Shown in pieces: positions 1 through 64,000 of a DNA stretch of 64,000 nt (position 1 is its first letter; every line of letters begins with the position of its first letter). Source of the DNA: Acinetobacter schindleri CIP 107287 (lineage in GTDB: Bacteria > Pseudomonadota > Gammaproteobacteria > Pseudomonadales > Moraxellaceae); the NCBI RefSeq assembly GCF_000368625.1, contig NZ_KB849575.1, positions 737,202-801,201 on the forward strand, in the 5' to 3' direction. A program made the translations under genes and the position numbers. The notes under the pieces were generated by a model. It saw only the letters and a list, made by a program, of their open reading frames with translations, searched no databases and was not told the origin of the DNA.

Positions 1-1
1 T

Positions 2-145
2 CAAGGTGGCTTCGGTGGCGGTCAACCTGGCGGCTTTGGTGGTCAAGGCGGCTTCGGTGGTCAAGGCGGCTTTGGTGGTCAAGGTGCTGGCTTTAGTGAC
101 GATGCAAAATTCGAAGATTCTCAAGATGACGAAAACAACCGTTAA
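2..145 (+). CDS. hfq: Glycine-rich C-terminal tail, probably Hfq (5' truncated)
   Basis: Only the last 47 codons are in the window; the gene begins upstream. The visible protein is almost wholly repeats of the type GGFGGQ, followed by an acidic end (SDDAKFEDSQDDENNR). Acinetobacter Hfq, the RNA chaperone that pairs small RNAs with mRNAs, is known for an unusually long glycine-rich C-terminus of this pattern, and this is the basis of the call. The Sm core that would prove it lies outside the window. Single-strand binding protein is less likely, because its conserved acidic DDDLPF-type terminus is absent. A strong hairpin terminator follows the stop. The gene is convergent with surA. Confidence 0.55.
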   Translation, partial: QGGFGGGQPGGFGGQGGFGGQGGFGGQGAGFSDDAKFEDSQDDENNR

Positions 146-161
146 TCTGATTTAAGAATCT

Positions 162-193
162 AAAAAACCTCTCAGAAATGAGAGGTTTTTTTA
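162..193 (+). terminator. Rho-independent terminator of the glycine-rich gene
   Basis: The stem CCTCTC/GAGAGG with flanking A and T runs sits 17 bases after the stop at 145 and ends in seven T residues. It terminates the plus-strand gene. Confidence 0.85.
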
Positions 194-220
194 TGGTAAT
201 AGTCTTATATAGATAATAAA

Positions 221-245
221 AAACCGGCCAAAAGCCGGTTTTTTT
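221..245 (-). terminator. Terminator of the lptD-surA operon
   Basis: The inverted repeat AACCGGC/GCCGGTT is flanked by A and T runs on both sides, so it can work in both directions. It lies just past the surA stop on the minus strand. Confidence 0.8.
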
Positions 246-259
246 AAAGATGCTGAATA

Positions 260-1564
260 TTAATTCTTTTTACGGTCCAGTTGTGGATCTTTAATCTCAA
301 CAAAGGCATTACTGCGGGTCTCACGTAACCAGCTATCCAGTTCTGTATCAAACTGACGTTCGCCTAAAAGCTGACGTGCCATACGTTCCTGGTATTCTGA
401 AGTCATATCCTGTTGGCGCGTATCTGTCACCTGTAGAATATGCCAGCCAAACTGAGACTGGAACGGTTCACTGATTTGGCCCACAGGTGTTTTTTTCATA
501 CGTTCTTCAAATTCTGGGACCATCACACCTGGATTCACCCAGCCTAGACTACCACTGTCACGTGCTGAACCAGGATCATTGGAGAAGGTAGCCGCCAGTA
601 CGGCAAAGTCTTCACCATTTTTTAGGCGGGTATACAGACTGTCAATCATCTGTTTGGCATTTTCAGGACTCACTACTTCCGAAGGCTGAATCAGAATATG
701 ACGCGTTTGATATTGTTGTACGAGTGCACGCTTTTCACCCGCTTTACGATCAATTAGCTTAAGGATGTGAGCACCATCGCGGGCTTCAATCAGTTCAGAA
801 GTTTGACCAGGCTGAAGGCTGGTTACACGTGATGCGAGCTCATCTGGAATATCTGAAATATTACGGAAGCCCATGTCAGCAGCTTCAACTTTGACACCAT
901 TTTTGGAGTATTTCTTCTCAATTGCTTTCAGGTCGGTAGAGCTTTCTAACTCTTTCTTTACCTCTGCTGCAACTTGAGCTGTATTGTCACCAGAAACACG
1001 GACATGTTGTACATGAACCTGACTACCGAGTAATGCCTGACCTTGCGGGGTTTTCAGGAAGTTTTCCACATCCTGATCGCTGATTTTGATACGGGAAGTC
1101 ACAATCTGTTGACGTAAACGGTTAATCGCAAGGTCTTCTGCGATACGGTTACGTAGAGCAGCATAAGTATTTGGTGCAATTGAATCCAGCTTTTGCTGGA
1201 AAGCTTCCAGGCTGGAAGAACCAGAGTCGCGTGCAACTTTTAATACTGCATCATTAAGCGCTTTTTCATCAGGACGAACATTATAACGCTTTACCTGTTC
1301 AAGTTGAGCCTGACGCAAAATCAGTTGTTCCAAAGCTTGTTGTTGCAGGATTTGTTGTGACGGCGCAGGCTTCTTTTGCTTTTCGAGTTGATGAGAAATC
1401 TCTGCAATGCTTTGATCTAGGTCACTGCGAAGAATCACGCTATTGTCGACAACAGCTACAACTTCATCCTTGGTCTGTGCAACAGCAAAAGTAGGTATTG
1501 CTGCAGAAAGGCATAGCGCAAGTGTGGTTGCTTTAAAAAAATGTTTTAACTGTTTTGTCTTCAT
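260..1564 (-). CDS. surA: Periplasmic chaperone/peptidyl-prolyl isomerase SurA
   Basis: SurA escorts unfolded outer-membrane proteins, including LptD, across the periplasm. The protein is 434 residues, the normal size for the family. A signal peptide covers about residues 1-29 (cleavage after AVA). A SurA N-terminal domain follows, then two parvulin domains at about 165-265 and 285-385, the second starting at TRHILI. An in-frame start five codons upstream is possible, but ATG 1564 is preferred because it overlaps the lptD stop as TAATG, the usual signature of translational coupling. The operon is lptD-surA on the minus strand. Confidence 0.96.
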   Translation of the reverse strand: MKTKQLKHFFKATTLALCLSAAIPTFAVAQTKDEVVAVVDNSVILRSDLDQSIAEISHQLEKQKKPAPSQQILQQQALEQLILRQAQLEQVKRYNVRPDEKALNDAVLKVARDSGSSSLEAFQQKLDSIAPNTYAALRNRIAEDLAINRLRQQIVTSRIKISDQDVENFLKTPQGQALLGSQVHVQHVRVSGDNTAQVAAEVKKELESSTDLKAIEKKYSKNGVKVEAADMGFRNISDIPDELASRVTSLQPGQTSELIEARDGAHILKLIDRKAGEKRALVQQYQTRHILIQPSEVVSPENAKQMIDSLYTRLKNGEDFAVLAATFSNDPGSARDSGSLGWVNPGVMVPEFEERMKKTPVGQISEPFQSQFGWHILQVTDTRQQDMTSEYQERMARQLLGERQFDTELDSWLRETRSNAFVEIKDPQLDRKKN

Positions 1565-4023
1565 TAACGTTCTGTCCAAGTCTGATTGATATTATTAAAG
1601 CCCAGAATACGGTTTTCCAGTAGTGATGCCAATTTATTGTTGAATCCACCCAGGCCTCTCAGGCTGAGTTCTGCCATGATCATGCGTTTTGGTTTAACAC
1701 CCGCTTCATTGATGTCATCCAGATCATTGTAATATGAGCGGCCATAGACGGAAACACCCCAACAGCATGACTCATAGTTCACGCCAAGTAAATATTCACG
1801 TGCAACGTTGTTTTCCAGATCGTATTGAGCATGACCAATCAGACGCCAGTTATTGAAAACAGGCTGAATGAATGAACCAACCACCTGATCGTAGCTTTTT
1901 TGACGGTCAGTAATTTCTTTGCGATAGAAATAGCCTACATTGTAGAGGTTACCTTGTTCACCAGTGTAATAGGCTTGCACATCGCGTTGTGCATTCTGCC
2001 CATTCGACATCCATGCTGAGTTAAAGTTGACATGGAAATTATTGAAAAGCTGGCTGGATAGTTGAATTACAGGGCCAGTATGCGTTTCACGGTCATATTC
2101 ATCAATATCCCGTTCTAAAGTCACGCGACGGTCTTCGAAGAAGAAACTTTGGCCTATACTGGCACGCAGGCGTTCTAAACCAACATCATTGAACAGGCTG
2201 TAGCTTAAGCCTACGGATGCAAAGTTATTGTCTTCTAAACGGTCATGACCATAGAAACGACGTGGGCTGAATAGCTGATCATAGCTGATCGAAGCATTCA
2301 CTGAGTCAAAATTTGGCTGACCTTCTTGATTCTCGTAAGGTGCGTAAGCATAAAACAGACGAGGTGTTAGTGTCTGTAAATAGCGACCTTCTTTTTCAAA
2401 AATCAAACCAGCATCGAGAGTGAATTCTGGTACCACAATAGATTTATCTTCACTTGAAGAATTAGTTTGGTTCTGGTCTAAAAGATCAATTGTGTCCTTG
2501 TCATAGAAGGTATTAATGTTGCGCAAAGACAATTGAGGAAGCAGGAATAAACCAGGTGTTCGATGATTATAGCGAACTGCCAGATCGTTATAGATACGTG
2601 TACCACTCGGTTCGTAGCTGCCTGTAGCTGGATTTATATTATTAACATCTTTTTTGAAATAGGCAGTATCGTGATTGGCTTCGAATTGCCAGCCGAGTGG
2701 GTTACCCGTTTTATAGTTGACCAGGAATTGTGGCAAACGCGCATAAGGACGGTCTTCATCTGCAACTTCTGGGTCTAGGGTCTGGAAATCTTCTACTTTT
2801 AACTGTGCTTTTAAGCCAGGAATACCATTTTTATAGTTAATTTCCCAGGCACGACGTAAATTCAGATCAGTTTTAGAATTTGGGTTGTTATTTAGATCTG
2901 AGAAGAAATCTTTATCTGATGCATAGTTATATTCAAGATTGGTTGAGAACTGCTCGTTAATCTGCCAGTCATGACGGAAATGCAGGTCTTTACGGTCTTG
3001 ATCATCATAGCTACGATCTGAAGGTAAAATACCCCCCCAGATTTGACCATAGCCAAAGTTCTCGGTCAAATAACGGAACTGTCCATCCAGCATTGCACCA
3101 CGGTCAGCGATATAACGTGGTGTAATGGTAGCATCGTAATTTGGTGCTAGATTTAAATATACTGGAACGCCCAGTTCTAAACCACCATCATTGGTAAAAC
3201 CAAAACTAGGGGTCAGAATCCCGGTGGTGCGACGATCATCAATCGGGAAGTTAAAATAAGGTACTGCAAGAACAGGCACATCTTTAACGTATATTTTGGT
3301 ATTACGAGTTTCACCACGACCTGTTTCCTGATTCAGCTTGATGCGATCCGCCTTAATTTTCCAGGTTGGCTTTTGTTCAGGTGGGCAGGTGGTATAGGTC
3401 GCATTTTCCAGTTCAACTGTTTCAGTGGAAGTTCTGGCGATCTTTTCTGCACGCCCATGCGCATGTTGTTCTTCTGCAATATAAAAGCTGTTATTTAAGT
3501 CGCCTTGTTGGGTTTTTAGGTTGTAATTAATGTCATCACTTTGTGAGAGCAGACCTGCTTGTGCTAGCTGTACTCGACCTTGAGCTTTGGCGTAGGTCTG
3601 GGTCTGGTCAATAGTCACTTGATCTGCACGAATCTGACGACCTTGCTGATCAATGATGACATTGCCTTCTAAGTAGGAATCGCCATTCGGATTATAGTGG
3701 CCATAGTCAGCAGTAACAGTAGAGGTTGCTTGATCTGGAGCAACTGCTTCAACTTCAGGTGAAACTGGAGTAATCCAGGTGCCTTGACAATAAGCAGAAC
3801 TTAAATACTGCCCCTGTCGTTGTTGTGCTTCAGGCGTGGATTTGTCAACATAATATTGAGAGAAAAATGCTTCACCAGGATAGGTTTCCTGTAAGCTTTG
3901 TTTAAGCTGCTGATTGTTGCTATTGGATGAGTCATTTTCTGCAGCATAGCTTGAAATTGAGCTACCACATAACAAAGTTAAGATCGCAGTCGCTAAAGGA
4001 TTATATTTAAACTGATGCTTCAT
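1564..4023 (-). CDS. lptD: LPS-assembly outer-membrane protein LptD
   Basis: LptD forms the outer-membrane translocon with LptE and inserts lipopolysaccharide or lipooligosaccharide into the outer leaflet. The precursor is about 819 residues. It has a signal peptide ending near SYA, an OstA/LptA-like periplasmic domain around 100-260, and a large C-terminal beta barrel rich in alternating aromatic residues. The cysteines used for the inter-domain disulfides of the family are visible: one near residue 80, one near 215 and a CC pair near 755. An upstream in-frame ATG at 4032 adds only three residues. The gene is followed directly by surA (TAATG overlap) and is divergent from amgK, a gene order also known in Pseudomonas. 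Confidence 0.96.
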   Translation of the reverse strand: MKHQFKYNPLATAILTLLCGSSISSYAAENDSSNSNNQQLKQSLQETYPGEAFFSQYYVDKSTPEAQQRQGQYLSSAYCQGTWITPVSPEVEAVAPDQATSTVTADYGHYNPNGDSYLEGNVIIDQQGRQIRADQVTIDQTQTYAKAQGRVQLAQAGLLSQSDDINYNLKTQQGDLNNSFYIAEEQHAHGRAEKIARTSTETVELENATYTTCPPEQKPTWKIKADRIKLNQETGRGETRNTKIYVKDVPVLAVPYFNFPIDDRRTTGILTPSFGFTNDGGLELGVPVYLNLAPNYDATITPRYIADRGAMLDGQFRYLTENFGYGQIWGGILPSDRSYDDQDRKDLHFRHDWQINEQFSTNLEYNYASDKDFFSDLNNNPNSKTDLNLRRAWEINYKNGIPGLKAQLKVEDFQTLDPEVADEDRPYARLPQFLVNYKTGNPLGWQFEANHDTAYFKKDVNNINPATGSYEPSGTRIYNDLAVRYNHRTPGLFLLPQLSLRNINTFYDKDTIDLLDQNQTNSSSEDKSIVVPEFTLDAGLIFEKEGRYLQTLTPRLFYAYAPYENQEGQPNFDSVNASISYDQLFSPRRFYGHDRLEDNNFASVGLSYSLFNDVGLERLRASIGQSFFFEDRRVTLERDIDEYDRETHTGPVIQLSSQLFNNFHVNFNSAWMSNGQNAQRDVQAYYTGEQGNLYNVGYFYRKEITDRQKSYDQVVGSFIQPVFNNWRLIGHAQYDLENNVAREYLLGVNYESCCWGVSVYGRSYYNDLDDINEAGVKPKRMIMAELSLRGLGGFNNKLASLLENRILGFNNINQTWTER

Positions 4024-4144
4024 TTGTCTCATTAACCAATCATGCTTTTATCGCAATTAATTATTGTCGCATCATAGAGAAAAAGTTGATAAGTAGCTAC
4101 ACTTAGCACTTTAAAAACTCAGCCTGTACTAGAATTTATTGCAA

Positions 4145-5158
4145 ATGAATACTCAACGCGAACAATTGATACAATCTTGGATTGCTTCTGTACTCGGTTC
4201 AGATCAATTTGAAACTCATTTTTTAGCAGGCGATGCCAGTTTTCGTCGTTATGCACGAATCAAACTGAATAATAAAACATTTATGCTAATGGATGCACCA
4301 CCAGAAAAAGAAGATTGTGTGCCTTTTGTGACGATAGATGAATTTCTTGATGCGAATGGTGTTCGCGTGCCGCACATTGTGGCGAAGGATCTGGAAAATG
4401 GTCTATTACTGCTCGAAGATTTCGGCAATGTAATGCTGTCTGATCTGCTCAATAACGACACTGTCGATGCTTATTATGAGCAGAGTTTTAAACAGTTAGT
4501 TCAGTTACAGTCTATTCAAGGCCAAGGTCATTTCCCTGAGTATTCTTATGAGAAACTGATCTCGGAAATGGAATTGTTAACTGACTGGATGTTACCGGCT
4601 TTAAAAGTCATTCCGACCGCAGCGGAAAGTGCGCTGATTAAGCGTACCTTTGCCATTCTGGCGAATGCAGCATTAGCCCAACCTCAAGTGATTGTGCACC
4701 GTGATTTCCATAGCCGTAACCTGATGCAGATAGCGGGTGAAACAGATCTGGGCGTGATCGATTTTCAGGATGCCGTGATTGGTGCGGATACCTATGATCT
4801 AATCTCGATTACCCGCGATGCCTATGTGCAGTGGAATGCTGACCGTGTCTATCGCTGGTTTGAAACTTTCTACAATTTATTGCCGGCTTCTGCCAAAGAG
4901 GGTCGTGATTTTGGACAGTTCAAGAAAGATGCCGATATGATGGCAATTCAACGCCATATCAAGATCCTGGGTATTTTTGTGCGCCTGTTTGAGCGTGATG
5001 GTAAATCGGGATATTTGAAAGATTTGCCGCGTGTGATGTGGTATCTGCTGGAAGAAAGTAAACCTTATGCAGAATTGCAGCCATTTATGCAATTTCTCAA
5101 TGAGCGCGTATTGCCAGCCTTTGAAGAAAAATATGGTTCATATGAGGTGGCTGCATAA
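4145..5158 (+). CDS. amgK: N-acetylmuramate/N-acetylglucosamine anomeric kinase AmgK
   Basis: This is an aminoglycoside-phosphotransferase-fold kinase of 337 residues. The catalytic loop VIVHRDFHSRNLM (HxDxxxxN) and the metal-binding IDFQD motif are both visible. In Pseudomonas putida AmgK phosphorylates the anomeric hydroxyl of MurNAc or GlcNAc released by peptidoglycan turnover. The stop is immediately followed by the murU start, and the pair sits next to lptD as in Pseudomonas, which supports the specific assignment over a generic phosphotransferase. ATG 4145 is chosen over an in-frame TTG two codons upstream; no strong ribosome binding site marks either. Confidence 0.9.
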   Translation: MNTQREQLIQSWIASVLGSDQFETHFLAGDASFRRYARIKLNNKTFMLMDAPPEKEDCVPFVTIDEFLDANGVRVPHIVAKDLENGLLLLEDFGNVMLSDLLNNDTVDAYYEQSFKQLVQLQSIQGQGHFPEYSYEKLISEMELLTDWMLPALKVIPTAAESALIKRTFAILANAALAQPQVIVHRDFHSRNLMQIAGETDLGVIDFQDAVIGADTYDLISITRDAYVQWNADRVYRWFETFYNLLPASAKEGRDFGQFKKDADMMAIQRHIKILGIFVRLFERDGKSGYLKDLPRVMWYLLEESKPYAELQPFMQFLNERVLPAFEEKYGSYEVAA

Positions 5159-5848
<690 letters not shown>

Positions 5849-5933
5849 GTGAATATTCACTAAGCACTCCCTACTGTGCCAATATAGAGAAAGCGGTATA
5901 CTTTCTTCTAATTTTTTCGAGCGTTAATTGTTT

Positions 5934-6566
5934 ATGCATACGTTTTTTCAGGAATTAAAGCAGGGTAGCCAGGCTTTAGGTTTAGCATTGAGTGATGAAA
6001 CTTTAAATTTATTACTCAAGTACCAGGACGCTTTGGTGCTGTGGAATAAGGCATACAATCTGACTGCCATTCGTGACCCGAAAGAAATGCTGGTCAAGCA
6101 TCTGCTAGATAGCTTAAGCATTTTAAAGGATCTACCATCAGGCCGTCTGCTCGATATTGGTACCGGCGGCGGGATGCCAGGCATGATCATTGCATTATGT
6201 CAGCCGGAACGTAACTGCGTACTATTAGATTCAAATGGCAAGAAAATCCGTTTCCTGAAGCAATTTATTGCTGACCTGAAATTGCAAAATGTGATTGCGG
6301 TGCAAACACGCGTTGAAAATGAAGACAGTATTAATGAACTCGGTCAATTTGATGTGATTACCAGTCGTGCCTTTGCATCATTGACCGATTTTGTAGATGC
6401 ATCAAAACCTTATATGCATGAGCAAAGTATTATTGCTTCCATGAAAGGTCTGATTCCACAAGATGAAGTTAGTGCTTTAAAAGATGAATTCAGTTGTGAG
6501 ATTATTGAACTAAAAGTTCCGCGTTTAGACGAACAACGTCATTTACTTTTATTAAAACGTATTTAA
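5934..6566 (+). CDS. rsmG: 16S rRNA (guanine527-N7)-methyltransferase RsmG
   Basis: RsmG (GidB) methylates G527 of 16S rRNA using S-adenosylmethionine. The 210-residue protein has the N-terminal YNLTAIRDPKEM motif and the cofactor loop LLDIGTGGGMPGM at about residues 73-85. ATG 5934 is preferred to an in-frame TTG two codons upstream. It stands directly ahead of parA-parB, the classical gidB-parAB order usually found beside the chromosome origin, although mnmG and dnaA are not adjacent here. Confidence 0.95.
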   Translation: MHTFFQELKQGSQALGLALSDETLNLLLKYQDALVLWNKAYNLTAIRDPKEMLVKHLLDSLSILKDLPSGRLLDIGTGGGMPGMIIALCQPERNCVLLDSNGKKIRFLKQFIADLKLQNVIAVQTRVENEDSINELGQFDVITSRAFASLTDFVDASKPYMHEQSIIASMKGLIPQDEVSALKDEFSCEIIELKVPRLDEQRHLLLLKRI

Positions 6567-6591
6567 GATTTTCAAAGGAATTGGGGTCAAC

Positions 6592-7374
6592 ATGGCACAA
6601 ATTATTGCGATTGCAAACCAGAAGGGTGGCGTTGGCAAAACCACAACCGCAGTAAATTTGGCGGCATCTCTCGCAGTATTAAAAAAACGTGTGCTGCTTG
6701 TGGATATGGATTCACAAGGTAATGCTACGATGGGCTCGGGCATACAGAAAAATGATTTACTTTATTCAGTAACAGATGTGTTGCTTGGTGAAGTGCCGAT
6801 TGAAACGGCAATTACCAAGGCGGAAGTTGGATATAAAGTATTAGGTGCTAACCGTGATCTGGCTGGCGTAGAGCTGGCAATTGCCGAACAGGAAGGCCGT
6901 GAATTTATTCTGCGTGATGCCCTGCAGGAAATTGAAAAATCATTTGATTATATTATTGTAGATTGTGCACCAAGTTTAAGCCTGATTACCGTGAACGCCT
7001 TAGCTGCCGTCGATGGCGTGATTATTCCAATGCAATGTGAGTATTATGCATTAGAAGGATTGGCTGACTTGACTCAGACCATTGACCGGATTCAGCAGGC
7101 TTTAAATCCTGATCTACAAATCGTGGGTGTATTACGTACCATGTATGATGCGCGTAATGCACTGACACGTGATGTCTCTGAAGAATTACAACAATATTTT
7201 GGCAAGAAACTTTACGACACCGTGATTCCACGTAATATCCGTCTGGCTGAAGCACCAGCACATGGCTTGCCAGTGATTTATTTTGAAAAAAGTTCCAAGG
7301 GTGCAGTTGCTTACCTCAATCTGGCGGCTGAAATGTTAAAGAAAAGCAAAGTGAAAAAAGGAAGTAAAGCATGA
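6592..7374 (+). CDS. parA: Chromosome-partitioning ATPase ParA (Soj)
   Basis: ParA is a nucleoid-binding ATPase that moves ParB-parS complexes during chromosome segregation. The 260-residue protein carries the deviant Walker A motif KGGVGKTTTAVNLA at residues 10-23, the switch VDMDSQGN and the Walker B-like VDCAPS. The lack of an N-terminal regulatory HTH marks it as the short chromosomal type. A purine-rich AAAGGAA lies about 11 bases before the ATG. Its stop overlaps the parB start by four bases (ATGA). Confidence 0.96.
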   Translation: MAQIIAIANQKGGVGKTTTAVNLAASLAVLKKRVLLVDMDSQGNATMGSGIQKNDLLYSVTDVLLGEVPIETAITKAEVGYKVLGANRDLAGVELAIAEQEGREFILRDALQEIEKSFDYIIVDCAPSLSLITVNALAAVDGVIIPMQCEYYALEGLADLTQTIDRIQQALNPDLQIVGVLRTMYDARNALTRDVSEELQQYFGKKLYDTVIPRNIRLAEAPAHGLPVIYFEKSSKGAVAYLNLAAEMLKKSKVKKGSKA

Positions 7375-8258
7375 CCGTGAAGAAACGTGGACTCGCCAAA
7401 GGTCGTGGTTTGGATGCATTACTGGGGTCAATTCAAAAAGAAAAATTACAACTTGAAGCACAAGGTCTGGATCATGGCCAGCTGAAACAGATTGATGTGA
7501 ATCTGCTGAAACGTGGCGAATACCAGCCACGTCGCTATATCAATGAACAGGATTTGCAGGAACTGGCTGCTTCAATTGAGAAGCATGGCATCATGCAGCC
7601 GATCGTCATCCGTCCGGTAGATGATGAACGCCATCCTTATGAAATTATTGCGGGTGAGCGTCGCTGGCGTGCAGCACAATTGGCAGGCCTTACAGAAGTT
7701 CCTGCGATTGTGCGTGATCTGAATGATCAGGTGGCAATTGCGCTGGCTTTGATTGAAAATATCCAGCGTCAAGACCTGAATCCAATTGATCAGGCGATGG
7801 CGCTGCAACGTTTCCATGAAGAATTTGGTCTAAGCCATCAGGAGATTGCCGATACAGTAGGCAAGGCGCGTACGACAGTCAGTAATTTACTGCGTTTGCT
7901 GACCTTGGCTGAAGAGGTCAAAGACTTTATGCAGCAAGGGCTGCTTGATATGGGGCATGCGCGTGCGATCCTGACTTTGAAAGCCAAAGACCAGCTGAAA
8001 GTGGCTGAAATGGTAATTGAGAAGAGCCTGTCCGTACGCCAGACTGAGCAATTAGTGCGTGATTTCAATACCCCAAAACAGGATAAACCAAAGCCAGTCG
8101 TAGCGCCGGATATTCAACAACTGACACAACGTCTGTCAGAACGTTTTAGTGCAGAAGTAAAAATTGATTATAACAAGCAGGGCAAAGGCAAACTGGTCAT
8201 TAGCTATCATTCACTGGAAGAGCTAGACGGTATTCTTTCGATCCTGGATGACGAATAA
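7371..8258 (+). CDS. parB: Chromosome-partitioning protein ParB (Spo0J)
   Basis: ParB binds centromere-like parS sites and spreads as a CTP-dependent clamp. The 295-residue protein starts with a basic tail (KKRGLAKGRGLDALLG), then a ParB/Srx domain with the CTP-binding GERRWRAAQ motif near residue 93. A helix-turn-helix (SHQEIADTVGKARTTVSNL) lies near 155-173, followed by a C-terminal dimerisation domain. It overlaps parA by four bases. I did not see a close match to the parS 16-mer in this window. Confidence 0.96.
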   Translation: MTVKKRGLAKGRGLDALLGSIQKEKLQLEAQGLDHGQLKQIDVNLLKRGEYQPRRYINEQDLQELAASIEKHGIMQPIVIRPVDDERHPYEIIAGERRWRAAQLAGLTEVPAIVRDLNDQVAIALALIENIQRQDLNPIDQAMALQRFHEEFGLSHQEIADTVGKARTTVSNLLRLLTLAEEVKDFMQQGLLDMGHARAILTLKAKDQLKVAEMVIEKSLSVRQTEQLVRDFNTPKQDKPKPVVAPDIQQLTQRLSERFSAEVKIDYNKQGKGKLVISYHSLEELDGILSILDDE

Positions 8259-8287
8259 AACTTGATTCTTGATTGGGGATAAATCAG

Positions 8288-8926
8288 ATGTGGGAATTGG
8301 TAAAAGCAGGTGGGTGGCTGATGCTACCCCTCGTATTATGTTCGATTTTCATGGTGGCCATCTCGTTAGAGCGATTTATTCGCCTGAAAAAGAGCCTGAT
8401 ATTACCTAAAGCGCTTTTGATAGGTCCCGGGCAAAATGCCAATCAGGTGATGCAAAAACTAAATGTAGATAAATCCCTGCAAGGGAGTACATTAGGCCGT
8501 GTTTTTGCAGCAGGTGCTGCCAGCCAGCAACAGACCGAGCAATATGCACGTGCCCAGATGGAAGTCGTTGCTTCGCAGGAAATTGGTTATCTGGAAAGAA
8601 ATATTAATTTTTTGGGAACTTTAAGTGCAGTTGCACCTTTGCTGGGTTTGCTCGGTACAGTGATCGGAATTATTGAATCTTTTCTTATGATTGACGTGGG
8701 TACTACCAGCGACCCAGTGCTGATGATGCCGGGGATTTCCAAGGCGTTAATTACGACAGCTGCCGGGATGCTGATCGCGATCCCTGCCTTATTTGCACAT
8801 CGTTATTTCCAGCGTCTGGTACAGGAATATGTGGCCGAGCTGGAGCAGCAGGCGACTTTATTTCATGCTGACCTGTTTTATTCGCATGCTTCAGAAGCGG
8901 ATGAAAGTCTTCAGAAGGCGAGCTGA
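8288..8926 (+). CDS. exbB: MotA/TolQ/ExbB-family proton-channel protein
   Basis: This 212-residue inner-membrane protein has one N-terminal transmembrane segment (about residues 12-30), a cytoplasmic section, and two further segments around 100-125 and 145-165. These include the family motif LGLLGTVIGI. ExbB-type proteins form a pentameric channel with ExbD that energises TonB-linked outer-membrane import. ATG 8288 follows a GGGGAT box; an upstream in-frame TTG at 8273 would run through that box and is rejected. exbD follows by 8 bases. No tonB is present, so whether it serves TonB or another partner is inference. Confidence 0.88.
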   Translation: MWELVKAGGWLMLPLVLCSIFMVAISLERFIRLKKSLILPKALLIGPGQNANQVMQKLNVDKSLQGSTLGRVFAAGAASQQQTEQYARAQMEVVASQEIGYLERNINFLGTLSAVAPLLGLLGTVIGIIESFLMIDVGTTSDPVLMMPGISKALITTAAGMLIAIPALFAHRYFQRLVQEYVAELEQQATLFHADLFYSHASEADESLQKAS

Positions 8927-8934
8927 GGTGAGTC

Positions 8935-9357
8935 ATGAAATTCAAACGCAATCAGGTTGAAGATGTTCATATCAACCTCACTCCGATGATTGACTGTCTG
9001 TTATTTATCTTGGTATTTCTATTGCTTTCTACGACTTTCAGTCAACTCAGCCGTATGAATTTGACCTTGCCAGACGCGCAAGGAGTTCCACCGAAAAACT
9101 TTGATCAAAAGGTTGAAGTCACTGTGGATGCAAATGGGCACTATGCAGTGAATGGGCAGTCACTGGCGAGCAAAGAAGTGGCTGATTTAAATACCGCAAT
9201 TAAACAGATTTCTAACGAACGACGTGATTTAATGTTCGTGATTGCTGCTGATGCAAAAGCAGCACATCAGGATGTGATTCGCGTTATGGATGTTGCAGGG
9301 CAACTTGGCTTTGTGAACATCAACATCAGTACGAAAGTACCTACCCGAGGTTATTAG
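8935..9357 (+). CDS. exbD: ExbD/TolR-family biopolymer transport protein
   Basis: This 140-residue protein has a short cytoplasmic N-terminus, one transmembrane helix at about 18-38 with the proton-carrying aspartate (LTPMIDCLLFI), and a periplasmic domain. It is the usual partner of the preceding ExbB-type protein. The stop TAG shares its G with the GTG start of msbA, so the lipid A transporter is likely translated from the same message. Confidence 0.88.
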   Translation: MKFKRNQVEDVHINLTPMIDCLLFILVFLLLSTTFSQLSRMNLTLPDAQGVPPKNFDQKVEVTVDANGHYAVNGQSLASKEVADLNTAIKQISNERRDLMFVIAADAKAAHQDVIRVMDVAGQLGFVNINISTKVPTRGY

Positions 9358-11084
9358 TGAAGCAAGATTTAAAAGTCTATTTACGTCTTCTCAGTTATTT
9401 AAAACAATTTTGGGGATTGGCCTTACTGGTTATCCTGGGTTTTGCCATCAATGCTGCAACAGAAGTCTCCGTTGCCAAGTTGCTGGAATATATTATTGAA
9501 GCGATTCAGACTCGTGATCAGGGTTTTACAACGATCTTCCCGTTTCTGGTGGTCTTGCTGATCTTTTTCCGCGGTGTGGGTTTGTTTTTGGGTGGCTATT
9601 TTACTGCAGTCATTTCCCGAAATCTGGTCTTTAATATTCGTCAGGAAGTCTTTGCCAAGCTGATGCGTCTGCCTTCGCAATATTTTCTGGATAATACCAG
9701 TGGGCATATTACTGCTAAAATTATGTATAACGTTGAGCAGCTGACTGCTGCCTCAAGTGATTCACTTAAAGTGATTGTGCAGCAAGGTCTGATCACAATC
9801 GCGCTGATTGGTTATCTGCTTTATACAAACTGGCGTTTAACGTTAATTATTCTGATCTTTGCACCGATCATTGGTCTGCTTATTCGCAAAGCTGCACAGC
9901 GTATGCGTAAGCTGTCCAAGCAAGTGCAGAACACCATGGGGGATGTGAACCATGTGGTACAGGAATCTGTAAATGCCAATATGGTGGTAAAAGCCTTTGG
10001 CGGTCAAACGTACGAGCAGGAACGTTTTAGAAAGCACTCTTTAGAAAACTTGCGTCGTGGCTTGAAAATGGTTGTGGTGAAAGAGCTCAACAGCCCGATC
10101 GTACAGCTCATTATGTCTATTGCGCTGAGTATTGTCATGTTCCTGGCTTTGCGCCCGGAAATTTTACGTGACACGACTGCAGGTGAATTTGTCGCTTATA
10201 TTACCGTGGCAGGTATGTTGTCTAAACCGATCAAGGCACTTACTGAAGTCAATGAAAAAATTCAGCGTGGTATGGCGGCAGCTTATTCAGTGTTTGAATT
10301 ACTGGATATGCCGGAAGAAAAAAATGCAGGTACTTTTAAAGATACTTTAAAAGGTAATATCCAGCTGAAAAATGTGAACTTGACTTATTCTGATGGGTAC
10401 CAGGCATTAACCGATCTGAATCTTGATGTAAAAGCCGGACAAACAGTAGCATTGGTAGGTCGCTCAGGTGCAGGTAAAACTTCACTGGTGAACCTTTTAA
10501 TGCGCTATCAGGAAGCAAGCTCCGGTCAAATCCTGTTTGATGGCAAAGATATTAAAGATTTTGAGCTGAATGCTTTGCGTACCCAGATTTCGATGGTAAA
10601 CCAGCAAGTGGTGCTATTTAACCGTACCGTGCGTGAAAACATTGCTTATGGTCAGCTGGAAGATGCTGCAGAAGAAGATATTATTGCCGCGGCTAAAGCT
10701 GCTTATGCCCATGACTTTATTATGGCTTTGCCAAATGGTTATGATACTGAGCTGGGCGCACAAGGTCTGAATCTGTCTGGCGGTCAGCGCCAGCGTATTG
10801 CGATTGCGCGTGCTATTCTGAAAAATGCACCAATTTTAATTCTGGATGAAGCAACCAGTGCGCTGGATAATGAATCTGAATACTTCATTCAGCGTGCTTT
10901 TGATGCGGCAATGCAGGATCGTACCACTATCGTTATTGCTCACCGTTTATCTACGATTGAAAATGCCGACAGTATTGTCGTCATGGATCAAGGTCGCATT
11001 CTGGAGCAGGGAACCCATCAGGAATTGATCAACCGCAAGGGTGCTTATTACCAGTTGCATCAACGCAACTTCGAGGAACAATAA
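9357..11084 (+). CDS. msbA: Lipid A flippase, ABC transporter MsbA
   Basis: MsbA flips core-lipid A from the inner to the outer leaflet of the inner membrane. The 575-residue protein is a fused half-transporter. Its six-helix exporter domain covers about 1-310. The nucleotide-binding domain has Walker A GRSGAGKTS (about 369), the ABC signature LSGGQRQR (about 475), Walker B ILILDEATSALD (about 500) and the H-loop IAHRLST. Translation starts at GTG 9357, overlapping the exbD stop by one base. lpxK follows two bases after the stop, which ties the gene to lipid A biogenesis. Confidence 0.94.
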   Translation: MKQDLKVYLRLLSYLKQFWGLALLVILGFAINAATEVSVAKLLEYIIEAIQTRDQGFTTIFPFLVVLLIFFRGVGLFLGGYFTAVISRNLVFNIRQEVFAKLMRLPSQYFLDNTSGHITAKIMYNVEQLTAASSDSLKVIVQQGLITIALIGYLLYTNWRLTLIILIFAPIIGLLIRKAAQRMRKLSKQVQNTMGDVNHVVQESVNANMVVKAFGGQTYEQERFRKHSLENLRRGLKMVVVKELNSPIVQLIMSIALSIVMFLALRPEILRDTTAGEFVAYITVAGMLSKPIKALTEVNEKIQRGMAAAYSVFELLDMPEEKNAGTFKDTLKGNIQLKNVNLTYSDGYQALTDLNLDVKAGQTVALVGRSGAGKTSLVNLLMRYQEASSGQILFDGKDIKDFELNALRTQISMVNQQVVLFNRTVRENIAYGQLEDAAEEDIIAAAKAAYAHDFIMALPNGYDTELGAQGLNLSGGQRQRIAIARAILKNAPILILDEATSALDNESEYFIQRAFDAAMQDRTTIVIAHRLSTIENADSIVVMDQGRILEQGTHQELINRKGAYYQLHQRNFEEQ

Positions 11085-11086
11085 GT

Positions 11087-12091
11087 ATGTCACTGGCACA
11101 GGTCATTCAGGATGCCTGGAATACACAGGCTAAATGGCTCATTATATTTCGGCCATTGTCCTGGCTGTACCAGATCGGATTTAGCTTAAATAAAGCCTTA
11201 TATGATAAAGGTTTTAAAGCAAGTTATACCGCACCTGTACCTGTGATGGTGATTGGTAATATCACTGTGGGTGGGAGTGGGAAAACTCCATTACTGATTC
11301 ATTTGGTTGAATATCTAGAAAAACAAAATGTCCGGGTTGGCGTGATCAGCCGGGGGTATGGAGGTAAAGGTCCATTTCCTTGCTATGTCGATACACAGGC
11401 GACCGCAGAAAATGTGGGGGATGAACCCACACTGATTGTCCAGTCGACGGGTGTACCGATGGCTGTTGGTCCTAATCGTCAGCAGAGTATAGAGCTGCTA
11501 TTGTCCAAACATAATCTGGATTTGATTATTTGTGATGATGGTTTACAGCATTGGGCTTTGAATCGTCAGATTGAGTGGATCGTACTAGATAATAATCGTG
11601 GTCTGGGCAATCAGAAACTTTTACCTGAAGGTTATTTACGTGAGCCGGTTGAACGTCTAGAAACCGGTACTGTAATTGAGCATACGGCTCATCCGCAATC
11701 TGACTTGCATATGCATTTGGCTCCCTCACAGCCGTATTTACTCAATCGGGCAGGGTCGCAGACTTTTGATCCGAACTTACCTTTTTATGCCGTCGTCGGG
11801 ATTGGTTTTCCACAGCGTTTCTATCAGACCTTGGAGAGCTTGGGTATTCAGCAATTCCAGTGCCATGAGTTTCCGGATCATCATGACTATGAAATTGAAG
11901 ATCTGCAGTTTGAAGATAATTATCCGATCATTACCACTGAAAAAGATGCAGTAAAGATTATGGCTTTACTCAAACAGAATCCGGAATTTAATCGTGATAT
12001 CTGGGTGGTGCCTGTTGAGGCAATATTATCGCCGGCCTGTTATGCGACCTTGCAGCAACAACTTGGTGAATACGGTATTTCTATTTCTTAA
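11087..12091 (+). CDS. lpxK: Tetraacyldisaccharide 4'-kinase LpxK
   Basis: LpxK adds the 4'-phosphate to the lipid A precursor at the inner membrane. The 334-residue protein has the P-loop-like GNITVGGSGKTPL near residue 57, the SRGYGGK motif and the DDGLQH motif near 150, all characteristic of the family. It follows msbA by two bases and precedes kdsB by 12, forming the msbA-lpxK-kdsB block common in gammaproteobacteria. Confidence 0.95.
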   Translation: MSLAQVIQDAWNTQAKWLIIFRPLSWLYQIGFSLNKALYDKGFKASYTAPVPVMVIGNITVGGSGKTPLLIHLVEYLEKQNVRVGVISRGYGGKGPFPCYVDTQATAENVGDEPTLIVQSTGVPMAVGPNRQQSIELLLSKHNLDLIICDDGLQHWALNRQIEWIVLDNNRGLGNQKLLPEGYLREPVERLETGTVIEHTAHPQSDLHMHLAPSQPYLLNRAGSQTFDPNLPFYAVVGIGFPQRFYQTLESLGIQQFQCHEFPDHHDYEIEDLQFEDNYPIITTEKDAVKIMALLKQNPEFNRDIWVVPVEAILSPACYATLQQQLGEYGISIS

Positions 12092-12103
12092 GGTTTATTC
12101 ATT

Positions 12104-12865
12104 ATGAAACACATTGTTATTCCTGCACGCTTTGCCAGCTCACGTCTGCCGGGTAAACCTTTATTAGAGATTCATGGTCGTCCAATGATTCTGCGTGTGG
12201 TTGATCAGGCGCGTAAAGTAGAAGGTTTTGATGATCTATGTGTGGCGACGGATGATGAACATATTGCAGCAGTATGTCGTGCTGAAGGTGTGGATGTTGT
12301 CATTACTTCACCTGATCATCCATCGGGAACCGACCGCCTAAGTGAAGTAGCAAAAATTAAAGGTTGGGCAAGTGATGATATTATCGTTAATGTCCAAGGC
12401 GATGAACCGTTATTACCTGCGCAACTGGTTCAGCAGGTGGCTCAGCTACTGGTCGATCAGCCAGAATCGTCTATGTCGACACTTTGTGAGCCGATTCATC
12501 AGCTTGAAGAATTTCAGCGTGACAGTATCGTAAAAGTGGTGATATCAAAGCACAATCAGGCGCTGTATTTTAGCCGTGCAACGATTCCTTATGACCGTGA
12601 TGGAGCAAAACAAGCTGAGCAGAAACTGCATGATCAAGCCTATCGCCATTTGGGGCTGTATGCTTATCGGGTGAAGTTGCTTCAGGAATATGTAACTTGG
12701 GAAATGGGCGTTCTGGAAAAGCTGGAATCTTTAGAACAGTTGCGTGTGCTGGAAAATGGTCACCGTATTGCCATCTCTGTTGCTGAAGTGAGTTTGCCCC
12801 CTGGTGTAGATACCCAGCAAGATCTGGATCGTCTGAACCAGCTTGATCCATCTGTATTCGCCTAA
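12104..12865 (+). CDS. kdsB: 3-deoxy-manno-octulosonate cytidylyltransferase KdsB
   Basis: KdsB activates Kdo as CMP-Kdo for transfer onto lipid A. The 253-residue protein starts with [15 protein letters not shown], the CMP-sugar synthetase signature, and has the [10 protein letters not shown] metal and substrate motif near residue 97. Size and motifs are typical. It lies at the end of the lipid A block, directly ahead of holB. Confidence 0.95.
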
Positions 12866-12879
12866 TTTGAGAATTTAGC

Positions 12880-13863
12880 ATGCCGCTTGATGCCACCGCA
12901 CAAATCTATCCTTGGCAACAACAAGTCTGGGATACGCTTACTGGGCGTTTTCCCCGGCTTGGGCATGGACTACTGTTTTATGGCAAAAAGGGCTGTGGTA
13001 AGGAAGCTTTTACCCAGCAATTTCTGGCATGGGTACTATGTCAAAATCGTCATGTGCGCAATTTGCCATGTGGTGAATGTGGCAGTTGTCAGTGGCTTAA
13101 AGCAGATACTCATCCCAATTATGTTTATATCAGTACCGATGAAGAAAACAAAAAACAGAATGCCAAAATCAAGATTGAAAAGATCCGGGATTTATTGCCA
13201 TTTGTGCAGCAAACTGTTGATGGTTGGCGTGTTATTGTCATAGAGCCTGCTGAAGCACTGAATATTGCCTCTTCCAATGCTTTGCTGAAAACCCTGGAAG
13301 AGCCAGGTGAAAATATTGTCATTATTCTGCTGGCTGATCATTACTTAAAATTACCCGCGACAATTCGCAGCCGTTTACAGCATTTTGCTTTGGATCGCAT
13401 TACATCAGATCAGGCCACAAATTATTTAAATGAATATTTACCAGATGCAGGATCTTCCCAACAGCAATTATTAATGAATCTGGCCAATCAGATGCCGTTA
13501 CAGGCGATTGAAGTGGCTCAGAGTGCCTGGATGCCGATGCGTCAGGATTTTTTGCAAGACTGGAAAAAACTGGTCATAGAAAAAAATATGCCGATCGCAA
13601 TTGCGACGCGATGGAACAAAAGCCTAAGTTTTAATGATTTTGGGCAGATGTTTGAATACTTGTTGTCGGATTTGATTTGTGTCAAGCTAAATCAGGCCAT
13701 TAAAAACATCGATTTGGAATTTGAGGTATTGGCTGAATATTATTCATTAGAACAGCTTTTTGATATTTACGGGGAATTTCAGCAGTCCAAACAGTATCTG
13801 GAACAGAATGTACAAAGCAATCTGGTTCTGGACCAACTCTGTATTCGACTGATGAATCTTTAA
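12880..13863 (+). CDS. holB: DNA polymerase III subunit delta'
   Basis: Delta' is part of the clamp loader that places the beta clamp on DNA. The 327-residue protein has an AAA+ fold with a P-loop-like GKKGCGKEAF near residue 30. A four-cysteine zinc cluster (CQN..CGECGSC) lies near 50-70, and the sensor-region SNALLKTLEEP lies near 132. It heads a holB-pilZ-tatD string of genes that is also seen in Pseudomonas. The tau/gamma partner DnaX is encoded near 60.3 kb of the same window. Confidence 0.93.
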   Translation: MPLDATAQIYPWQQQVWDTLTGRFPRLGHGLLFYGKKGCGKEAFTQQFLAWVLCQNRHVRNLPCGECGSCQWLKADTHPNYVYISTDEENKKQNAKIKIEKIRDLLPFVQQTVDGWRVIVIEPAEALNIASSNALLKTLEEPGENIVIILLADHYLKLPATIRSRLQHFALDRITSDQATNYLNEYLPDAGSSQQQLLMNLANQMPLQAIEVAQSAWMPMRQDFLQDWKKLVIEKNMPIAIATRWNKSLSFNDFGQMFEYLLSDLICVKLNQAIKNIDLEFEVLAEYYSLEQLFDIYGEFQQSKQYLEQNVQSNLVLDQLCIRLMNL

Positions 13864-13880
13864 CGAAGAAGGAGAAGAAT

Positions 13881-14222
13881 ATGCAATCACGTATGGGGGG
13901 TATTATTCAGGCGAATATTCCTGATATTGAAACTCTATTTGCCAGTTATATGCCATTTGTTGCAGGCGGTGGTCTTTTTATTCCTTCCAATCAGACAGTA
14001 AAGCTCGGAGATGAGGTTTTCGTCCTGACGACTTTACCTGAACAATCACAAAAAATTCCTTTAACCGGTAAAGTCATCTGGGTATCACAAAAACAAAATG
14101 GCATTAAACCACAAGGTTTTGGTATCCAGTTAAGCGGTGATAAAGGCGTTTTCTTTAAAAATGAGGCCGAACGACTGATTACGGGGCTTAAATCTGCAGG
14201 GCGTAGAAGCTACACTATGTAG
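13881..14222 (+). CDS. pilZ: PilZ-domain type IV pilus biogenesis protein
   Basis: This 113-residue PilZ-fold protein contains YMPFVAGGGLFIP near residues 23-35, a close match to PilZ of Pseudomonas aeruginosa. Members of this subgroup are needed for type IV pilus assembly and lack the arginine-rich motif used to bind c-di-GMP; no RxxxR motif is obvious here. A strong AAGGAGAAG ribosome binding site precedes the ATG. The position between holB and a tatD-like gene matches Pseudomonas and supports the name. Confidence 0.9.
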   Translation: MQSRMGGIIQANIPDIETLFASYMPFVAGGGLFIPSNQTVKLGDEVFVLTTLPEQSQKIPLTGKVIWVSQKQNGIKPQGFGIQLSGDKGVFFKNEAERLITGLKSAGRRSYTM

Positions 14223-14249
14223 ATTCTCCCTGCTGAAAAGGACTACACC

Positions 14250-15023
14250 GTGTTTGTAGATACGCATTGTCATTTAACTTTACTCGACCTAACGCCTTAC
14301 AGCGGTGATCTGGATCTAGCATTGGCACAGGCACGTGAAGCAGGTGTTTCCAAGTTTATGAGTATTTCGGTAGATCTTGATGATCATATCGAACTGGCCA
14401 AGATTGCGGCACGACATGCTGATGTAGGCTACACCGTGGGTGTGCATCCTTGTGAAGATGCTGCAACCATGGCGCGCGCAACTACGGATTATCTGGTTGA
14501 GCTGGCACAACCAGAAAAAGTTTGGGCTTTAGGTGAAACAGGTCTGGATTATTTCCATAGCACTGATTTTATCCAGGAACAGAAAGAATGTTTTGCACGC
14601 CACATCCATGCTTCACAAGTCGTGAAAAAACCGGTGGTGGTCCACACCCGTTCAGCCAAGCATGACACAGTAGATATCATTCGCGCTGAAAAATCTACAC
14701 ATGGCATCTTGCACTGTTTTACCGAAGACTGGGAAACAGCCAAAGCAGTTCTTGACTGTGGTTATTATGTCTCTTTCTCAGGCATTGTTTCTTTCAAAAA
14801 TGCGCAGGATTTACGTGATGTGGCGAAACAGGTTCCACTGGATCGCGTGTTGATAGAGACAGATAGTCCTTATCTGGCACCCGTGCCTTATCGGGGTAAA
14901 TCAAATGAACCGAAATACGTTCCATTTGTAGCCAAAGCCTTATGTGATGTATATGATAAGAGCTTGGAAGAAATGGCTGCAATCACAATGCAGAATTTTG
15001 AAAATCTTCTAAGTTTTAAGTAA
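14250..15023 (+). CDS. TatD-family metal-dependent DNase/hydrolase
   Basis: This 257-residue TIM-barrel hydrolase has the metal-binding DTHCHL at residues 4-9, GETGLDYF near 97, VHTRSAKHDT near 130 and LIETDSPYLAP near 205. These are the family's divalent-metal and active-site motifs. TatD enzymes are 3'-5' exonucleases or deoxyribonucleases implicated in DNA repair. GTG 14250 is the only plausible start and is preceded by AAGGAC. It is distinct from other YcfH/YjjV paralogues only by context, so no finer name is given. Confidence 0.9.
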   Translation: MFVDTHCHLTLLDLTPYSGDLDLALAQAREAGVSKFMSISVDLDDHIELAKIAARHADVGYTVGVHPCEDAATMARATTDYLVELAQPEKVWALGETGLDYFHSTDFIQEQKECFARHIHASQVVKKPVVVHTRSAKHDTVDIIRAEKSTHGILHCFTEDWETAKAVLDCGYYVSFSGIVSFKNAQDLRDVAKQVPLDRVLIETDSPYLAPVPYRGKSNEPKYVPFVAKALCDVYDKSLEEMAAITMQNFENLLSFK

Positions 15024-15063
15024 TACGAATTAAATAAGAGCAGAAGAGAGTTATAGGGTGAAG

Positions 15064-15678
15064 ATGGATCGTCAGGCTCAGTTTCGAGCAAGAGAAACCT
15101 TGATTTTTCAAGTGGCAGAACAGCTGCTACTTGAAAATGGTGAAGCCGGTATGACGCTAGATGCGTTGGCTGCAGAACTGGATTTGGCTAAAGGCACACT
15201 CTATAAACATTTCCAAAGCAAAGATGAGCTGTACATGCTGCTCATTATCCGTAATGAACGTATGCTGCTGGAAATGATCCAGGATGCGGAAAAGGCTTTT
15301 CCAGAACATTTGGCTTTCTTCATGTTGCATCATCTGCATCATCCGGAGCGTACGGTACTGTTTCATCAGATTGAGGAGCGCTTATCGACGACTGGGGTGG
15401 GTATTCAGCAATTATTTACTGAGCTTTACCAGATCCGGAAACAGCGTTTACGTCTGATTATTCGCATGACAGAAAGCTATCTGGAATCAATTCAAAGCAG
15501 TATGCCAGTACGTGATTATCTTGCTTCGATCTGGTCGCTAACTCATGGTGCAGCTGCAATCCTGAACTCCAGTTTCTATCAGCGTTACCTTGGTTCTCGT
15601 GATACTTTACGTGTGGCCTATATCGACCAGGCTCTGGCTTTACCCAAAAAAATTAATTCGGTTGAGCAGTTTGCTTAA
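15064..15678 (+). CDS. TetR-family transcriptional regulator
   Basis: This 204-residue protein has an N-terminal TetR DNA-binding domain with the helix-turn-helix MTLDALAAELDLAKGTLYKH at about 30-50. The C-terminal ligand domain is divergent. ATG 15064 is preferred over GTG 15058 because an AGGG box lies at the right distance from the ATG. It ends nine bases before gspH, so it may share a transcript with the secretion genes or control them. The target and inducer cannot be read from the sequence. Confidence 0.88.
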   Translation: MDRQAQFRARETLIFQVAEQLLLENGEAGMTLDALAAELDLAKGTLYKHFQSKDELYMLLIIRNERMLLEMIQDAEKAFPEHLAFFMLHHLHHPERTVLFHQIEERLSTTGVGIQQLFTELYQIRKQRLRLIIRMTESYLESIQSSMPVRDYLASIWSLTHGAAAILNSSFYQRYLGSRDTLRVAYIDQALALPKKINSVEQFA

Positions 15679-15687
15679 AGGCATTCC

Positions 15688-16245
15688 ATGAAAATCCAGT
15701 CTCTATCATCAAATCGTGGTTTTACACTCATTGAATTGATGGTGGTGATTGTCATTATGGGAATTCTAGCATCTCTGGTGATGCTGAATATAGGTGGGGT
15801 AGATCAGCGTAAAGCGATGCAGGCACGTGAAGTGTTTATGCTGGATTTACAACGTATTTTACGTGAAGCGAATGATCAGGCTCGGGTGCTCGCCTTGCAG
15901 ACCCAGCCGGCAACGGATGTCAGCCCATTTCAATACACTGTGGTGGAATATCAAAAAAATTCTGCCAATACTGATTTTAGCTTAAGTAGCACATCACAGA
16001 AATGGATTCACTATACTGAATTTAAGACCCAAGCTTTGCCAGATAAAGTATCTTTGCAGGTTCAGCCCTTGGACCAGCGTTATGAAAATGCACAAAACCG
16101 GGATTTGACTATGCAGGATGCGCCAAAATTGATTTGGCTCGGCAATGGGGAAGTGAAGCCGGTACGGATTCAGTTTTATCTTGATAATAATGAAGTCGGT
16201 TCTGCGATTGAAATCGACCACTTGGGTAAAATCAATGAAATTTAA
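15688..16245 (+). CDS. gspH: Type II secretion minor pseudopilin GspH
   Basis: GspH (XcpU) is part of the pseudopilus that drives proteins through the type II secretion outer-membrane channel. The 185-residue protein has a short leader, the prepilin peptidase site RG/FTLIELMVV with glutamate at +5, and a hydrophobic N-terminal helix followed by a GspH-type beta domain. It begins the gspH-I-J-K series. Its last 11 bases overlap the gspI start at 16235. The main T2SS genes (gspC-G and others) are not in the window. Confidence 0.9.
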   Translation: MKIQSLSSNRGFTLIELMVVIVIMGILASLVMLNIGGVDQRKAMQAREVFMLDLQRILREANDQARVLALQTQPATDVSPFQYTVVEYQKNSANTDFSLSSTSQKWIHYTEFKTQALPDKVSLQVQPLDQRYENAQNRDLTMQDAPKLIWLGNGEVKPVRIQFYLDNNEVGSAIEIDHLGKINEI

Positions 16246-16963
16246 ATATTTCAAGCAGAGTGCTGGAGCTGATGCAATCAAGTCATTTAAGGCGAGTGCT
16301 GATCAATTTCATTATGTGTACCTCGAGCATAGCTCTTTATCTTACACAGCGGTGAAGCAGCATTACACTCATCGCAGTTCCTCAAGCACAGCTTTCGGAC
16401 TTTCTTGTGCGACAATGCCGCTCAAGTCGAGTATTGCTCGATTTAATCGTATGCACTCCGAACAGAGTTCGTCATCTTGCGCTCGAACGAAACGTTGTTT
16501 TGTTTATCGCTGCTCCTCAAGCATAGCTTTCGGACTTTCTTGCGCGACGATGCCACTCAGGTCGAGTGTTACTCGACTTAATCGTGCCTCAGGTTTTACT
16601 TTGCTGGAAGTCATGGTCGCACTGGCAATCTTTGCTACCGCAGCCATGGCACTGACTAAAGTGGCAATGCAATATACCCAGTCGACTTCCCATGCCATCT
16701 TACGCACCAAAGCTCAGTTTGTTGCTTTAAATGAAGCAGCACAAATGGAAGTCAATCAGGAATGGCTAACAGGAACTTCATCCCGGCAGATTACCCAGCA
16801 GGGTGAGTCCTGGCAGATTGATAAGAAATCTGAACCAACTATTAGCCCAAATGTACAGCGTGTTGATATTCAGGTCGGTATTGTCGATGCTGATACTGGG
16901 CAACTGGAATCTGGTGTCAGTAGTCTGGTGTTTTTTAATCATCGGGTGAATCAGACACAATGA
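16235..16963 (+). CDS. gspI: Minor pseudopilin GspI with a repeat-filled leader
   Basis: The mature part is an ordinary GspI of about 122 residues: the cleavage motif ASG/FTLLEVMVALAIFA has glutamate at +5 and is followed by a short pseudopilin domain. The start is odd. ATG 16235 overlaps gspH as expected of this operon, but the prepilin glycine is codon 120, where 6-15 is usual. The extra stretch is serine-, alanine- and arginine-rich and contains two near-identical peptide blocks (both with AFGLSCATMPL) encoded by 80-bp direct repeats. An in-frame ATG at 16550, inside the second repeat, would give a normal 15-residue basic leader, but no clear ribosome binding site precedes it. The stop overlaps gspJ as ATGA. 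Identity of the mature domain is sure; the true start is not. Confidence 0.85.
   Translation: MKFKYFKQSAGADAIKSFKASADQFHYVYLEHSSLSYTAVKQHYTHRSSSSTAFGLSCATMPLKSSIARFNRMHSEQSSSSCARTKRCFVYRCSSSIAFGLSCATMPLRSSVTRLNRASGFTLLEVMVALAIFATAAMALTKVAMQYTQSTSHAILRTKAQFVALNEAAQMEVNQEWLTGTSSRQITQQGESWQIDKKSEPTISPNVQRVDIQVGIVDADTGQLESGVSSLVFFNHRVNQTQ
16325..16579 (+). repeat. Array of six short hairpins inside the gspI leader
   Basis: Six inverted repeats with 3-nt loops occur in 255 bases: 16325-16335 (GAGC/GCTC), 16384-16394 (AAGC/GCTT), 16424-16444 (9-bp stem with wobbles around TCGAG/CTCGA), 16459-16471 (CGAAC/GTTCG), 16519-16529 (AAGC/GCTT) and 16559-16579 (GTCGAGT/ACTCGAC core). The sequence before each 80-bp copy is a more diverged version of the same pattern. 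This suggests tandem growth of one palindromic element. The reading frame of gspI stays open throughout. Confidence 0.75.
16371..16450 (+). repeat. 80-bp direct repeat, copy A
   Basis: Aligned without gaps to 16506-16585, 70 of 80 bases are identical. It contains the hairpins at 16384 and 16424. The distance to copy B is 135 bases, a multiple of three, so both copies encode the same peptide frame within gspI. Confidence 0.9.
16506..16585 (+). repeat. 80-bp direct repeat, copy B
   Basis: This is the second copy of the repeat, ending one base before the codons for the prepilin cleavage region (ASGF). It contains a 7-bp perfect stem GTCGAGT/ACTCGAC and the candidate alternative gspI start ATG at 16550. 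Confidence 0.9.
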
Positions 16964-17595
16964 AAAAAAATGGATTTACCCTGGTTGAGCTGCTGGTTGC
17001 GATTGCGATCTTTGCTGTATTGTCTGCATTGGGATGGCAGGTCTTTGATCATATTCGGGTCACGCGCGATCAAAATACCCTTCATGAACAAAAGCTAAAT
17101 CAATTACAGCAGGGCTATCAGCAGATTCTGCGTGATATGGTGCAAACAGTACCCTTAACCGCAAATGTAAATGGTGATATTCAGCCAGCTTTAGTATTGC
17201 AAGATGGTCGTTTTAATTTTAGTAAGACTGGTGTTACGGATCCGCTGGAACAAGGCATCGCGCCGGATGAGCGGGTGGAATATCAATATCGGGCGGATGA
17301 GCAAAAAGTCTATCGGCTTAAATTCAGGAACCTGAACCAGACCGGACGCGATCAACCGGAATCGAGCATATTGCTGAGCGATGTAGAACAGTTTCAAATT
17401 ACTGCACTGAATCCAAATGAAATCACACAATGGCCGGAAAGTGGACTGGATTTAAATCGTACTGAAAACAAGCAGCTTTTACCGAAAGGCATCAAGATCA
17501 ATCTGATTGTACAGGGTGTGCAATATGAATGGTTATTCAGTCTGCTGAACACAGATTATCTGTCAAATAATACCAATAATATAGGCAGCTCATAG
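16960..17595 (+). CDS. gspJ: Type II secretion minor pseudopilin GspJ
   Basis: GspJ (XcpW) joins GspI and GspK in the tip complex of the pseudopilus. The 211-residue protein has a five-residue leader (MKKNG/FTLVELLVAIAIF), glutamate at +5 and the hydrophobic helix, then a GspJ-type domain. Its normal short leader contrasts with that of gspI. The start overlaps the gspI stop by four bases (ATGA), and gspK follows nine bases after its stop. Confidence 0.9.
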   Translation: MKKNGFTLVELLVAIAIFAVLSALGWQVFDHIRVTRDQNTLHEQKLNQLQQGYQQILRDMVQTVPLTANVNGDIQPALVLQDGRFNFSKTGVTDPLEQGIAPDERVEYQYRADEQKVYRLKFRNLNQTGRDQPESSILLSDVEQFQITALNPNEITQWPESGLDLNRTENKQLLPKGIKINLIVQGVQYEWLFSLLNTDYLSNNTNNIGSS

Positions 17596-17604
17596 GATCA
17601 AAGT

Positions 17605-18552
17605 ATGAAGCAGCAACATGGCATCGCATTAATAACCATTCTGGTGATGGTTACACTGGCAACCATCCTGGCGGCAACGATTGCCAAACGTCAGGCTGCG
17701 ACTGCGGAAAGTACAGCTTATCTGATGCGCCAAAATCAGTCCTTGATGTATGCCAAAAGTGCTGAAGCCTTCTTTTCCGAGTTGCTTGTAGATGATGCTG
17801 AAAATGCCGCTGATATTGATCATCTGAACGAAACCTGGGCACAACAGATGCCACCTTTTCCTGTGGATGATGGCTATATTGCTGGCAGGCTAGAGGATGA
17901 GTCGGGCAAGTTTAATCTGAACAGTCTGGTGGCTGAAGATGGAACCGTAAATGAACCGGCGAAAAAATGGTTTGAACTGATTTTGAAACGGGTTGGATTA
18001 CCGGAACAATTAAGTGAAGCAGTGATTGACTGGCAGGATCAAGATGAACTGCCAATTGGTGCTATGGGAGCAGAATCCATTCATTATCAAGGTTTGCCAA
18101 ATGCTGCATTGCCACCCAATGCCAATTTTCATAGTATAGAACAACTCAAGCTGGTACGAGGTTTTGAAGAGAACCGCTATAAACTGCTGCTACCATACGT
18201 AACGGCAGCCCCGCTAAAGGATACGCAAGTGAATATCAATACGGCACCAGCGGCTTTGCTGGCAAGTCTGGATGACAAGCTGGATGTGAATGCTGTGCAA
18301 CAAGCTTTGGATCTTAAATTTGGTAAACAGGAGCACTTTTCTAATGTATCTGAACTTTGGCAAGTTGCTCCTTTTGATCAGATAGCTGCTGAAAATCGTA
18401 ACCAGTTTGCCACACTATTGGGCGTAAAGTCCCAGTTCTTTAAAGCACGGATTGAAGTGATGCTGAATGAGCGTAAGCGTCAGTTTAGCAGTGATCTGAT
18501 ACGGCAAGATAAGCAGGTCTATGTCTCGTATCGCAGTATGGCGCCATTTTAA
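17605..18552 (+). CDS. gspK: Type II secretion minor pseudopilin GspK
   Basis: GspK (XcpX) caps the pseudopilus tip. The 315-residue protein is the largest minor pseudopilin, as is usual. It has a short leader ending MKQQHG and mature sequence IALITILVMVTLATI, with a non-glutamate at +5, a known peculiarity of GspK. The helical insertion domain and the VNINTAPAALLASL motif near residue 210 are typical. It ends the gspH-I-J-K series; no clear terminator is seen in the 147 bases before the next gene. Confidence 0.92.
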   Translation: MKQQHGIALITILVMVTLATILAATIAKRQAATAESTAYLMRQNQSLMYAKSAEAFFSELLVDDAENAADIDHLNETWAQQMPPFPVDDGYIAGRLEDESGKFNLNSLVAEDGTVNEPAKKWFELILKRVGLPEQLSEAVIDWQDQDELPIGAMGAESIHYQGLPNAALPPNANFHSIEQLKLVRGFEENRYKLLLPYVTAAPLKDTQVNINTAPAALLASLDDKLDVNAVQQALDLKFGKQEHFSNVSELWQVAPFDQIAAENRNQFATLLGVKSQFFKARIEVMLNERKRQFSSDLIRQDKQVYVSYRSMAPF

Positions 18553-18699
18553 ATTATCTTCATACTTCAGCCAGAGTGCGTAGAAGCTGTATATGATCCG
18601 TTTTGTCTATTAACGTGAACTGCAAAATTAATCCTCCTTCTTCTAGTTTTGCTTTATAATTGTAGTGAATTCACCTATTTTTTGACGACATTACGGCAC

Positions 18700-19296
18700 A
18701 TGTTAATTCGTAAGCTATTTAAGTTTGAAAATGCTCATATCGTGCGAAATTGCACATCGGATCGCTGTAAGCGTTCGATCCATGGTCATAGTTATAAAGT
18801 AGAATTATTACTGAAAGCCTCTAAGCTCGATCATGGTCAGATGGTATATGACTTTGGCTTGCTAAAAGGTGTCATCAAGGACTTTTTTGATTCATTCGAT
18901 CATGCTATCTGCTTTTGGCAGGACGATAATCCCGAATACATTCAGGCCTGCAAGAATTTTAGTGCACGTTGGGTGTCATTGCCAGTATCGCCGTCTGCTG
19001 AACAGTTCTCGCGTATTTTCTTCTTTTTAGCGCAGCAAGTGCTGGCTTCAACCATTACCCAGAATGGTGAAGGAGATGTCGAGGTGTATTCCGTGATTGT
19101 GCATGAAACCGATACCGGTTACGCGCAAAGCTTTTTGGAAGATATCGAAAATGAGCAAATGGGGCTACTTAACCTGGATCAGATTGAATTTTCTGAACAG
19201 GTACAAGCTGAATGGACTGATCCTGATATGTTCAGCAAGTTGAAACAGGGGATTCCATTCCACAATCCAACCGTAGACTTACAGGTAAAAGTTTAA
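18700..19296 (+). CDS. 6-carboxytetrahydropterin synthase (QueD)/PTPS-family protein
   Basis: This 198-residue member of the 6-pyruvoyltetrahydropterin synthase fold carries the zinc ligands in FENAH and HGHSY, a cysteine-containing NCTSDRCKR segment at the catalytic position, and the YDFGLLK and FDHAI motifs. A glutamate lies in VHETDTGYA. QueD makes carboxytetrahydropterin for queuosine and 7-deazaguanine synthesis. It is longer than the roughly 120-residue QueD enzymes, so function may differ. ATG 18700 is used; the longer frame from TTG 18649 lies in likely promoter sequence. No other que genes are nearby. Confidence 0.8.
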   Translation: MLIRKLFKFENAHIVRNCTSDRCKRSIHGHSYKVELLLKASKLDHGQMVYDFGLLKGVIKDFFDSFDHAICFWQDDNPEYIQACKNFSARWVSLPVSPSAEQFSRIFFFLAQQVLASTITQNGEGDVEVYSVIVHETDTGYAQSFLEDIENEQMGLLNLDQIEFSEQVQAEWTDPDMFSKLKQGIPFHNPTVDLQVKV

Positions 19297-19341
19297 GCTG
19301 TTTCAGTTTTAAACTGCATGACATCAATTTAGGATGAAAAA

Positions 19342-20058
19342 ATGTCTTTATTAACTGAACAGCAAATTGCAAAACTGAATAAAGTCCAGCTGGATGAAAG
19401 CTGGAAATATAGCCTGAGTGATTTTTTACTCGGTGCAAAAATGGATGCACTTAAAAATTTTCTGATTGAAGAAAAAAAAGCAGATAAAGTTATTTATCCA
19501 CCGAATCATCTGATTTTTAATGCGCTAAATACGACACCGCTGGATCAGGTGAAAGTGGTGATTTTAGGGCAAGATCCTTATCATGGTCCAAATCAAGCAC
19601 ATGGCTTGAGTTTCTCGGTGCAAAAAGGGGTTGCATTGCCTCCATCTTTGCGTAATATTTTTCATGAGTTGCACTCGGAGCTGGGCGTGCCTATTCCTAA
19701 ACATGGCAACTTGACCCATTGGGCAGAGCAAGGTGTATTGCTCCTGAATGCAGTATTAACCGTAGAAGCGGGCCAGCCGACTTCACATCAAAAACGTGGC
19801 TGGGAAGAATTTACTGATCACGTGATTGATGTCATTAATGAACAACGTGAAAATGTAGTCTTTATTCTTTGGGGTGCTTACGCGCAGCGTAAAGGACAAC
19901 GCATTGACCAGAATAAACACCTTGTACTTAAAGCCGCACACCCGTCGCCGTTGTCGGCAAACCGTGGCGGATTCTTTGGTTGTAAGGTATTTTCCAAAGC
20001 AAACAATTATCTTAAACAACATGGCATTGAGCCTATAGATTGGCAGCTGGACGCATGA
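19342..20058 (+). CDS. ung: Uracil-DNA glycosylase
   Basis: Ung removes uracil from DNA and starts base-excision repair. The 238-residue protein has the catalytic water-activating motif [13 protein letters not shown] near residues 73-85 and the DNA-intercalating loop [10 protein letters not shown] near 198, both diagnostic of family 1 enzymes. An AGGATG box precedes the ATG. The TGA stop overlaps the start of the next gene (ATGA). Confidence 0.97.
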
Positions 20059-21179
20059 CATATTCTCCTGTATCAAAACAATATCACTCGGATCTGATTG
20101 TCGAAGAAGCCCAAAATGGATGGCGCATCGTTCGATTAAATCGTCCGAAATCACTACATGCACTGGATGAAACCATTGCATCGGCCTTGCTTGAGGTTTT
20201 TGAAGATTTTCATCACGATGACAATGTAAAAGCAATCTGGTTTGATTCGACCACCCCTAAAGCATTCTGTGCAGGTGGGGATGTACGTAAATTGCGTCAG
20301 TTAGTCATCAATGATGAAGTTGCAACTGCGAACAAATTCTTTGAGCAGGAATATGCTTTAGATCTGTTGCTACATAACTATGCCAAACCAGTGCTGGTAT
20401 GGGGCGAAGGTTATGTGATGGGGGGTGGTCTAGGTTTATTTATGGCGGCACCGTTCCGCCTGGTAACGCCATATTCTCGTCTGGCGATGCCTGAAATCAA
20501 TATCGGTCTGTATCCAGACGTTGGTGCAACGCGTTTTCTGGCAGACCGTGGTGCAATTGGTTTATTTACCGGTTTAACAGGTTCAATCATGACCGCGGCT
20601 GGCGCGTATGGTATTGGTTGGGCTACCCATATCTGCGATATGCAGCGTGATGCTGTTCTGCACAAAATGGTCAATGTTGACTGGGAGCATTATCCGGCGG
20701 GAGATTTCCGCGCTATTGATGATACGTTAAACAGTATGCATCGTCCTGTAGGGCCTGGACCATTGCAAAATTCACTTGATGTTATTCATAGTGTCTGCCG
20801 TGGCGTTAATTTTGAACATGATTATGAAGCTATTGTTGGTTTAAGGGATGCGCGCAGCGACTGGCTGCGTCAAGCCAGTGAAAATCTTCAAAAAGGCTCT
20901 CCAGCAACTGCTGCTTTAACCTGGCTGTTATGGCAATGGGGTAAACAGGTACATTCCTGGAATGAAGTTTTTGAGCTGGAAATCCAGATTTCCGACTGGA
21001 AAATTCGTCATCCGGACTTTGTCGAAGGTGTGCGGGCACGTCTGGTCGATAAGGATCTATCTCCGGAATGGGAGAAAGGTACTGACCTGAGTCTGAAAGG
21101 TATCTTTGGCAATAATCCACCCGTTACTCAAATTGACAGCTGGAATGCGCTATTAAGACAGTATGGTGTCATCAGCTGA
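20055..21179 (+). CDS. Enoyl-CoA hydratase/isomerase family, 3-hydroxyisobutyryl-CoA hydrolase-like
   Basis: This 374-residue crotonase-fold protein has the oxyanion-hole segment [16 protein letters not shown] and the second loop [13 protein letters not shown], with [18 protein letters not shown]. The length and these motifs fit the 3-hydroxyisobutyryl-CoA hydrolase branch (valine degradation) rather than the roughly 260-residue enoyl-CoA hydratases. ATG 20055 overlaps the ung stop; a TTG at 20040 is ignored. It is followed three bases later by tadA. The substrate is inferred from family only. Confidence 0.85.
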
Positions 21180-21182
21180 TTC

Positions 21183-21704
21183 ATGACTGAATATATTAAA
21201 ACCGATGCAGAATGGATGCAGTTTGCCTACGAGCAGGCTGCATTAGCAGCAGCGCAGGGAGAAATTCCTGTGGGTGCAATTATTGTCAGTAATAACCAGA
21301 TTATTGGTCAAGGCTTCAATTCTCCAATTTCATTAAATGACCCTACCGCACATGCAGAGATTGTGGCCATTCGTGAAGCCTGTCAGTCCATTCAAAACTA
21401 CCGCCTGCCTGATGATGCAGTTCTCTACGTGACTTTGGAGCCTTGCACCATGTGTGTAGGGGCACTGGTACATTCACGGATTTCCCGCGTGGTTTTTGGT
21501 ACCACAGAGCCGAAAGCAGGCTCACTGATCAGTGCACGTAAGCTCTTTGAAACTGGCTACTACAATCATGTTTTTGAGTTTGAATCGGGATGCTTGCAAG
21601 CTCAGTGTGCCGGGCAGCTCAGCGATTTCTTTAGAATGCGCCGGGAACAGAAAAGACAATTAAAGTTACAAGAAAGGCAAATGAATGCTCAGAATCAGGC
21701 CTGA
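21183..21704 (+). CDS. tadA: tRNA adenosine(34) deaminase TadA
   Basis: TadA converts adenosine to inosine at the wobble position of tRNA-Arg(ACG) and is essential in most bacteria. The 173-residue deaminase has the zinc and proton-shuttle motif HAEIVAIREA near residue 57 and PCTMCVGALVHSRI near 90. The C-terminal helix is basic (RREQKRQLKLQERQ). It follows the crotonase gene by three bases. Confidence 0.95.
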   Translation: MTEYIKTDAEWMQFAYEQAALAAAQGEIPVGAIIVSNNQIIGQGFNSPISLNDPTAHAEIVAIREACQSIQNYRLPDDAVLYVTLEPCTMCVGALVHSRISRVVFGTTEPKAGSLISARKLFETGYYNHVFEFESGCLQAQCAGQLSDFFRMRREQKRQLKLQERQMNAQNQA

Positions 21705-21752
21705 ATTCTGTTTAATATTAGCCCTTAAAAATAACAACCCCAACCAGGACTT

Positions 21753-22187
21753 ATGATGAACGCCATACAAGTAAAAAAAGAATTTCCTGCACCTTTAGCG
21801 CAGGTGTTTGACCTGTTGTCTAAACACGCAACTTATAATGTAGCCTTTGCCCCGATTCAGGTGGAACGTATCAAGGATTCTGCGGATCCTGAACGTCCTG
21901 ATGGTCTGGGGTCAATTCGTAGCCTGGGCATTGGGCCGATCAAACCGTTAAAGGAACAGATCACACTGCTTGAGCCGAATTCGCGGATTGAATATAAAAT
22001 TATTAAAAATCCGCTGGTGAAACATCACTTGGGTATTATTGAGTTTGAAGCAGTTTCAGATGATAAAACGCTGGTGACCTATACTATTGAATTACAGACT
22101 CGTGCACCCTTTGTCAGCAAATTAATCCTTGCACAGCTAAAAGCAGGGATTAAACTAGGCTTCGCGAAACTCGCAAAATCTGTTTAA
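21753..22187 (+). CDS. SRPBCC (START-like) family protein
   Basis: This 144-residue protein has no signal peptide. The opening [18 protein letters not shown] and alternating beta pattern are those of polyketide cyclase/dehydrase-type SRPBCC domains, which bind hydrophobic ligands in a helix-grip fold. No ligand or pathway can be read from the sequence. It lies between tadA and cmk on the same strand. Confidence 0.75.
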
Positions 22188-22204
22188 ACAACAATGGAAA
22201 AGCA

Positions 22205-22888
22205 ATGACAGTTCAAATTATTACCATTGATGGACCAAGTGGTTCGGGCAAGGGGACACTCGCTGCGAAAATTGCAGCACATTACGGTTTCCATCTGTTA
22301 GATTCAGGTGCGTTATATCGCCTGCTTGGATTGTCATTGCAGCAGCAGGATTTGCTGGACTCATTAGATAATGAACTGGAAAAATGCGTACACATTGCTA
22401 CAAATTTAGACATCCAGTTTACAAGTACTGCAACCGGAATACAGGTATGGTTAGAAGGTGAGGATGTGACCCATACTATCCGTACTGAACGTGTTGGTGA
22501 GTTTGCCTCAAAAGTTGCCGCAATTCCTGAACTTAGAGCTGCTTTAGTGGGTCGTCAGCATGCTTTTGCACAAGAACCAGGTCTGGTGGCAGATGGTCGT
22601 GACATGGCAACCAGTATCTTTCCGAATGCCCAAGCCAAGATATATTTGACCGCATCGGCTGAATCACGTGCGAACAGACGAGTAAAGCAGTTGCAGGGCA
22701 TGGGGCTGGATGCTAAAATAAGCGACATTTTAGCTAATATACAGGCTCGAGATAAAAGAGATATGGAACGCACGGTCGCTCCGCTCAAGCCGGCAACAGA
22801 TGCTTATATCATCGACAGCTCAGAACTGGGTATCGATGAAGTATTTAATCTGATGACCGCTTATATCGACAGCCAGTTAGCTCATTAA
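22205..22888 (+). CDS. cmk: Cytidylate kinase
   Basis: Cmk phosphorylates CMP and dCMP. The 227-residue protein begins with the P-loop [15 protein letters not shown] and has the substrate-site motifs LDSGALYR and VADGRDMAT, as in the family. It lies immediately upstream of rpsA, a conserved pairing in proteobacteria. Confidence 0.96.
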
Positions 22889-23003
22889 CCGAATTATCAA
22901 ATTCAGCAGACGCATAGCTCGATCAGTTTTATATGGGACTATGTAGACGCTTAACTAAACCGGCCTTGTCTGATCCAAGACCGCTGACTTTATCGGAAAT
23001 ATC

Positions 23004-24680
23004 ATGACCGAATCTTTTGCAGCCCTCTTTGAAGAAAGCGAATTAAACCTCAACGTTGAAAAGGGTGCAGTCATCCAAGGCGTTGTAGTAAGCATCGACT
23101 CTGACTGGGTAACTGTTGACACTGGCCTTAAATCTGAAGGCGTTGTTGACCGTGCTGAGTTCTTAAATGAACAACGCGAACTTGAAGTTCAAGTTGGCGA
23201 CACTGTAGACGTAGTTGTTGAAGCACTTGACAACGGTATGGGTCAAACTGTTCTTTCTCGCGAAAAAGCTAAACGCGCTGAGACTTGGACTAAACTTGAA
23301 AAAATCTTTGAAGACGGCGAAATCGTTACTGGTGTTATCTCTGGTAAAGTTAAAGGCGGTTTCACTGTTGACATCGGTCCAGTACGTGCGTTCCTTCCTG
23401 GTTCTTTAGTTGATACTCGTCCTATTCGTGATACGACTCACTTAGAAGGCAAAGAGCTAGAATTCAAAGTAATCAAGCTTGACGCTAAACGTAACAACGT
23501 TGTTGTTTCACGTCGTGCTGTTATGGAAGCTGAATCTTCAGCTGACCGCGAAGCGCTTCTTGCTCAGCTTGAAGAAGGTCAAACAGTTACTGGTACGATT
23601 AAGAACCTTACTGACTACGGCGCGTTCGTTGACCTTGGCGGTATCGACGGTCTTCTTCACATCACTGACATGGCTTGGAAACGTATCAAGCACCCATCAG
23701 AAGTTGTGGAAGTTGGTCAAGAAGTTACTGTTAAAGTACTTAAATTCGACCGCGAACGTAACCGCGTATCTTTAGGTCTTAAACAATTAGGCGAAGATCC
23801 ATGGTTAGCGATCATGAGCCGTTACCCTAAAGGTTCTATCGTTAAAGCTCGCGTAACTAACCTAACTGACTACGGCTGTTTCGCAGAAATCGCTGAAGGC
23901 GTTGAAGGTCTAGTACACGTGTCTGAAATGGACCACACTAACAAAAACATCCACCCATCTAAAGTAGTTCAGATCGGTGACGAAGTTGACGTTATGGTTC
24001 TTGAAGTAGACGAAGAGCGTCGTCGTATTTCTCTTGGTATCAAACAAACTCGTGCTAACCCATGGGAAGAGTTTGCTAAGAACCACGACAAAGGCGAGAA
24101 AGTATCTGGTACGATCAAGTCTATCACTGACTTCGGTATCTTCATCGGTTTACCAGGCGGTATCGATGGTCTAGTTCACTTGTCTGACATCTCTTGGAAC
24201 GAACAAGGCGAAGAAGCGATTCGTCGTTACAAGAAAGGTGACACAGTTGAAGCGGTTATCTTGTCTGTAGACGCTGAAGGCAACCGTATCAGCCTTGGTA
24301 TCAAACAATTGAACAGCGATCCATTCAACGATTTCTTAGCTGCTAACGAACGCGGTGCACTTGTTAAAGGTACTGTAACTGCTGTTGACGCTAAAGGCGC
24401 TACAGTTAAGTTAGCTGACGAAGTTGAAGCGACTCTTAAAGCATCTGAAATCAACCGCGACCGCGTTGAAGATGCAACTAAGTTCCTTGAAGTTGGTCAA
24501 GAAGTTGAAGCTAAGATCATCAATGTAGATCGTAAATCTCGCTCTATCAATTTGTCTATCAAAGCGAAAGACGAAGCTGAAGAGAAAGAAGCTGTTGCTA
24601 ACTTGAAAACAGCTGCTGCTGGTCAAGAAAATGGTCCTAAGACTATTGGTGACCTGATTAAGGCGCAAATGAGCAACTAA
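23004..24680 (+). CDS. rpsA: 30S ribosomal protein S1
   Basis: S1 brings mRNA to the 30S subunit and lets it translate structured or weak leaders. The 558-residue protein contains six S1 RNA-binding repeats; repeats 3-6 show the recurring DYGAF/DFGIF and GLVH.S patterns. Codon choice is visibly more uniform than in its neighbours, as expected for a highly expressed gene. The 115-base leader from cmk has no recognisable Shine-Dalgarno sequence, consistent with S1 autoregulation in other bacteria; autoregulation here is inference. Confidence 0.97.
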
Positions 24681-24740
24681 GTAAGCACAGGAAATGTATT
24701 GTTAATGTAAGTTAACTAATATTTTCTGAACGATTACTGT

Positions 24741-24780
24741 AAACGGTAGCGTAGTATTTAATTATTGCGCTACCGTTTTG
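24741..24780 (+). terminator. Terminator after rpsA
   Basis: A long stem AAACGGTAGCG/CGCTACCGTTT with a T-rich tail lies 60 bases after the rpsA stop. Confidence 0.85.
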
Positions 24781-24843
24781 TATTTAAACAGGTTATTATC
24801 GCCATAGAGAGTCCAAGTAGCTTGATAATTAAAGAGGTCGCAG

Positions 24844-25149
24844 ATGACTACTGAAGCACTTAATAAGTCTGATTTAATAGAGCGTATTTCCCTAAAGAAC
24901 CCGCATTTAGCTGAGCCTTTAGTTGAAGAAGCTGTGAAGATCATGATCGATCAAATGATCGAAGCATTATCGACAGACAACCGTATTGAGATTCGTGGGT
25001 TTGGCAGCTTCGCATTGCATCATCGCGAGCCACGTATTGGCCGAAACCCGAAAACCGGTAAGTCTGTTGAAGTCGCAGCAAAAGCGGTTCCACACTTCAA
25101 ACCAGGTAAGGCACTACGTGATGCTGTAAACGAATCAGCAAACAAATAA
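24844..25149 (+). CDS. ihfB: Integration host factor subunit beta
   Basis: IHF beta pairs with IHF alpha to bend DNA at specific sites. The 101-residue HU/IHF-fold protein has the DNA-contacting arm [19 protein letters not shown] near residues 45-65 and the conserved [11 protein letters not shown] end. It lies between rpsA and lapA, the standard order. A partner alpha subunit gene is not in the window. Confidence 0.95.
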
Positions 25150-25164
25150 TTCAAGGGGCGTGTT

Positions 25165-25530
25165 ATGCGTTACGTACTCGTCGTTTTATTACTCGTTGTA
25201 TTTGGGTATTCACTGGCACTGGTATTGCAAAATGGAACTGAACTATCTGTAGACCTGTTATTTACTCAGGTTCCTGCAATGCGTTTAGGCCTGTTATTGT
25301 TGTTGACACTGTCATTGGGTGTCATTCTTGGCCTACTGCTGGGTGTACAGGTATTTAAAGTTTTCCAAAACAGCTGGGAAATTAAGCGACTGCGTAAAGA
25401 CATAGACCATCTTCGTAAAGAGCAGCTGAATACAGCGAAACTGATGGCAGCAGAAGCAGCTGCTCATTCACGCCATGAAAAGACAGTTGTTGATATCCAT
25501 CCTCAGGATCGACCTTCGACACCTTTATAA
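25165..25530 (+). CDS. lapA: LapA-domain (DUF1049) inner-membrane protein
   Basis: This 121-residue protein has two transmembrane segments (about 3-20 and 42-65) followed by a coiled, charged cytoplasmic tail. The pattern and the position between ihfB and pyrF match LapA of E. coli, which works with LapB in controlling LpxC turnover and lipopolysaccharide synthesis. No lapB is adjacent here, whereas E. coli has one. Confidence 0.82.
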   Translation: MRYVLVVLLLVVFGYSLALVLQNGTELSVDLLFTQVPAMRLGLLLLLTLSLGVILGLLLGVQVFKVFQNSWEIKRLRKDIDHLRKEQLNTAKLMAAEAAAHSRHEKTVVDIHPQDRPSTPL

Positions 25531-25579
25531 GGATGTGATGTCATAACTTTGACTATTTAAACTTCTCCTGATTATATTT

Positions 25580-25614
25580 AAAGCACTCTGATTCTTGCTC
25601 AGGGTGCTTTTTTA
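25580..25614 (+). terminator. Terminator after lapA
   Basis: The inverted repeat AAAGCACTCTGA/TCAGGGTGCTTT (one wobble pair) is followed by six T residues, 50 bases past the lapA stop. Confidence 0.85.
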
Positions 25615-25720
25615 TGCTTTAAGTTTTATAAACCCATTAAAAATAAAATTAATTAAAAAAATTGTTTTACAAATAAGAGATTTAAATTGAATTAAGAAAC
25701 AGTTTTCATAATTTATATAT

Positions 25721-25748
25721 TTGTTCATACAGCTGAAATCCGTATAAT
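25721..25748 (+). promoter_or_regulatory. Likely sigma-70 promoter of pyrF
   Basis: A TTGTTC -35 box and a perfect TATAAT -10 box are separated by 16 bases, placed 33 bases before the pyrF ATG in very AT-rich DNA. Confidence 0.6.
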
Positions 25749-25780
25749 GCCTTAATTTTGTCAATTTGAAGGGTCTTGTT

Positions 25781-26461
25781 ATGAGTATTATCGTTGCCTT
25801 GGATGCAAAAAGCCAATATGACGCATTGACGATTGCTGAGCAATTAGACCCTGAGCTTTGCCGTGTAAAAGTTGGTAAAGAGTTATTTACCCATGAAGGC
25901 CCATTAGTCGTCAAAGCACTGCAAGATAAAGGTTTTGAAGTTTTCCTTGATTTGAAATTTCACGATATTCCAAATACTACTGCGCAGGCAGTATGTGCAG
26001 CCGCAGACTTGGGTGTATGGATGGTGAATGTACATGCTTCTGGCGGTCGTAAAATGATGGAAACCTGTGTTGAGCGTCTTAAAGCTGGGAATTATAATAC
26101 CCAACTGATCGCGGTAACGGTATTAACTTCAATGGGCCGTGAAGATTTAAAAGATATAGGTCTGGATATTGAACCCTTTGAACATGTGAAACGTCTTGCT
26201 GCTTTGACCCAAGACAGTGGTCTAGATGGTGTGGTGTGTTCTGCGCAAGAAGCAAAAATGCTGCGCGAAACACTTGGTGCAGACTTTGCATTGGTGACGC
26301 CGGGGATCCGTCCGGAAGGCTCAAATGCAGACGACCAAAAGCGTATTGTGACACCGAAACAAGCAATGTTGGATGGTTCTACACATTTGGTGATTGGTCG
26401 TCCAATTACCAAATCTGAAAATATGCGTCAGACTTTAAAAGATATTCTGGCAACCTTGTAA
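25781..26461 (+). CDS. pyrF: Orotidine 5'-phosphate decarboxylase
   Basis: PyrF carries out the last step of UMP synthesis. The 226-residue TIM barrel has the catalytic [10 protein letters not shown] motif near residues 58-67 and the phosphate-binding VTPGIRPEG and VIGRPIT loops. ATG 25781 is preceded by GAAGGG at ideal spacing; an in-frame TTG at 25766 lies upstream of that box and is rejected. It is flanked by its own promoter and terminator, so it is probably monocistronic. Confidence 0.96.
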
Positions 26462-26476
26462 TTCTATCAATTCGAT

Positions 26477-26507
26477 AAAAAGCCTTTCAAACGAAAGGCT
26501 TTTTTTA
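26477..26507 (+). terminator. Terminator after pyrF
   Basis: The stem AAAGCCTTTC/GAAAGGCTTT is followed by a run of T residues, 15 bases past the stop. Confidence 0.9.
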
Positions 26508-26548
26508 TACATTGAAAAAACAGTATAAAAATAAAAAAGGAATTTACA

Positions 26549-26746
26549 ATGAAAACGCGAGAACAAAAATTACTGGAACAAAATCATGAATTGGAAAAAA
26601 TAGCAGATCAGCTTGAACAGCAACGACTCCAGAAACAGTATAACTCTGCGAGTTCATGGAATTGGATGTCGCGTCTTGATGGTGTTGATATTGTGGAACT
26701 GGCTTCAGAGATGGTTGATACAGTGGAAGAGCTATCAGGAGATTAA
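26549..26746 (+). CDS. Small uncharacterised protein with coiled-coil start
   Basis: This 65-residue acidic protein is preceded by an AAAAAGGAA ribosome binding site. Residues 1-30 are rich in Glu, Gln, Leu and Lys with heptad-like spacing (likely coiled coil). A short SSWNWMSRLDG turn and an amphipathic acidic end follow. It has no signal peptide or membrane segment. I do not recognise it. The good start signals and its isolation between a terminator and convergent lysO make it a likely real gene. Confidence 0.65.
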   Translation: MKTREQKLLEQNHELEKIADQLEQQRLQKQYNSASSWNWMSRLDGVDIVELASEMVDTVEELSGD

Positions 26747-26766
26747 CTTAAATATTTGATTATGAT

Positions 26767-26885
26767 TCTTCAATATTTTCCCTCACCTTTGCGAACTCAA
26801 AATATATTTTGAGGCTCTTCATTTCCCAAGGGGGGCTTTATTCTATTATTTTAAGCTTCGCTTCTCTCTCTTTGGGAGAGATTTA
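26767..26885. repeat. Intergenic palindrome-rich sequence between convergent genes
   Basis: The stretch contains a purine/pyrimidine-biased palindrome (TCTCTC...GAGAGA near 26866-26882), a CCCAAGGGG segment and a TCAAAATATATTTTGA inverted repeat. It lies between the 65-residue protein gene and lysO, and has the same style of CTCTCC/GGAGAG palindrome as 57290-57385. It resembles a dispersed intergenic repeat, possibly also acting as a terminator. Confidence 0.4.
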
Positions 26886-26900
26886 AAGAAAGTTAATGAA

Positions 26901-27809
26901 TTAGATGGCTGCTAAAACACTGACCATCATCGGTGCCAATACCGACAAAATAAAACCGCTTAACATGGCATGCGGAATAAAATCATTACCACAGGCCTGT
27001 TTTACCATCGGTAAGGTGACATCCATGGATGTTGCACCTGCAGCTGCAATTGCGGCACGTGGATAGCGCCAGCCAAGACAATACATCAGTAGAATTGCAA
27101 AGATTTCCCGAAACAGATCATTCATCAGTGCAATACTGCCCAATTCAGCATTCCTGAGTTCAGTTACCACAATACCGCTCATCGAGTAGAAGCCATAACC
27201 TTGCGATAGCATAATCAGGTCTTGAAGTCTGATATCAGATTGCCATGTCGCATAGAGCAGTACACTCAGTAGTGAACCAAGAATACAACCGAGTGGTACC
27301 AGCAGAATTTTCCAGTTTAGCCATGAGCGGTCAAGTGGGGAATAGGCAAGATCGAGTCCGATCAGGAACATAAACACAAGCAGTAAATGCCAGGTACTGA
27401 TTTGTGCCTGAATATTTAAGCTACCTAAACCCGCATGCAGCAAATAACCCATGCCGAGCGCAATAAAGGCATAACTGATATTGATGAGTGATTTAATTAC
27501 CAGTTGTGTAGAAACCCGTCCTGAGGAAGGTTGATAGCCTGCCCACTTAAACAGTAGATAACAACAGGTAAAGGCACCGAGTGAAGTGATCGCTGCAATA
27601 CTGAGAGAGGTACTCAGAATTTGATAAGGGTGCTTTAGTTCATCGAGAAGTTGTGAAAACTCAAAAGCAATCGAGATCAGTAGCACATAACTAAAATAGG
27701 GTAGAACGGCAAAAGATACTTTAACAACAGTTTGAGGCAACTTTCTGGCATACAGAAAGCCGATCGCCAGACAAAACAGTAATTGGAAGATAAGCCAAAA
27801 GGATTGCAT
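26901..27809 (-). CDS. lysO: LysO-family lysine exporter
   Basis: This 302-residue inner-membrane protein has about eight hydrophobic segments. The C-terminal half carries the LysO (YbjE, DUF340) hallmarks GYGFYSMSGI, GSIALMNDLFREI and ATSMDVTLPMVKQACG. E. coli LysO (299 residues) exports lysine and its toxic analogue thialysine. Substrate is assigned by family. It lies just downstream of the disrupted monooxygenase gene on the same strand. Confidence 0.88.
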   Translation of the reverse strand: MQSFWLIFQLLFCLAIGFLYARKLPQTVVKVSFAVLPYFSYVLLISIAFEFSQLLDELKHPYQILSTSLSIAAITSLGAFTCCYLLFKWAGYQPSSGRVSTQLVIKSLINISYAFIALGMGYLLHAGLGSLNIQAQISTWHLLLVFMFLIGLDLAYSPLDRSWLNWKILLVPLGCILGSLLSVLLYATWQSDIRLQDLIMLSQGYGFYSMSGIVVTELRNAELGSIALMNDLFREIFAILLMYCLGWRYPRAAIAAAGATSMDVTLPMVKQACGNDFIPHAMLSGFILSVLAPMMVSVLAAI

Positions 27810-27869
27810 AATCAGGAAAAATAAAAATTTTCCATATTATGCCATCCCTTTAACGAATATGTTGTTGCT

Positions 27870-29358
27870 TTAACTGGCTTTACTCAGTAAATGGTAATCT
27901 GATGGATTAGCCCACTTGGTTTTCAGCCAGTATTTCCAGGTATAGGTGGGCCATAAGGCAAAATTTTTGCCACCATCCTGTTGATACCAGCTCACGCAGC
28001 CCGATTGCCAGACAGTATTCTCCATCATGTGTTGTACCTGTGCGTTAAACTGATCATGTACTTCATCTTTGATCAAGATTGCCTCGGTATGCGATCGTTC
28101 AACCATCTGGATTAACTGCAGAATATATTCTACTTGTGACTCGATCATAAACAGGACCGAGTTATGCGCCAGCACAGTATTTGGACCAAGCAGCTGGAAC
28201 AAATTCGGGAAACTCTTGATACAGATACCATAATAGCTTTCTGCACCATCTTTCCAGACCTCATTGAGCTTGATGTCATTTAAACCAGTGCATTCAAAGT
28301 TTTTCAGATAAATACGCGGATCAGTAATAAAACCTGTGCCATAAATCAGGCAGTCAATCGGCCGTTTTCTACCATCTGCAGTAATAATACTGTCTTCCGT
28401 CAGTTCCTGAATTGTGTTAGTGACCAGTTCGACATTAGACCGATTAAAGGTGGGGAAATATTTATTGGAAACCAGAATCCGTTTACAACCCATGATGTAA
28501 TCTGGAATCAGTTTTTGTGCAACTTCCTTATCTTTGACCTGATAGCGGATATAAGCTTCAGCCAGTTTCTGTGTATATTTCATCACGGTCGGTTTTACGA
28601 TAGGGACGACACGGGATTCATTCGACCAGTACAGACGAATACGATGTAATTTACGAAACCAGTCAAAGCGTGCAAAAAGCTTCTTTTCCAAATCATGATA
28701 CAGCCGCTCATCACGTGGAATCACCCAGGCTGCAGTGCGCTGCATTACATAGAGCTGTTTGCATTGTGGAGCGATTTCTGGAATGTACTGAATAGCACTC
28801 ACTGCCACCTGTTCCAATCGAAGTGACATTTTTACCAGTGAGGTTATAGCTGTGATCCCATTGAGAGGAGTGGAAGACTTTACCTTTAAATTTTTCGATT
28901 CCGCTAATCTTCGGAATTTGCGGGACATGCAAAGGGCCGGATGCAAAAATGACATATTGTGCTTCCAGCTGTTCATCTTCATTTAAAGTTAATGCCCAGC
29001 GACAACGCTTTTCATCATAATGTGCAGCTTTAACTTCAGTATTTAGACGGGTAAATGCAGGAACATTGAATTCTTTGACCAGTTGTTGAATATAGGCAAA
29101 GATTTCCGGCGCTTCTGCATATCTTTTTGACCAGTCAGCTTTCGGTGCATAAGATAGAGAATACATGTGAGATTGCACATCACAGGCTGCACCCGGATAC
29201 TGATTTTCACGCCAAGTACCGCCAAAATCATTGGACTTTTCAAGAATTATAAAGTCTGTAATTCCTTGTTGTTGCAAACGAATGGCCATTGCAATTCCGC
29301 CAAAACCTGCACCAATAATAGCAATTTTGGTTGTGTTATTTTTCTTTGTAGTATTCAT
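27870..29358 (-). pseudogene. Frameshifted flavin-containing (Baeyer-Villiger-type) monooxygenase
   Basis: Two frames together encode one flavoprotein monooxygenase of about 494 residues. The first part has the FAD motif IAIIGAGFGG, the GTWRENQYPGAACD segment and the Baeyer-Villiger fingerprint FKGKVFHSSQWD. The second has the NADPH-fold continuation AIQYIPEIAP and the ATG-like motif IYGTGFIT. The frames part exactly inside the second nucleotide-binding loop (GTGGS then A). There the four bases CACT are tandemly repeated at 28796-28803; removing one copy restores a continuous frame. Sequence is otherwise well preserved, so the lesion is recent, or an assembly error. The start at 29358 is chosen over upstream in-frame ATGs. 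An AraC regulator is divergent. Confidence 0.88.
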
Positions 29359-29512
29359 GCCGTGCAATCCGTGCATATCCAGATTTATTAGAATATTGTA
29401 AAGTTCTAAGATCAAACATGATTAATAAGACGACAAAATTGATCAAAACGGCAATAGAGAATTTTTAAAATTTATAGTAAAACAGGAACAATCCTATTAA
29501 ATTCAAATCGCA

Positions 29513-30520
29513 ATGAAGAGATCGATACTCAGTTTGATGTACTTGATTCAGGGGATGCGCAAGGCAGGCATTGCATTGGAGCATAAGCTGGACAATATCG
29601 GGCTGCGTATAGATGACCTTGATCCTACGTCGATCATTCATCCCAGTCTGGAATATGATGTACTCAAAGTTGTAGGTGAGGGAGTTGTACCAGAAAAAGG
29701 GATCTTGATCGGACAGCATTATGCACTGGCAGGATATGGCCCGCTGCTCATGCTACTGGTGACTAGCCCTACTGTGAGAGATGCACTAGTTCATGGTATC
29801 CGTTTTCAGCAGTTAACCCATCTGACTGGGGAAATGAGTTTCAAGCAGGCGGGGCATCGCATTGCACTTTGTTATCGTCCGAGTAATTTGCAGGACCAAT
29901 TAGGTCAGCTGGTCGCGCAGGCTGAAATCTCTGGGACTTACAAGTTTATTCAGGACCTGTACAAGATGATGGGACTTTCGGTGCCTGAAGTAAGGATTGA
30001 ATTGCCATTTCCAAAGCCGGAAGAGTTAAAACAGTTACAGCTCTACCATGATTATTATGGGCATCAGGTACAGTTCAATGCCGATCAGGCCGCTTTCTGG
30101 TTTGATGAAGCGGTGTTAAATGTCAAGATTCCTTCAGCAGATGAGATGACCTTCAAGCTGTATGAAAAGAAGTGTATTGCTGAACTGGAACGATTGCGTG
30201 AAGATGAAAAGACACCTTCATTAATCCAACGGGTGCAGGACTATCTGGAGCTGCAAAGTGGAGGAATGCCGACCATGGCAGAAACTGCGCAAGCCTTGAA
30301 TATTCCGGAACGGACCTTACGGCATCAGCTACAGCAGCTGAATACCAGTTATAAGCAGATCCGTGAGGATATCATTAAGGATAAAGCCTTAAGAATGATT
30401 GAATATAAACAATATTCAATTGAAATGATTGCAGAACTGCTAGGATATTCTGAACCGGCGGCGTTTAATCACGCATTTAAACGCTGGTTTGGTCAGAGTC
30501 CGCGCCAATATGTAAAATAG
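29513..30520 (+). CDS. AraC-family regulator with N-terminal effector domain
   Basis: This 335-residue regulator has an N-terminal arabinose-binding-regulator-type domain (about 20-205) and a C-terminal AraC helix-turn-helix pair. The second helix region ends with the signature LGYSEPAAFNHAFKRWFGQSPRQY. Regulators of this layout often activate a neighbouring catabolic gene. The divergent neighbour here is the frameshifted monooxygenase, so it may now be an orphan. The inducer is unknown. Confidence 0.88.
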   Translation: MKRSILSLMYLIQGMRKAGIALEHKLDNIGLRIDDLDPTSIIHPSLEYDVLKVVGEGVVPEKGILIGQHYALAGYGPLLMLLVTSPTVRDALVHGIRFQQLTHLTGEMSFKQAGHRIALCYRPSNLQDQLGQLVAQAEISGTYKFIQDLYKMMGLSVPEVRIELPFPKPEELKQLQLYHDYYGHQVQFNADQAAFWFDEAVLNVKIPSADEMTFKLYEKKCIAELERLREDEKTPSLIQRVQDYLELQSGGMPTMAETAQALNIPERTLRHQLQQLNTSYKQIREDIIKDKALRMIEYKQYSIEMIAELLGYSEPAAFNHAFKRWFGQSPRQYVK

Positions 30521-30595
30521 CCTAAGTTTGCTAATGCCAAAGTGTTATGGCTTGAAGTTAAATCTTCGCTATAATTTTTATGAATCTCAATAGTA

Positions 30596-31756
30596 ATGAA
30601 CCTTATGTCCGACTTAAATTCACATCAGCACAACGCCTTTAGCCCCTTATCTCCTGCAGAACGTTATGCACAGGCACTGTCTTCGGGGCAGTTCATGCCG
30701 GATGATGCACAAGCGATTGCAGTACATGAGCTAGACCGTGTCTGGGTGGAGTTAATTCAACGCTTTAAGGCTTCCAAGAAAGCATTCCGCCGTTTCCGCC
30801 GTCAAACCTCACCGAAGGGTGTGTATATGTGGGGTGGTGTAGGTCGTGGTAAAACCTGGCTGATGGATCAGTTCTACGATTCCATTCCATTTCGCCGTAA
30901 AATCCGCATGCATTTTCACCACTTTATGCAGCATGTGCATCGTGAGCTGAACAAATTATCTGGTCAACGTAACCCGCTAGATTTAGTGGCAGACCAGATT
31001 TATAAAGATGCCGTGGTCATCTGTTTTGATGAATTTTTCGTATCGAATGTAACCGATGCCATGATCCTTAGTGATCTGTTTCAGAAACTGTTTGAGCGCG
31101 GCATTACCTTGGTCGCGACCTCGAATATTGCCCCAGATGGCCTATATAAAAATGGCATCCACCGTGACCGTTTTATTCCGACCATTGAGCTGGTAAAAAA
31201 GAATTGTGTGATTCTAAATGTCGATGCAGGTGTGGATTATCGTTTGCGTGTACTTAAACAGGCACAGTTATTCAGGTTCCCGTTGACGCATGATAATAAA
31301 AACTGGATGGCACAGCGTTTTAGCGCACTAACCCAGACCCAGCAGCATTCTGATGAACCGATCATCATCAATAATCGTATTGTCGAAACTGTGGCACATA
31401 CCGAAGATGTATTATGGTGTGAATTTGCAGAACTGTGCCTGAAACCGCGTAGTCCGGCTGACTTTATTGAAATCGCCAATATCTATAATACTGTGCTGGT
31501 CAGCAATGTGCCGCACCTGACCGACTTCTTGAATGATGGTACACGCCGTTTCATTTACCTGGTAGATGAATTCTATGACCGTGGTGTGAAATTGCTACTC
31601 ACTTCTGAAGACAATATCGTTGACATTTACCAAGGTGAAAAACTGGCTTTCGAGATTGAACGGACCCGTTCACGTCTGCTGGAAATGCAATCAGATGAAT
31701 ACTTACATTCGGAGCATCGCCAGATTGAGAAAATTGCCTCCAGCAATGCTGAATAA
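30596..31756 (+). CDS. zapE: AFG1-like ATPase ZapE
   Basis: ZapE is a conserved AAA-like ATPase linked to Z-ring function under stress in E. coli. The 386-residue protein has Walker A MWGGVGRGKTWLMD near residue 80, Walker B VICFDEFFVSN near 140 and a sensor region VATSN. A second ATG three codons in (30605) is equally possible. It is followed by a terminator and is probably monocistronic. Confidence 0.92.
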   Translation: MNLMSDLNSHQHNAFSPLSPAERYAQALSSGQFMPDDAQAIAVHELDRVWVELIQRFKASKKAFRRFRRQTSPKGVYMWGGVGRGKTWLMDQFYDSIPFRRKIRMHFHHFMQHVHRELNKLSGQRNPLDLVADQIYKDAVVICFDEFFVSNVTDAMILSDLFQKLFERGITLVATSNIAPDGLYKNGIHRDRFIPTIELVKKNCVILNVDAGVDYRLRVLKQAQLFRFPLTHDNKNWMAQRFSALTQTQQHSDEPIIINNRIVETVAHTEDVLWCEFAELCLKPRSPADFIEIANIYNTVLVSNVPHLTDFLNDGTRRFIYLVDEFYDRGVKLLLTSEDNIVDIYQGEKLAFEIERTRSRLLEMQSDEYLHSEHRQIEKIASSNAE

Positions 31757-31762
31757 AGCTTC

Positions 31763-31792
31763 AAAAAGCGTCGGTTATTCGGCGCTTTTTTT
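31763..31792 (+). terminator. Terminator after zapE
   Basis: The hairpin AAAAGCGTCG/CGGCGCTTTT (one wobble pair) is followed by a T run. Confidence 0.85.
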
Positions 31793-32115
31793 ATGCAAAA
31801 TTACTGGGCAGTTTATCGACAATAAGCACATTTCATGGCTTAATCGTGCTTCAAGAATGACAATGTATATGGAAATGCGTGATTTTTGCGCGAAAATCTG
31901 AACTTAAGTCTAATTTCTACATTTCGAAAACTTTATACACTGTCATTAGGGTATTTAGTGAATTGATGACGAAACATTCCGATCAATATTAGCGGACATG
32001 AGGGTGACGCTAAATAAAATGATCATTATTTAGGAATGTGATAGTACTATTCAGCTAAATTTTAATCGTTATACTAGAATCTCTTGTATAAAAAGTAGCA
32101 ATATCAGGAAAGACA
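31793..32115. other. Intergenic region upstream of glcB
   Basis: About 320 bases contain no convincing gene. A TATACT at 32070-32075 is a possible -10 box for glcB without a good -35. A 10-bp palindrome AATGATCATT is at 32018-32027. The length is compatible with regulated expression of glcB, but no operator family can be named. Confidence 0.4.
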
Positions 32116-34281
32116 ATGACTGCACGTATTCAAAAAGGCAAGTTAGCGATTGCTAAAGAACTTTACGATTTTATCGAAAATGAAGCATTACCAGGTTCTG
32201 GTTTGGACAGCGAAACATACTGGAAGAACTTTGAACAAGTCGTTGTTGATCTTAGCCCTAAAAACAAAGCACTTTTGGCTAAGCGTGATGACATTCAGGC
32301 GAAAATCGATGAATGGCACCGCAATAACACATTTGAATTACAAGCTTACAAAGCTTTCTTGACTGAAATTGGCTACTTGCTACCAGAAGTAGAAGATTTT
32401 CAAATTACGACTGAAAACGTAGATGAAGAAATTGCACTATTGGCAGGCCCACAGTTAGTGGTACCTGTACGTAATGCACGTTACTGCTTAAATGCGGCAA
32501 ACGCACGTTGGGGTTCTTTATACGATGCACTTTACGGTTTTGACGTAATCTCTGAAGAAGATGGCGCAGAAAAGGATAAAGGCTATAATCCAAAACGTGG
32601 CGAAAAAGTTATCGCATTTGCGAAAAACTTCTTAGACGAAACTTTCCCATTGGCAAATGGTTCACATGCCGATGCAACCAAATATGCGGTTGAAGGAAAT
32701 GCGCTTGTTGTAACGCTAAAAGATGGCTCTACAACAACTGTTGCAGATGCATCTAAATTCGTCGGTTATAACGGCGAAGCTGCTGCACCGACAGAAGTTG
32801 TACTTAAAAACAATGGTCTACATGCAATCATCCAAATTGATGCAGCAAGCGCAATTGGTCAAACTGATGCAGCTGGCGTAAAAGATGTGGTGCTTGAAGC
32901 AGCTGTAACCACAATCCAAGACTTGGAAGACTCAGTTGCAGCCGTTGATGCTGAAGAAAAAGTAGAAGGCTACCGTAACTGGTTAGGCTTGATGCGCGGT
33001 ACGCTTGAAGAGTCAATTGAAAAGAACGGTAAGACAGTTACCCGTAAACTGAATGCTGACCGTACCTTCAAAAATCTGGAAGGTGGTGAAACTAAAGTTC
33101 ACGGCCGTTCATTGATGTTACTTCGTAACGTAGGTCACTTGATGACTAACCCGGCGATCTTGGTAGATGGCGAAGAAATCTATGAAGGCATCATGGATGC
33201 ATTGGTTACTCCGCTTCTTACGATTGCTGACATTCGTGGTGAAAACACGATCAAGAACTCACGTAAAGGTTCGATGTACATCGTGAAGCCAAAAATGCAT
33301 GGTCCTGAAGAAGTGGCATTTGCAGTAGAACTGTTCGAGCGTGCTGAACAAGCGCTTGGCTTACCTGCAAAAACCCTGAAAATCGGGATTATGGATGAAG
33401 AACGCCGTACTTCTGTTAACCTGAAAAACTGTATTGCTCAGGCCAAAGACCGCACGATCTTCATTAATACCGGTTTCATGGACCGTACTGGTGACGAAAT
33501 CCATACCTTCATGGAAGCTGGTCCATTCGTTCGTAAGGGCGAAATCAAAGGTCAAAAATGGTTCCCGGCTTATGAAAACCGTAACGTAATGATCGGTTTG
33601 CAAACAGGTTTACGTGGTAAAGCACAGATTGGTAAAGGTATGTGGCCGAAACCGGATATGCTATTAGACATGTACAAAACCAAGACTGAGCATCCAGAAG
33701 CAGGCGCAAGCTGTGCATGGGTACCGTCTCCAACAGGCGCAGTGATTCACGCGATTCACTACCATCAAATTAATGTGGCAAACCGTCAGCAAGAATTACT
33801 TGCAACTGAAGCATTGCCTCTTGATGACTTGTTAACACCACCATTGGCGGCCAACACCAACTGGACAGAAGAAGAGAAACTGAAAGAACTGGAAAATAAC
33901 TGTCAGGGTATCCTGGGTTATGTAGTTCGTTGGGTGGATCTGGGTGTGGGTTGTTCAAAAGTGCCTGATATCAACGATGTAGGTTTGATGGAAGACCGTG
34001 CAACTTTACGTATCTCTTCTCAACACGTTGCAAACTGGTTGCGTCACGGTATCGTAACTCGTGAACAGGTTGAAGAAGTGATGCAGCGTATGGCAAAAAT
34101 TGTGGATGAGCAAAATGCCAATGATCCATTCTACACGCCAATGGCAGCTGACTTTGATAACAATATTGCATTCCAGGCTGCTTCTGACCTGATTTTCAAG
34201 GGTGGTGAGCAACCTGCAGGTTATACAGAGCCTTTACTTCATGCAGCGCGTTTAAAATTGAAAGGTTATACAGGTGACTAA
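32116..34281 (+). CDS. glcB: Malate synthase G
   Basis: Malate synthase G condenses glyoxylate with acetyl-CoA to malate, completing the glyoxylate shunt and glycolate use. The 721-residue length is that of the monomeric G isoform rather than the roughly 530-residue A form. The barrel motifs are present: [39 protein letters not shown] with its catalytic acids, and [13 protein letters not shown]. An AGGAAAG ribosome binding site lies 6 bases before the ATG. No isocitrate lyase or glycolate oxidase genes are adjacent. Confidence 0.96.
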
Positions 34282-34294
34282 TCCTGTCTGATCT

Positions 34295-34320
34295 AAAAAA
34301 GCCTCTTCGGAGGCTTTTTT
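34295..34320 (+). terminator. Terminator after glcB
   Basis: AAAAAAGCCTC/GAGGCTTTTTT with the stable TTCG loop lies 13 bases after the stop. Confidence 0.92.
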
Positions 34321-34463
34321 GTTGGCTGTCTAAAATGAATCAGTTATTAAAAATAGAGAACATATAAATTTGTCGATAAAAGCGTAACAATTCGTCGCTC
34401 AGCTCTGATCTATAAAATTGTTCTGATAAAGTAGAGAAAAATTCACAAGTTGTAGGGATGGAA

Positions 34464-35909
34464 ATGACAGCCTATCAAAATCTAGATCAACAATTTATTG
34501 GCGGGCAATGGCAGCAAGGCGGCTCGATCCACACGATTCAAAATTTTAATCCCTATACTCAACAGGAAATTTTTACCTTGCAGGCAGCAAGTACTGAAGA
34601 TGTAGATACTGCTTATCAGGCAGCGCTGGCAGCGTTTGAGCAAGGTGCCTTAACTTCGGTTCAGGTGCTTAAAGGGCTGATCCAAAACCTGGCCAATATC
34701 ATTCAGCGACGCCGTGAAGAGATTGTAGACTGGTTGATCCAGGAATCTGGTAGTACGCGCTTTAAGGCAAATCTTGAAGTAGATGCATCGCTGGGAATCA
34801 TTCAGGAAAGTGCTAAATTTCCGGATCTAATCCAGCCAGAAGAGCTGGAAAGTCGAGATCCTGCACGTAAAAGTATTGTGATACGTAAACCGCTTGGTGT
34901 GATTGCAGTAATTAGCCCTTGGAATTTCCCTTTTCATTTATCCATGCGTTCAGTCATTACCGCAATCGCTTGCGGAAATACGGTGGTACTCAAGCCGGCC
35001 AGCGATACGCCAGTCACGGGTGGAACACTGCTTGGAAAATTATTTGAAGAAGCGGGTACACCACATGGCGTCTTTAATGTGGTAGTCGGTGCTGGTAAAG
35101 AAATCGGTGATTATTTTGTCGAACATCCTATTCCAAAAATGATTTCATTTACCGGTTCAACTGAAGTTGGGCAGGGTGTGGGAAGTAAAGCACTGTCAAG
35201 TTCGCGTATGAAACGTCTTGCACTGGAATTGGGTGGTAATGCACCACTAGTAATTCTGGATGATGCGGATCTGGATCTGGCAGTAGAACTCACCGTGATG
35301 GGACGCTTTATGCATCAAGGACAGATCTGCATGAGCACCAATCGGGTCATTGTTGATCAGAGCCTGCATGATGCTTATGTAGATAAACTGATAGAGCGCG
35401 TGAAAACCATCCCTGTTGGTGATCCAAATTTGCCAGAAACCATCATTGGACCAATTATTAATCAGAGCCAAGTTGAAAAGCATCGCAAGATTATCGAATA
35501 TGCCAAACAACTAGATGCACAGTTGGTCTATGAAGGCGGTATAGAAGGAAATGTAGTGGCACCGCATATCTTTACTCATGTCGATCCTTACTTTGAAATC
35601 GCTCAGGAAGAAAGTTTTGGTCCGATTCTACCGATCCTAAGAGCAGATGATGAAGAACATGCACTGAATTTGGCAAATAACTCTCGCTTTGGGCTTTCCA
35701 GCGCAGTCTGTACCTCAAATATTGAACGCGGTGAACGTTTTGCTGCTCAGATAGATGCGGGTATGACGCACATTAATGGAATTACGGTTGCAGACCAACC
35801 AAATGCACCATTTGGTGGGGAGAAAAACTCAGGTCTGGGGCGTTTTAATGGACGTTGGATCTTTGAGGAATTTACCCGTACACATTGGATGACCTTGCCA
35901 AAACAATAG
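34464..35909 (+). CDS. NAD(P)-dependent aldehyde dehydrogenase
   Basis: This 481-residue aldehyde dehydrogenase superfamily protein has the cofactor motif SPWNFPFHLSMRS, GFTGSTEVG-type FTGSTEVG near 230, the general-base glutamate in LELGGNAP near 254 and the nucleophilic cysteine in GQICMST near 287. The closest styles are benzaldehyde and vanillin-type dehydrogenases, but the substrate cannot be set from sequence. ATG 34464 with AGGGATGGA upstream is preferred to ATG 34458. It is a single gene between terminators. Confidence 0.9.
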   Translation: MTAYQNLDQQFIGGQWQQGGSIHTIQNFNPYTQQEIFTLQAASTEDVDTAYQAALAAFEQGALTSVQVLKGLIQNLANIIQRRREEIVDWLIQESGSTRFKANLEVDASLGIIQESAKFPDLIQPEELESRDPARKSIVIRKPLGVIAVISPWNFPFHLSMRSVITAIACGNTVVLKPASDTPVTGGTLLGKLFEEAGTPHGVFNVVVGAGKEIGDYFVEHPIPKMISFTGSTEVGQGVGSKALSSSRMKRLALELGGNAPLVILDDADLDLAVELTVMGRFMHQGQICMSTNRVIVDQSLHDAYVDKLIERVKTIPVGDPNLPETIIGPIINQSQVEKHRKIIEYAKQLDAQLVYEGGIEGNVVAPHIFTHVDPYFEIAQEESFGPILPILRADDEEHALNLANNSRFGLSSAVCTSNIERGERFAAQIDAGMTHINGITVADQPNAPFGGEKNSGLGRFNGRWIFEEFTRTHWMTLPKQ

Positions 35910-35938
35910 TCCTGTTAGCAAAAACACACAGGTCTGTG

Positions 35939-35974
35939 ATCACCGAAGTATTATAATATTTCGGTGATTTTTTG
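35939..35974 (+). terminator. Terminator after the aldehyde dehydrogenase gene
   Basis: A stem ATCACCGAA/TTCGGTGAT is followed by a T run, 30 bases after the stop and just ahead of the HMCES-type gene. Confidence 0.85.
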
Positions 35975-35988
35975 TTTTTAAAGATTTT

Positions 35989-36648
35989 ATGTGCGCTAAC
36001 TTTAAACCGCTCACCTTGCAGCAACTGCATGACCTTAATCTTCCTGAAATTCCGTTTGAATATCCAGAAGAAGTCTATCCCAATTATCAGCTGCCTTTGT
36101 TATTCAAGTCAGAATTTGGTTTGGAATGGCGCTCGGTGAATTTTGGTTTGATTCCAAAATGGGCTGAGGATAAAACCATCGGAACTCGCACTTATAATGC
36201 CCGTAATGAAACCTTGCTACAGAAGCCTAGTTTTGCCGAGGCAACAGCGAAATGTAAATTTGGCGTAATCCCGGTAACAGAGTTTTATGAGTCTAAATAT
36301 TTCGATAATAAGCCACAGCGCTGGGGTGTAAGACGTAAGGATGGGAAAGCATTTTATATTGCTGCCCTATATGAAATTGCGCGCGTGCAGGATGAGATCG
36401 TACGTTCAAGCACCATGATTACCATGGACGCAATTGATCATCCTATGATGAAGGATTTCCATGAACCGGGAAATATCAAGCGTTCTGTCATTGTGATTCC
36501 ACATCAGCGTATGGATGAATGGCTAAATCTGAAATCACCAAATATACAGTCTTTTGTTGAGGGATTTCCCGTAGAGGAGTTTGAGTGTTCACATGTACCC
36601 AAGGAGGTACCCAAAAAATTCAGTCCCCAAATGAATTTTTTTGAATGA
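35989..36648 (+). CDS. SOS response-associated peptidase-fold protein (HMCES/YedK family)
   Basis: HMCES/YedK proteins use Cys2 to form a DNA-protein crosslink that shields abasic sites in single-stranded DNA. The 219-residue protein begins MCANF, placing cysteine at position 2 after Met removal. It keeps the ARNET, VTEFYE and IDHPMMKDFHE segments that hold the conserved Asn, Glu and His of the active site. It is preceded by the aldehyde dehydrogenase terminator, so the promoter must be very close. No LexA box was recognised. Confidence 0.9.
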   Translation: MCANFKPLTLQQLHDLNLPEIPFEYPEEVYPNYQLPLLFKSEFGLEWRSVNFGLIPKWAEDKTIGTRTYNARNETLLQKPSFAEATAKCKFGVIPVTEFYESKYFDNKPQRWGVRRKDGKAFYIAALYEIARVQDEIVRSSTMITMDAIDHPMMKDFHEPGNIKRSVIVIPHQRMDEWLNLKSPNIQSFVEGFPVEEFECSHVPKEVPKKFSPQMNFFE

Positions 36649-36657
36649 TTCCTGGAG

Positions 36658-36700
36658 AAGCAGAAAGATAAATCTAGCCTATGAATTCATCTTTCTGCTT
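36658..36700. repeat. 12-bp perfect inverted repeat between convergent genes
   Basis: AAGCAGAAAGAT and its exact complement ATCTTTCTGCTT are separated by 19 bases. It lies between the HMCES-type gene and the convergent MarR gene. There is no T run, so it may be a weak bidirectional terminator or a transcript-end stem. Confidence 0.55.
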
Positions 36701-36741
36701 AAGTCACGCTAGTGCCTGATCAGTTTTTTATAGTTTTTAGA

Positions 36742-37206
36742 TCAGCGCGCAAGGTTTTTGAAGATGTGACGTAAACTTTCCATAGTTTTTTCGATTTGAA
36801 GTGGTGTTAGGCCTTCAAATGACTGTTCCAGAACAATGTTAGTCAGGTCATTAATCTTATGGAACATCTCATGTCCTTTTTCTGTAAGAACCACACGCGT
36901 AATACGTGCATCGTCTTCACAAGAATAAGTATCAACCAGGCCTTCGTCTTTAAGACGATAGATGATTTTCGTGGTGGTCGACATTTTAGAAACCACCATC
37001 TCGGAAAGATCAGACACGCTTGCATGTGGTTTCGCTTTTAAGGCAAGCAAAATACGGCGACGTGAGTTGTCAACGCCATATTTCTTGAGCGCGTGGTCAA
37101 CATTTAAAACATATTGTGCGTGGACTTGAGTAACCCAATAGTAGGGAAAATTTTCTAAAGTAAATTCTTCAGTTGAAGGTAAAAACTTCGCATACTTTTT
37201 AGTCAT
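36742..37206 (-). CDS. MarR-family transcriptional regulator
   Basis: This 154-residue winged-helix regulator has a recognition region near residues 60-80 (SVSDLSEMVVSKMSTTTKII) and the wing DDARITRVVLTEKG, diagnostic of MarR proteins. An AAGGAAT box precedes the ATG. It has no close partner gene; the 822-base intergenic region lies upstream. MarR proteins usually respond to phenolic or oxidising ligands, but neither ligand nor target can be inferred here. Confidence 0.9.
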   Translation of the reverse strand: MTKKYAKFLPSTEEFTLENFPYYWVTQVHAQYVLNVDHALKKYGVDNSRRRILLALKAKPHASVSDLSEMVVSKMSTTTKIIYRLKDEGLVDTYSCEDDARITRVVLTEKGHEMFHKINDLTNIVLEQSFEGLTPLQIEKTMESLRHIFKNLAR

Positions 37207-38028
37207 GGTAGATTCCTTGTATTTATTTTTGTAAGGCAGTTACATTCTATGAAAATGTTTATATAAGTTTCAACCATTATTTTTAAAAAATGCGACAAAA
37301 TGTGAATCAATGTTTTTAATAATGCTAATAATTGACACAAATTATCGACTGGTCGAGAAAGACCTAAGTTTACCTATTTTTAACTCATCTGTTACCTATT
37401 CACTTCTGCCATACATCGGGAAATTTGTTATGAATTTTGATCCAATTAGAAATAAAATTATATGAAAGAAAGATTTAGTAATAAGAGTTAAACTTGAAGG
37501 TGTATTTAACCCGATGAATGTCACTTTAATTTTTAAAATAAAATAAGGAAGGCGTGGGGAAGATCAGTGATTTGAAGATAGTGCCGTCTTTATTAAGTCA
37601 TTCTTCATTCCGATATTCAGAAATTTGTTACTAAAACTATTTATGAAAATATCTCTAAGCGTTATCTTTATTTAGGGATATATCTGAGAAAAGCTGGTAC
37701 TGATATTGATGATGAGAGGGTGATTGTTTACGAAAACTGATGAGTGACTTGGAAAGCAACATTTTTTTCGTATATCAGCTAAATTAATACGACGACAGGG
37801 ATTAAGTGAAGCACTGAAGAACAATCCTGGCTATTAATTACTGACCAGTTTGCATAGACTTCTATATAAACAAGTATTTACCGAATTAATATAAAAAGAC
37901 CATTACAAATTAAAAGCTTTGTGCATAATAAGAGAGTCTTAAGTCAAAAAGGTTAAAATTATGGATCCCTCGCCGTGCGTTGATCTTCCATCTTTATTTC
38001 TAGCTTACTCGAACGGGGTAATTCTCTA
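37207..38028. other. 822-bp AT-rich intergenic region
   Basis: No complete gene is visible between the MarR gene and the TerC gene, although most gaps in this window are under 300 bases. The region is AT-rich with many stops. A short open stretch reading RISAKLIRRQGLSEALKNNP (about 37769-37830) ends in a stop and is preceded by one, so it may be a gene relic. The last 60 bases hold a GGGG box ahead of the TerC start. No known riboswitch could be assigned. Confidence 0.4.
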
Positions 38029-39555
38029 ATGGAGTTTTTATTAGATCCCGGAATCTGGGTGGGTTTAATTACACTTATTATTCTTGAAATCGTTTTAGGT
38101 ATTGATAACCTAGTCTTTATTGCCATTCTGGCTGAAAAATTACCTCCTGAACAACGCGATAAAGCCCGTGTGATTGGTTTATCTCTGGCGTTGTTTATGC
38201 GTTTAGGATTGTTATTTGCAATCTCTTGGTTGGTTACCTTAACCGAACCTTTAATTACCATATTTGATAAAACATTCTCTGGTCGAGATCTGATTCTCTT
38301 GGGTGGTGGCTTGTTCCTGGTCTATAAGGCTGTGGGAGAGCTGCATGAGAAGATGGAAGGCAAGCCTGAAGTCAAAGTCACAACGAATGTCGTCTATGCG
38401 GGTTTTACTGCCGTTGTTGCTCAAATTGTGATTCTAGATGCAGTCTTCTCGCTCGATTCGGTGATTACTGCAATTGGTATGGTCGACAACATCTATGTGA
38501 TGATGGTGGCAATGGTTGTCGCAATGATGGTGATGTTGCTTGCATCTAAGCCTTTAACTGCCTTTGTCAATCGTCATCCAACCGTCGTGATTTTGTGTTT
38601 AAGTTTCTTACTCTTAATTGGTATCAGCTTGATTGCAGAAGGTTTTGGCTTCCATATTCCAAAAGGCTATATCTATTCAGGTATTGGTGTTGCTATTGCT
38701 ATTGAGGCGTTTAACCAGTTTGGTCAGCGCAATGTTGCAAAACATGAAGCAAAAATTCCATTACGTCATCGTACTGCCGACTCAATTTTAAAATTGATGG
38801 GTGGCCGAGTAGAAACCAGCAGTCCAGATATGAATGCTGAAGCACAAGAAACCTTTGCAGATGAAGAGCGGTATATGATTGGTGGCGTGCTCACTTTAGC
38901 GGAACGTTCTGTAGCATCTATTATGACACCGCGGGGCCATATTTCCTGGGTAAATCTTGATGATAGCCCAGAGCAGATTCGTGAAAAAATCTTGTCAGTA
39001 CCGCATAGTCTGTTTCCAGTCTGTCGTGGCAGTCTGGATAAGGTGATCAGCGTTGTTCGTGCCAAAGAATTGCTGGATGTACTGGAAGAACCAGAAGCGT
39101 TAAAAGCATTGATTAAGCGTCATCGTCCTATCTTTATCTTTGAAAATATGAAGGTTATTGATGCAATTAATACCTTGCGGACTTCTAAAGGTTCTTTGGT
39201 TCTGGTGAGTGATGAGTTTGGTCATGTACAGGGTCTGATTTCACCACTAGATGTATTTGAAGCGATTGCAGGGGAATTCCCGGATGCAGACGAACAGCTG
39301 GATTTAGTTCGTGTGGATGATACGCATTGGATTGCTTCAGGCATGCTGGATCTGTATCAGCTGGAACTAGAGCTAGGTATGCTGGATCTGATTGAAGAAG
39401 ATGCTGGTTATATCAGTGTTGCAGGTCTGATTCTGGATAAAACCAATGGTCATGTAGAAGTTGGTACAACACTGGAGCATCAACAGGTTACTTTCCAAGT
39501 GACTGAAATGGAAAACAATCGTATTAAGTCGGTGAATATCCATTACCAAGGTTAA
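38029..39555 (+). CDS. TerC-family membrane protein with CBS and CorC/HlyC domains
   Basis: This 508-residue protein has an N-terminal TerC domain with about seven membrane helices (residues 1-235), including EIVLGIDNL and [10 protein letters not shown], whose acidic residues line the presumed ion path. Two CBS-like domains follow at about 290-410 and a CorC_HlyC transporter-associated domain at 425-505. The layout matches E. coli YoaE/YegH. TerC proteins are linked to metal, notably manganese, export. A GGGG box precedes the ATG by about ten bases; the gene ends at a strong terminator. Confidence 0.9.
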
Positions 39556-39589
39556 GTTTGATGTTCTGACTTAAACTGGTTTATCCAGG

Positions 39590-39624
39590 AAAAGCCAGCA
39601 AGTAGTTACTTGCTGGCTTTTTTA
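39590..39624 (+). terminator. Terminator after the TerC-family gene
   Basis: AAAGCCAGCAAG/CTTGCTGGCTTT is a 12-bp perfect stem followed by a T run. Confidence 0.92.
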
Positions 39625-39980
39625 TGCCTAAATACTGTGATACAGACAGTAGAATAATTTTAAGCTTGGAAATTAGTCAGTCAGCTAAAAACTATAAAAA
39701 TTGCTTATTTTCTTCAAAAAATTAAGGTTAAAAATACATAATTAAATAAAAGCTTGATACAGGTCTCATAATTTATATATAATAACTATTAAATTCAATA
39801 ACTTAAATTTATAGTGAACTATTTGGTAACTGATAAGTCTGATATTGTGTATAAGAACTTAAAAATCCTATGCTAATCTGCCAAATCAGAAGATTTACTA
39901 ATCACACGCTTTTAGCTCGGAATCAGTAGAAAAGTATCATGAATTAACTGATCTGCCTGCCGCTTCAATGGATGACATAC
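39625..39980. other. AT-rich intergenic region
   Basis: About 350 bases of strongly AT-rich sequence contain several possible -10-like hexamers and no recognisable gene, repeat or operator. Confidence 0.4.
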
Positions 39981-40712
39981 ATGAAAATCAGAGAAACCAT
40001 CATTGATTTTGCAACTTTGCCAGCCCAGCAGAAACATGATTTTTTTCAGCAGATGCTGGAATTTGATCAACTCATTTTTCCCTTTGCGCCTGTTGAACAG
40101 CTATATCAATATGTACATGATCCAGAAGCAGTTTCTGTACCAGTCATACAGTATTTCGTCGGAGAGCGGCTGATTGGCCAGAATATTATGCCAATTCTCA
40201 AATTGCAGCTGCAGGACAAGCCTGTTTTTGTGGTGACTTCACGTGCCGGCGTACTGGAACAGTATCGTCGTAGTAATCTGACTTTAAAGACTGCCATTCG
40301 TGTGGCTTTGCGCTATCGTTTACGTTATCCGGCCATTCCACTTTGGTTTGTCACCACCTTGATGCAGCCGAAGGTCTATACCTTGTTTGCCTCACGTAGT
40401 CGTTATTTTTATCCAAGAAAAGGTTACACCATGCCGACTGCTCATCAATCCGTACTTGAGCTGATGCACAGATACAAGTCTCAGGTAGATAAACGTGGGC
40501 AGGGTATTTATGTTGCACCGGCACTGATGCCTAAAGTCACGCCAGATCAGTTGATTCGACTGCGCAAACGCAGTGATGTTCATTACCAGTTCTTTATGCA
40601 GCACGTGCCAGACTATTTTGATGGGAAAGGATTGATGTGTGTTTGCCGCTTAGATTTCAAAACAATTTCTGAAACAATTATGAATCTGGCTTTCGGGAAA
40701 TCTGTGCACTAG
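39981..40712 (+). CDS. Uncharacterised protein, possibly acyltransferase-like
   Basis: This 243-residue soluble protein has no signal peptide or membrane helix. A segment VVTSRAGVLEQYRRSNLTLK (about 88-107) faintly resembles the acetyl-CoA-binding turn of GNAT acetyltransferases. This is not enough to name it. It is rich in aromatic and basic residues (RSRYFYPRKGY). ATG 39981 follows a GGATG box; an in-frame ATG at 39972 is possible. It stands alone, convergent with thiM. Confidence 0.6.
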   Translation: MKIRETIIDFATLPAQQKHDFFQQMLEFDQLIFPFAPVEQLYQYVHDPEAVSVPVIQYFVGERLIGQNIMPILKLQLQDKPVFVVTSRAGVLEQYRRSNLTLKTAIRVALRYRLRYPAIPLWFVTTLMQPKVYTLFASRSRYFYPRKGYTMPTAHQSVLELMHRYKSQVDKRGQGIYVAPALMPKVTPDQLIRLRKRSDVHYQFFMQHVPDYFDGKGLMCVCRLDFKTISETIMNLAFGKSVH

Positions 40713-40738
40713 ACATAGCTTTCCTTAATGATAATAAA

Positions 40739-41566
40739 TTAAAGCAGCTCAAAATCAGCATATTGTTGAATAATTTCAGGATTCAACAGATGAATCTGAT
40801 CGATAAAGGCAACATTAAAGCTGCCCAGTGTAGAGGTAATTTCAGCAGCCCTTTTACCGGCAATCGCGAAATGCAGATGTGCAGCAGTTGCCGCAATTAC
40901 CGGGTTAGCCACAGCACTATAAGCTGCAATCAATGCACCCAAGGCACAACCTGTTGCAGTCACACGTGGCTGTAATTCTGATCCGCCCATCACCTTAATC
41001 ACAGGATAATCCTGGGAGATGATGTAATCTGATTCTCCGGAAATGGCGATGCACTGGCATTGTGCCAGCAATGATTTAGCTTGTTGATAGACTTCTGAGC
41101 TGTCTAATGTCGTACCTACACCTTTGCCTGTAACCTGTTTGCCTGCCAGAGTACCGATCTCGGAGGCATTGCCACGTACAATAGTTGGCTGAAATGTCAT
41201 TAATTGGTCAGTCACTTCTGAGCGCCAGTGCAGAATTGAACCATAACCAACAGGATCCAGCACCCAGGGTTTTTTAGTCGCATTCGCAGTCTGTGCAGCA
41301 ATCAGCATGGCCTGAACTTGTTCAGATGTTGGTGTTCCCAGATTCAAACTGACGGCCGCTGCAATTCGGGCAAAATTTTCAGCTTCAAAAGGATTGTCAA
41401 TCATGGCAGGTGCAGCATTCGCAGCCAGTAGAACATTCGCTACATAATTACTGGCAACAGCATTGGTCATGATATGCACTAAGGGTTGCTGTTGTTGTAA
41501 TGCTGTCCAGGCATCACAAACACCTTCTAGAATGTCATGGTGCAGTTGGGAAAGATTGGTATTCAT
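40739..41566 (-). CDS. thiM: Hydroxyethylthiazole kinase
   Basis: ThiM phosphorylates the thiazole alcohol salvaged for thiamine synthesis. The protein is about 275 residues with the substrate motif PLVHIMTNAVASNYVANVLLA near the N-terminus, GNASEIGTLAG near 150 and the ribokinase-like phosphate loop ATGCALGAL near 205. ATG 41566 is used; a GTG four codons upstream is possible. No thiE or thiD is adjacent and no TPP riboswitch fits in the 33 bases before it. It follows an uncharacterised zinc-ribbon gene on the same strand. Confidence 0.92.
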   Translation of the reverse strand: MNTNLSQLHHDILEGVCDAWTALQQQQPLVHIMTNAVASNYVANVLLAANAAPAMIDNPFEAENFARIAAAVSLNLGTPTSEQVQAMLIAAQTANATKKPWVLDPVGYGSILHWRSEVTDQLMTFQPTIVRGNASEIGTLAGKQVTGKGVGTTLDSSEVYQQAKSLLAQCQCIAISGESDYIISQDYPVIKVMGGSELQPRVTATGCALGALIAAYSAVANPVIAATAAHLHFAIAGKRAAEITSTLGSFNVAFIDQIHLLNPEIIQQYADFELL

Positions 41567-41599
41567 ATTGATATTCACAGTGCGTCTGCGCTGAATCCA

Positions 41600-42760
41600 T
41601 CAGCGGGTAAAATAATGGTCTTGATGTTTGCAGTTGCGGCAGCAGAGACTGACATAGTCCGTGGCATCATAATCCACGGTCAGTTCCTCGGAACCACAAT
41701 GCATACAGCGTTTATTGGAATAGAATTTTAAACGAGGCTCAATCTGCTGCCATGAACGCCAGATTGGCTGGAAGAAAATATTTTCATCATAGCCAAGAAA
41801 ATGAAAGAACAGAATTGCACTCATTTTGCTTAAAGGCAATTGTGGTGGGCGCGGCAGGGTAGAGGTTTCCCATTTTTCGTTGATGGCACGTTCACGGTAC
41901 TGCTGCAGGGTTTTTTTCAGCAAATTAGTATTGATGAAATTTTCATTGCGGGCTTGCAAGGCTTTCTGTTTGTATAAGTATTCCAGCGCCGTTTGTACCA
42001 AATAATAAATCTGTCCGACTGCCAATACATCCAGCATACGGTAGCAGAAAGTCTGAAAACTTTTATTACCCGCAATCTGAATGCCCCAGCTACGACAATA
42101 AAACTGGGCAAATTGAATCACTTCCTGATACAGCAGAAAGTATAGGGTTTCTTTAACTTCATCTGCACTTTTAAAAGGCACACCTTTGCTTAAATTCTCA
42201 AAGAACCAATGGCGTAATTGCTGGGTAATGCTGAACAGGCTCGGCTCTGAATAACCATCCAGACGCACATTAATATAATAGTGCTGCTGATCGGCATTAA
42301 AGTCTTTCAGACTTAGAATATTTTCCTTGCTGAGGCGTTTAACCAAAGCATTTTGCATCAGATAATTTGGACTGATGTTGTGATATTTGATCTGATCCCA
42401 GTCTATATATTCAGCGTGCTGACTGTGCTCATGTACATGATCATCCAGAATCGCTAACAGAAATAACTTGTTTAAAAAGCTGAGCTGACCTAATTCATAT
42501 TGATGTACATCTTTTTTACTTTGATGCTGGCGATTTTCCTGCAGACGTGTTTCCTTCATTTGACGTCTACGATTGGCCAGACATTTTTCACAGAAGCAAT
42601 TATGTTTTTGGTCAGGATAAAGCTGATGATGACAGTGACTGCATTCGTGATAATTCAGTTCCTGATCAAATTGTTCTGCCTCGACCCAGTACATTGCTGC
42701 CTGACACAAGGGACATGCGGTACTTTCATCAAGCTGTTTCTGCAAAACATTAAGCGTCAT
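41600..42760 (-). CDS. Uncharacterised protein with zinc-ribbon-like cysteine clusters at both ends
   Basis: This 386-residue protein is not one I recognise. The N-terminus holds CPLC (16-19), CSHC (40-43) and CFCEKC (55-60), enough for two zinc sites. The extreme C-terminus has CMHC followed by CCRNC. Between them is a helix-rich middle section with many His, Gln and aromatic residues and no membrane segment. The paired ribbons suggest a nucleic-acid or protein-binding role, but this is inference. An in-frame TTG four codons upstream is possible. thiM begins 33 bases after the stop on the same strand, so the two may be co-transcribed. Confidence 0.75.
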   Translation of the reverse strand: MTLNVLQKQLDESTACPLCQAAMYWVEAEQFDQELNYHECSHCHHQLYPDQKHNCFCEKCLANRRRQMKETRLQENRQHQSKKDVHQYELGQLSFLNKLFLLAILDDHVHEHSQHAEYIDWDQIKYHNISPNYLMQNALVKRLSKENILSLKDFNADQQHYYINVRLDGYSEPSLFSITQQLRHWFFENLSKGVPFKSADEVKETLYFLLYQEVIQFAQFYCRSWGIQIAGNKSFQTFCYRMLDVLAVGQIYYLVQTALEYLYKQKALQARNENFINTNLLKKTLQQYRERAINEKWETSTLPRPPQLPLSKMSAILFFHFLGYDENIFFQPIWRSWQQIEPRLKFYSNKRCMHCGSEELTVDYDATDYVSLCCRNCKHQDHYFTR

Positions 42761-42868
42761 ATCAACTAGCAATCGTAAAATGAAGAAGGAAAATCATTAT
42801 ACACAGTGCAGCTTGAGCAAGTGTGGTTCAGGCTAAAGTTTTCATCATGAGCTGATAATCAAACATGC

Positions 42869-42893
42869 AAGAGGACCACTTAAGTGGCCCTCT
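42869..42893 (-). terminator. Hairpin downstream of the 85-residue protein gene
   Basis: AGAGG-CCACT/AGTGG-CCTCT forms a near-perfect stem 22 bases past the minus-strand stop. The T tail is weak in both directions, so terminator function is uncertain. Confidence 0.5.
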
Positions 42894-42914
42894 ATTTATT
42901 GTTGAAAATGGTCT

Positions 42915-43172
42915 TTAGACTGGGCAAGGCAGGGTTTCGTCCTCTTCACCCAGATGTTTCGCATTAATTAAAGCTTGGACTTTTTTAGGCTGAACCTTTT
43001 TGGAACCAAGTGCATTATAGCTGTTCAGAATAGCACCCACTTCATAGGCTTGCATCTTGATGCCCTCACAGCTCATAAACAGTGCAATTACTTTATGGTC
43101 AATATTGGCTTGATCAAGTGCTTTCAGGGTCTTGATGTTTTCAACACGTACGATATGTTCTTTAAGATACAT
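42915..43172 (-). CDS. Small uncharacterised protein
   Basis: This 85-residue protein is preceded by a strong GAGGTG ribosome binding site. It has no signal peptide. A central LFMSCEGIKMQAYEVGAIL segment could be helix-turn-helix-like, and the C-terminus is short and acidic, then ends CPV. I do not recognise the family. It stands alone between two hypothetical genes. Confidence 0.65.
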   Translation of the reverse strand: MYLKEHIVRVENIKTLKALDQANIDHKVIALFMSCEGIKMQAYEVGAILNSYNALGSKKVQPKKVQALINAKHLGEEDETLPCPV

Positions 43173-43427
43173 AGTTCACCTCATTTTTTATTGTAGATAT
43201 AGTTGTGTAATCTGCACGTTTAAATAAAAGCAAGAAGTATGCACAAAACTGTTTTTTATGTACTGAACTTTTAAAATGCAGAATAAATTGAATGTAGGAT
43301 ACTGATTTATTTAATATTAAAAATATTTAAAACCATTATTGAAATGAATGGTTTCTGGCTTGGAGATACTTAATTCCATATTAGTGTGCTTTTCAATACA
43401 GCCTTGTGCATGAAAATGTACATAGGC

Positions 43428-43874
43428 CTAAATACATGCACGCAACTGATTGGCTAACTTGCGATTCAGTGCTTCCTTTCTTGCCAGATTTAGCTGTATT
43501 CCAAACGAGATTGGCATGCTCAGTTGCGGGGTGGTATACACGGCAAAAAGAATTTTATTGTCTTTATTTACAGCAAAAGTATATTCACCTGTCTGTTTTT
43601 CTTTGATCATTTCAAAGTAGGAATAGTGTATGAGCAGAGGCGGATTCCCCACACCCATAGCAGAATCATACGATAAATCAATCTGCTTTAAATGTGGAAA
43701 ATACATCACATCCTGAATCTGGTCAGGTTCAGAGTTGGCGACACTGATCATTAGAATTGTATTGGTTTGTGTAGAAGCCAGACATTGATAGGGCATTTTC
43801 CCTGAATAATTTGCAGCCTGAACAGAAGCGATATGGAAAACAGAAAAGCTAGCAAGCATTAGAATTTTTTTCAT
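43428..43874 (-). CDS. Uncharacterised secreted protein
   Basis: This 148-residue protein has a clear Sec signal peptide (MKKILMLASFSVFHIASVQA, cleavage before ANYSG). The mature part of about 128 residues is beta-rich, with just two cysteines, one near its start (YQCLAS) and one two residues from the end. They are well placed for a single disulfide. No lipobox or membrane anchor is present, so it is probably periplasmic. The function is unknown. Confidence 0.7.
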   Translation of the reverse strand: MKKILMLASFSVFHIASVQAANYSGKMPYQCLASTQTNTILMISVANSEPDQIQDVMYFPHLKQIDLSYDSAMGVGNPPLLIHYSYFEMIKEKQTGEYTFAVNKDNKILFAVYTTPQLSMPISFGIQLNLARKEALNRKLANQLRACI

Positions 43875-44097
43875 ATTTATTTTAGTAATATCTTAAGACG
43901 GTATATTTTTGTTTATTGTTTAAATATAAGTCAATTACTTTCAGTAATTTAAATACCTGAATTGAAATAACTCCAGTTTAGTCCCATATATAAAAACACA
44001 ATGAAATGCACAGACAGGCAGAATAAGTTGTCGTATGATCAATATGATTAACATTTTTTGCTTTACATAAGCTGTGTAAAAAGATCAGGACATTAAT

Positions 44098-46704
44098 ATG
44101 AATATTGCGGCTAATCCAGCGATCGAAGCAGATCAAACCATTTATTTAAAAGATTATCAAAAACCTTCTTATATCGTTGACTCGGTTGAGCTCAATATTC
44201 AGGTTTATGCAGATCATACGCTGGTCAGCGCTACACTGGTAATGCAGCGTCAGACTGAAGGCGAGCTGGTTTTACTCGGTCGTGATCTAGAACTGCAATC
44301 AATTCATGTTAATGGTGAGCCACTTTCTGAAAGTCAGTATAAACTTGATACTGAACAGTTAGTGATTGGCAATGCACCGGATCAGGCTACGATTAAAACC
44401 GTTGTTCGTATTCATCCTGAATCCAATACCCAATTAGAAGGCCTGTATCAAGCCAGTTCGGATCTGTTTGTGACTCAGAATGAACCAGAAGGCTTCCGTA
44501 AAATTACCTTCTATCCGGACCGTCCGGATGTCCTGTCTGTTTTTACTACACGTGTTGAAGCAGACAAGAAATTCCCGGTACTTCTTGCCAATGGTAACCT
44601 GATTGAAACGGGTGAAGCGGGGGAAGGCCGTCACTATGCGGTCTGGCAAGATCCAACCAAAAAACCAAGCTATCTGTTTGCCTGCGTGATCGGTGATCTG
44701 GCTGTGATGAAAGATCGCTATACCACTTCTGAAGGCCGTGATGTAGCACTTGAAATCTATGCTGAAGAGAAAGACATTCCAAAGTGTAAAATTGCCATGG
44801 AAGCCTTAAAGCACTCTATGCGTTGGGATGAAGAACACTATGGCCGTCCTTATGATCTTGATAATTACATGATTGTTGCCACCAGCGCGTTTAATATGGG
44901 CGCAATGGAAAACAAAGGTCTGAATATCTTTAATACTTCATGTGTACTGGCAGATGAAGAATTTACCACTGATGCTGCAATCATGCGGGTACAGTCAGTA
45001 ATTGCACATGAATATTTTCATAACTGGACCGGTAACCGTATTACCTGCCGTGACTGGTTCCAGTTATGTTTAAAAGAAGGTTTGACTGTCTTCCGTGACC
45101 AGTCTTTCTCTGAAGATCTGCAGTCTGCATCAGTGCAGCGTATTGACGATGTTGCAGTGCTTAAGGCGCATCAGTTCCCTGAAGATTCAGGTCCATTGTC
45201 GCATCCACCGCGTCCAGACCATTTTGTAGAAATTAATAACTTCTATACTGCAACAGTGTATGAAAAAGGCGCGGAAATTAACCGTATGATGGCGACCTTG
45301 CTCGGCAAAGCCAAATTCCGTATGGGTACAGATGAATATTTCCGCCGACATGATGGTGAGGCAGTGACAGTGGAAGACTGGGTTGCAGCATTAAGCGCAG
45401 GTTCTAGTGTGGATCTGTCCAGCTTCCTGATCTGGTATAACCAGCCAGGTACCCCAAAGCTGGAAGTGCATGGTGAATATGATGCAGAAGCACAGACCTA
45501 TTGCCTGAACTTTAAACAAAGCCTGAAAGCACACCCGAAATATCCAAATCTGCAAGCAGTCCCGATTCCGGTGGCATTGGCCCTGTTTGATGCAGAGAGT
45601 GGTGAACAGCTGACCTTGAATTCAGCAGCGCTGTTTGAAAATGGTGTCAAAGATGGGGTGTACCTGTTTGATCAGGAGCAGGCACGTATCGAATTTACTG
45701 GGGTAAAAGCGAAACCAGTGGTGTCATTACTGCGTAACTTCTCGGCACCAGTCAATCTGGAATTTAACTATTCTGATAAAGAGCTGGCCTTCTTGCTGCA
45801 GTATGAAACCAATGGTTTTAATCGCTGGCAGGCGACCCAGACTTTACTTGAGCGTATTCTCCTGAATGATCAGCCTGCGGACATTTATGTGCAGGCGATG
45901 TTGAATACCTTGCCGGGGGTGATTGAACAGGATCCGTTATTGGCATCTCGTCTGTTTGATGTGCCAACTGAGGGTTATCTTGGCAGCCGGATTGATGTGG
46001 ACTATCGTCCAAGCAAGATTCAGGAAAAACGTAATGCCTTGCTGAATAAATTGGCACGTGCTTTTGCTGATACTGCCAAAGAAATTTACCTGTCACTTGA
46101 TCCAGATCTGCAATCTGATTTCTCTCAGGCAATGGGTACCCGTGCATTAAGAAATATCATGCTCACCATGATCGCACGTCAAGGGGATGACTCTGCTTTT
46201 GATCTGGCTTATGAGCAGTATCATACCGGGAACATGTCTGAACGTCTGGGAGCGCTTAAAGTCTTGGTCTGGAATGATGCACCACAAGCCCAAGAAGTTC
46301 TAGCAGACTTCTATAGCCGCTTTGAAGATGAAGATTTATCTTTAGATCAATGGTTTATGGTTCAGGCGGCGCATCCTCAAGCAACTGCTGAAACGATTGC
46401 TTATCTGACACAGCATCCTGATTATGATCTGGCTGTGCCGAACCGTATTCGTGCTGTAAGTGGTGGTTTGAATGCAAATCCGGTCAATACCTGGGGTTTT
46501 GGTGTACAGCACTATATTACTTTGGCGAAATATCTGGATGAGAAAAACCCGATTGTCGGTTCACGTCTGCTTCAAGTTCTCTCTCGTTGGTATACTCTGG
46601 CTGAACCACAACGTAGTGAAGTGAAAGCTCAACTTGAAGCTCTGAAACCCCTGGTAAAATCTAAAAATGTTTGTGAAACCTTGAACAGTATGCTCAGTGT
46701 TTAA
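44098..46704 (+). CDS. pepN: Aminopeptidase N
   Basis: PepN is the main cytosolic M1 aminopeptidase, trimming N-terminal residues from peptides. The 868-residue protein has the substrate motif GAMEN near residue 268 and the zinc site HEYFHNW near 303, with the third ligand Glu in LKEGLTVF. Length and C-terminal helical domain are typical of proteobacterial PepN. An AGGA box lies eight bases before the ATG. It ends in a terminator and is probably monocistronic. Confidence 0.96.
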   Translation: MNIAANPAIEADQTIYLKDYQKPSYIVDSVELNIQVYADHTLVSATLVMQRQTEGELVLLGRDLELQSIHVNGEPLSESQYKLDTEQLVIGNAPDQATIKTVVRIHPESNTQLEGLYQASSDLFVTQNEPEGFRKITFYPDRPDVLSVFTTRVEADKKFPVLLANGNLIETGEAGEGRHYAVWQDPTKKPSYLFACVIGDLAVMKDRYTTSEGRDVALEIYAEEKDIPKCKIAMEALKHSMRWDEEHYGRPYDLDNYMIVATSAFNMGAMENKGLNIFNTSCVLADEEFTTDAAIMRVQSVIAHEYFHNWTGNRITCRDWFQLCLKEGLTVFRDQSFSEDLQSASVQRIDDVAVLKAHQFPEDSGPLSHPPRPDHFVEINNFYTATVYEKGAEINRMMATLLGKAKFRMGTDEYFRRHDGEAVTVEDWVAALSAGSSVDLSSFLIWYNQPGTPKLEVHGEYDAEAQTYCLNFKQSLKAHPKYPNLQAVPIPVALALFDAESGEQLTLNSAALFENGVKDGVYLFDQEQARIEFTGVKAKPVVSLLRNFSAPVNLEFNYSDKELAFLLQYETNGFNRWQATQTLLERILLNDQPADIYVQAMLNTLPGVIEQDPLLASRLFDVPTEGYLGSRIDVDYRPSKIQEKRNALLNKLARAFADTAKEIYLSLDPDLQSDFSQAMGTRALRNIMLTMIARQGDDSAFDLAYEQYHTGNMSERLGALKVLVWNDAPQAQEVLADFYSRFEDEDLSLDQWFMVQAAHPQATAETIAYLTQHPDYDLAVPNRIRAVSGGLNANPVNTWGFGVQHYITLAKYLDEKNPIVGSRLLQVLSRWYTLAEPQRSEVKAQLEALKPLVKSKNVCETLNSMLSV

Positions 46705-46717
46705 TTAAACCTTGTTG

Positions 46718-46747
46718 AAAAAGCCGGGTTTAATATCCGGCTTTTTT
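46718..46747 (+). terminator. Terminator after pepN
   Basis: AAAAGCCGG/CCGGCTTTT with a short AT loop and T run lies 14 bases after the stop. Confidence 0.9.
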
Positions 46748-46821
46748 ATTTAGAGCATCAGTAATATTTATTCAATATGTTATTAAAGAAAGTATGTATT
46801 AAATTTTGCTTTACTATAGCA

Positions 46822-46885
46822 ACACATATCGAAGTATGTGTGACGCCAATTTCAGGCGCTCACAATGTAAAGATCAAGATGATCT
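46822..46885 (+). promoter_or_regulatory. Structured leader with three hairpins
   Basis: Three consecutive hairpins lie just ahead of the small gene at 46905: ACACATA/TATGTGT (46822-46841), CGCC/GGCG (46844-46858) and AGATCA/TGATCT (46871-46885, 3-nt loop). This could be a regulatory 5' leader or a palindromic repeat. No known RNA family is recognised. Confidence 0.4.
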
Positions 46886-46904
46886 GATAATTGGGCGAAT
46901 TGAA

Positions 46905-47114
46905 ATGTTATTTAAAATTGAGGATGGATTTTATTTAAATACTCAACACATTATTGCTGTGCGAGTCATCAAGGACAGTACGCGTGGAGTATTCGAACTC
47001 CATCTGGAATACACTCCAAATTCGGTACAGAAATCTGGTGAATATATCAAAGTGTTCAGCTCCCAGTTGGAAGCGGAAATGTTCCTCAACCAATTGAACC
47101 AGAAAATTCGCTAG
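46905..47114 (+). CDS. Small uncharacterised protein
   Basis: The predicted 69-residue protein starts at ATG 46905 (MLFKIEDGFYLNTQ). A longer frame from TTG 46806 would run through three hairpins and is thought to be leader. The sequence alternates hydrophobic and charged residues as in a small beta sheet, then ends in an amphipathic helix (SSQLEAEMFLNQLNQKI). It has no signal peptide. The family is not recognised. It is followed by a strong terminator. Confidence 0.6.
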   Translation: MLFKIEDGFYLNTQHIIAVRVIKDSTRGVFELHLEYTPNSVQKSGEYIKVFSSQLEAEMFLNQLNQKIR

Positions 47115-47126
47115 TTTCTAGAAAAT

Positions 47127-47156
47127 CAAAAAGCCTGTCATTAAGACAGGCTTTTT
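47127..47156. terminator. Bidirectional terminator between convergent genes
   Basis: CAAAAAGCCTGTC/GACAGGCTTTTTG is a 13-bp perfect stem with A and T runs. It serves the small plus-strand gene and the minus-strand uspA gene. Confidence 0.9.
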
Positions 47157-47175
47157 GATGAGCAAGGAAGGGCAT

Positions 47176-47622
47176 TTATTCTTTAACGATTAATATTGGA
47201 GTTTCAGCCAAGCCGAGTACATTTTGTGCCACGCTGCCTAAAATCAGTTTTTGTAATCCTTTACGTCCATGTGAACCCATCACAATCAAATCTACAGGTA
47301 ATTCATGACTGGTCTGCAGAATGCCTTCCGAGGGTGACATGCCGTGTAGAATCCGAATATCCAGATCTATACCTTCACGCGTAAAGGTATGTTTTAGGTC
47401 ATTGAGCCTATCCAGTGCGTTTTGCTCGGCCTGCATAAAATAATCGGTGACAGCTGGGGCAACCTTGTAAAAATCTACTCCAGAAAAAGGATCAACCGCA
47501 ATGACGCTGATTAAGGTCACTTTGCTGCCAAAAACTTTTGCAATATCGAGCGCATGTTCTGCAGCCGCATAAGAGATAGGCGATTCATCAATTGCGACCA
47601 GGATATGTTGATAATGCTTCAT
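47176..47622 (-). CDS. Universal stress protein, UspA family (copy 1)
   Basis: This 148-residue single-domain UspA protein has the opening HILVAIDES with the ATP-site aspartate and the nucleotide-binding loop VMGSHGRKGLQKLILGSVAQ near 117-136. These G-X2-G-X9-GS residues mark ATP-binding members. ATG 47622 is preceded by AGGAATTCTT and is chosen over an upstream in-frame start that would add 35 residues of non-Usp sequence. It is a close paralogue of the gene just upstream on the same strand. Confidence 0.9.
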   Translation of the reverse strand: MKHYQHILVAIDESPISYAAAEHALDIAKVFGSKVTLISVIAVDPFSGVDFYKVAPAVTDYFMQAEQNALDRLNDLKHTFTREGIDLDIRILHGMSPSEGILQTSHELPVDLIVMGSHGRKGLQKLILGSVAQNVLGLAETPILIVKE

Positions 47623-47745
47623 AAGAATTCCTGATAATGATGCACGCTTGGAAACAGGATACAGCTGTAGCTGGCGTGATGAATAATAGCAGTGCTTTAA
47701 AGCATGATTTACTGTCATACGCATCAAGGGATGCGCAGAACCAGA

Positions 47746-48189
47746 TTATTTTTTAATGATCAGCACTGGAGTTTCCGACACACCCAGAACATCTTGTGCA
47801 AAGCTACCCAGAATGATCTTCTGGAAGCCTTTACGACCATGTGAACCCATCACAATCAAATCTGCACCAGTTTCTTCTGCAGTATTTGCGACATGCTCGG
47901 CATTCACCAAACCAGTCACAATATGTGTTTCGGCTTCCACGCCTTCCTCTTGGGCAATGATGCTTGCTTGTTTCAATGCTTTTTTGGCATTGGCATGGGC
48001 TTCAACAAAATATTCTTTCATAATGGCAGAGCTATAGTAGAAATCTGCCTCAGTAAAAGGATTTTCTGCAATCAGACTGACGAGTGTCAGTCTGCTACCA
48101 AAAGCTTTCGCAATTTTTGCAGCATGACGTACTGCTGAAAAGGAAATTTCTGAACCGTCCACAGGGACTAAAATATGTTGATAGGCCAT
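47746..48189 (-). CDS. Universal stress protein, UspA family (copy 2)
   Basis: This 147-residue UspA protein has HILVPVDGSE at the start and VMGSHGRKGFQKIILGSFAQ in the ATP loop. The two tandem Usp proteins share their layout throughout, including an ENPFTEADFY/VDPFSGVDFY segment, and arose by duplication. The 123-base gap to copy 1 leaves room for a separate promoter. Confidence 0.92.
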   Translation of the reverse strand: MAYQHILVPVDGSEISFSAVRHAAKIAKAFGSRLTLVSLIAENPFTEADFYYSSAIMKEYFVEAHANAKKALKQASIIAQEEGVEAETHIVTGLVNAEHVANTAEETGADLIVMGSHGRKGFQKIILGSFAQDVLGVSETPVLIIKK

Positions 48190-48456
48190 CTTATTTATAC
48201 TCCGGTTTCGTTTTTGTCTTGCTTTAAACTATTGATAGCACAGTGACGAAGGGGGTTCAATTGCAAAATATAAAAAAATCTGAAAATTCATTAAATTACA
48301 GTGATATATTTACAAAAAACTGTAGACTGATTGGCAGATAAAACAGACTGGAATACCCGGATTTTAAGCAAGTTTGCTCAATCCCTATTAAGCTGATTGG
48401 GTTAAAATATATAGAGCGTTGAAACTTGGAAAATTATTAGTGGAAATATTCAAGAT

Positions 48457-49482
48457 ATGGTGAATACACATATAGTCAAAGCTGGAAAAGGATTATTAGG
48501 ATTAATACTTTTATGTGGGTTATATGGCTGTCAGAGTACGGCACAGAACAGTAAAATTATTGCCACTGCTTTTAATATGACGACAGCTGTACAGCAGAAA
48601 ATCATGGATCGTTATGCACCGGATGATGTCATTGTGCAGCAAAATATTCTCTATGATTCTGATCGGCGGTTGGGTTTGGACTTATATCAGCCACAAAATA
48701 TGACTCAACTAGAACAACGCCCAACAGTGATCTGGATTCATGGCGGTGGCTGGATTTCCGGATCTCGGGAACATGCACGAGGTTATTTTAAACTGCTGGC
48801 ATCAAAAGGTTATAACGTGGTGTCTGTGCAATATCAGCTTGCTCCTCGGTCAACTTATCCAAGCCAGCTACAGCAAATTAATATGGCATTGGCTTATCTC
48901 CAGACGCATGCTTCTCAATACAAGATTGATCCAGATCAGCTTTATCTGGCTGGCGATTCTGCCGGTGCCAATCTCGCCAGTCATTATGCGGCCTTGTTAA
49001 CCAATCCGGTTTTTGCCCGCAACTCTGACTTTGTGCCATCAATCCAGCCTGCACAGCTTAAAGGGCTAATTTTACACTGTGGCATTTATGACCTGAACGC
49101 GTTTGTGGATACGGCACCAGAAAAAATCAAACTGATTGAATGGGGAGTTCATAATATGGTGCAGGCCTATACAGGTGATCGCCGGCATGATGTGGAGTTC
49201 CTGAAAAAGATCTCACCTATTCAGCACATCACTCCAAATTATCCACCTGTGCTGATCAGTGGCGGAAACAAGGACTTTCTCACAGAAACGCAGTCCTATC
49301 CATTTGTGCAGGTTCTGAAAGCGAATCAGGTGCCGGTAAAGGCAATCTTTTATCCAGAATCAAAAGCCTGGCTGATTCATGAATATCAGTTTTATATGGG
49401 TAAAAAAGAAAGCCAGCAGACCTTTGAACAGACACTTCAATTTCTGCAATCACCTACTGATGTGTTAGCCACCCCTAATTGA
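48457..49482 (+). CDS. Alpha/beta-hydrolase esterase lipoprotein
   Basis: This 341-residue protein has a lipoprotein signal (lipobox LYGC near residue 25) and an esterase domain. The domain carries the oxyanion motif IHGGGW near 95 and the nucleophile elbow GDSAGAN near 167, as in hormone-sensitive-lipase and feruloyl-esterase-like carboxylesterases. A histidine in LIHEYQF near 308 fits the catalytic triad. It is probably anchored in the outer membrane or periplasm. The natural substrate is unknown. It is divergent from the uspA genes. Confidence 0.85.
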   Translation: MVNTHIVKAGKGLLGLILLCGLYGCQSTAQNSKIIATAFNMTTAVQQKIMDRYAPDDVIVQQNILYDSDRRLGLDLYQPQNMTQLEQRPTVIWIHGGGWISGSREHARGYFKLLASKGYNVVSVQYQLAPRSTYPSQLQQINMALAYLQTHASQYKIDPDQLYLAGDSAGANLASHYAALLTNPVFARNSDFVPSIQPAQLKGLILHCGIYDLNAFVDTAPEKIKLIEWGVHNMVQAYTGDRRHDVEFLKKISPIQHITPNYPPVLISGGNKDFLTETQSYPFVQVLKANQVPVKAIFYPESKAWLIHEYQFYMGKKESQQTFEQTLQFLQSPTDVLATPN

Positions 49483-49492
49483 GATAAAGATC

Positions 49493-50665
49493 TTAATAAG
49501 TTTTACGCCATTTAAAGAACAGGTGTACCACCAGGCCAAACAATAGTCCCCAGAATGCTGAGCCGATGCCAAGGAATTGCACTCCTGAAGCACTAAACAG
49601 GAAGGTTAATAATGCCGCTTCGCGTTCATCCATGTGGCTGAAAGCAAGTGTAATGTTATGTCCAATGGTGCCCAACAGGGCAATACCTGCCAGTGCAGTA
49701 ATAAACACGGCGGGGAAGGCTAAAAGAATACTGGTCAGTGTGGCTGCAAATAAGCCCATGAGGATATAGAAGAAACCACAGCTCATACCAGCAATATAAC
49801 GTTTCTTGCTATCCGGGTGAGCCTGATCATCCAGGCTGATCGCAGCGCTAATCGCTGCAATATTGACGGCAAAACAGCCAAAAGGAGCCAGTAAGGTCTG
49901 AGCAGTGCCGGTCCAGCCAAGCAGCTGATTAACATGTGGCGTATAACCATAACTTTTAATCATTGCCAAGCCGGGTAAATATTGCGATGCCATATTAATA
50001 ACAAAGAGTGGCAAGGCCAGACCAAGAATCGCAGTCCAGGAAAATTCAGGGCTCACCCAGACTGGATGAGCCAGTGACCAATGCAGGCTCGGTGGATTAA
50101 AGTCCAGAAATATGGGACATAGGGCGACACCAGCAATTACGGTAACCACAATGCTATAACGGGGCGATAGCCGCTTGGCAATGATATAGGCAGCGAGTAG
50201 GGACAGGATAAAGCCCAGCTCATGTTGCAAGCTGGCAAACAGACCAATCCCGAATTTAAGTAAGACTCCTGCCAGCATTGCGCTGGTTAGACTTTGTGGA
50301 ATAACATGCAGGACTTTCTCAAAAATACCTAAAAAACCCAATACGGCAGTGACAAGGCCGCAGACCAGAAAAGCACCCAAAGCTTCAGGCAGGCTATAGC
50401 CTGTGCCGGTTGCCAGAATTAAGGCCAGACCTGCGGTTGACCAGGAAGTTGCTACTGGATATTTAAACTTCCAGGAAAGAATAAGCCCACAAAGACCAAT
50501 CCCGATCCCTAGGGCCCAGAACCAGGAAGTAATTTCAGCTGTGTTTGCGCCTAAGAGCTGTGCAGCCTGAATTACCAGCACAGAGGAAACACTGATCCCA
50601 ACTAAAAAAGTAATAAAACCGGCAAATGCTGCGGGTAGGGAGAAGTCTTGAAGGAGTTTTTGCAT
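49493..50665 (-). CDS. benE: BenE-family benzoate/H+ symporter
   Basis: This inner-membrane protein of about 390 residues has roughly eleven or twelve hydrophobic segments. The conserved KYPVATSWSTAGLALI and FGCFAVNIAAISAAI motifs are those of BenE transporters, which take up benzoate with protons. ATG 50665 is used; an ATG 13 codons upstream is possible. No ben catabolic genes lie nearby, so benzoate as substrate is a family-level inference. Confidence 0.88.
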   Translation of the reverse strand: MQKLLQDFSLPAAFAGFITFLVGISVSSVLVIQAAQLLGANTAEITSWFWALGIGIGLCGLILSWKFKYPVATSWSTAGLALILATGTGYSLPEALGAFLVCGLVTAVLGFLGIFEKVLHVIPQSLTSAMLAGVLLKFGIGLFASLQHELGFILSLLAAYIIAKRLSPRYSIVVTVIAGVALCPIFLDFNPPSLHWSLAHPVWVSPEFSWTAILGLALPLFVINMASQYLPGLAMIKSYGYTPHVNQLLGWTGTAQTLLAPFGCFAVNIAAISAAISLDDQAHPDSKKRYIAGMSCGFFYILMGLFAATLTSILLAFPAVFITALAGIALLGTIGHNITLAFSHMDEREAALLTFLFSASGVQFLGIGSAFWGLLFGLVVHLFFKWRKTY

Positions 50666-50789
50666 ATCCGTTGCAGAGATAATCAGTATGAGTGAAAAGT
50701 GCACTTATCATACGCGCTTCAGTAATGCTGTTAAAGGCAAAAACAACCTAAATCACGTAGGGTTATAAGTTATTGGGACGTCATGCATT

Positions 50790-51440
50790 TCATAAAGTTG
50801 AAGTCGCCAGTTTTAGCCCAAAGCCACAAAACAGGATTGCCACACTGGCTACACAAAGTGAAGTCAGACGGTAACGATGCCCAAAAAATTGAGCCAGAGT
50901 AGCACCTGAAAAAATCAGAATACTGAGATAAGACATACTGATGATCTGCAAAATAATTGCCAGAATCGTAAAAGTCAGTGCAGGGTATGAATAGGATGGA
51001 TCAACAAACTGCACAAAGAAAGACAGATAAAACAGAATCGCTTTGGGATTCAGAATGCTGATGGTCATCGCGGTACGGAAGGGATGTAATTGCTCCAGAT
51101 TCTGCTCGGCTTGCTGGATCTGTGCATTGCTATGTACGGTATTCCAGGTATGGTAAGCCGCAATCAACAATTTAATACCCAGATAGCTCAGATACACCGC
51201 ACCAATAATTTTCAGAATAGTAAACAGGACCGGAAAAGCATGCAGTAAAGATGCTGCACCGAGTGCGGTCAGGAAAATTAAAACCATATCTCCAGCATAG
51301 ACACCGAATGCGGCCTGATATCCGGTTTTAATCCCGTAGCGAGAAGCTACCGACATGACGTAGAGGGAATTCGGTCCGGGTAACATCACAATTAACGCTG
51401 TTCCAATGATAAAGGTCGTTAAATCAGTGATACCAAACAC
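50790..51440 (-). CDS. LysE/RhtB-family amino-acid exporter (LeuE-like)
   Basis: This 216-residue inner-membrane protein has about six hydrophobic segments. The signature MLPGPNSLYVMSVASRYGIK near residue 19 and the NPKAILFYLSFFVQF segment are those of LysE/RhtB exporters, and the closest resemblance is to LeuE. Translation starts at GTG 51440 with GTGGA upstream. It lies downstream of tal, beyond tal's terminator. The exported amino acid is not certain. Confidence 0.88.
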   Translation of the reverse strand: MFGITDLTTFIIGTALIVMLPGPNSLYVMSVASRYGIKTGYQAAFGVYAGDMVLIFLTALGAASLLHAFPVLFTILKIIGAVYLSYLGIKLLIAAYHTWNTVHSNAQIQQAEQNLEQLHPFRTAMTISILNPKAILFYLSFFVQFVDPSYSYPALTFTILAIILQIISMSYLSILIFSGATLAQFFGHRYRLTSLCVASVAILFCGFGLKLATSTL

Positions 51441-51454
51441 GCAAAATCCACATA

Positions 51455-51490
51455 CAAAAAAGCCGATGCGGCATTATACCTGCATCGGCT
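51455..51490 (-). terminator. Terminator after tal
   Basis: On the minus strand the stem AGCCGATGC/GCATCGGCT is followed by six T residues, just past the tal stop. Confidence 0.9.
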
Positions 51491-51507
51491 TATAGCTGAA
51501 TTAAGAT

Positions 51508-52491
51508 TTAAGCCTTAATTTCTAAATCTGTTGTAAAACTTTGGCTTAACAGGGTAGATAGCTGTTCACGTGCTTTAATAAAGCCCTGAATACCCGCTTC
51601 CAGTAACTGGGAAGCCATTGGATCTTGTTCTAGTTGCTGTTTAAAGTCTTCCTGGCTAATTGGAGTTAAAGTCCCTTGCTTTGGCACATGGTCCGAAGAC
51701 AACTGCGGCTCAACAACACGGTTATCCTGTTCCAGTTGATCGAGCAGGTTTGGTGCAACAGTTAACAGGTCGCATCCAGTCAGCCCCAGCACCTGATCAA
51801 TACTACGGAAGCTGGCACCCATCACTTCAGTCTGTATACCGTGTGATTTGTAGAAGTTATAAATACTTTTTACCGATAACACACCTGGATCTTTTTCAAT
51901 CGGATACTGATCTACACCTTCAGCCTTTTTGTACCAGTCCAGAATACGGCCAACGAATGGCGAAATCAGGGTAACTTTAGCATCTGCACAGGCATGTGCC
52001 TGATGCTGACCAAAGAGCAGGGTCAGGTTGGTATGAATGCCTTCGGCTTCCAGCGCACGTGCGGCCTGAATACCTTCCCAGGTCGATGCGATTTTGATCA
52101 GGATACGATCTGAAGAAACGCCGTACTGTGCGTACAGTGCCAGTAATTCTTTGGCTTTGGCAATCGTCGCTTCAGTATCATAAGACAGGGAGGCGTCTAC
52201 TTCAGTGGAAACACGGCCTTCAATCAGTTTAAGAATTTCCACACCAAATTTAACCGTAAGAATGTCAATAGTACGTTCAATCAGTTCATTACCCACATAA
52301 CCTTCGGTTTTAGCCTGCGCATAGGCGTCTTCAATCAGAGCTTTGTTTTCAGCCTGATTGGCTGCAGTAGTAATCAGTGAAGGATTGGTGGTTGCATCGA
52401 GTGGACGGAATTTTTCAATCGCAGCTAAATCGCTGCTGTCCGCAACAATGGTGGTGAATTGTTTTAGTTGGTTTAACGCACTTTGTGTCAT
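51508..52491 (-). CDS. tal: Transaldolase
   Basis: Transaldolase moves dihydroxyacetone units in the non-oxidative pentose-phosphate pathway. The 327-residue class I protein has LDATTNPSLI near residue 31 and the Schiff-base lysine in ILIKIASTWEGIQAA near 132. Size and motifs fit the TalA/TalB type. It is probably monocistronic, with its own terminator. Confidence 0.95.
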   Translation of the reverse strand: MTQSALNQLKQFTTIVADSSDLAAIEKFRPLDATTNPSLITTAANQAENKALIEDAYAQAKTEGYVGNELIERTIDILTVKFGVEILKLIEGRVSTEVDASLSYDTEATIAKAKELLALYAQYGVSSDRILIKIASTWEGIQAARALEAEGIHTNLTLLFGQHQAHACADAKVTLISPFVGRILDWYKKAEGVDQYPIEKDPGVLSVKSIYNFYKSHGIQTEVMGASFRSIDQVLGLTGCDLLTVAPNLLDQLEQDNRVVEPQLSSDHVPKQGTLTPISQEDFKQQLEQDPMASQLLEAGIQGFIKAREQLSTLLSQSFTTDLEIKA

Positions 52492-52579
52492 TTGGATCTA
52501 GTTCTTAGGTTATTGCTTATGCATTCTGTTATATCACAAAGTGCTTATTTCCCAAGTGTTCACCGACTATTTTCAGTAA

Positions 52580-53470
52580 CTAATCTGTATTTTTGCGTTG
52601 ATTTCTGATGTGATTAATCAAAAAATGTGCAGCCTGACCGAGTTTTGTTTCACGACTCCAGACCAGATCGACAAAATAATCAAACTTTGGGGTGAAATCA
52701 TACAGATCCAGAATATGCAGTTGTTCCTGAATATGTGGATGTTCATGCAGCATTTCCATCGGTAAAATCCCCCAGCCTAGACTCTGTTTAATCAGTCGAT
52801 AGGCAGAGTGATGGTTATCGGTACGCCAATAGTTTCTGGAAAATAACAGTTCTGGCTTGATCTGATGATCACGGCTGGCAACTACAATCTGGCGACTATT
52901 CAGAATCTGCTCATAGCTGACCTGATCAAGCTGACTTAAAGCATGGGATTTCGCGGCAACGGCAACCAGCGTTTCTTTTTTCAGTTCTACAAACTGCTCC
53001 CGGGTCTCCAGTTGCTCTCGTTCAAACATTAGTGCGAGTTGGGCAGCACCTTCAAATAGCAGTCGGTGAGCATCTTCTTGCGGGGCAGAAAATACATTGA
53101 TTTGTAAATCCGGAAACTGCTGTTCCAGTAAGACTACATAATCAGTCCAGCGCGTGTGTAGGAGCTCAGATACGATGACAATATTCAGTTCGGATTCTAG
53201 CCCTGAGCTTAATGCTTGAGCATGTTGCTTCCACTGATTCATTTCTACCAACAGTTGTTCAGTCTTTTCATACAGCACTTGAGCTGCTGTTGTAGGCTGT
53301 GGCTCACGGCCAATCCGTTTAAAAAGCTGTAAATCCAGATCAATTTCCATATTGGCAATGGCCATACTCACCGCGGAGGGCACTTTGCCAAGCTTGCGTG
53401 CGGCTGCCGAGAAGGAGCCAGTCTCTATCACTGCTTTAAACAGCATTAATTGTTCCTGATTAATATTCAT
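52580..53470 (-). CDS. LysR-family regulator, probable AceR-like activator of aceI
   Basis: This protein of about 296 residues has an N-terminal winged HTH (GSFSAAARKLGKVPSAVSMA near 18-37) and a periplasmic-binding-like effector domain. ATG 53470 is preferred over a TTG five codons upstream. The gene is divergent from aceI with about 100 bases between starts, matching the AceR-AceI pair of Acinetobacter baumannii, where the regulator activates efflux on chlorhexidine exposure. The regulatory link is by synteny and family knowledge. Confidence 0.85.
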   Translation of the reverse strand: MNINQEQLMLFKAVIETGSFSAAARKLGKVPSAVSMAIANMEIDLDLQLFKRIGREPQPTTAAQVLYEKTEQLLVEMNQWKQHAQALSSGLESELNIVIVSELLHTRWTDYVVLLEQQFPDLQINVFSAPQEDAHRLLFEGAAQLALMFEREQLETREQFVELKKETLVAVAAKSHALSQLDQVSYEQILNSRQIVVASRDHQIKPELLFSRNYWRTDNHHSAYRLIKQSLGWGILPMEMLHEHPHIQEQLHILDLYDFTPKFDYFVDLVWSRETKLGQAAHFLINHIRNQRKNTD

Positions 53471-53568
53471 GCTTTTATCTGTCAATATTTTTGAAAGATT
53501 CTAACTCGAATAATCAAATAATTGGAAATAAACTAGGCACTATTATTAAGCTATTTGAGTAAGCAGAG

Positions 53569-54000
53569 ATGTTAATTTCAAGCAGAAGGATAGTGCATGC
53601 GCTGAGCTATGAGATCATTCTGTTGGTCATCATTGCCATTGCCCTGAGTTATATCTTTCAGTTGCCAATGGAAGTGACCGGAACTTTAGGTGTTGCCATG
53701 GCAGTCACATCCGTAGTCTGGAATATGCTGTTTAACCATTATTTTGAAAAGATCGAGGCGAAACATCAGCTGAAAAGAACCATTAAAGTGCGTATTGCGC
53801 ATGCTATCGGTTTTGAAGGTGGCTTGATGCTGGCGACCATTCCGATGGTGGCATATGCCTTAGAGATGAGCTTGTGGCAGGCAATTTTGACAGATTTGAG
53901 TTTAACGCTATGTATTCTGGTCTATACCTTTATTTTCCAGTGGTGCTATGACCAGATTGAGATCAAAATGGGAATTCGCACTGAATATGCGAAAAGTTGA
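53569..54000 (+). CDS. aceI: PACE-family efflux protein AceI
   Basis: AceI exports chlorhexidine and short-chain diamines in Acinetobacter using the proton gradient. The 143-residue inner-membrane protein has four helices from two bacterial-transmembrane-pair repeats. Glutamate 15 in the first helix (HALSYE), essential in AceI, is conserved. So are the repeat motifs VWNMLFNHYFEK and RIAHAIGFEGGL. It is divergent from a LysR gene and followed by a bidirectional terminator. Confidence 0.92.
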   Translation: MLISSRRIVHALSYEIILLVIIAIALSYIFQLPMEVTGTLGVAMAVTSVVWNMLFNHYFEKIEAKHQLKRTIKVRIAHAIGFEGGLMLATIPMVAYALEMSLWQAILTDLSLTLCILVYTFIFQWCYDQIEIKMGIRTEYAKS

Positions 54001-54027
54001 TGTGCGTTAGGATATTGCATGAACAAT

Positions 54028-54060
54028 AAAAAAGCACCTCACTTGAGGTGCTTTTTTAAA
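54028..54060. terminator. Bidirectional terminator between aceI and the thiolase gene
   Basis: AAAAAAGCACCTCA/TGAGGTGCTTTTTT lies 28 bases past the aceI stop and 14 past the minus-strand thiolase stop. Confidence 0.92.
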
Positions 54061-54073
54061 TCAGATGTAAAGA

Positions 54074-55588
54074 TTATTTTTCAATAATCGCAGTCACACC
54101 TTGACCGCCAGCCGCACAGATCGACACCAGTACACGACCTGAACCTTTCTGGTTTAATAGTTTCGCAGCAGTCGCGATGATACGGCCACCTGTTGCAGCA
54201 AATGGGTGACCCGCTGCCAGTGAAGAGCCTTTTACATTCAGTTTGGCACGGTCGATTGAACCCAATGGTGCATCCAAGCCTAAACGCTCTTTACAGAATT
54301 TCGGATCTTCCCATGCTTTCAAAGTTGAAAGTACTTGCGATGCAAATGCTTCATGGATTTCATAGTAATCGAAATCTTGAAGTTTAAGACCAGCACGCTC
54401 CAGCATACGTGGAACGGCATAAGCAGGTGCCATCAACAGGCCTTCTTTTTTCTCAACGAAATCAACTGCCGCAGTTTCCTGGAAAGTTAAGTAAGCCAGT
54501 ACTTCATGACCATTGGCTTTTGCCCATTCTTCAGATGCTAACAGTACGCAAGATGCACCATCCGTCAGCGGAGTAGAGTTACCCGCCGTCATGGTGCGTG
54601 CATCGCCTTTACCGAAAGCGGGTTTCAATTTTGCCAATTTTTCAACTGAAGAATCTGGACGCAGGTTATTGTCACGCTCAAGACCTAGGAATGGTGTGAT
54701 CAGGTCATCAAAGAAACCTTCTTCGTATGCTGCTGCCATTTTCTGGTGTGAAGATGCAGCCAGTTCATCCTGTGCTTCACGAGAAATGCCCCATTCCAGT
54801 GTTGTGATTGCCTGATGGTCGCCCATAGACAGGCCAGTACGTGGCTCACCATTTTTCGGTGCATCCATCAGGTCTTTCACATTGATTTTGGTTAAAGCTT
54901 TCAAACGATCTTTTGCTGTTTTAGCAATGTTCAGTTCAAGTAAAGCTTTACGTAAACCATCACCAAATGCGATTGGCGCGTCAGAAGTAGTATCTACACC
55001 ACCAGCTACACCGACTTCGATTTGACCTAATGCAATTTTATTGGCAACCAGGAATGCAGCTTGCAGACCAGTACCACATGCCTGCTGAATGTCATAAGCC
55101 GGAGTTTCAGGTGCAAGGGCAGTGTTCAGTACGCACTCACGCGTCATGTTAAAGTCACGGCTGTGTTTCAATACTGCACCAGCTACGACTTCACCCAGGC
55201 GTTGACCTTGTAAATTAAAACGTTCAATCAGGCCATTCAGGGCTGCGGTGAACATATCAGTATTGGATGCCGTAAAGTAAGCACCGTTAGAACGTGCAAA
55301 TGGAATGCGGTTACCACCGATAATAGCAACGCGGCGAACTGTATTTTGGCTCATGTCTTGGTCCTGTTGAACAGAAATCTGTGTTTTTGGTGTTAAGGTT
55401 TTATTGCTTGAAGTCGTATTTTCCGCACGATTAGACGCAGCACGGGGGCGCATGGTTTTCGTCGGACTTTTTTCTGCAGACGTTGCGCTCGTCGTTTTGC
55501 TTGTGCGCTTGCGTGCTGTTGATGGTTTTGACACGCTTTCGGCTACAGGATTCTCGACCGCTGGATTTTCTTGAGTTGTTTTGCTCAT
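54074..55588 (-). CDS. Acetyl-CoA acetyltransferase (thiolase) with basic N-terminal tail
   Basis: This is a thiolase of 504 residues. Residues 79-504 form a complete thiolase (starting MSQNTVRRVAIIGG) with the nucleophile in QQACGTGLQ, the histidine in YEIHEAFASQ and the second cysteine in SICAAGGQG. Residues 1-78 are a low-complexity tail rich in Ser, Thr, Lys, Arg and Ala (e.g. STARKRTSKTTSATSA), with no signal-peptide character. An in-frame ATG at 55354 with CAGGA upstream could give the core enzyme alone. It is divergent from a high-molecular-weight FabG gene, resembling mycobacterial fadA2-fabG4. Its role in beta-oxidation or synthesis is unproven. Confidence 0.88.
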   Translation of the reverse strand: MSKTTQENPAVENPVAESVSKPSTARKRTSKTTSATSAEKSPTKTMRPRAASNRAENTTSSNKTLTPKTQISVQQDQDMSQNTVRRVAIIGGNRIPFARSNGAYFTASNTDMFTAALNGLIERFNLQGQRLGEVVAGAVLKHSRDFNMTRECVLNTALAPETPAYDIQQACGTGLQAAFLVANKIALGQIEVGVAGGVDTTSDAPIAFGDGLRKALLELNIAKTAKDRLKALTKINVKDLMDAPKNGEPRTGLSMGDHQAITTLEWGISREAQDELAASSHQKMAAAYEEGFFDDLITPFLGLERDNNLRPDSSVEKLAKLKPAFGKGDARTMTAGNSTPLTDGASCVLLASEEWAKANGHEVLAYLTFQETAAVDFVEKKEGLLMAPAYAVPRMLERAGLKLQDFDYYEIHEAFASQVLSTLKAWEDPKFCKERLGLDAPLGSIDRAKLNVKGSSLAAGHPFAATGGRIIATAAKLLNQKGSGRVLVSICAAGGQGVTAIIEK

Positions 55589-55828
55589 AAGGCTTTACCA
55601 GGCAAATTGATCATCTTCTTGGTCGCTACATTAGCATAGAAGGCTATAGGCTGAATTGACTAGAATGACATTACAGAGTGCGCTTAGGTCAAGTCATCTG
55701 TTTATTATCTCAAGTATTATTGACCGGAATCTGATGGATCTATTGAATTATAAGTATCTGACATCATATTGAAGTTAAAGCATAACTTTAGATCGATCAA
55801 AAATTAATTTGTATGAGAGATAATAATC

Positions 55829-57220
55829 ATGACTGATCAGTACCAAGCGTTCGCAAAATCTCCTATTGGTAAATTTGTCATTAAAAACCTGGGCCTTCCA
55901 TCCCCAACCTTCCTTGAGCGCTATGACTCTGCAACTCCTGTAGTCAAAGGCGCCGTTTTAGTAGGTGCTGCACCTGGCAGTACTTTGACTGGTTCAATTG
56001 CACAGGTTTTGGCAAATATTCATGCCAATAGCTATGCGGGAAATAATGCTGAACTGCAACAGGCAGCTGCACAAGCGGGTCTGAACCTGGGTGCATTTAA
56101 CCAGGGCGACAAAGAATCAAAATTCAAAGTAGCGATTTTTGATGCGTCTGGTATTCAGAATTCGGACGATTTAAAAGCGTTATATGATTTCTTTAATCCA
56201 ATCGCGCGTCAAATCCAGGCATCTGGTCGTGTAGTGATTGTAGGAACAACTCCTGAATCTGCAACGTCAGTGAAGCAGGCGATTGCACAACGTGCGCTTG
56301 AAGGTTTTGTAAAATCAGTGGGTAAAGAATTCAAGAAAGGCATCGCGGCGAACCTGATCTATGTGGACAATGGAGCTGAGGCAAATCTCGAGTCTGCACT
56401 GCGCTTTGCGATTTCTCCACGTTCTGCCTATGTGTCTGGTCAGGTGATTCGCGTATCTCGCGCAGCAACTCACGATGTGGACTGGACTAAACCTTTGGCA
56501 GGCAAGACAGCTGTAGTCACAGGTGCTAGCCGTGGTATTGGTGAAGCGATTGCTCATGTACTGGCACGTGATGGTGCACATGTGATCTGTCTGGACGTTC
56601 CGCAACAGCAAGCAGATCTTGATCGTGTAGCAGGTGAGATTGGTGGTTCTACCTTGGCAATTGATATTACTGCAGCTGATGCTGGTGAAAAAATCAAAGT
56701 GGCGGCAGCTGCGCAGGGCGGTTTAGATATCATCGTGCATAATGCCGGTATTACCCGTGACAAGACTTTGGCAAACATGAAGCCTGAGCTTTGGGATCTG
56801 GTAATTAACATCAACCTGTCAGCGATTGAACGCGTTAATGATTACCTGTTGAATAATGACGGTCTGAACGCTAACGGCCGTATCATCTGTGTATCTTCAA
56901 TCTCTGGTATTGCAGGTAATCTGGGTCAAACTAACTATGCAGCTTCTAAAGCGGGTGTAGTCGGTATTGTGAAATATACAGCCCCAACTTTAAGCAATGG
57001 TATTACCATTAACGCCGTTGCTCCTGGTTTTATTGAAACTCAAATGACTGCTGCAATTCCTTTCGCAATTCGTGAAGCTGGCCGCCGTATGAATTCAATG
57101 AGTCAAGGTGGTTTACCAGTCGATGTCGCTGAAACGATTGCAATGTTCGCTTCAACTGCATCTACAGGCTTGAATGGCAACGTGGTTCGTGTCTGTGGTC
57201 AGAGCCTGTTAGGGGCTTAA
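55829..57220 (+). CDS. High-molecular-weight 3-oxoacyl-(ACP/CoA) reductase, FabG4-like
   Basis: This 463-residue short-chain dehydrogenase is about twice the usual FabG length. Residues 1-210 form an atypical, flavodoxin-like N-terminal domain. Residues 215-463 are a full ketoreductase with the cofactor loop VTGASRGIGEAIAHVL, the NAG motif HNAGITRD and the catalytic Ser, Tyr and Lys in SSISGIAG and YAASKAG. This two-domain form matches mycobacterial FabG4. A MaoC dehydratase gene follows and a thiolase gene diverges upstream, giving three consecutive chemical steps of a fatty acyl cycle. Confidence 0.9.
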   Translation: MTDQYQAFAKSPIGKFVIKNLGLPSPTFLERYDSATPVVKGAVLVGAAPGSTLTGSIAQVLANIHANSYAGNNAELQQAAAQAGLNLGAFNQGDKESKFKVAIFDASGIQNSDDLKALYDFFNPIARQIQASGRVVIVGTTPESATSVKQAIAQRALEGFVKSVGKEFKKGIAANLIYVDNGAEANLESALRFAISPRSAYVSGQVIRVSRAATHDVDWTKPLAGKTAVVTGASRGIGEAIAHVLARDGAHVICLDVPQQQADLDRVAGEIGGSTLAIDITAADAGEKIKVAAAAQGGLDIIVHNAGITRDKTLANMKPELWDLVININLSAIERVNDYLLNNDGLNANGRIICVSSISGIAGNLGQTNYAASKAGVVGIVKYTAPTLSNGITINAVAPGFIETQMTAAIPFAIREAGRRMNSMSQGGLPVDVAETIAMFASTASTGLNGNVVRVCGQSLLGA

Positions 57221-57284
57221 TTCTTTCTGAAAAGTTCTTTTCTCTCTGTACGTTAACCCGTAGAGTAGATCAAGAATTTCCTCT

Positions 57285-57390
57285 CCTCGTAGGAGAGAGG
57301 TAGGGAAAGGTTAAATAAATTGAATAGAAGGCAGGATGAGGTATTACCCTTATCCCACCCTTCTCCCAGAGGGAGAAGGGGCTTTCAATC
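57285..57390. repeat. Intergenic palindrome pair
   Basis: Two strong palindromes with 3-nt loops, CTCTCCT/AGGAGAG near 57282-57300 and CCTTCTCCC/GGGAGAAGG near 57359-57379, lie between the fabG-like and maoC genes. They flank an AT-rich spacer with ACCCTTATCCCACCC. The style matches dispersed intergenic repeats of Acinetobacter-like genomes and the element near 26866. Confidence 0.5.
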
Positions 57391-57423
57391 CAAATTGAAA
57401 TAAAAATATTCCAAAGGTTCAGT

Positions 57424-58278
57424 ATGCATACTCGCCATTTTAATCAACTTCCAAAGCCGTATCTTGCTTATCCAAAAATCATTCAGGGCCTCATTTCAAA
57501 AAAGCCAAAGGGTGAAAAGGTCCTGCCGCAAGTTGAATACGTGGTAGATTCATTCAAGGTCGATCAAAAGCATTTAAAAGCTTACAACGCCGTCTGTGGT
57601 TTTAAGAACAATGGTTATATCCCGGCGATCTATCTGGCAGTACTTTCACAAAGTCTGCAAATGCATATGATGACCTCGGAAGCTTTCCCATTTCCAATTC
57701 TAGGGTTGGTGCATATCCGCAATCAGGTCAAGCAATACCGTAAAGTGGGTGTGAATGAACAGCTGACTTTATCTTGCAAGTTTGGTGAGTTGCAGCCACA
57801 TGATAAAGGCGTACAGTTTAATTTCATTACTACAGTGAAAGTTGGTAATGATGTCGTGGTTGAAGCATTAACCACTTACTTGTCACGTCAAAAAACTGAT
57901 GCAAAAGCATCTGCAAAAACCATAGAAAGCAAAACACCGAATTATGAAGTGAATGCGGAATGGGATATCTCTGAAAATACTGGTCGTCGCTATGCTCTGT
58001 CTTCAGGTGACTTTAACCTGATTCACATTCATGCACTAACAGCTAAAGCTTTCGGTTTTAAACAGGCGATTGCCCATGGCATGTGGAGTAAGGCGAGAGC
58101 TTTAGCCAGCCTGACCCTGCCAGATGCCTATGAAGCGGACGTGTGGTTTAAGCTACCGATGTACTTGCCATCTAAAGTGCAGTTCACGACTGCGAAATCA
58201 GACAATGATACTGAATTCCTGATCCGTAATGCGAAAAGCCAGAAACCGCATGTTTCAGGTAGCATCAAAGCTTTATAA
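57424..58278 (+). CDS. MaoC-family dehydratase (HtdX-like)
   Basis: This 284-residue protein has a double hot-dog layout. The C-terminal half carries the hydratase motif SGDFNLIHIHALTAKAFGF with its Asp and His, followed by AIAHGMW. Such proteins hydrate enoyl-thioesters or dehydrate 3-hydroxyacyl-thioesters. Position directly after a FabG4-like gene mirrors htdX in mycobacteria. An intergenic palindrome pair separates it from the reductase gene, but both are on the same strand. A clear terminator follows. Confidence 0.88.
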   Translation: MHTRHFNQLPKPYLAYPKIIQGLISKKPKGEKVLPQVEYVVDSFKVDQKHLKAYNAVCGFKNNGYIPAIYLAVLSQSLQMHMMTSEAFPFPILGLVHIRNQVKQYRKVGVNEQLTLSCKFGELQPHDKGVQFNFITTVKVGNDVVVEALTTYLSRQKTDAKASAKTIESKTPNYEVNAEWDISENTGRRYALSSGDFNLIHIHALTAKAFGFKQAIAHGMWSKARALASLTLPDAYEADVWFKLPMYLPSKVQFTTAKSDNDTEFLIRNAKSQKPHVSGSIKAL

Positions 58279-58284
58279 TGATCT

Positions 58285-58317
58285 AAAAAGCCTAAACTTG
58301 ATTTAGGCTTTTTTTAT
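58285..58317 (+). terminator. Terminator after the MaoC gene
   Basis: AAAAAGCCTAAA/TTTAGGCTTTTT with a T run lies six bases past the stop. Confidence 0.92.
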
Positions 58318-58371
58318 TTCAGCCTGTACAAATATTAGATCTCATTTGAAACATGTATCAAGGAAGGACGC

Positions 58372-59622
58372 ATGAAACCGATTAAACAATATCTATCTGC
58401 CAGTACCGAAAACTATCTAGGTTATGTTGATCCTCGCTTTCAGGATCTGGCCGTGCAGTTTAGTCGTTTTCAGGATGCACGTGCCGAACAGGGGGGGGCT
58501 GCACTGGTGGTTTATCATCAGGGTGAAAAAGTCCTGGATATTTATACCGGCAAAAAATCTGAACAGGAACTGTGGCAACCGGATACGCTGTCAGTGTGTT
58601 ATTCCACTGGCAAAGGTGTCTTAGCGACCTTGGCACATATCCTGGTCAGTCATGGACTGATCAGCTATGACACACCTGTAGCAGAATACTGGCCAGAGTT
58701 TGCCCAGCAAGACAAAGACCAGATCACGCTGGCACATATACTCAGCCATCAAAGTGGTTTGTATGATATTCGCAATATCATCGAGGATGCCCGGGAAATG
58801 GTGGACTGGTCGCATATACTGCAACGCGTTGCCGCAGCCAGACCACGTTTTGCTTTAGGAACGGATGCAGCTTATCAGCCGCTCACTTTTGGCTGGCAGG
58901 TCGGTGGAGCATTGGAAAAAGCGACTGGCAAAACACTTGCTGAGTTGATGGAGCAATATCTGGTGCAACCATTACAGCTAGATGGTGCTTACTTTGGTGT
59001 GCCTGAGCATGAATTGCTACGTGTTGCTCGTCCGATTCACCGGAAAAAAGAACAGACTCGGTCACGCGCAGATCAAACTCATCAACCAAGGAAGCCTAAT
59101 CTGATGGAACGCGCCTTAGAGCTGAGTGGTCAAAATCCGCAGGATTTTCAGGATGCCATGATTCCTAAAGGTATGAAGCATCTCAACTTCTTTAGTGACG
59201 AAGGGCTTAAAGCCATTATTCCAGCAGCAACTGGGGTATTTACTGCTCAGAGTCTGGCAAAAGTCTATGCCATGCTGGCACAACAAGGCCAATGGCAGGG
59301 ACAAGACCTTATTTCCCAACAGACTTTTACACGTTTAAGTACGGTGCAATATACTCATCGTGACCGGATTATGCCGTTTCCGATGCATTGGCGTCTGGGC
59401 TATCACCGCATCCTGACCTTAGGAAAATCAACGAAAGGTTTTGGTCATGTCGGTTTTAATGGTTCTGGAGCCTGGTGTGATCCGGAACGTAAACTGAGTT
59501 TTGCTTATACCCATAATTTTCCTACTGCTTCCATTACTGGAGATTACCGTCTGTGGGGCTTAACTCAGGAAGCCTTACGTTGCGCTGATCAGATCCAGAC
59601 CGGACGTAAGGGCTGGTTTTGA
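58372..59622 (+). CDS. Serine hydrolase, class C beta-lactamase/EstB-like family
   Basis: This 416-residue protein has no signal peptide. The SxxK catalytic motif (YSTGKG) is near residue 79 and the YQPLTFGWQVGG segment is near 165. A late FGHVGFNGSG motif takes the place of KTG. These mark the beta-lactamase-fold esterases (EstB, EstA) rather than secreted AmpC enzymes, so it is probably a cytoplasmic carboxylesterase. An AAGGAAGGA box precedes the ATG. It lies after the MaoC terminator. Confidence 0.85.
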   Translation: MKPIKQYLSASTENYLGYVDPRFQDLAVQFSRFQDARAEQGGAALVVYHQGEKVLDIYTGKKSEQELWQPDTLSVCYSTGKGVLATLAHILVSHGLISYDTPVAEYWPEFAQQDKDQITLAHILSHQSGLYDIRNIIEDAREMVDWSHILQRVAAARPRFALGTDAAYQPLTFGWQVGGALEKATGKTLAELMEQYLVQPLQLDGAYFGVPEHELLRVARPIHRKKEQTRSRADQTHQPRKPNLMERALELSGQNPQDFQDAMIPKGMKHLNFFSDEGLKAIIPAATGVFTAQSLAKVYAMLAQQGQWQGQDLISQQTFTRLSTVQYTHRDRIMPFPMHWRLGYHRILTLGKSTKGFGHVGFNGSGAWCDPERKLSFAYTHNFPTASITGDYRLWGLTQEALRCADQIQTGRKGWF

Positions 59623-59705
59623 GATTCCCGACAAATTAATACAATTTACCTCACGGTATTCACTATGGTATGTTGCCGCATAATCAACATGCTGAATCTA
59701 AAGTC

Positions 59706-60155
59706 ATGAAGAAAGTTATTTTGATTCCAATCGTGGCAACGGCGGCACTATGGGGTTGTCAGGATACCAAACAGGATAAAGCCCAAACTGCAATTGAAGC
59801 TTAGGCGATGCAAATGGCCTGGGCGGGTGAATATCAGGGCACAACACCGTGTATGGGATGTTTGTCCAGTTGTGAAGATTGTCCGGGAATGGCTGTAAAA
59901 CTTCGACTAAATGAAGATGAAACCTTTGTGCTGGCACGTGAGAGTCTGAGCGGTCATAATGAGATTGAAACGATTAGCGGTAAAATCCGTTTTCAGGATG
60001 ACAGTCGACAGAAGATTGAATTGCTCAACGTCGCTAAACGAAATTTACTGTTTGTTGATCTGGAAAGGGGTTTACTCGAAATTCGTGAAGATCAAACAGG
60101 CAAACGCTATCAGATGCAAAGTGATTTTATTTTAGCTGAAAGCCTAAATTCTTGA
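59706..60155 (+). pseudogene. NlpE-like lipoprotein gene interrupted by an amber codon
   Basis: The frame starting at ATG 59706 encodes a lipoprotein signal (MKKVILIPIV... lipobox ALWGC at 15-19). It then meets TAG at 59802-59804 (codon 33) and continues in the same frame to 60155. The continuation is an NlpE N-terminal-type domain with WAGEYQGTTPCMGC and a DETFVL strand. A CAG-to-TAG change would explain the stop. As written, the secreted domain cannot be exported unless the stop is suppressed; translation from ATG 59808 would leave it in the cytoplasm. Family members sense lipoprotein or copper stress. The domain has four cysteines (CMGCLSSCEDC), more than usual. Confidence 0.8.
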
Positions 60156-60173
60156 TAAAAGCTTCTGTTTTAT

Positions 60174-60209
60174 ATCCCTTTTTTTATCTGGATAGAAAAG
60201 GGATTTTTA
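60174..60209 (+). terminator. Terminator before dnaX
   Basis: ATCCCTTTT/AAAAGGGAT with T tracts lies 19 bases past the lipoprotein frame. Confidence 0.8.
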
Positions 60210-60283
60210 TTTATTCAATTCCTGCATTTATTTCACTATTTATCAAAAAAACAGTATGCTTAGACCTGTAAAAAGGAGCATAC

Positions 60284-62377
60284 ATGTATCAGGTACTTGC
60301 ACGAAAATATCGTCCTCGTAATTTCAATGAATTGGTGGGTCAAAACCATGTTTCTCGTGCCTTAACCAGTGCGCTCGAACGTGGCCGTCTGCATCATGCC
60401 TATTTGTTTACGGGCACGCGCGGTGTGGGTAAAACGACGATTGCACGTATTCTTGCAAAATGCCTGAACTGTGAAACAGGTGTGACTTCAACGCCATGTG
60501 AGGTCTGTCCAACCTGTACTGCCGTGAATGAAGGCCGTTTTATTGACCTGATCGAGATCGATGCAGCTTCCCGTACAAAAGTTGAAGATACACGTGAACT
60601 GTTAGATAACGTTCCCTATGCACCGACTCAAGGGCGCTTTAAGGTCTATCTGATCGATGAAGTGCACATGCTCTCCACCCATTCTTTCAATGCCTTGTTA
60701 AAGACGCTGGAAGAACCACCTGAACATGTGAAGTTCCTGTTTGCAACCACAGATCCGCAAAAACTCCCGATTACGGTTATTTCGCGCTGTTTACAGTTTA
60801 CTTTACGTCCATTAGCAGTCGATGAAATTACTGATCACCTGGGGCATATTTTACAAAAAGAAAGTATTCAGGCTGACCAAGATGCAATCTGGCAAATTGC
60901 TGAATCTGCACAAGGTTCATTGCGTGATGCACTGTCGCTGACCGATCAGGCCATTGCTTATGGCCAGGGTGCGATTCAGCATCAGGATGTAAAAGAGATG
61001 CTGGGTCTGATTGACCGTACCATTATCTATGACCTGATTTTGGCGGTTCACCAGAATCAGAAGGCCCGTGTCAGTGAACTTTTACTCCAGTTCCGGCAGC
61101 AGGCACTAGATGTATCTCTAGTACTAGATCAGCTGATTTCGACCTTGCATGAACTGGCACTTTTACAATATTTGCCAGATTTAAGTCTGAAATATAGTGC
61201 TGAAATTAACCAGAAAATCATGCAGCTCTCAGGACTGATTTCGGCACAAGATCTGCAGCTGTATTATCAAATTGCCTGTAAGGGTCGTGCTGATCTGCAA
61301 ATGGCAGTAACGCAGGAGCAGGGCTTTGAAATGACGGTGCTGCGCTTGCTGGCTTTTCGTCCATTACAGCCAAATGAGATTCCAGCCAATACTGTACCAG
61401 TACAGCAAGTGACACCTGTATCTGCACAGCCAAGTATTGTACCCCAACAGGAAAGTGCTCCAGTTGCATCACCGGTGGTCGAGGATTTTCCATTAGATGA
61501 TGGTTATGAGGATGAGCCAGAATATAGCTCAGCCACTGCGCAGTCTGAATCATCTTCTGATGATTTTCTCGATGTGGAAGATGAACCAGATTTACATACT
61601 GCGCCTGTCGAAGCACAGGCAGCAGAACCTACGACAGTTAAGCAACCAAGTACGGATCAGATTATGTTTGATCCAAGTGTGGATGATGGACTGTTTGGTT
61701 TTGATGATGTGCCGGCGGAACCAGCTATAGCAAGCACAGAAGCCTGTAGTGATGATTTCCTGTTAGAAGAATATCTTCCTGAAAATCGTGCTGCTGCGCC
61801 TGTAGAACAGAATGAGCCTGAATTCAGTTTGTCTGCAGCAGCACCTGAGCCAGAAACTGTTGAAAATATTGCAGTTGAATCCCAAGTAGCGCCTATTGCA
61901 CCGACAGAAGTTGGACATGTCCAGATAGCAAATGCAGATATTTCAACAGATCGTAATCTAATGCCACAGGATATCCTGCAAATTCCGGTACAGGACATGC
62001 AAGGTGAATGGACTGTAGAAAAATGGGAATTCTGGTTCCGCAATAGCCAGCTTTCACCAGCGGTACAGGAGCTGGCACAGTACGGCATTATGACTGGGCA
62101 GATTGATGGAGAATCAGTTTTTCATATTCCGGAGCGTTACCAGCAGTTACTCGGTCAGTTGCAACATACCTTAGAAGAAGCTTTAAAACAGCAATGGACA
62201 GGTACGCAATTCAAGGTGAAGTTTGAAGATGTCAATGAACTGACACCTTATACCATGCAGCGTGAACGTAAAGTGCGTGCATTTAAACGTGCTGAGGAGT
62301 TGCTACATGCAGAGCCTGCTGTGAAAGATCTGGTACAAAACTTCGATGCAGAATTGAAAAACATTCAGCTGAAATAA
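60284..62377 (+). CDS. dnaX: DNA polymerase III subunit gamma/tau
   Basis: DnaX is the motor and organiser of the clamp loader. The 697-residue protein has Walker A GTRGVGKTTIARIL near 45, a four-cysteine zinc module (CLNCETG..CEVCPTC) near 64-84, LIDEVHMLS near 126 and a sensor SRC motif. An acidic, proline- and glutamate-rich linker spans about 385-570 and a C-terminal tau domain follows. I saw no A-AAA-AAG slippery site, so a separate gamma product by E. coli-style frameshifting is not evident. A GGAGC box precedes the ATG. Confidence 0.95.
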   Translation: MYQVLARKYRPRNFNELVGQNHVSRALTSALERGRLHHAYLFTGTRGVGKTTIARILAKCLNCETGVTSTPCEVCPTCTAVNEGRFIDLIEIDAASRTKVEDTRELLDNVPYAPTQGRFKVYLIDEVHMLSTHSFNALLKTLEEPPEHVKFLFATTDPQKLPITVISRCLQFTLRPLAVDEITDHLGHILQKESIQADQDAIWQIAESAQGSLRDALSLTDQAIAYGQGAIQHQDVKEMLGLIDRTIIYDLILAVHQNQKARVSELLLQFRQQALDVSLVLDQLISTLHELALLQYLPDLSLKYSAEINQKIMQLSGLISAQDLQLYYQIACKGRADLQMAVTQEQGFEMTVLRLLAFRPLQPNEIPANTVPVQQVTPVSAQPSIVPQQESAPVASPVVEDFPLDDGYEDEPEYSSATAQSESSSDDFLDVEDEPDLHTAPVEAQAAEPTTVKQPSTDQIMFDPSVDDGLFGFDDVPAEPAIASTEACSDDFLLEEYLPENRAAAPVEQNEPEFSLSAAAPEPETVENIAVESQVAPIAPTEVGHVQIANADISTDRNLMPQDILQIPVQDMQGEWTVEKWEFWFRNSQLSPAVQELAQYGIMTGQIDGESVFHIPERYQQLLGQLQHTLEEALKQQWTGTQFKVKFEDVNELTPYTMQRERKVRAFKRAEELLHAEPAVKDLVQNFDAELKNIQLK

Positions 62378-62380
62378 GTT

Positions 62381-62830
62381 CTAGATTTCACAGCTACTGT
62401 GCATAAATGGACATAGGGCATCCCGTATTTCATTTGAAATCGGGGTGCTTTTTCGTGTATGACGATCGACAAAAACATGTACAAAACTGCCTTGGGCAGC
62501 AGCCTGGTCGTTGCCTTGCTTAAAAATAGCCAGGTCATAAGTCAGGGAAGAACCTCCTAGTTTGGCGATACTGACACCGACCTCAATCACTTCAGGATAA
62601 GACAGTTCCTGATTAAACTGACAGCAGGAATTCACCACCAAACCGATATTCGGAGACGTTCGTGGATCAAAACCGGCATGTTGGATCAGCAGGGCATTGG
62701 CTGCGGTATCAAAATAGCTGTAATAGGTGACATTATTGACATGGCCGTATAGATCATTGTCCGCCCAGCGGGTCTGGATGCTGAGGAAAAAAGTATATTG
62801 CTCACGGGTTTTGACAGGTGCTTTGCTCAT
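62381..62830 (-). CDS. Acyl-CoA thioesterase (4-hydroxybenzoyl-CoA thioesterase fold)
   Basis: This 149-residue hot-dog protein has the motif RWADNDLYGHVNNVTYYSYFD near residues 17-37. It contains the catalytic aspartate and the family HVNN signature. YbgC/FadM-type enzymes hydrolyse acyl-CoAs. It converges on dnaX with only three bases between stops. The substrate is unknown. Confidence 0.88.
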   Translation of the reverse strand: MSKAPVKTREQYTFFLSIQTRWADNDLYGHVNNVTYYSYFDTAANALLIQHAGFDPRTSPNIGLVVNSCCQFNQELSYPEVIEVGVSIAKLGGSSLTYDLAIFKQGNDQAAAQGSFVHVFVDRHTRKSTPISNEIRDALCPFMHSSCEI

Positions 62831-62882
62831 GAATCATTTCTTATAAAAATTGAGATTAATTTAAGCGTTTAATTGGTAAACA

Positions 62883-64000
62883 TTAGGCATAAATCGCCTG
62901 ATAGATTTGTAAAGCATCCTCTACAGTCATATCACGCGGGTTGTTTTGCAGTAGTCGAGTCTGTTTCATGGCATCTTCAGCCAGTATCATTAACAGATGC
63001 TCAGGAATATCCAGCTGAGCAAGTTTTAAAGGTAAACCACTGCGTTGCAGATGATTATTAAAATGATCAATAAACAGATCAGTTAAGCCATCATGACAGC
63101 CTTTACTGTGGGGATCGAGCCAGGTCATTAGTTCGGCATATTTCTGTTTGGCAGCAGGGGCATTAAACTTCAGTACTTCTGTCAGCACAATCGCATTGCT
63201 ATGTCCATGGGACAGATGAAAATGCCCGCCAAGTGGATAAGCCAGTGCATGTACCGCACCAACAGGTGCGTTGGCAAAAGCCTGGCCAGCCAGCATGGAA
63301 CCGACCAGCATATTCTGGCGTGCTTCCAGGTCATCTCCATCATCCAGAACACGAGTCAGATTGTTGTTCAGGAGCTTTAATGCCTGTTTGGCCAGCATAT
63401 CCGAATAGGGATTTTTCTTGATTTTCGATGTATACGCTTCTATGGCATGCACCATCGCATCAATGCCAGTCGCTGCCGTAATATGTTTAGGTAAACCACG
63501 GGTAAAGCTGGCATCCAGAATTGCAATATCAGCAAACAGCAAAGGCGAAACAATTCCGGTTTTGGTGGTTTCACCTGTGGTCACAATCGAAATGGGGGTG
63601 ACTTCCGAACCGGTTCCTGCCGTAGTCGGGATTAGGATCAGTGGTAGACGTGGGCCTTCAACTTGATCGATACCATAGAGTTCATTCAGGCATTGGGTCT
63701 GCTGTGGATGGCTCAAGACCGCAATAATCTTGGCCACATCCAGTGAACTGCCACCACCAAAACCAATCACCACATCGATCTGTTCCTGACGGGCGAAAGA
63801 AATGGCATCCGCTATGATATGTTCTGGTGGATCTGCCTGCACATCGGCATAGATGGCATAATCCAGACCTGCTTCATTGATAATGTATAAAACTTCCTCA
63901 TGCAGATTCTGCGCAATCATGCCTTGATCGGTCACCAGTAGCACGCGGACATATTTGCCTTTCTGTAGAATTTGGTGCAGCTCACGAATCGTGCCAAGTC
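62883..64000 (-). CDS. Iron-containing alcohol dehydrogenase (5' truncated)
   Basis: The frame is open to the window edge, so the N-terminus is missing; about 372 codons are visible. The cofactor motif GFGGGSSLDVAK, the TAGTGSEVTPISI loop and the histidine-rich metal site HALAYPLGGHFHLSHGHSN identify a group III Fe-dependent alcohol dehydrogenase. The C-terminus is complete (DALQIYQAIYA). Members act on primary alcohols or 1,3-diols, among others; the substrate is not resolvable. Confidence 0.92.
   Translation of the reverse strand, partial: LGTIRELHQILQKGKYVRVLLVTDQGMIAQNLHEEVLYIINEAGLDYAIYADVQADPPEHIIADAISFARQEQIDVVIGFGGGSSLDVAKIIAVLSHPQQTQCLNELYGIDQVEGPRLPLILIPTTAGTGSEVTPISIVTTGETTKTGIVSPLLFADIAILDASFTRGLPKHITAATGIDAMVHAIEAYTSKIKKNPYSDMLAKQALKLLNNNLTRVLDDGDDLEARQNMLVGSMLAGQAFANAPVGAVHALAYPLGGHFHLSHGHSNAIVLTEVLKFNAPAAKQKYAELMTWLDPHSKGCHDGLTDLFIDHFNNHLQRSGLPLKLAQLDIPEHLLMILAEDAMKQTRLLQNNPRDMTVEDALQIYQAIYA

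Follow-up and report, generated by a model that had tools for sequence, protein, structure and literature searches.

Palindromic repeats in frame within the leader of the pseudopilin gene gspI of Acinetobacter, a segment that PilD is predicted to remove

How does a pseudopilin gene come to have 119 codons, occupied by palindromic repeats, ahead of the glycine at which its product should be cut? Selfish DNA within bacterial protein genes is rare and is usually ascribed to chance tolerance. Prepilin leaders are cut off after the glycine by a prepilin peptidase, and their length is given as 6–51 residues in the accessible text of PMC6916266. The question is raised by gspI in a stretch of 64,000 nucleotides of an Acinetobacter genome (G000:C5:737202-801201), the whole of which is called the window here. 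We consider it probable that the gspI leader of the window is an in-frame array of palindromic repeats, which has likely persisted since PilD is predicted to cut the encoded peptide off before assembly. Use of the upstream start, cleavage of the GspI of the window and mobility of the repeat are all parts of this reading that we infer from DNA and protein sequences.

The features of the locus are collected in Table 1. The ATG of gspI lies inside the end of gspH, with an overlap of 11 nt, and, as the initial annotation had stated, neither a stop nor a frame break separates it from the cleavage glycine, the frame being open to 16963. The glycine is codon 120, as had also been read correctly, so that the leader comprises 119 codons. 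GspI has the type IV prepilin motif (glycine, F/T/L, glutamate 5, and a hydrophobic stretch), with PF07963 above its cut-off, and the leader of the adjacent GspH is ordinary, with 9 residues ahead of the glycine. Twelve prepilin-type genes of the same genome exceed the PF07963 cut-off; counted from the most upstream ATG, 11 of these have 4–24 codons before the glycine, and gspI alone is expanded. The last 80-bp repeat of gspI contains an in-frame ATG 14 codons upstream of the glycine. Elsewhere in the window, an 18-bp tandem repeat, glycine-rich if translated, occupies positions 7-84.

Table 1. Coordinates of the gsp genes, the gspI leader and its repeat units in the window.
Feature	Position	Strand	Match or remark
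gspH (minor pseudopilin)	15688..16245	+	ORF; PF07963; best NCBIfam match TIGR01708 gspH, slightly below cut-off
gspI, 242 codons plus stop, expanded leader	16235..16963	+	T2SSI PF02501 and TIGR01707 gspI, both above cut-off
gspI leader, 119 codons	16235..16591	+	0 stops; 17 K/R, 4 D/E, 5 H
More diverged family unit	16322..16382	+	Covariance model R1, E 2.8e-6 (G000:C5:753523-753583)
First 80-bp copy	16371..16450	+	
Two-hairpin family unit between the 80-bp copies	16457..16517	+	Covariance model R1, E 1.1e-11 (G000:C5:753658-753718)
Second 80-bp copy, ending beside the cleavage site	16506..16585	+	
Longest perfect hairpin, 7-bp stem, 3-nt loop	16561..16577	+	
Prepilin cleavage glycine codon, then FTLLEV	16592..16594	+	PF07963 match, GspI residues 116-140
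gspJ, empty leader (MKKN ahead of the glycine)	16960..17595	+	

The two 80-bp direct repeats that were noticed at the outset are indeed 70/80 identical (10 differences) at a spacing of 135, and 9 of their codons differ, 3 of the 9 synonymously. The six hairpins counted at that time were an undercount, as 11 perfect hairpins (3-nt loop, stem of 4 bp or more) lie within 16235-16600, while the mean of 2000 mononucleotide shuffles was 1.4 and none of the shuffles reached 11. Only a weak excess is seen when stems of at least 5 bp are counted (2 hairpins, P ~0.05; when the window is cut into 174 tiles of this size, 16 have as many), and the whole RNA folds in no unusual way (z -1.36). The family hairpin has a 12-pair consensus, in which 7 of 12 positions show compensated pairs with both sides changed. 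Tandem Repeats Finder gave no report at the gspI leader locus, no terminal inverted repeats were reported there, Rfam gave no match within the window, and the repeat matched none of 72,556 plasmid records at E 1e-5. Searching the genome of the window by blastn, the long unit was found in 2 copies, both in gspI, together with three scraps of 14–18 nt, and with the covariance model two units were found in gspI, besides four diverged copies at other places. The array is unlikely to be an assembly artefact, as a GspI of 242 amino acids with a 97% identical leader (P0001) represents a cluster of 78 sequences, built at 90% identity, from another source.

Empty sites, which were to be looked for in relatives, were found by the comparison of gspI. 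The gene was found in 88 of 99 Acinetobacter genomes, of which 72 fitted the leader motif; the gspH end was located in 71, which were scored, leaving out 16 off-motif genomes and G027, whose leader is empty and whose gspH end was not found. All of the 71 scored relatives have the gspI start codon inside a 4-, 11-, or 14-nt overlap with gspH. The leader is empty in 31 of the 71 (4–5 codons, e.g., MKSK or MKAK) and expanded in the other 40 (10–119 codons), that of the window being the longest. With nhmmer (E up to 0.01), family units could be recognised in 32 of these 40. Because the other 8 of 40 lack a recognisable unit under the same threshold, the repeat family does not account for every long gspI leader; these eight (10–50 codons; G012, G013, G021, G028, G033, G038, G042, and G049) may hold diverged copies or have another source. 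The 16 off-motif genomes, read by eye, comprise 10 with short leaders (4–13 residues), 5 with long leaders, and G086; the long leaders carry units in G022, G070, and G064 and no obvious units in G051 (45) and G093 (21). In G086 (G086:C26:16539-17010; L287), gspI has an array, internal stops and no in-frame ATG, and the gene looks decayed. GspI was matched in 62 of 81 Moraxellaceae genomes, and the leader readings cover the genus Acinetobacter.

Leader length varies even where the mature protein hardly does. Among named GspI proteins, those nearest to that of the window are from A. schindleri. GspI sequences whose mature part matches that of the window at 119–121 of 123 positions have leaders of 26, 74, 114, and 119 residues (P0066, P0011, P0002, and P0001, respectively), and the leader of the window has one in-frame 45-codon unit more than the 74-residue GspI type of A. 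schindleri. In the genome of the window the expansion is local, consisting of this one unit, with no genome-wide burst. The units and the empty sites in relatives together support the initial proposal that a palindromic family is present in frame, and has multiplied, in the gspI leader. The gspI tree needs 8 changes between the empty and expanded states, and repeated independent gain was rejected as a conclusion, only 1 of the 8 being forced by well-supported branches. Four genomes (G009, G043, G060, and G023; L010, L012, L013, and L014) have one common 60-residue leader attached to mature gspI parts that are partly different, which hints at an exchange of leader DNA.

The initial annotation had left two outcomes side by side, a very long leader or a changed start. 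The sequences favour the former, a very long translated leader, and the change of start is less favoured. The 37 distinct expanded gspI leaders contain 0 stops in 2086 codons of the gspI frame, and the other five frames have stops in 37, 36, 35, 33, and 35 of the 37 leaders. The net charge is +3 to +14 in all 37. When the junction frame is set by the right-hand CTCA and then the gene, a stop is present in 0 of 29 leader-terminal copies vs. 18 of 44 distinct non-coding copies (Fisher P 3.9e-5; P values are guides only, because the copies are related by descent). The junction analysis kept 90 of 233 model hits, those with a readable CTCA junction and with duplicates removed, and the stop test left out 15 of 59 distinct other copies, namely 3 in gluQRS and 12 within pilin leaders at which the CTCA junction does not set the gene frame; 4 of these 15 have a stop in that unused frame. 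In the alignment, a linker base before TCTTGCGC is present in 15 of 15 leader rows and missing in 8 of 10 intergenic rows, which suggests that loss of this base can put the TAG of the CATAG loop in frame and would explain the non-coding stops.

A start inside the array was weighed against these observations. GspI would then be translated from the ATG in the last repeat, the array would be an untranslated spacer, and the element would have donated the start codon. This ATG does occur in the window, and a start there would place MPLRSSVTRLNRAS ahead of the glycine, an ordinary leader of 13 residues; half of the expanded leaders (20 of 40) have some ATG, GTG, or TTG 5–25 codons before the glycine, in gspG of A. 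nosocomialis GNU001 an ATG precedes the glycine by 5 codons, and the database entries P0041 and P0049 place the GspI start inside the array. It is also considered, in the accessible text of PMC3733652, that many of the N-terminal REPs in genes may be extragenic, with translation possibly starting downstream. However, of the 33 leaders that exceed 25 codons, 24 are without an ATG in the interval 5–25 codons ahead of the glycine, and no purine-rich ribosome site is seen by eye ahead of the internal ATG. A spacer need not be stop-free, yet not one stop occurs in the 2086 in-frame codons, and the leader copies lack the stop found in many non-coding copies. With an internal start, moreover, the open frame back to the overlap with gspH, where the start codon is kept in every scored genome, would lack an explanation. 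We therefore regard the internal start as unlikely, and the translated array is the reading that we follow below.

A single leader conserved among relatives and diverging mainly at synonymous positions was not what we found, as the leaders vary and the pooled pN/pS is 0.73 for leaders vs. 0.08 for mature GspI (15 hand-chosen pairs with shared genomes); the residues of the gspI leader drift almost freely. A conserved protein domain is ruled out by this near-neutral pN/pS and by the variable leader length. Synonymous divergence is 0.25 in the leaders vs. 0.52 in the mature part, a halving that is expected if the leader DNA was recently renewed or exchanged, or if the hairpins are constrained. 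Hairpin constraint would agree with a useful leader or a regulatory RNA, in which the hairpins or the charged peptide control pseudopilin synthesis or membrane insertion, and so would the compensated pairs and the positive charge of every one of the 37 leaders. We nevertheless hold such a function to be improbable, because 31 of the 71 scored genomes do with an empty leader, the leader residues are almost free to change, the RNA fold is unremarkable, and the hairpins belong to the family everywhere, intergenic copies included.

The insertion is not an event specific to gspI, as the family also fills the leaders of other pilin genes. Reading of the sites showed the repeat in frame, with its end at the glycine, in gspG, gspH, gspI, and gspJ, in a FimT/GspH-like gene (PF12019), and in a PilW-like pilin gene (PF16074), with the same orientation, frame and right-hand junction wherever these were read. 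The leaders of gspH, gspI, and gspJ have 107, 71, and 53 codons in A. ihumii and 115, 45, and 46 codons in A. venetianus RAG-1, in which that of GspG has 69. GspG records with the element come from A. nosocomialis (37 residues), A. pittii (49 or 60), A. calcoaceticus (60 and more), and A. baumannii (60 residues, in a cluster of 539). A unit from a relative matched at least 81 of 149 Acinetobacter genomes, a lower bound obtained with at most five candidates scored per genome. These host genes matter beyond secretion, since the loss of XcpV (GspI) or XcpW (GspJ) is reported to lower or abolish natural transformation in A. baumannii W068 (PMC8811193, accessible text).

That the leader copies agree in orientation, frame and right-hand junction would also be expected if the repeat had spread solely between pilin genes, by recombination at their common SGFTL-coding ends, with no mobile family. 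In line with this, the last-unit DNA of gspH, gspI, and gspJ has a higher similarity within genomes (0.49) than between them (0.43; permutation P 0.02, 14 loci), and the last units of gspH and gspI of A. venetianus RAG-1 show a strong likeness (0.93). The within-genome effect, which weakly supports homogenisation of the gspH, gspI, and gspJ repeats, is small, however, and stems from a few of 24 pairs. Recombination between pilin genes would leave unexplained the intergenic and gluQRS copies that have the same right-hand end, and we consider that exclusive route very improbable.

The distribution of the family was surveyed in 12 chosen genomes, mostly known carriers, with a covariance model built from 25 copies and with 150 candidates scored per genome. 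This census gave 103 matches at E up to 1e-3, and 5–30 in each genome when E up to 0.1 was allowed. Pilin leaders account for 24 of the 103 copies and the N-terminus of gluQRS for 3 (the genome of the window, G068, and G017); all of these 27 coding copies are N-terminal, and assorted insertion positions within proteins were not seen. A further 41 copies lie outside any ORF of 120 aa or more, and 21 overlap a gene edge by up to 15 nt, 20 of them at the 3′ end. The remaining 14 lie inside ORFs of 120 aa or more and were read by eye: in 8 cases the ORFs are opened by two repeat arrays, 1 is in a tRNA region, 2 lie opposite the end of argS on the other strand, 2 precede the likely start of a LysR-type regulator, and 1 precedes a small protein. 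No copy was recognised in the body of a non-pilin protein among the 103 copies of the 12 genomes, the 14 ORF-internal ones being judged by eye. The right-hand end CTCA, mostly followed by GG, is common to intergenic, gluQRS and pilin copies. In the Moraxellaceae sample, 31 of 81 genomes, from 5 of 16 genera, gave a match to the covariance model.

Several sites outside the pilin genes were recorded in the course of this survey. In gluQRS (L358, C10:224009-224066 of the genome of the window; L340; L341), the element is in frame directly before SGRFAPSP or CSYIGRFAPSP, and the elements of the genome of the window and of G068 differ by 15 nt. No cleavage is known of GluQRS, a tRNA-modifying enzyme, and its copies are thus a contrast case to the pilin leaders; they show that the cleaved leader is not the sole coding site of the family. 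Reverse-oriented intergenic copies at the 3′ ends of genes supply the last residues and the stop codon, the residues being ERG in 6 of 21 cases (e.g., L090, L302, L303, L310, L316, and L327). Tandem arrays of 4–6 copies, repeating every 58 bp, were found where a cysG-like siroheme synthase gene ends (L077, L078, and L102), and copies at L075 and L099 stand directly ahead of two tandem tRNA-like sequences, ending at the first bases of these.

How would such an array be kept? The repeat would spread among sites by a transposition-like or recombinational route and would land ahead of the glycine codon, where its right end together with GG would yield Ser-Gly. PilD would then discard the repeat-encoded peptide, and the insertion would survive. 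Copy number would subsequently shift by duplication or recombination, by one 135-nt unit in the window, and copies that break the frame or carry a stop would be lost by selection; the scored gspI leaders differ by whole codons. The leader residues would be nearly free, apart from staying hydrophilic and positively charged, because the leader would stay in the cytoplasm and then be discarded.

Processing by PilD has been published for GspG. In A. nosocomialis M2, GspG processing needs PilD, and the theoretical masses of 18,549 and 14,360 Da (PMC4713064, accessible text) imply an M2 leader of about 38 residues; an extra, intermediate GspG band in the pilD mutant of M2 is ascribed to degradation by the authors of that text. 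For the mature GspG of A. nosocomialis GNU001 a mass of 14,360 Da is calculated, and a 37-residue GspG leader with a unit is recorded for A. nosocomialis. The GNU001 gspG leader comprises 49–61 residues by its upstream starts and 5 by its last ATG.

Repeats in prepilin leaders or in type II secretion genes were not described in the titles and abstracts that we searched, subscription papers and preprints being outside this scope; within the same limits, the earlier statement that no case was known in type II secretion genes still stands. The best reading of the sequences is that protein-coding palindromic repeats are tolerated in a segment that PilD should remove. One family is found in one frame and with one junction at the site of several pilin genes that is expected to be discarded, which makes the idea of processing as a refuge directly testable. 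The leaders concerned extend well beyond the lengths in print, and they are relevant to start-codon calls in well-studied species, as in GspG of A. baumannii, A. nosocomialis, and A. pittii. The natural length variants also allow us to ask how much variation is tolerated by membrane targeting and by PilD.

Palindromic elements in coding genes have been described in Rickettsia and others (PMC2229807, PMC3733652, and PMC2996958, in their accessible text). Like the family described here, Rickettsia palindromic elements (RPEs) are palindromic repeats that occur both between genes and, in frame and stop-free, within conserved protein genes (PMC2229807; PMC3733652). The features shared are a hairpin-forming unit, in-frame stop-free copies with empty sites (except in the broken gene of G086) and intergenic copies, and the likeness rests on these features. 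According to the accessible parts of the same sources, RPEs lie at assorted positions in many proteins, which keep the insert, whereas the coding copies found in Acinetobacter are N-terminal only, share a single fixed frame, form stacked arrays and mostly belong to leaders whose cleavage is expected. REPs and REPINs (GTAG- or CGTC-tagged) are also short palindromes by gene ends, some supplying stops and some within genes (PMC3733652, accessible text), but REPs usually exceed 100 copies per genome (PMC2817692, accessible text), and such high copy numbers are absent here, with 5–30 matches per genome. CGTC is present in the linker of many units in our alignment, between both hairpins and not at an end. 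Y1_Tnp (RAYT/IS200-type) genes were found in 11 of 60 Acinetobacter genomes and are missing in the carriers G056, G057, and G059, so that mobilisation by RAYT is not supported. The family is set apart from RPEs by the lack of assorted positions, and from REPs by the lack of a RAYT link and of high copy number.

Among small non-autonomous repeats, a Yersinia MITE with an open frame that is part of a predicted signal peptide (PMC2229807) is the nearest precedent that we met, in the accessible texts, for a repeat lodged in an N-terminal segment that can be removed, but it concerns one locus and not several genes across a genus. MITEAba12 of Acinetobacter has the ends of ISAba12, makes 9-bp duplications and disrupts genes (PMC6382973, accessible text), whereas no insertion-sequence ends with terminal inverted repeats were seen at the gspI leader. 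The leader itself resembles other type IV prepilin leaders, which are hydrophilic and positive and end in glycine, followed by FTLLE and a hydrophobic stretch (PMC6916266, accessible text); it differs from the range given there in having 120 residues with the glycine included, and from such leaders in a repeat content that varies between close relatives. We would give an even chance to the wider view that a mobile palindromic family lives off prepilin processing and that prepilin leaders are a general safe haven for coding selfish DNA. The family might then be, with equal chances for and against, a protein-level counterpart of a self-splicing insertion, which reminds us of the intein: there the insert is removed by splicing, and here a peptidase of the host would do so at the protein level.
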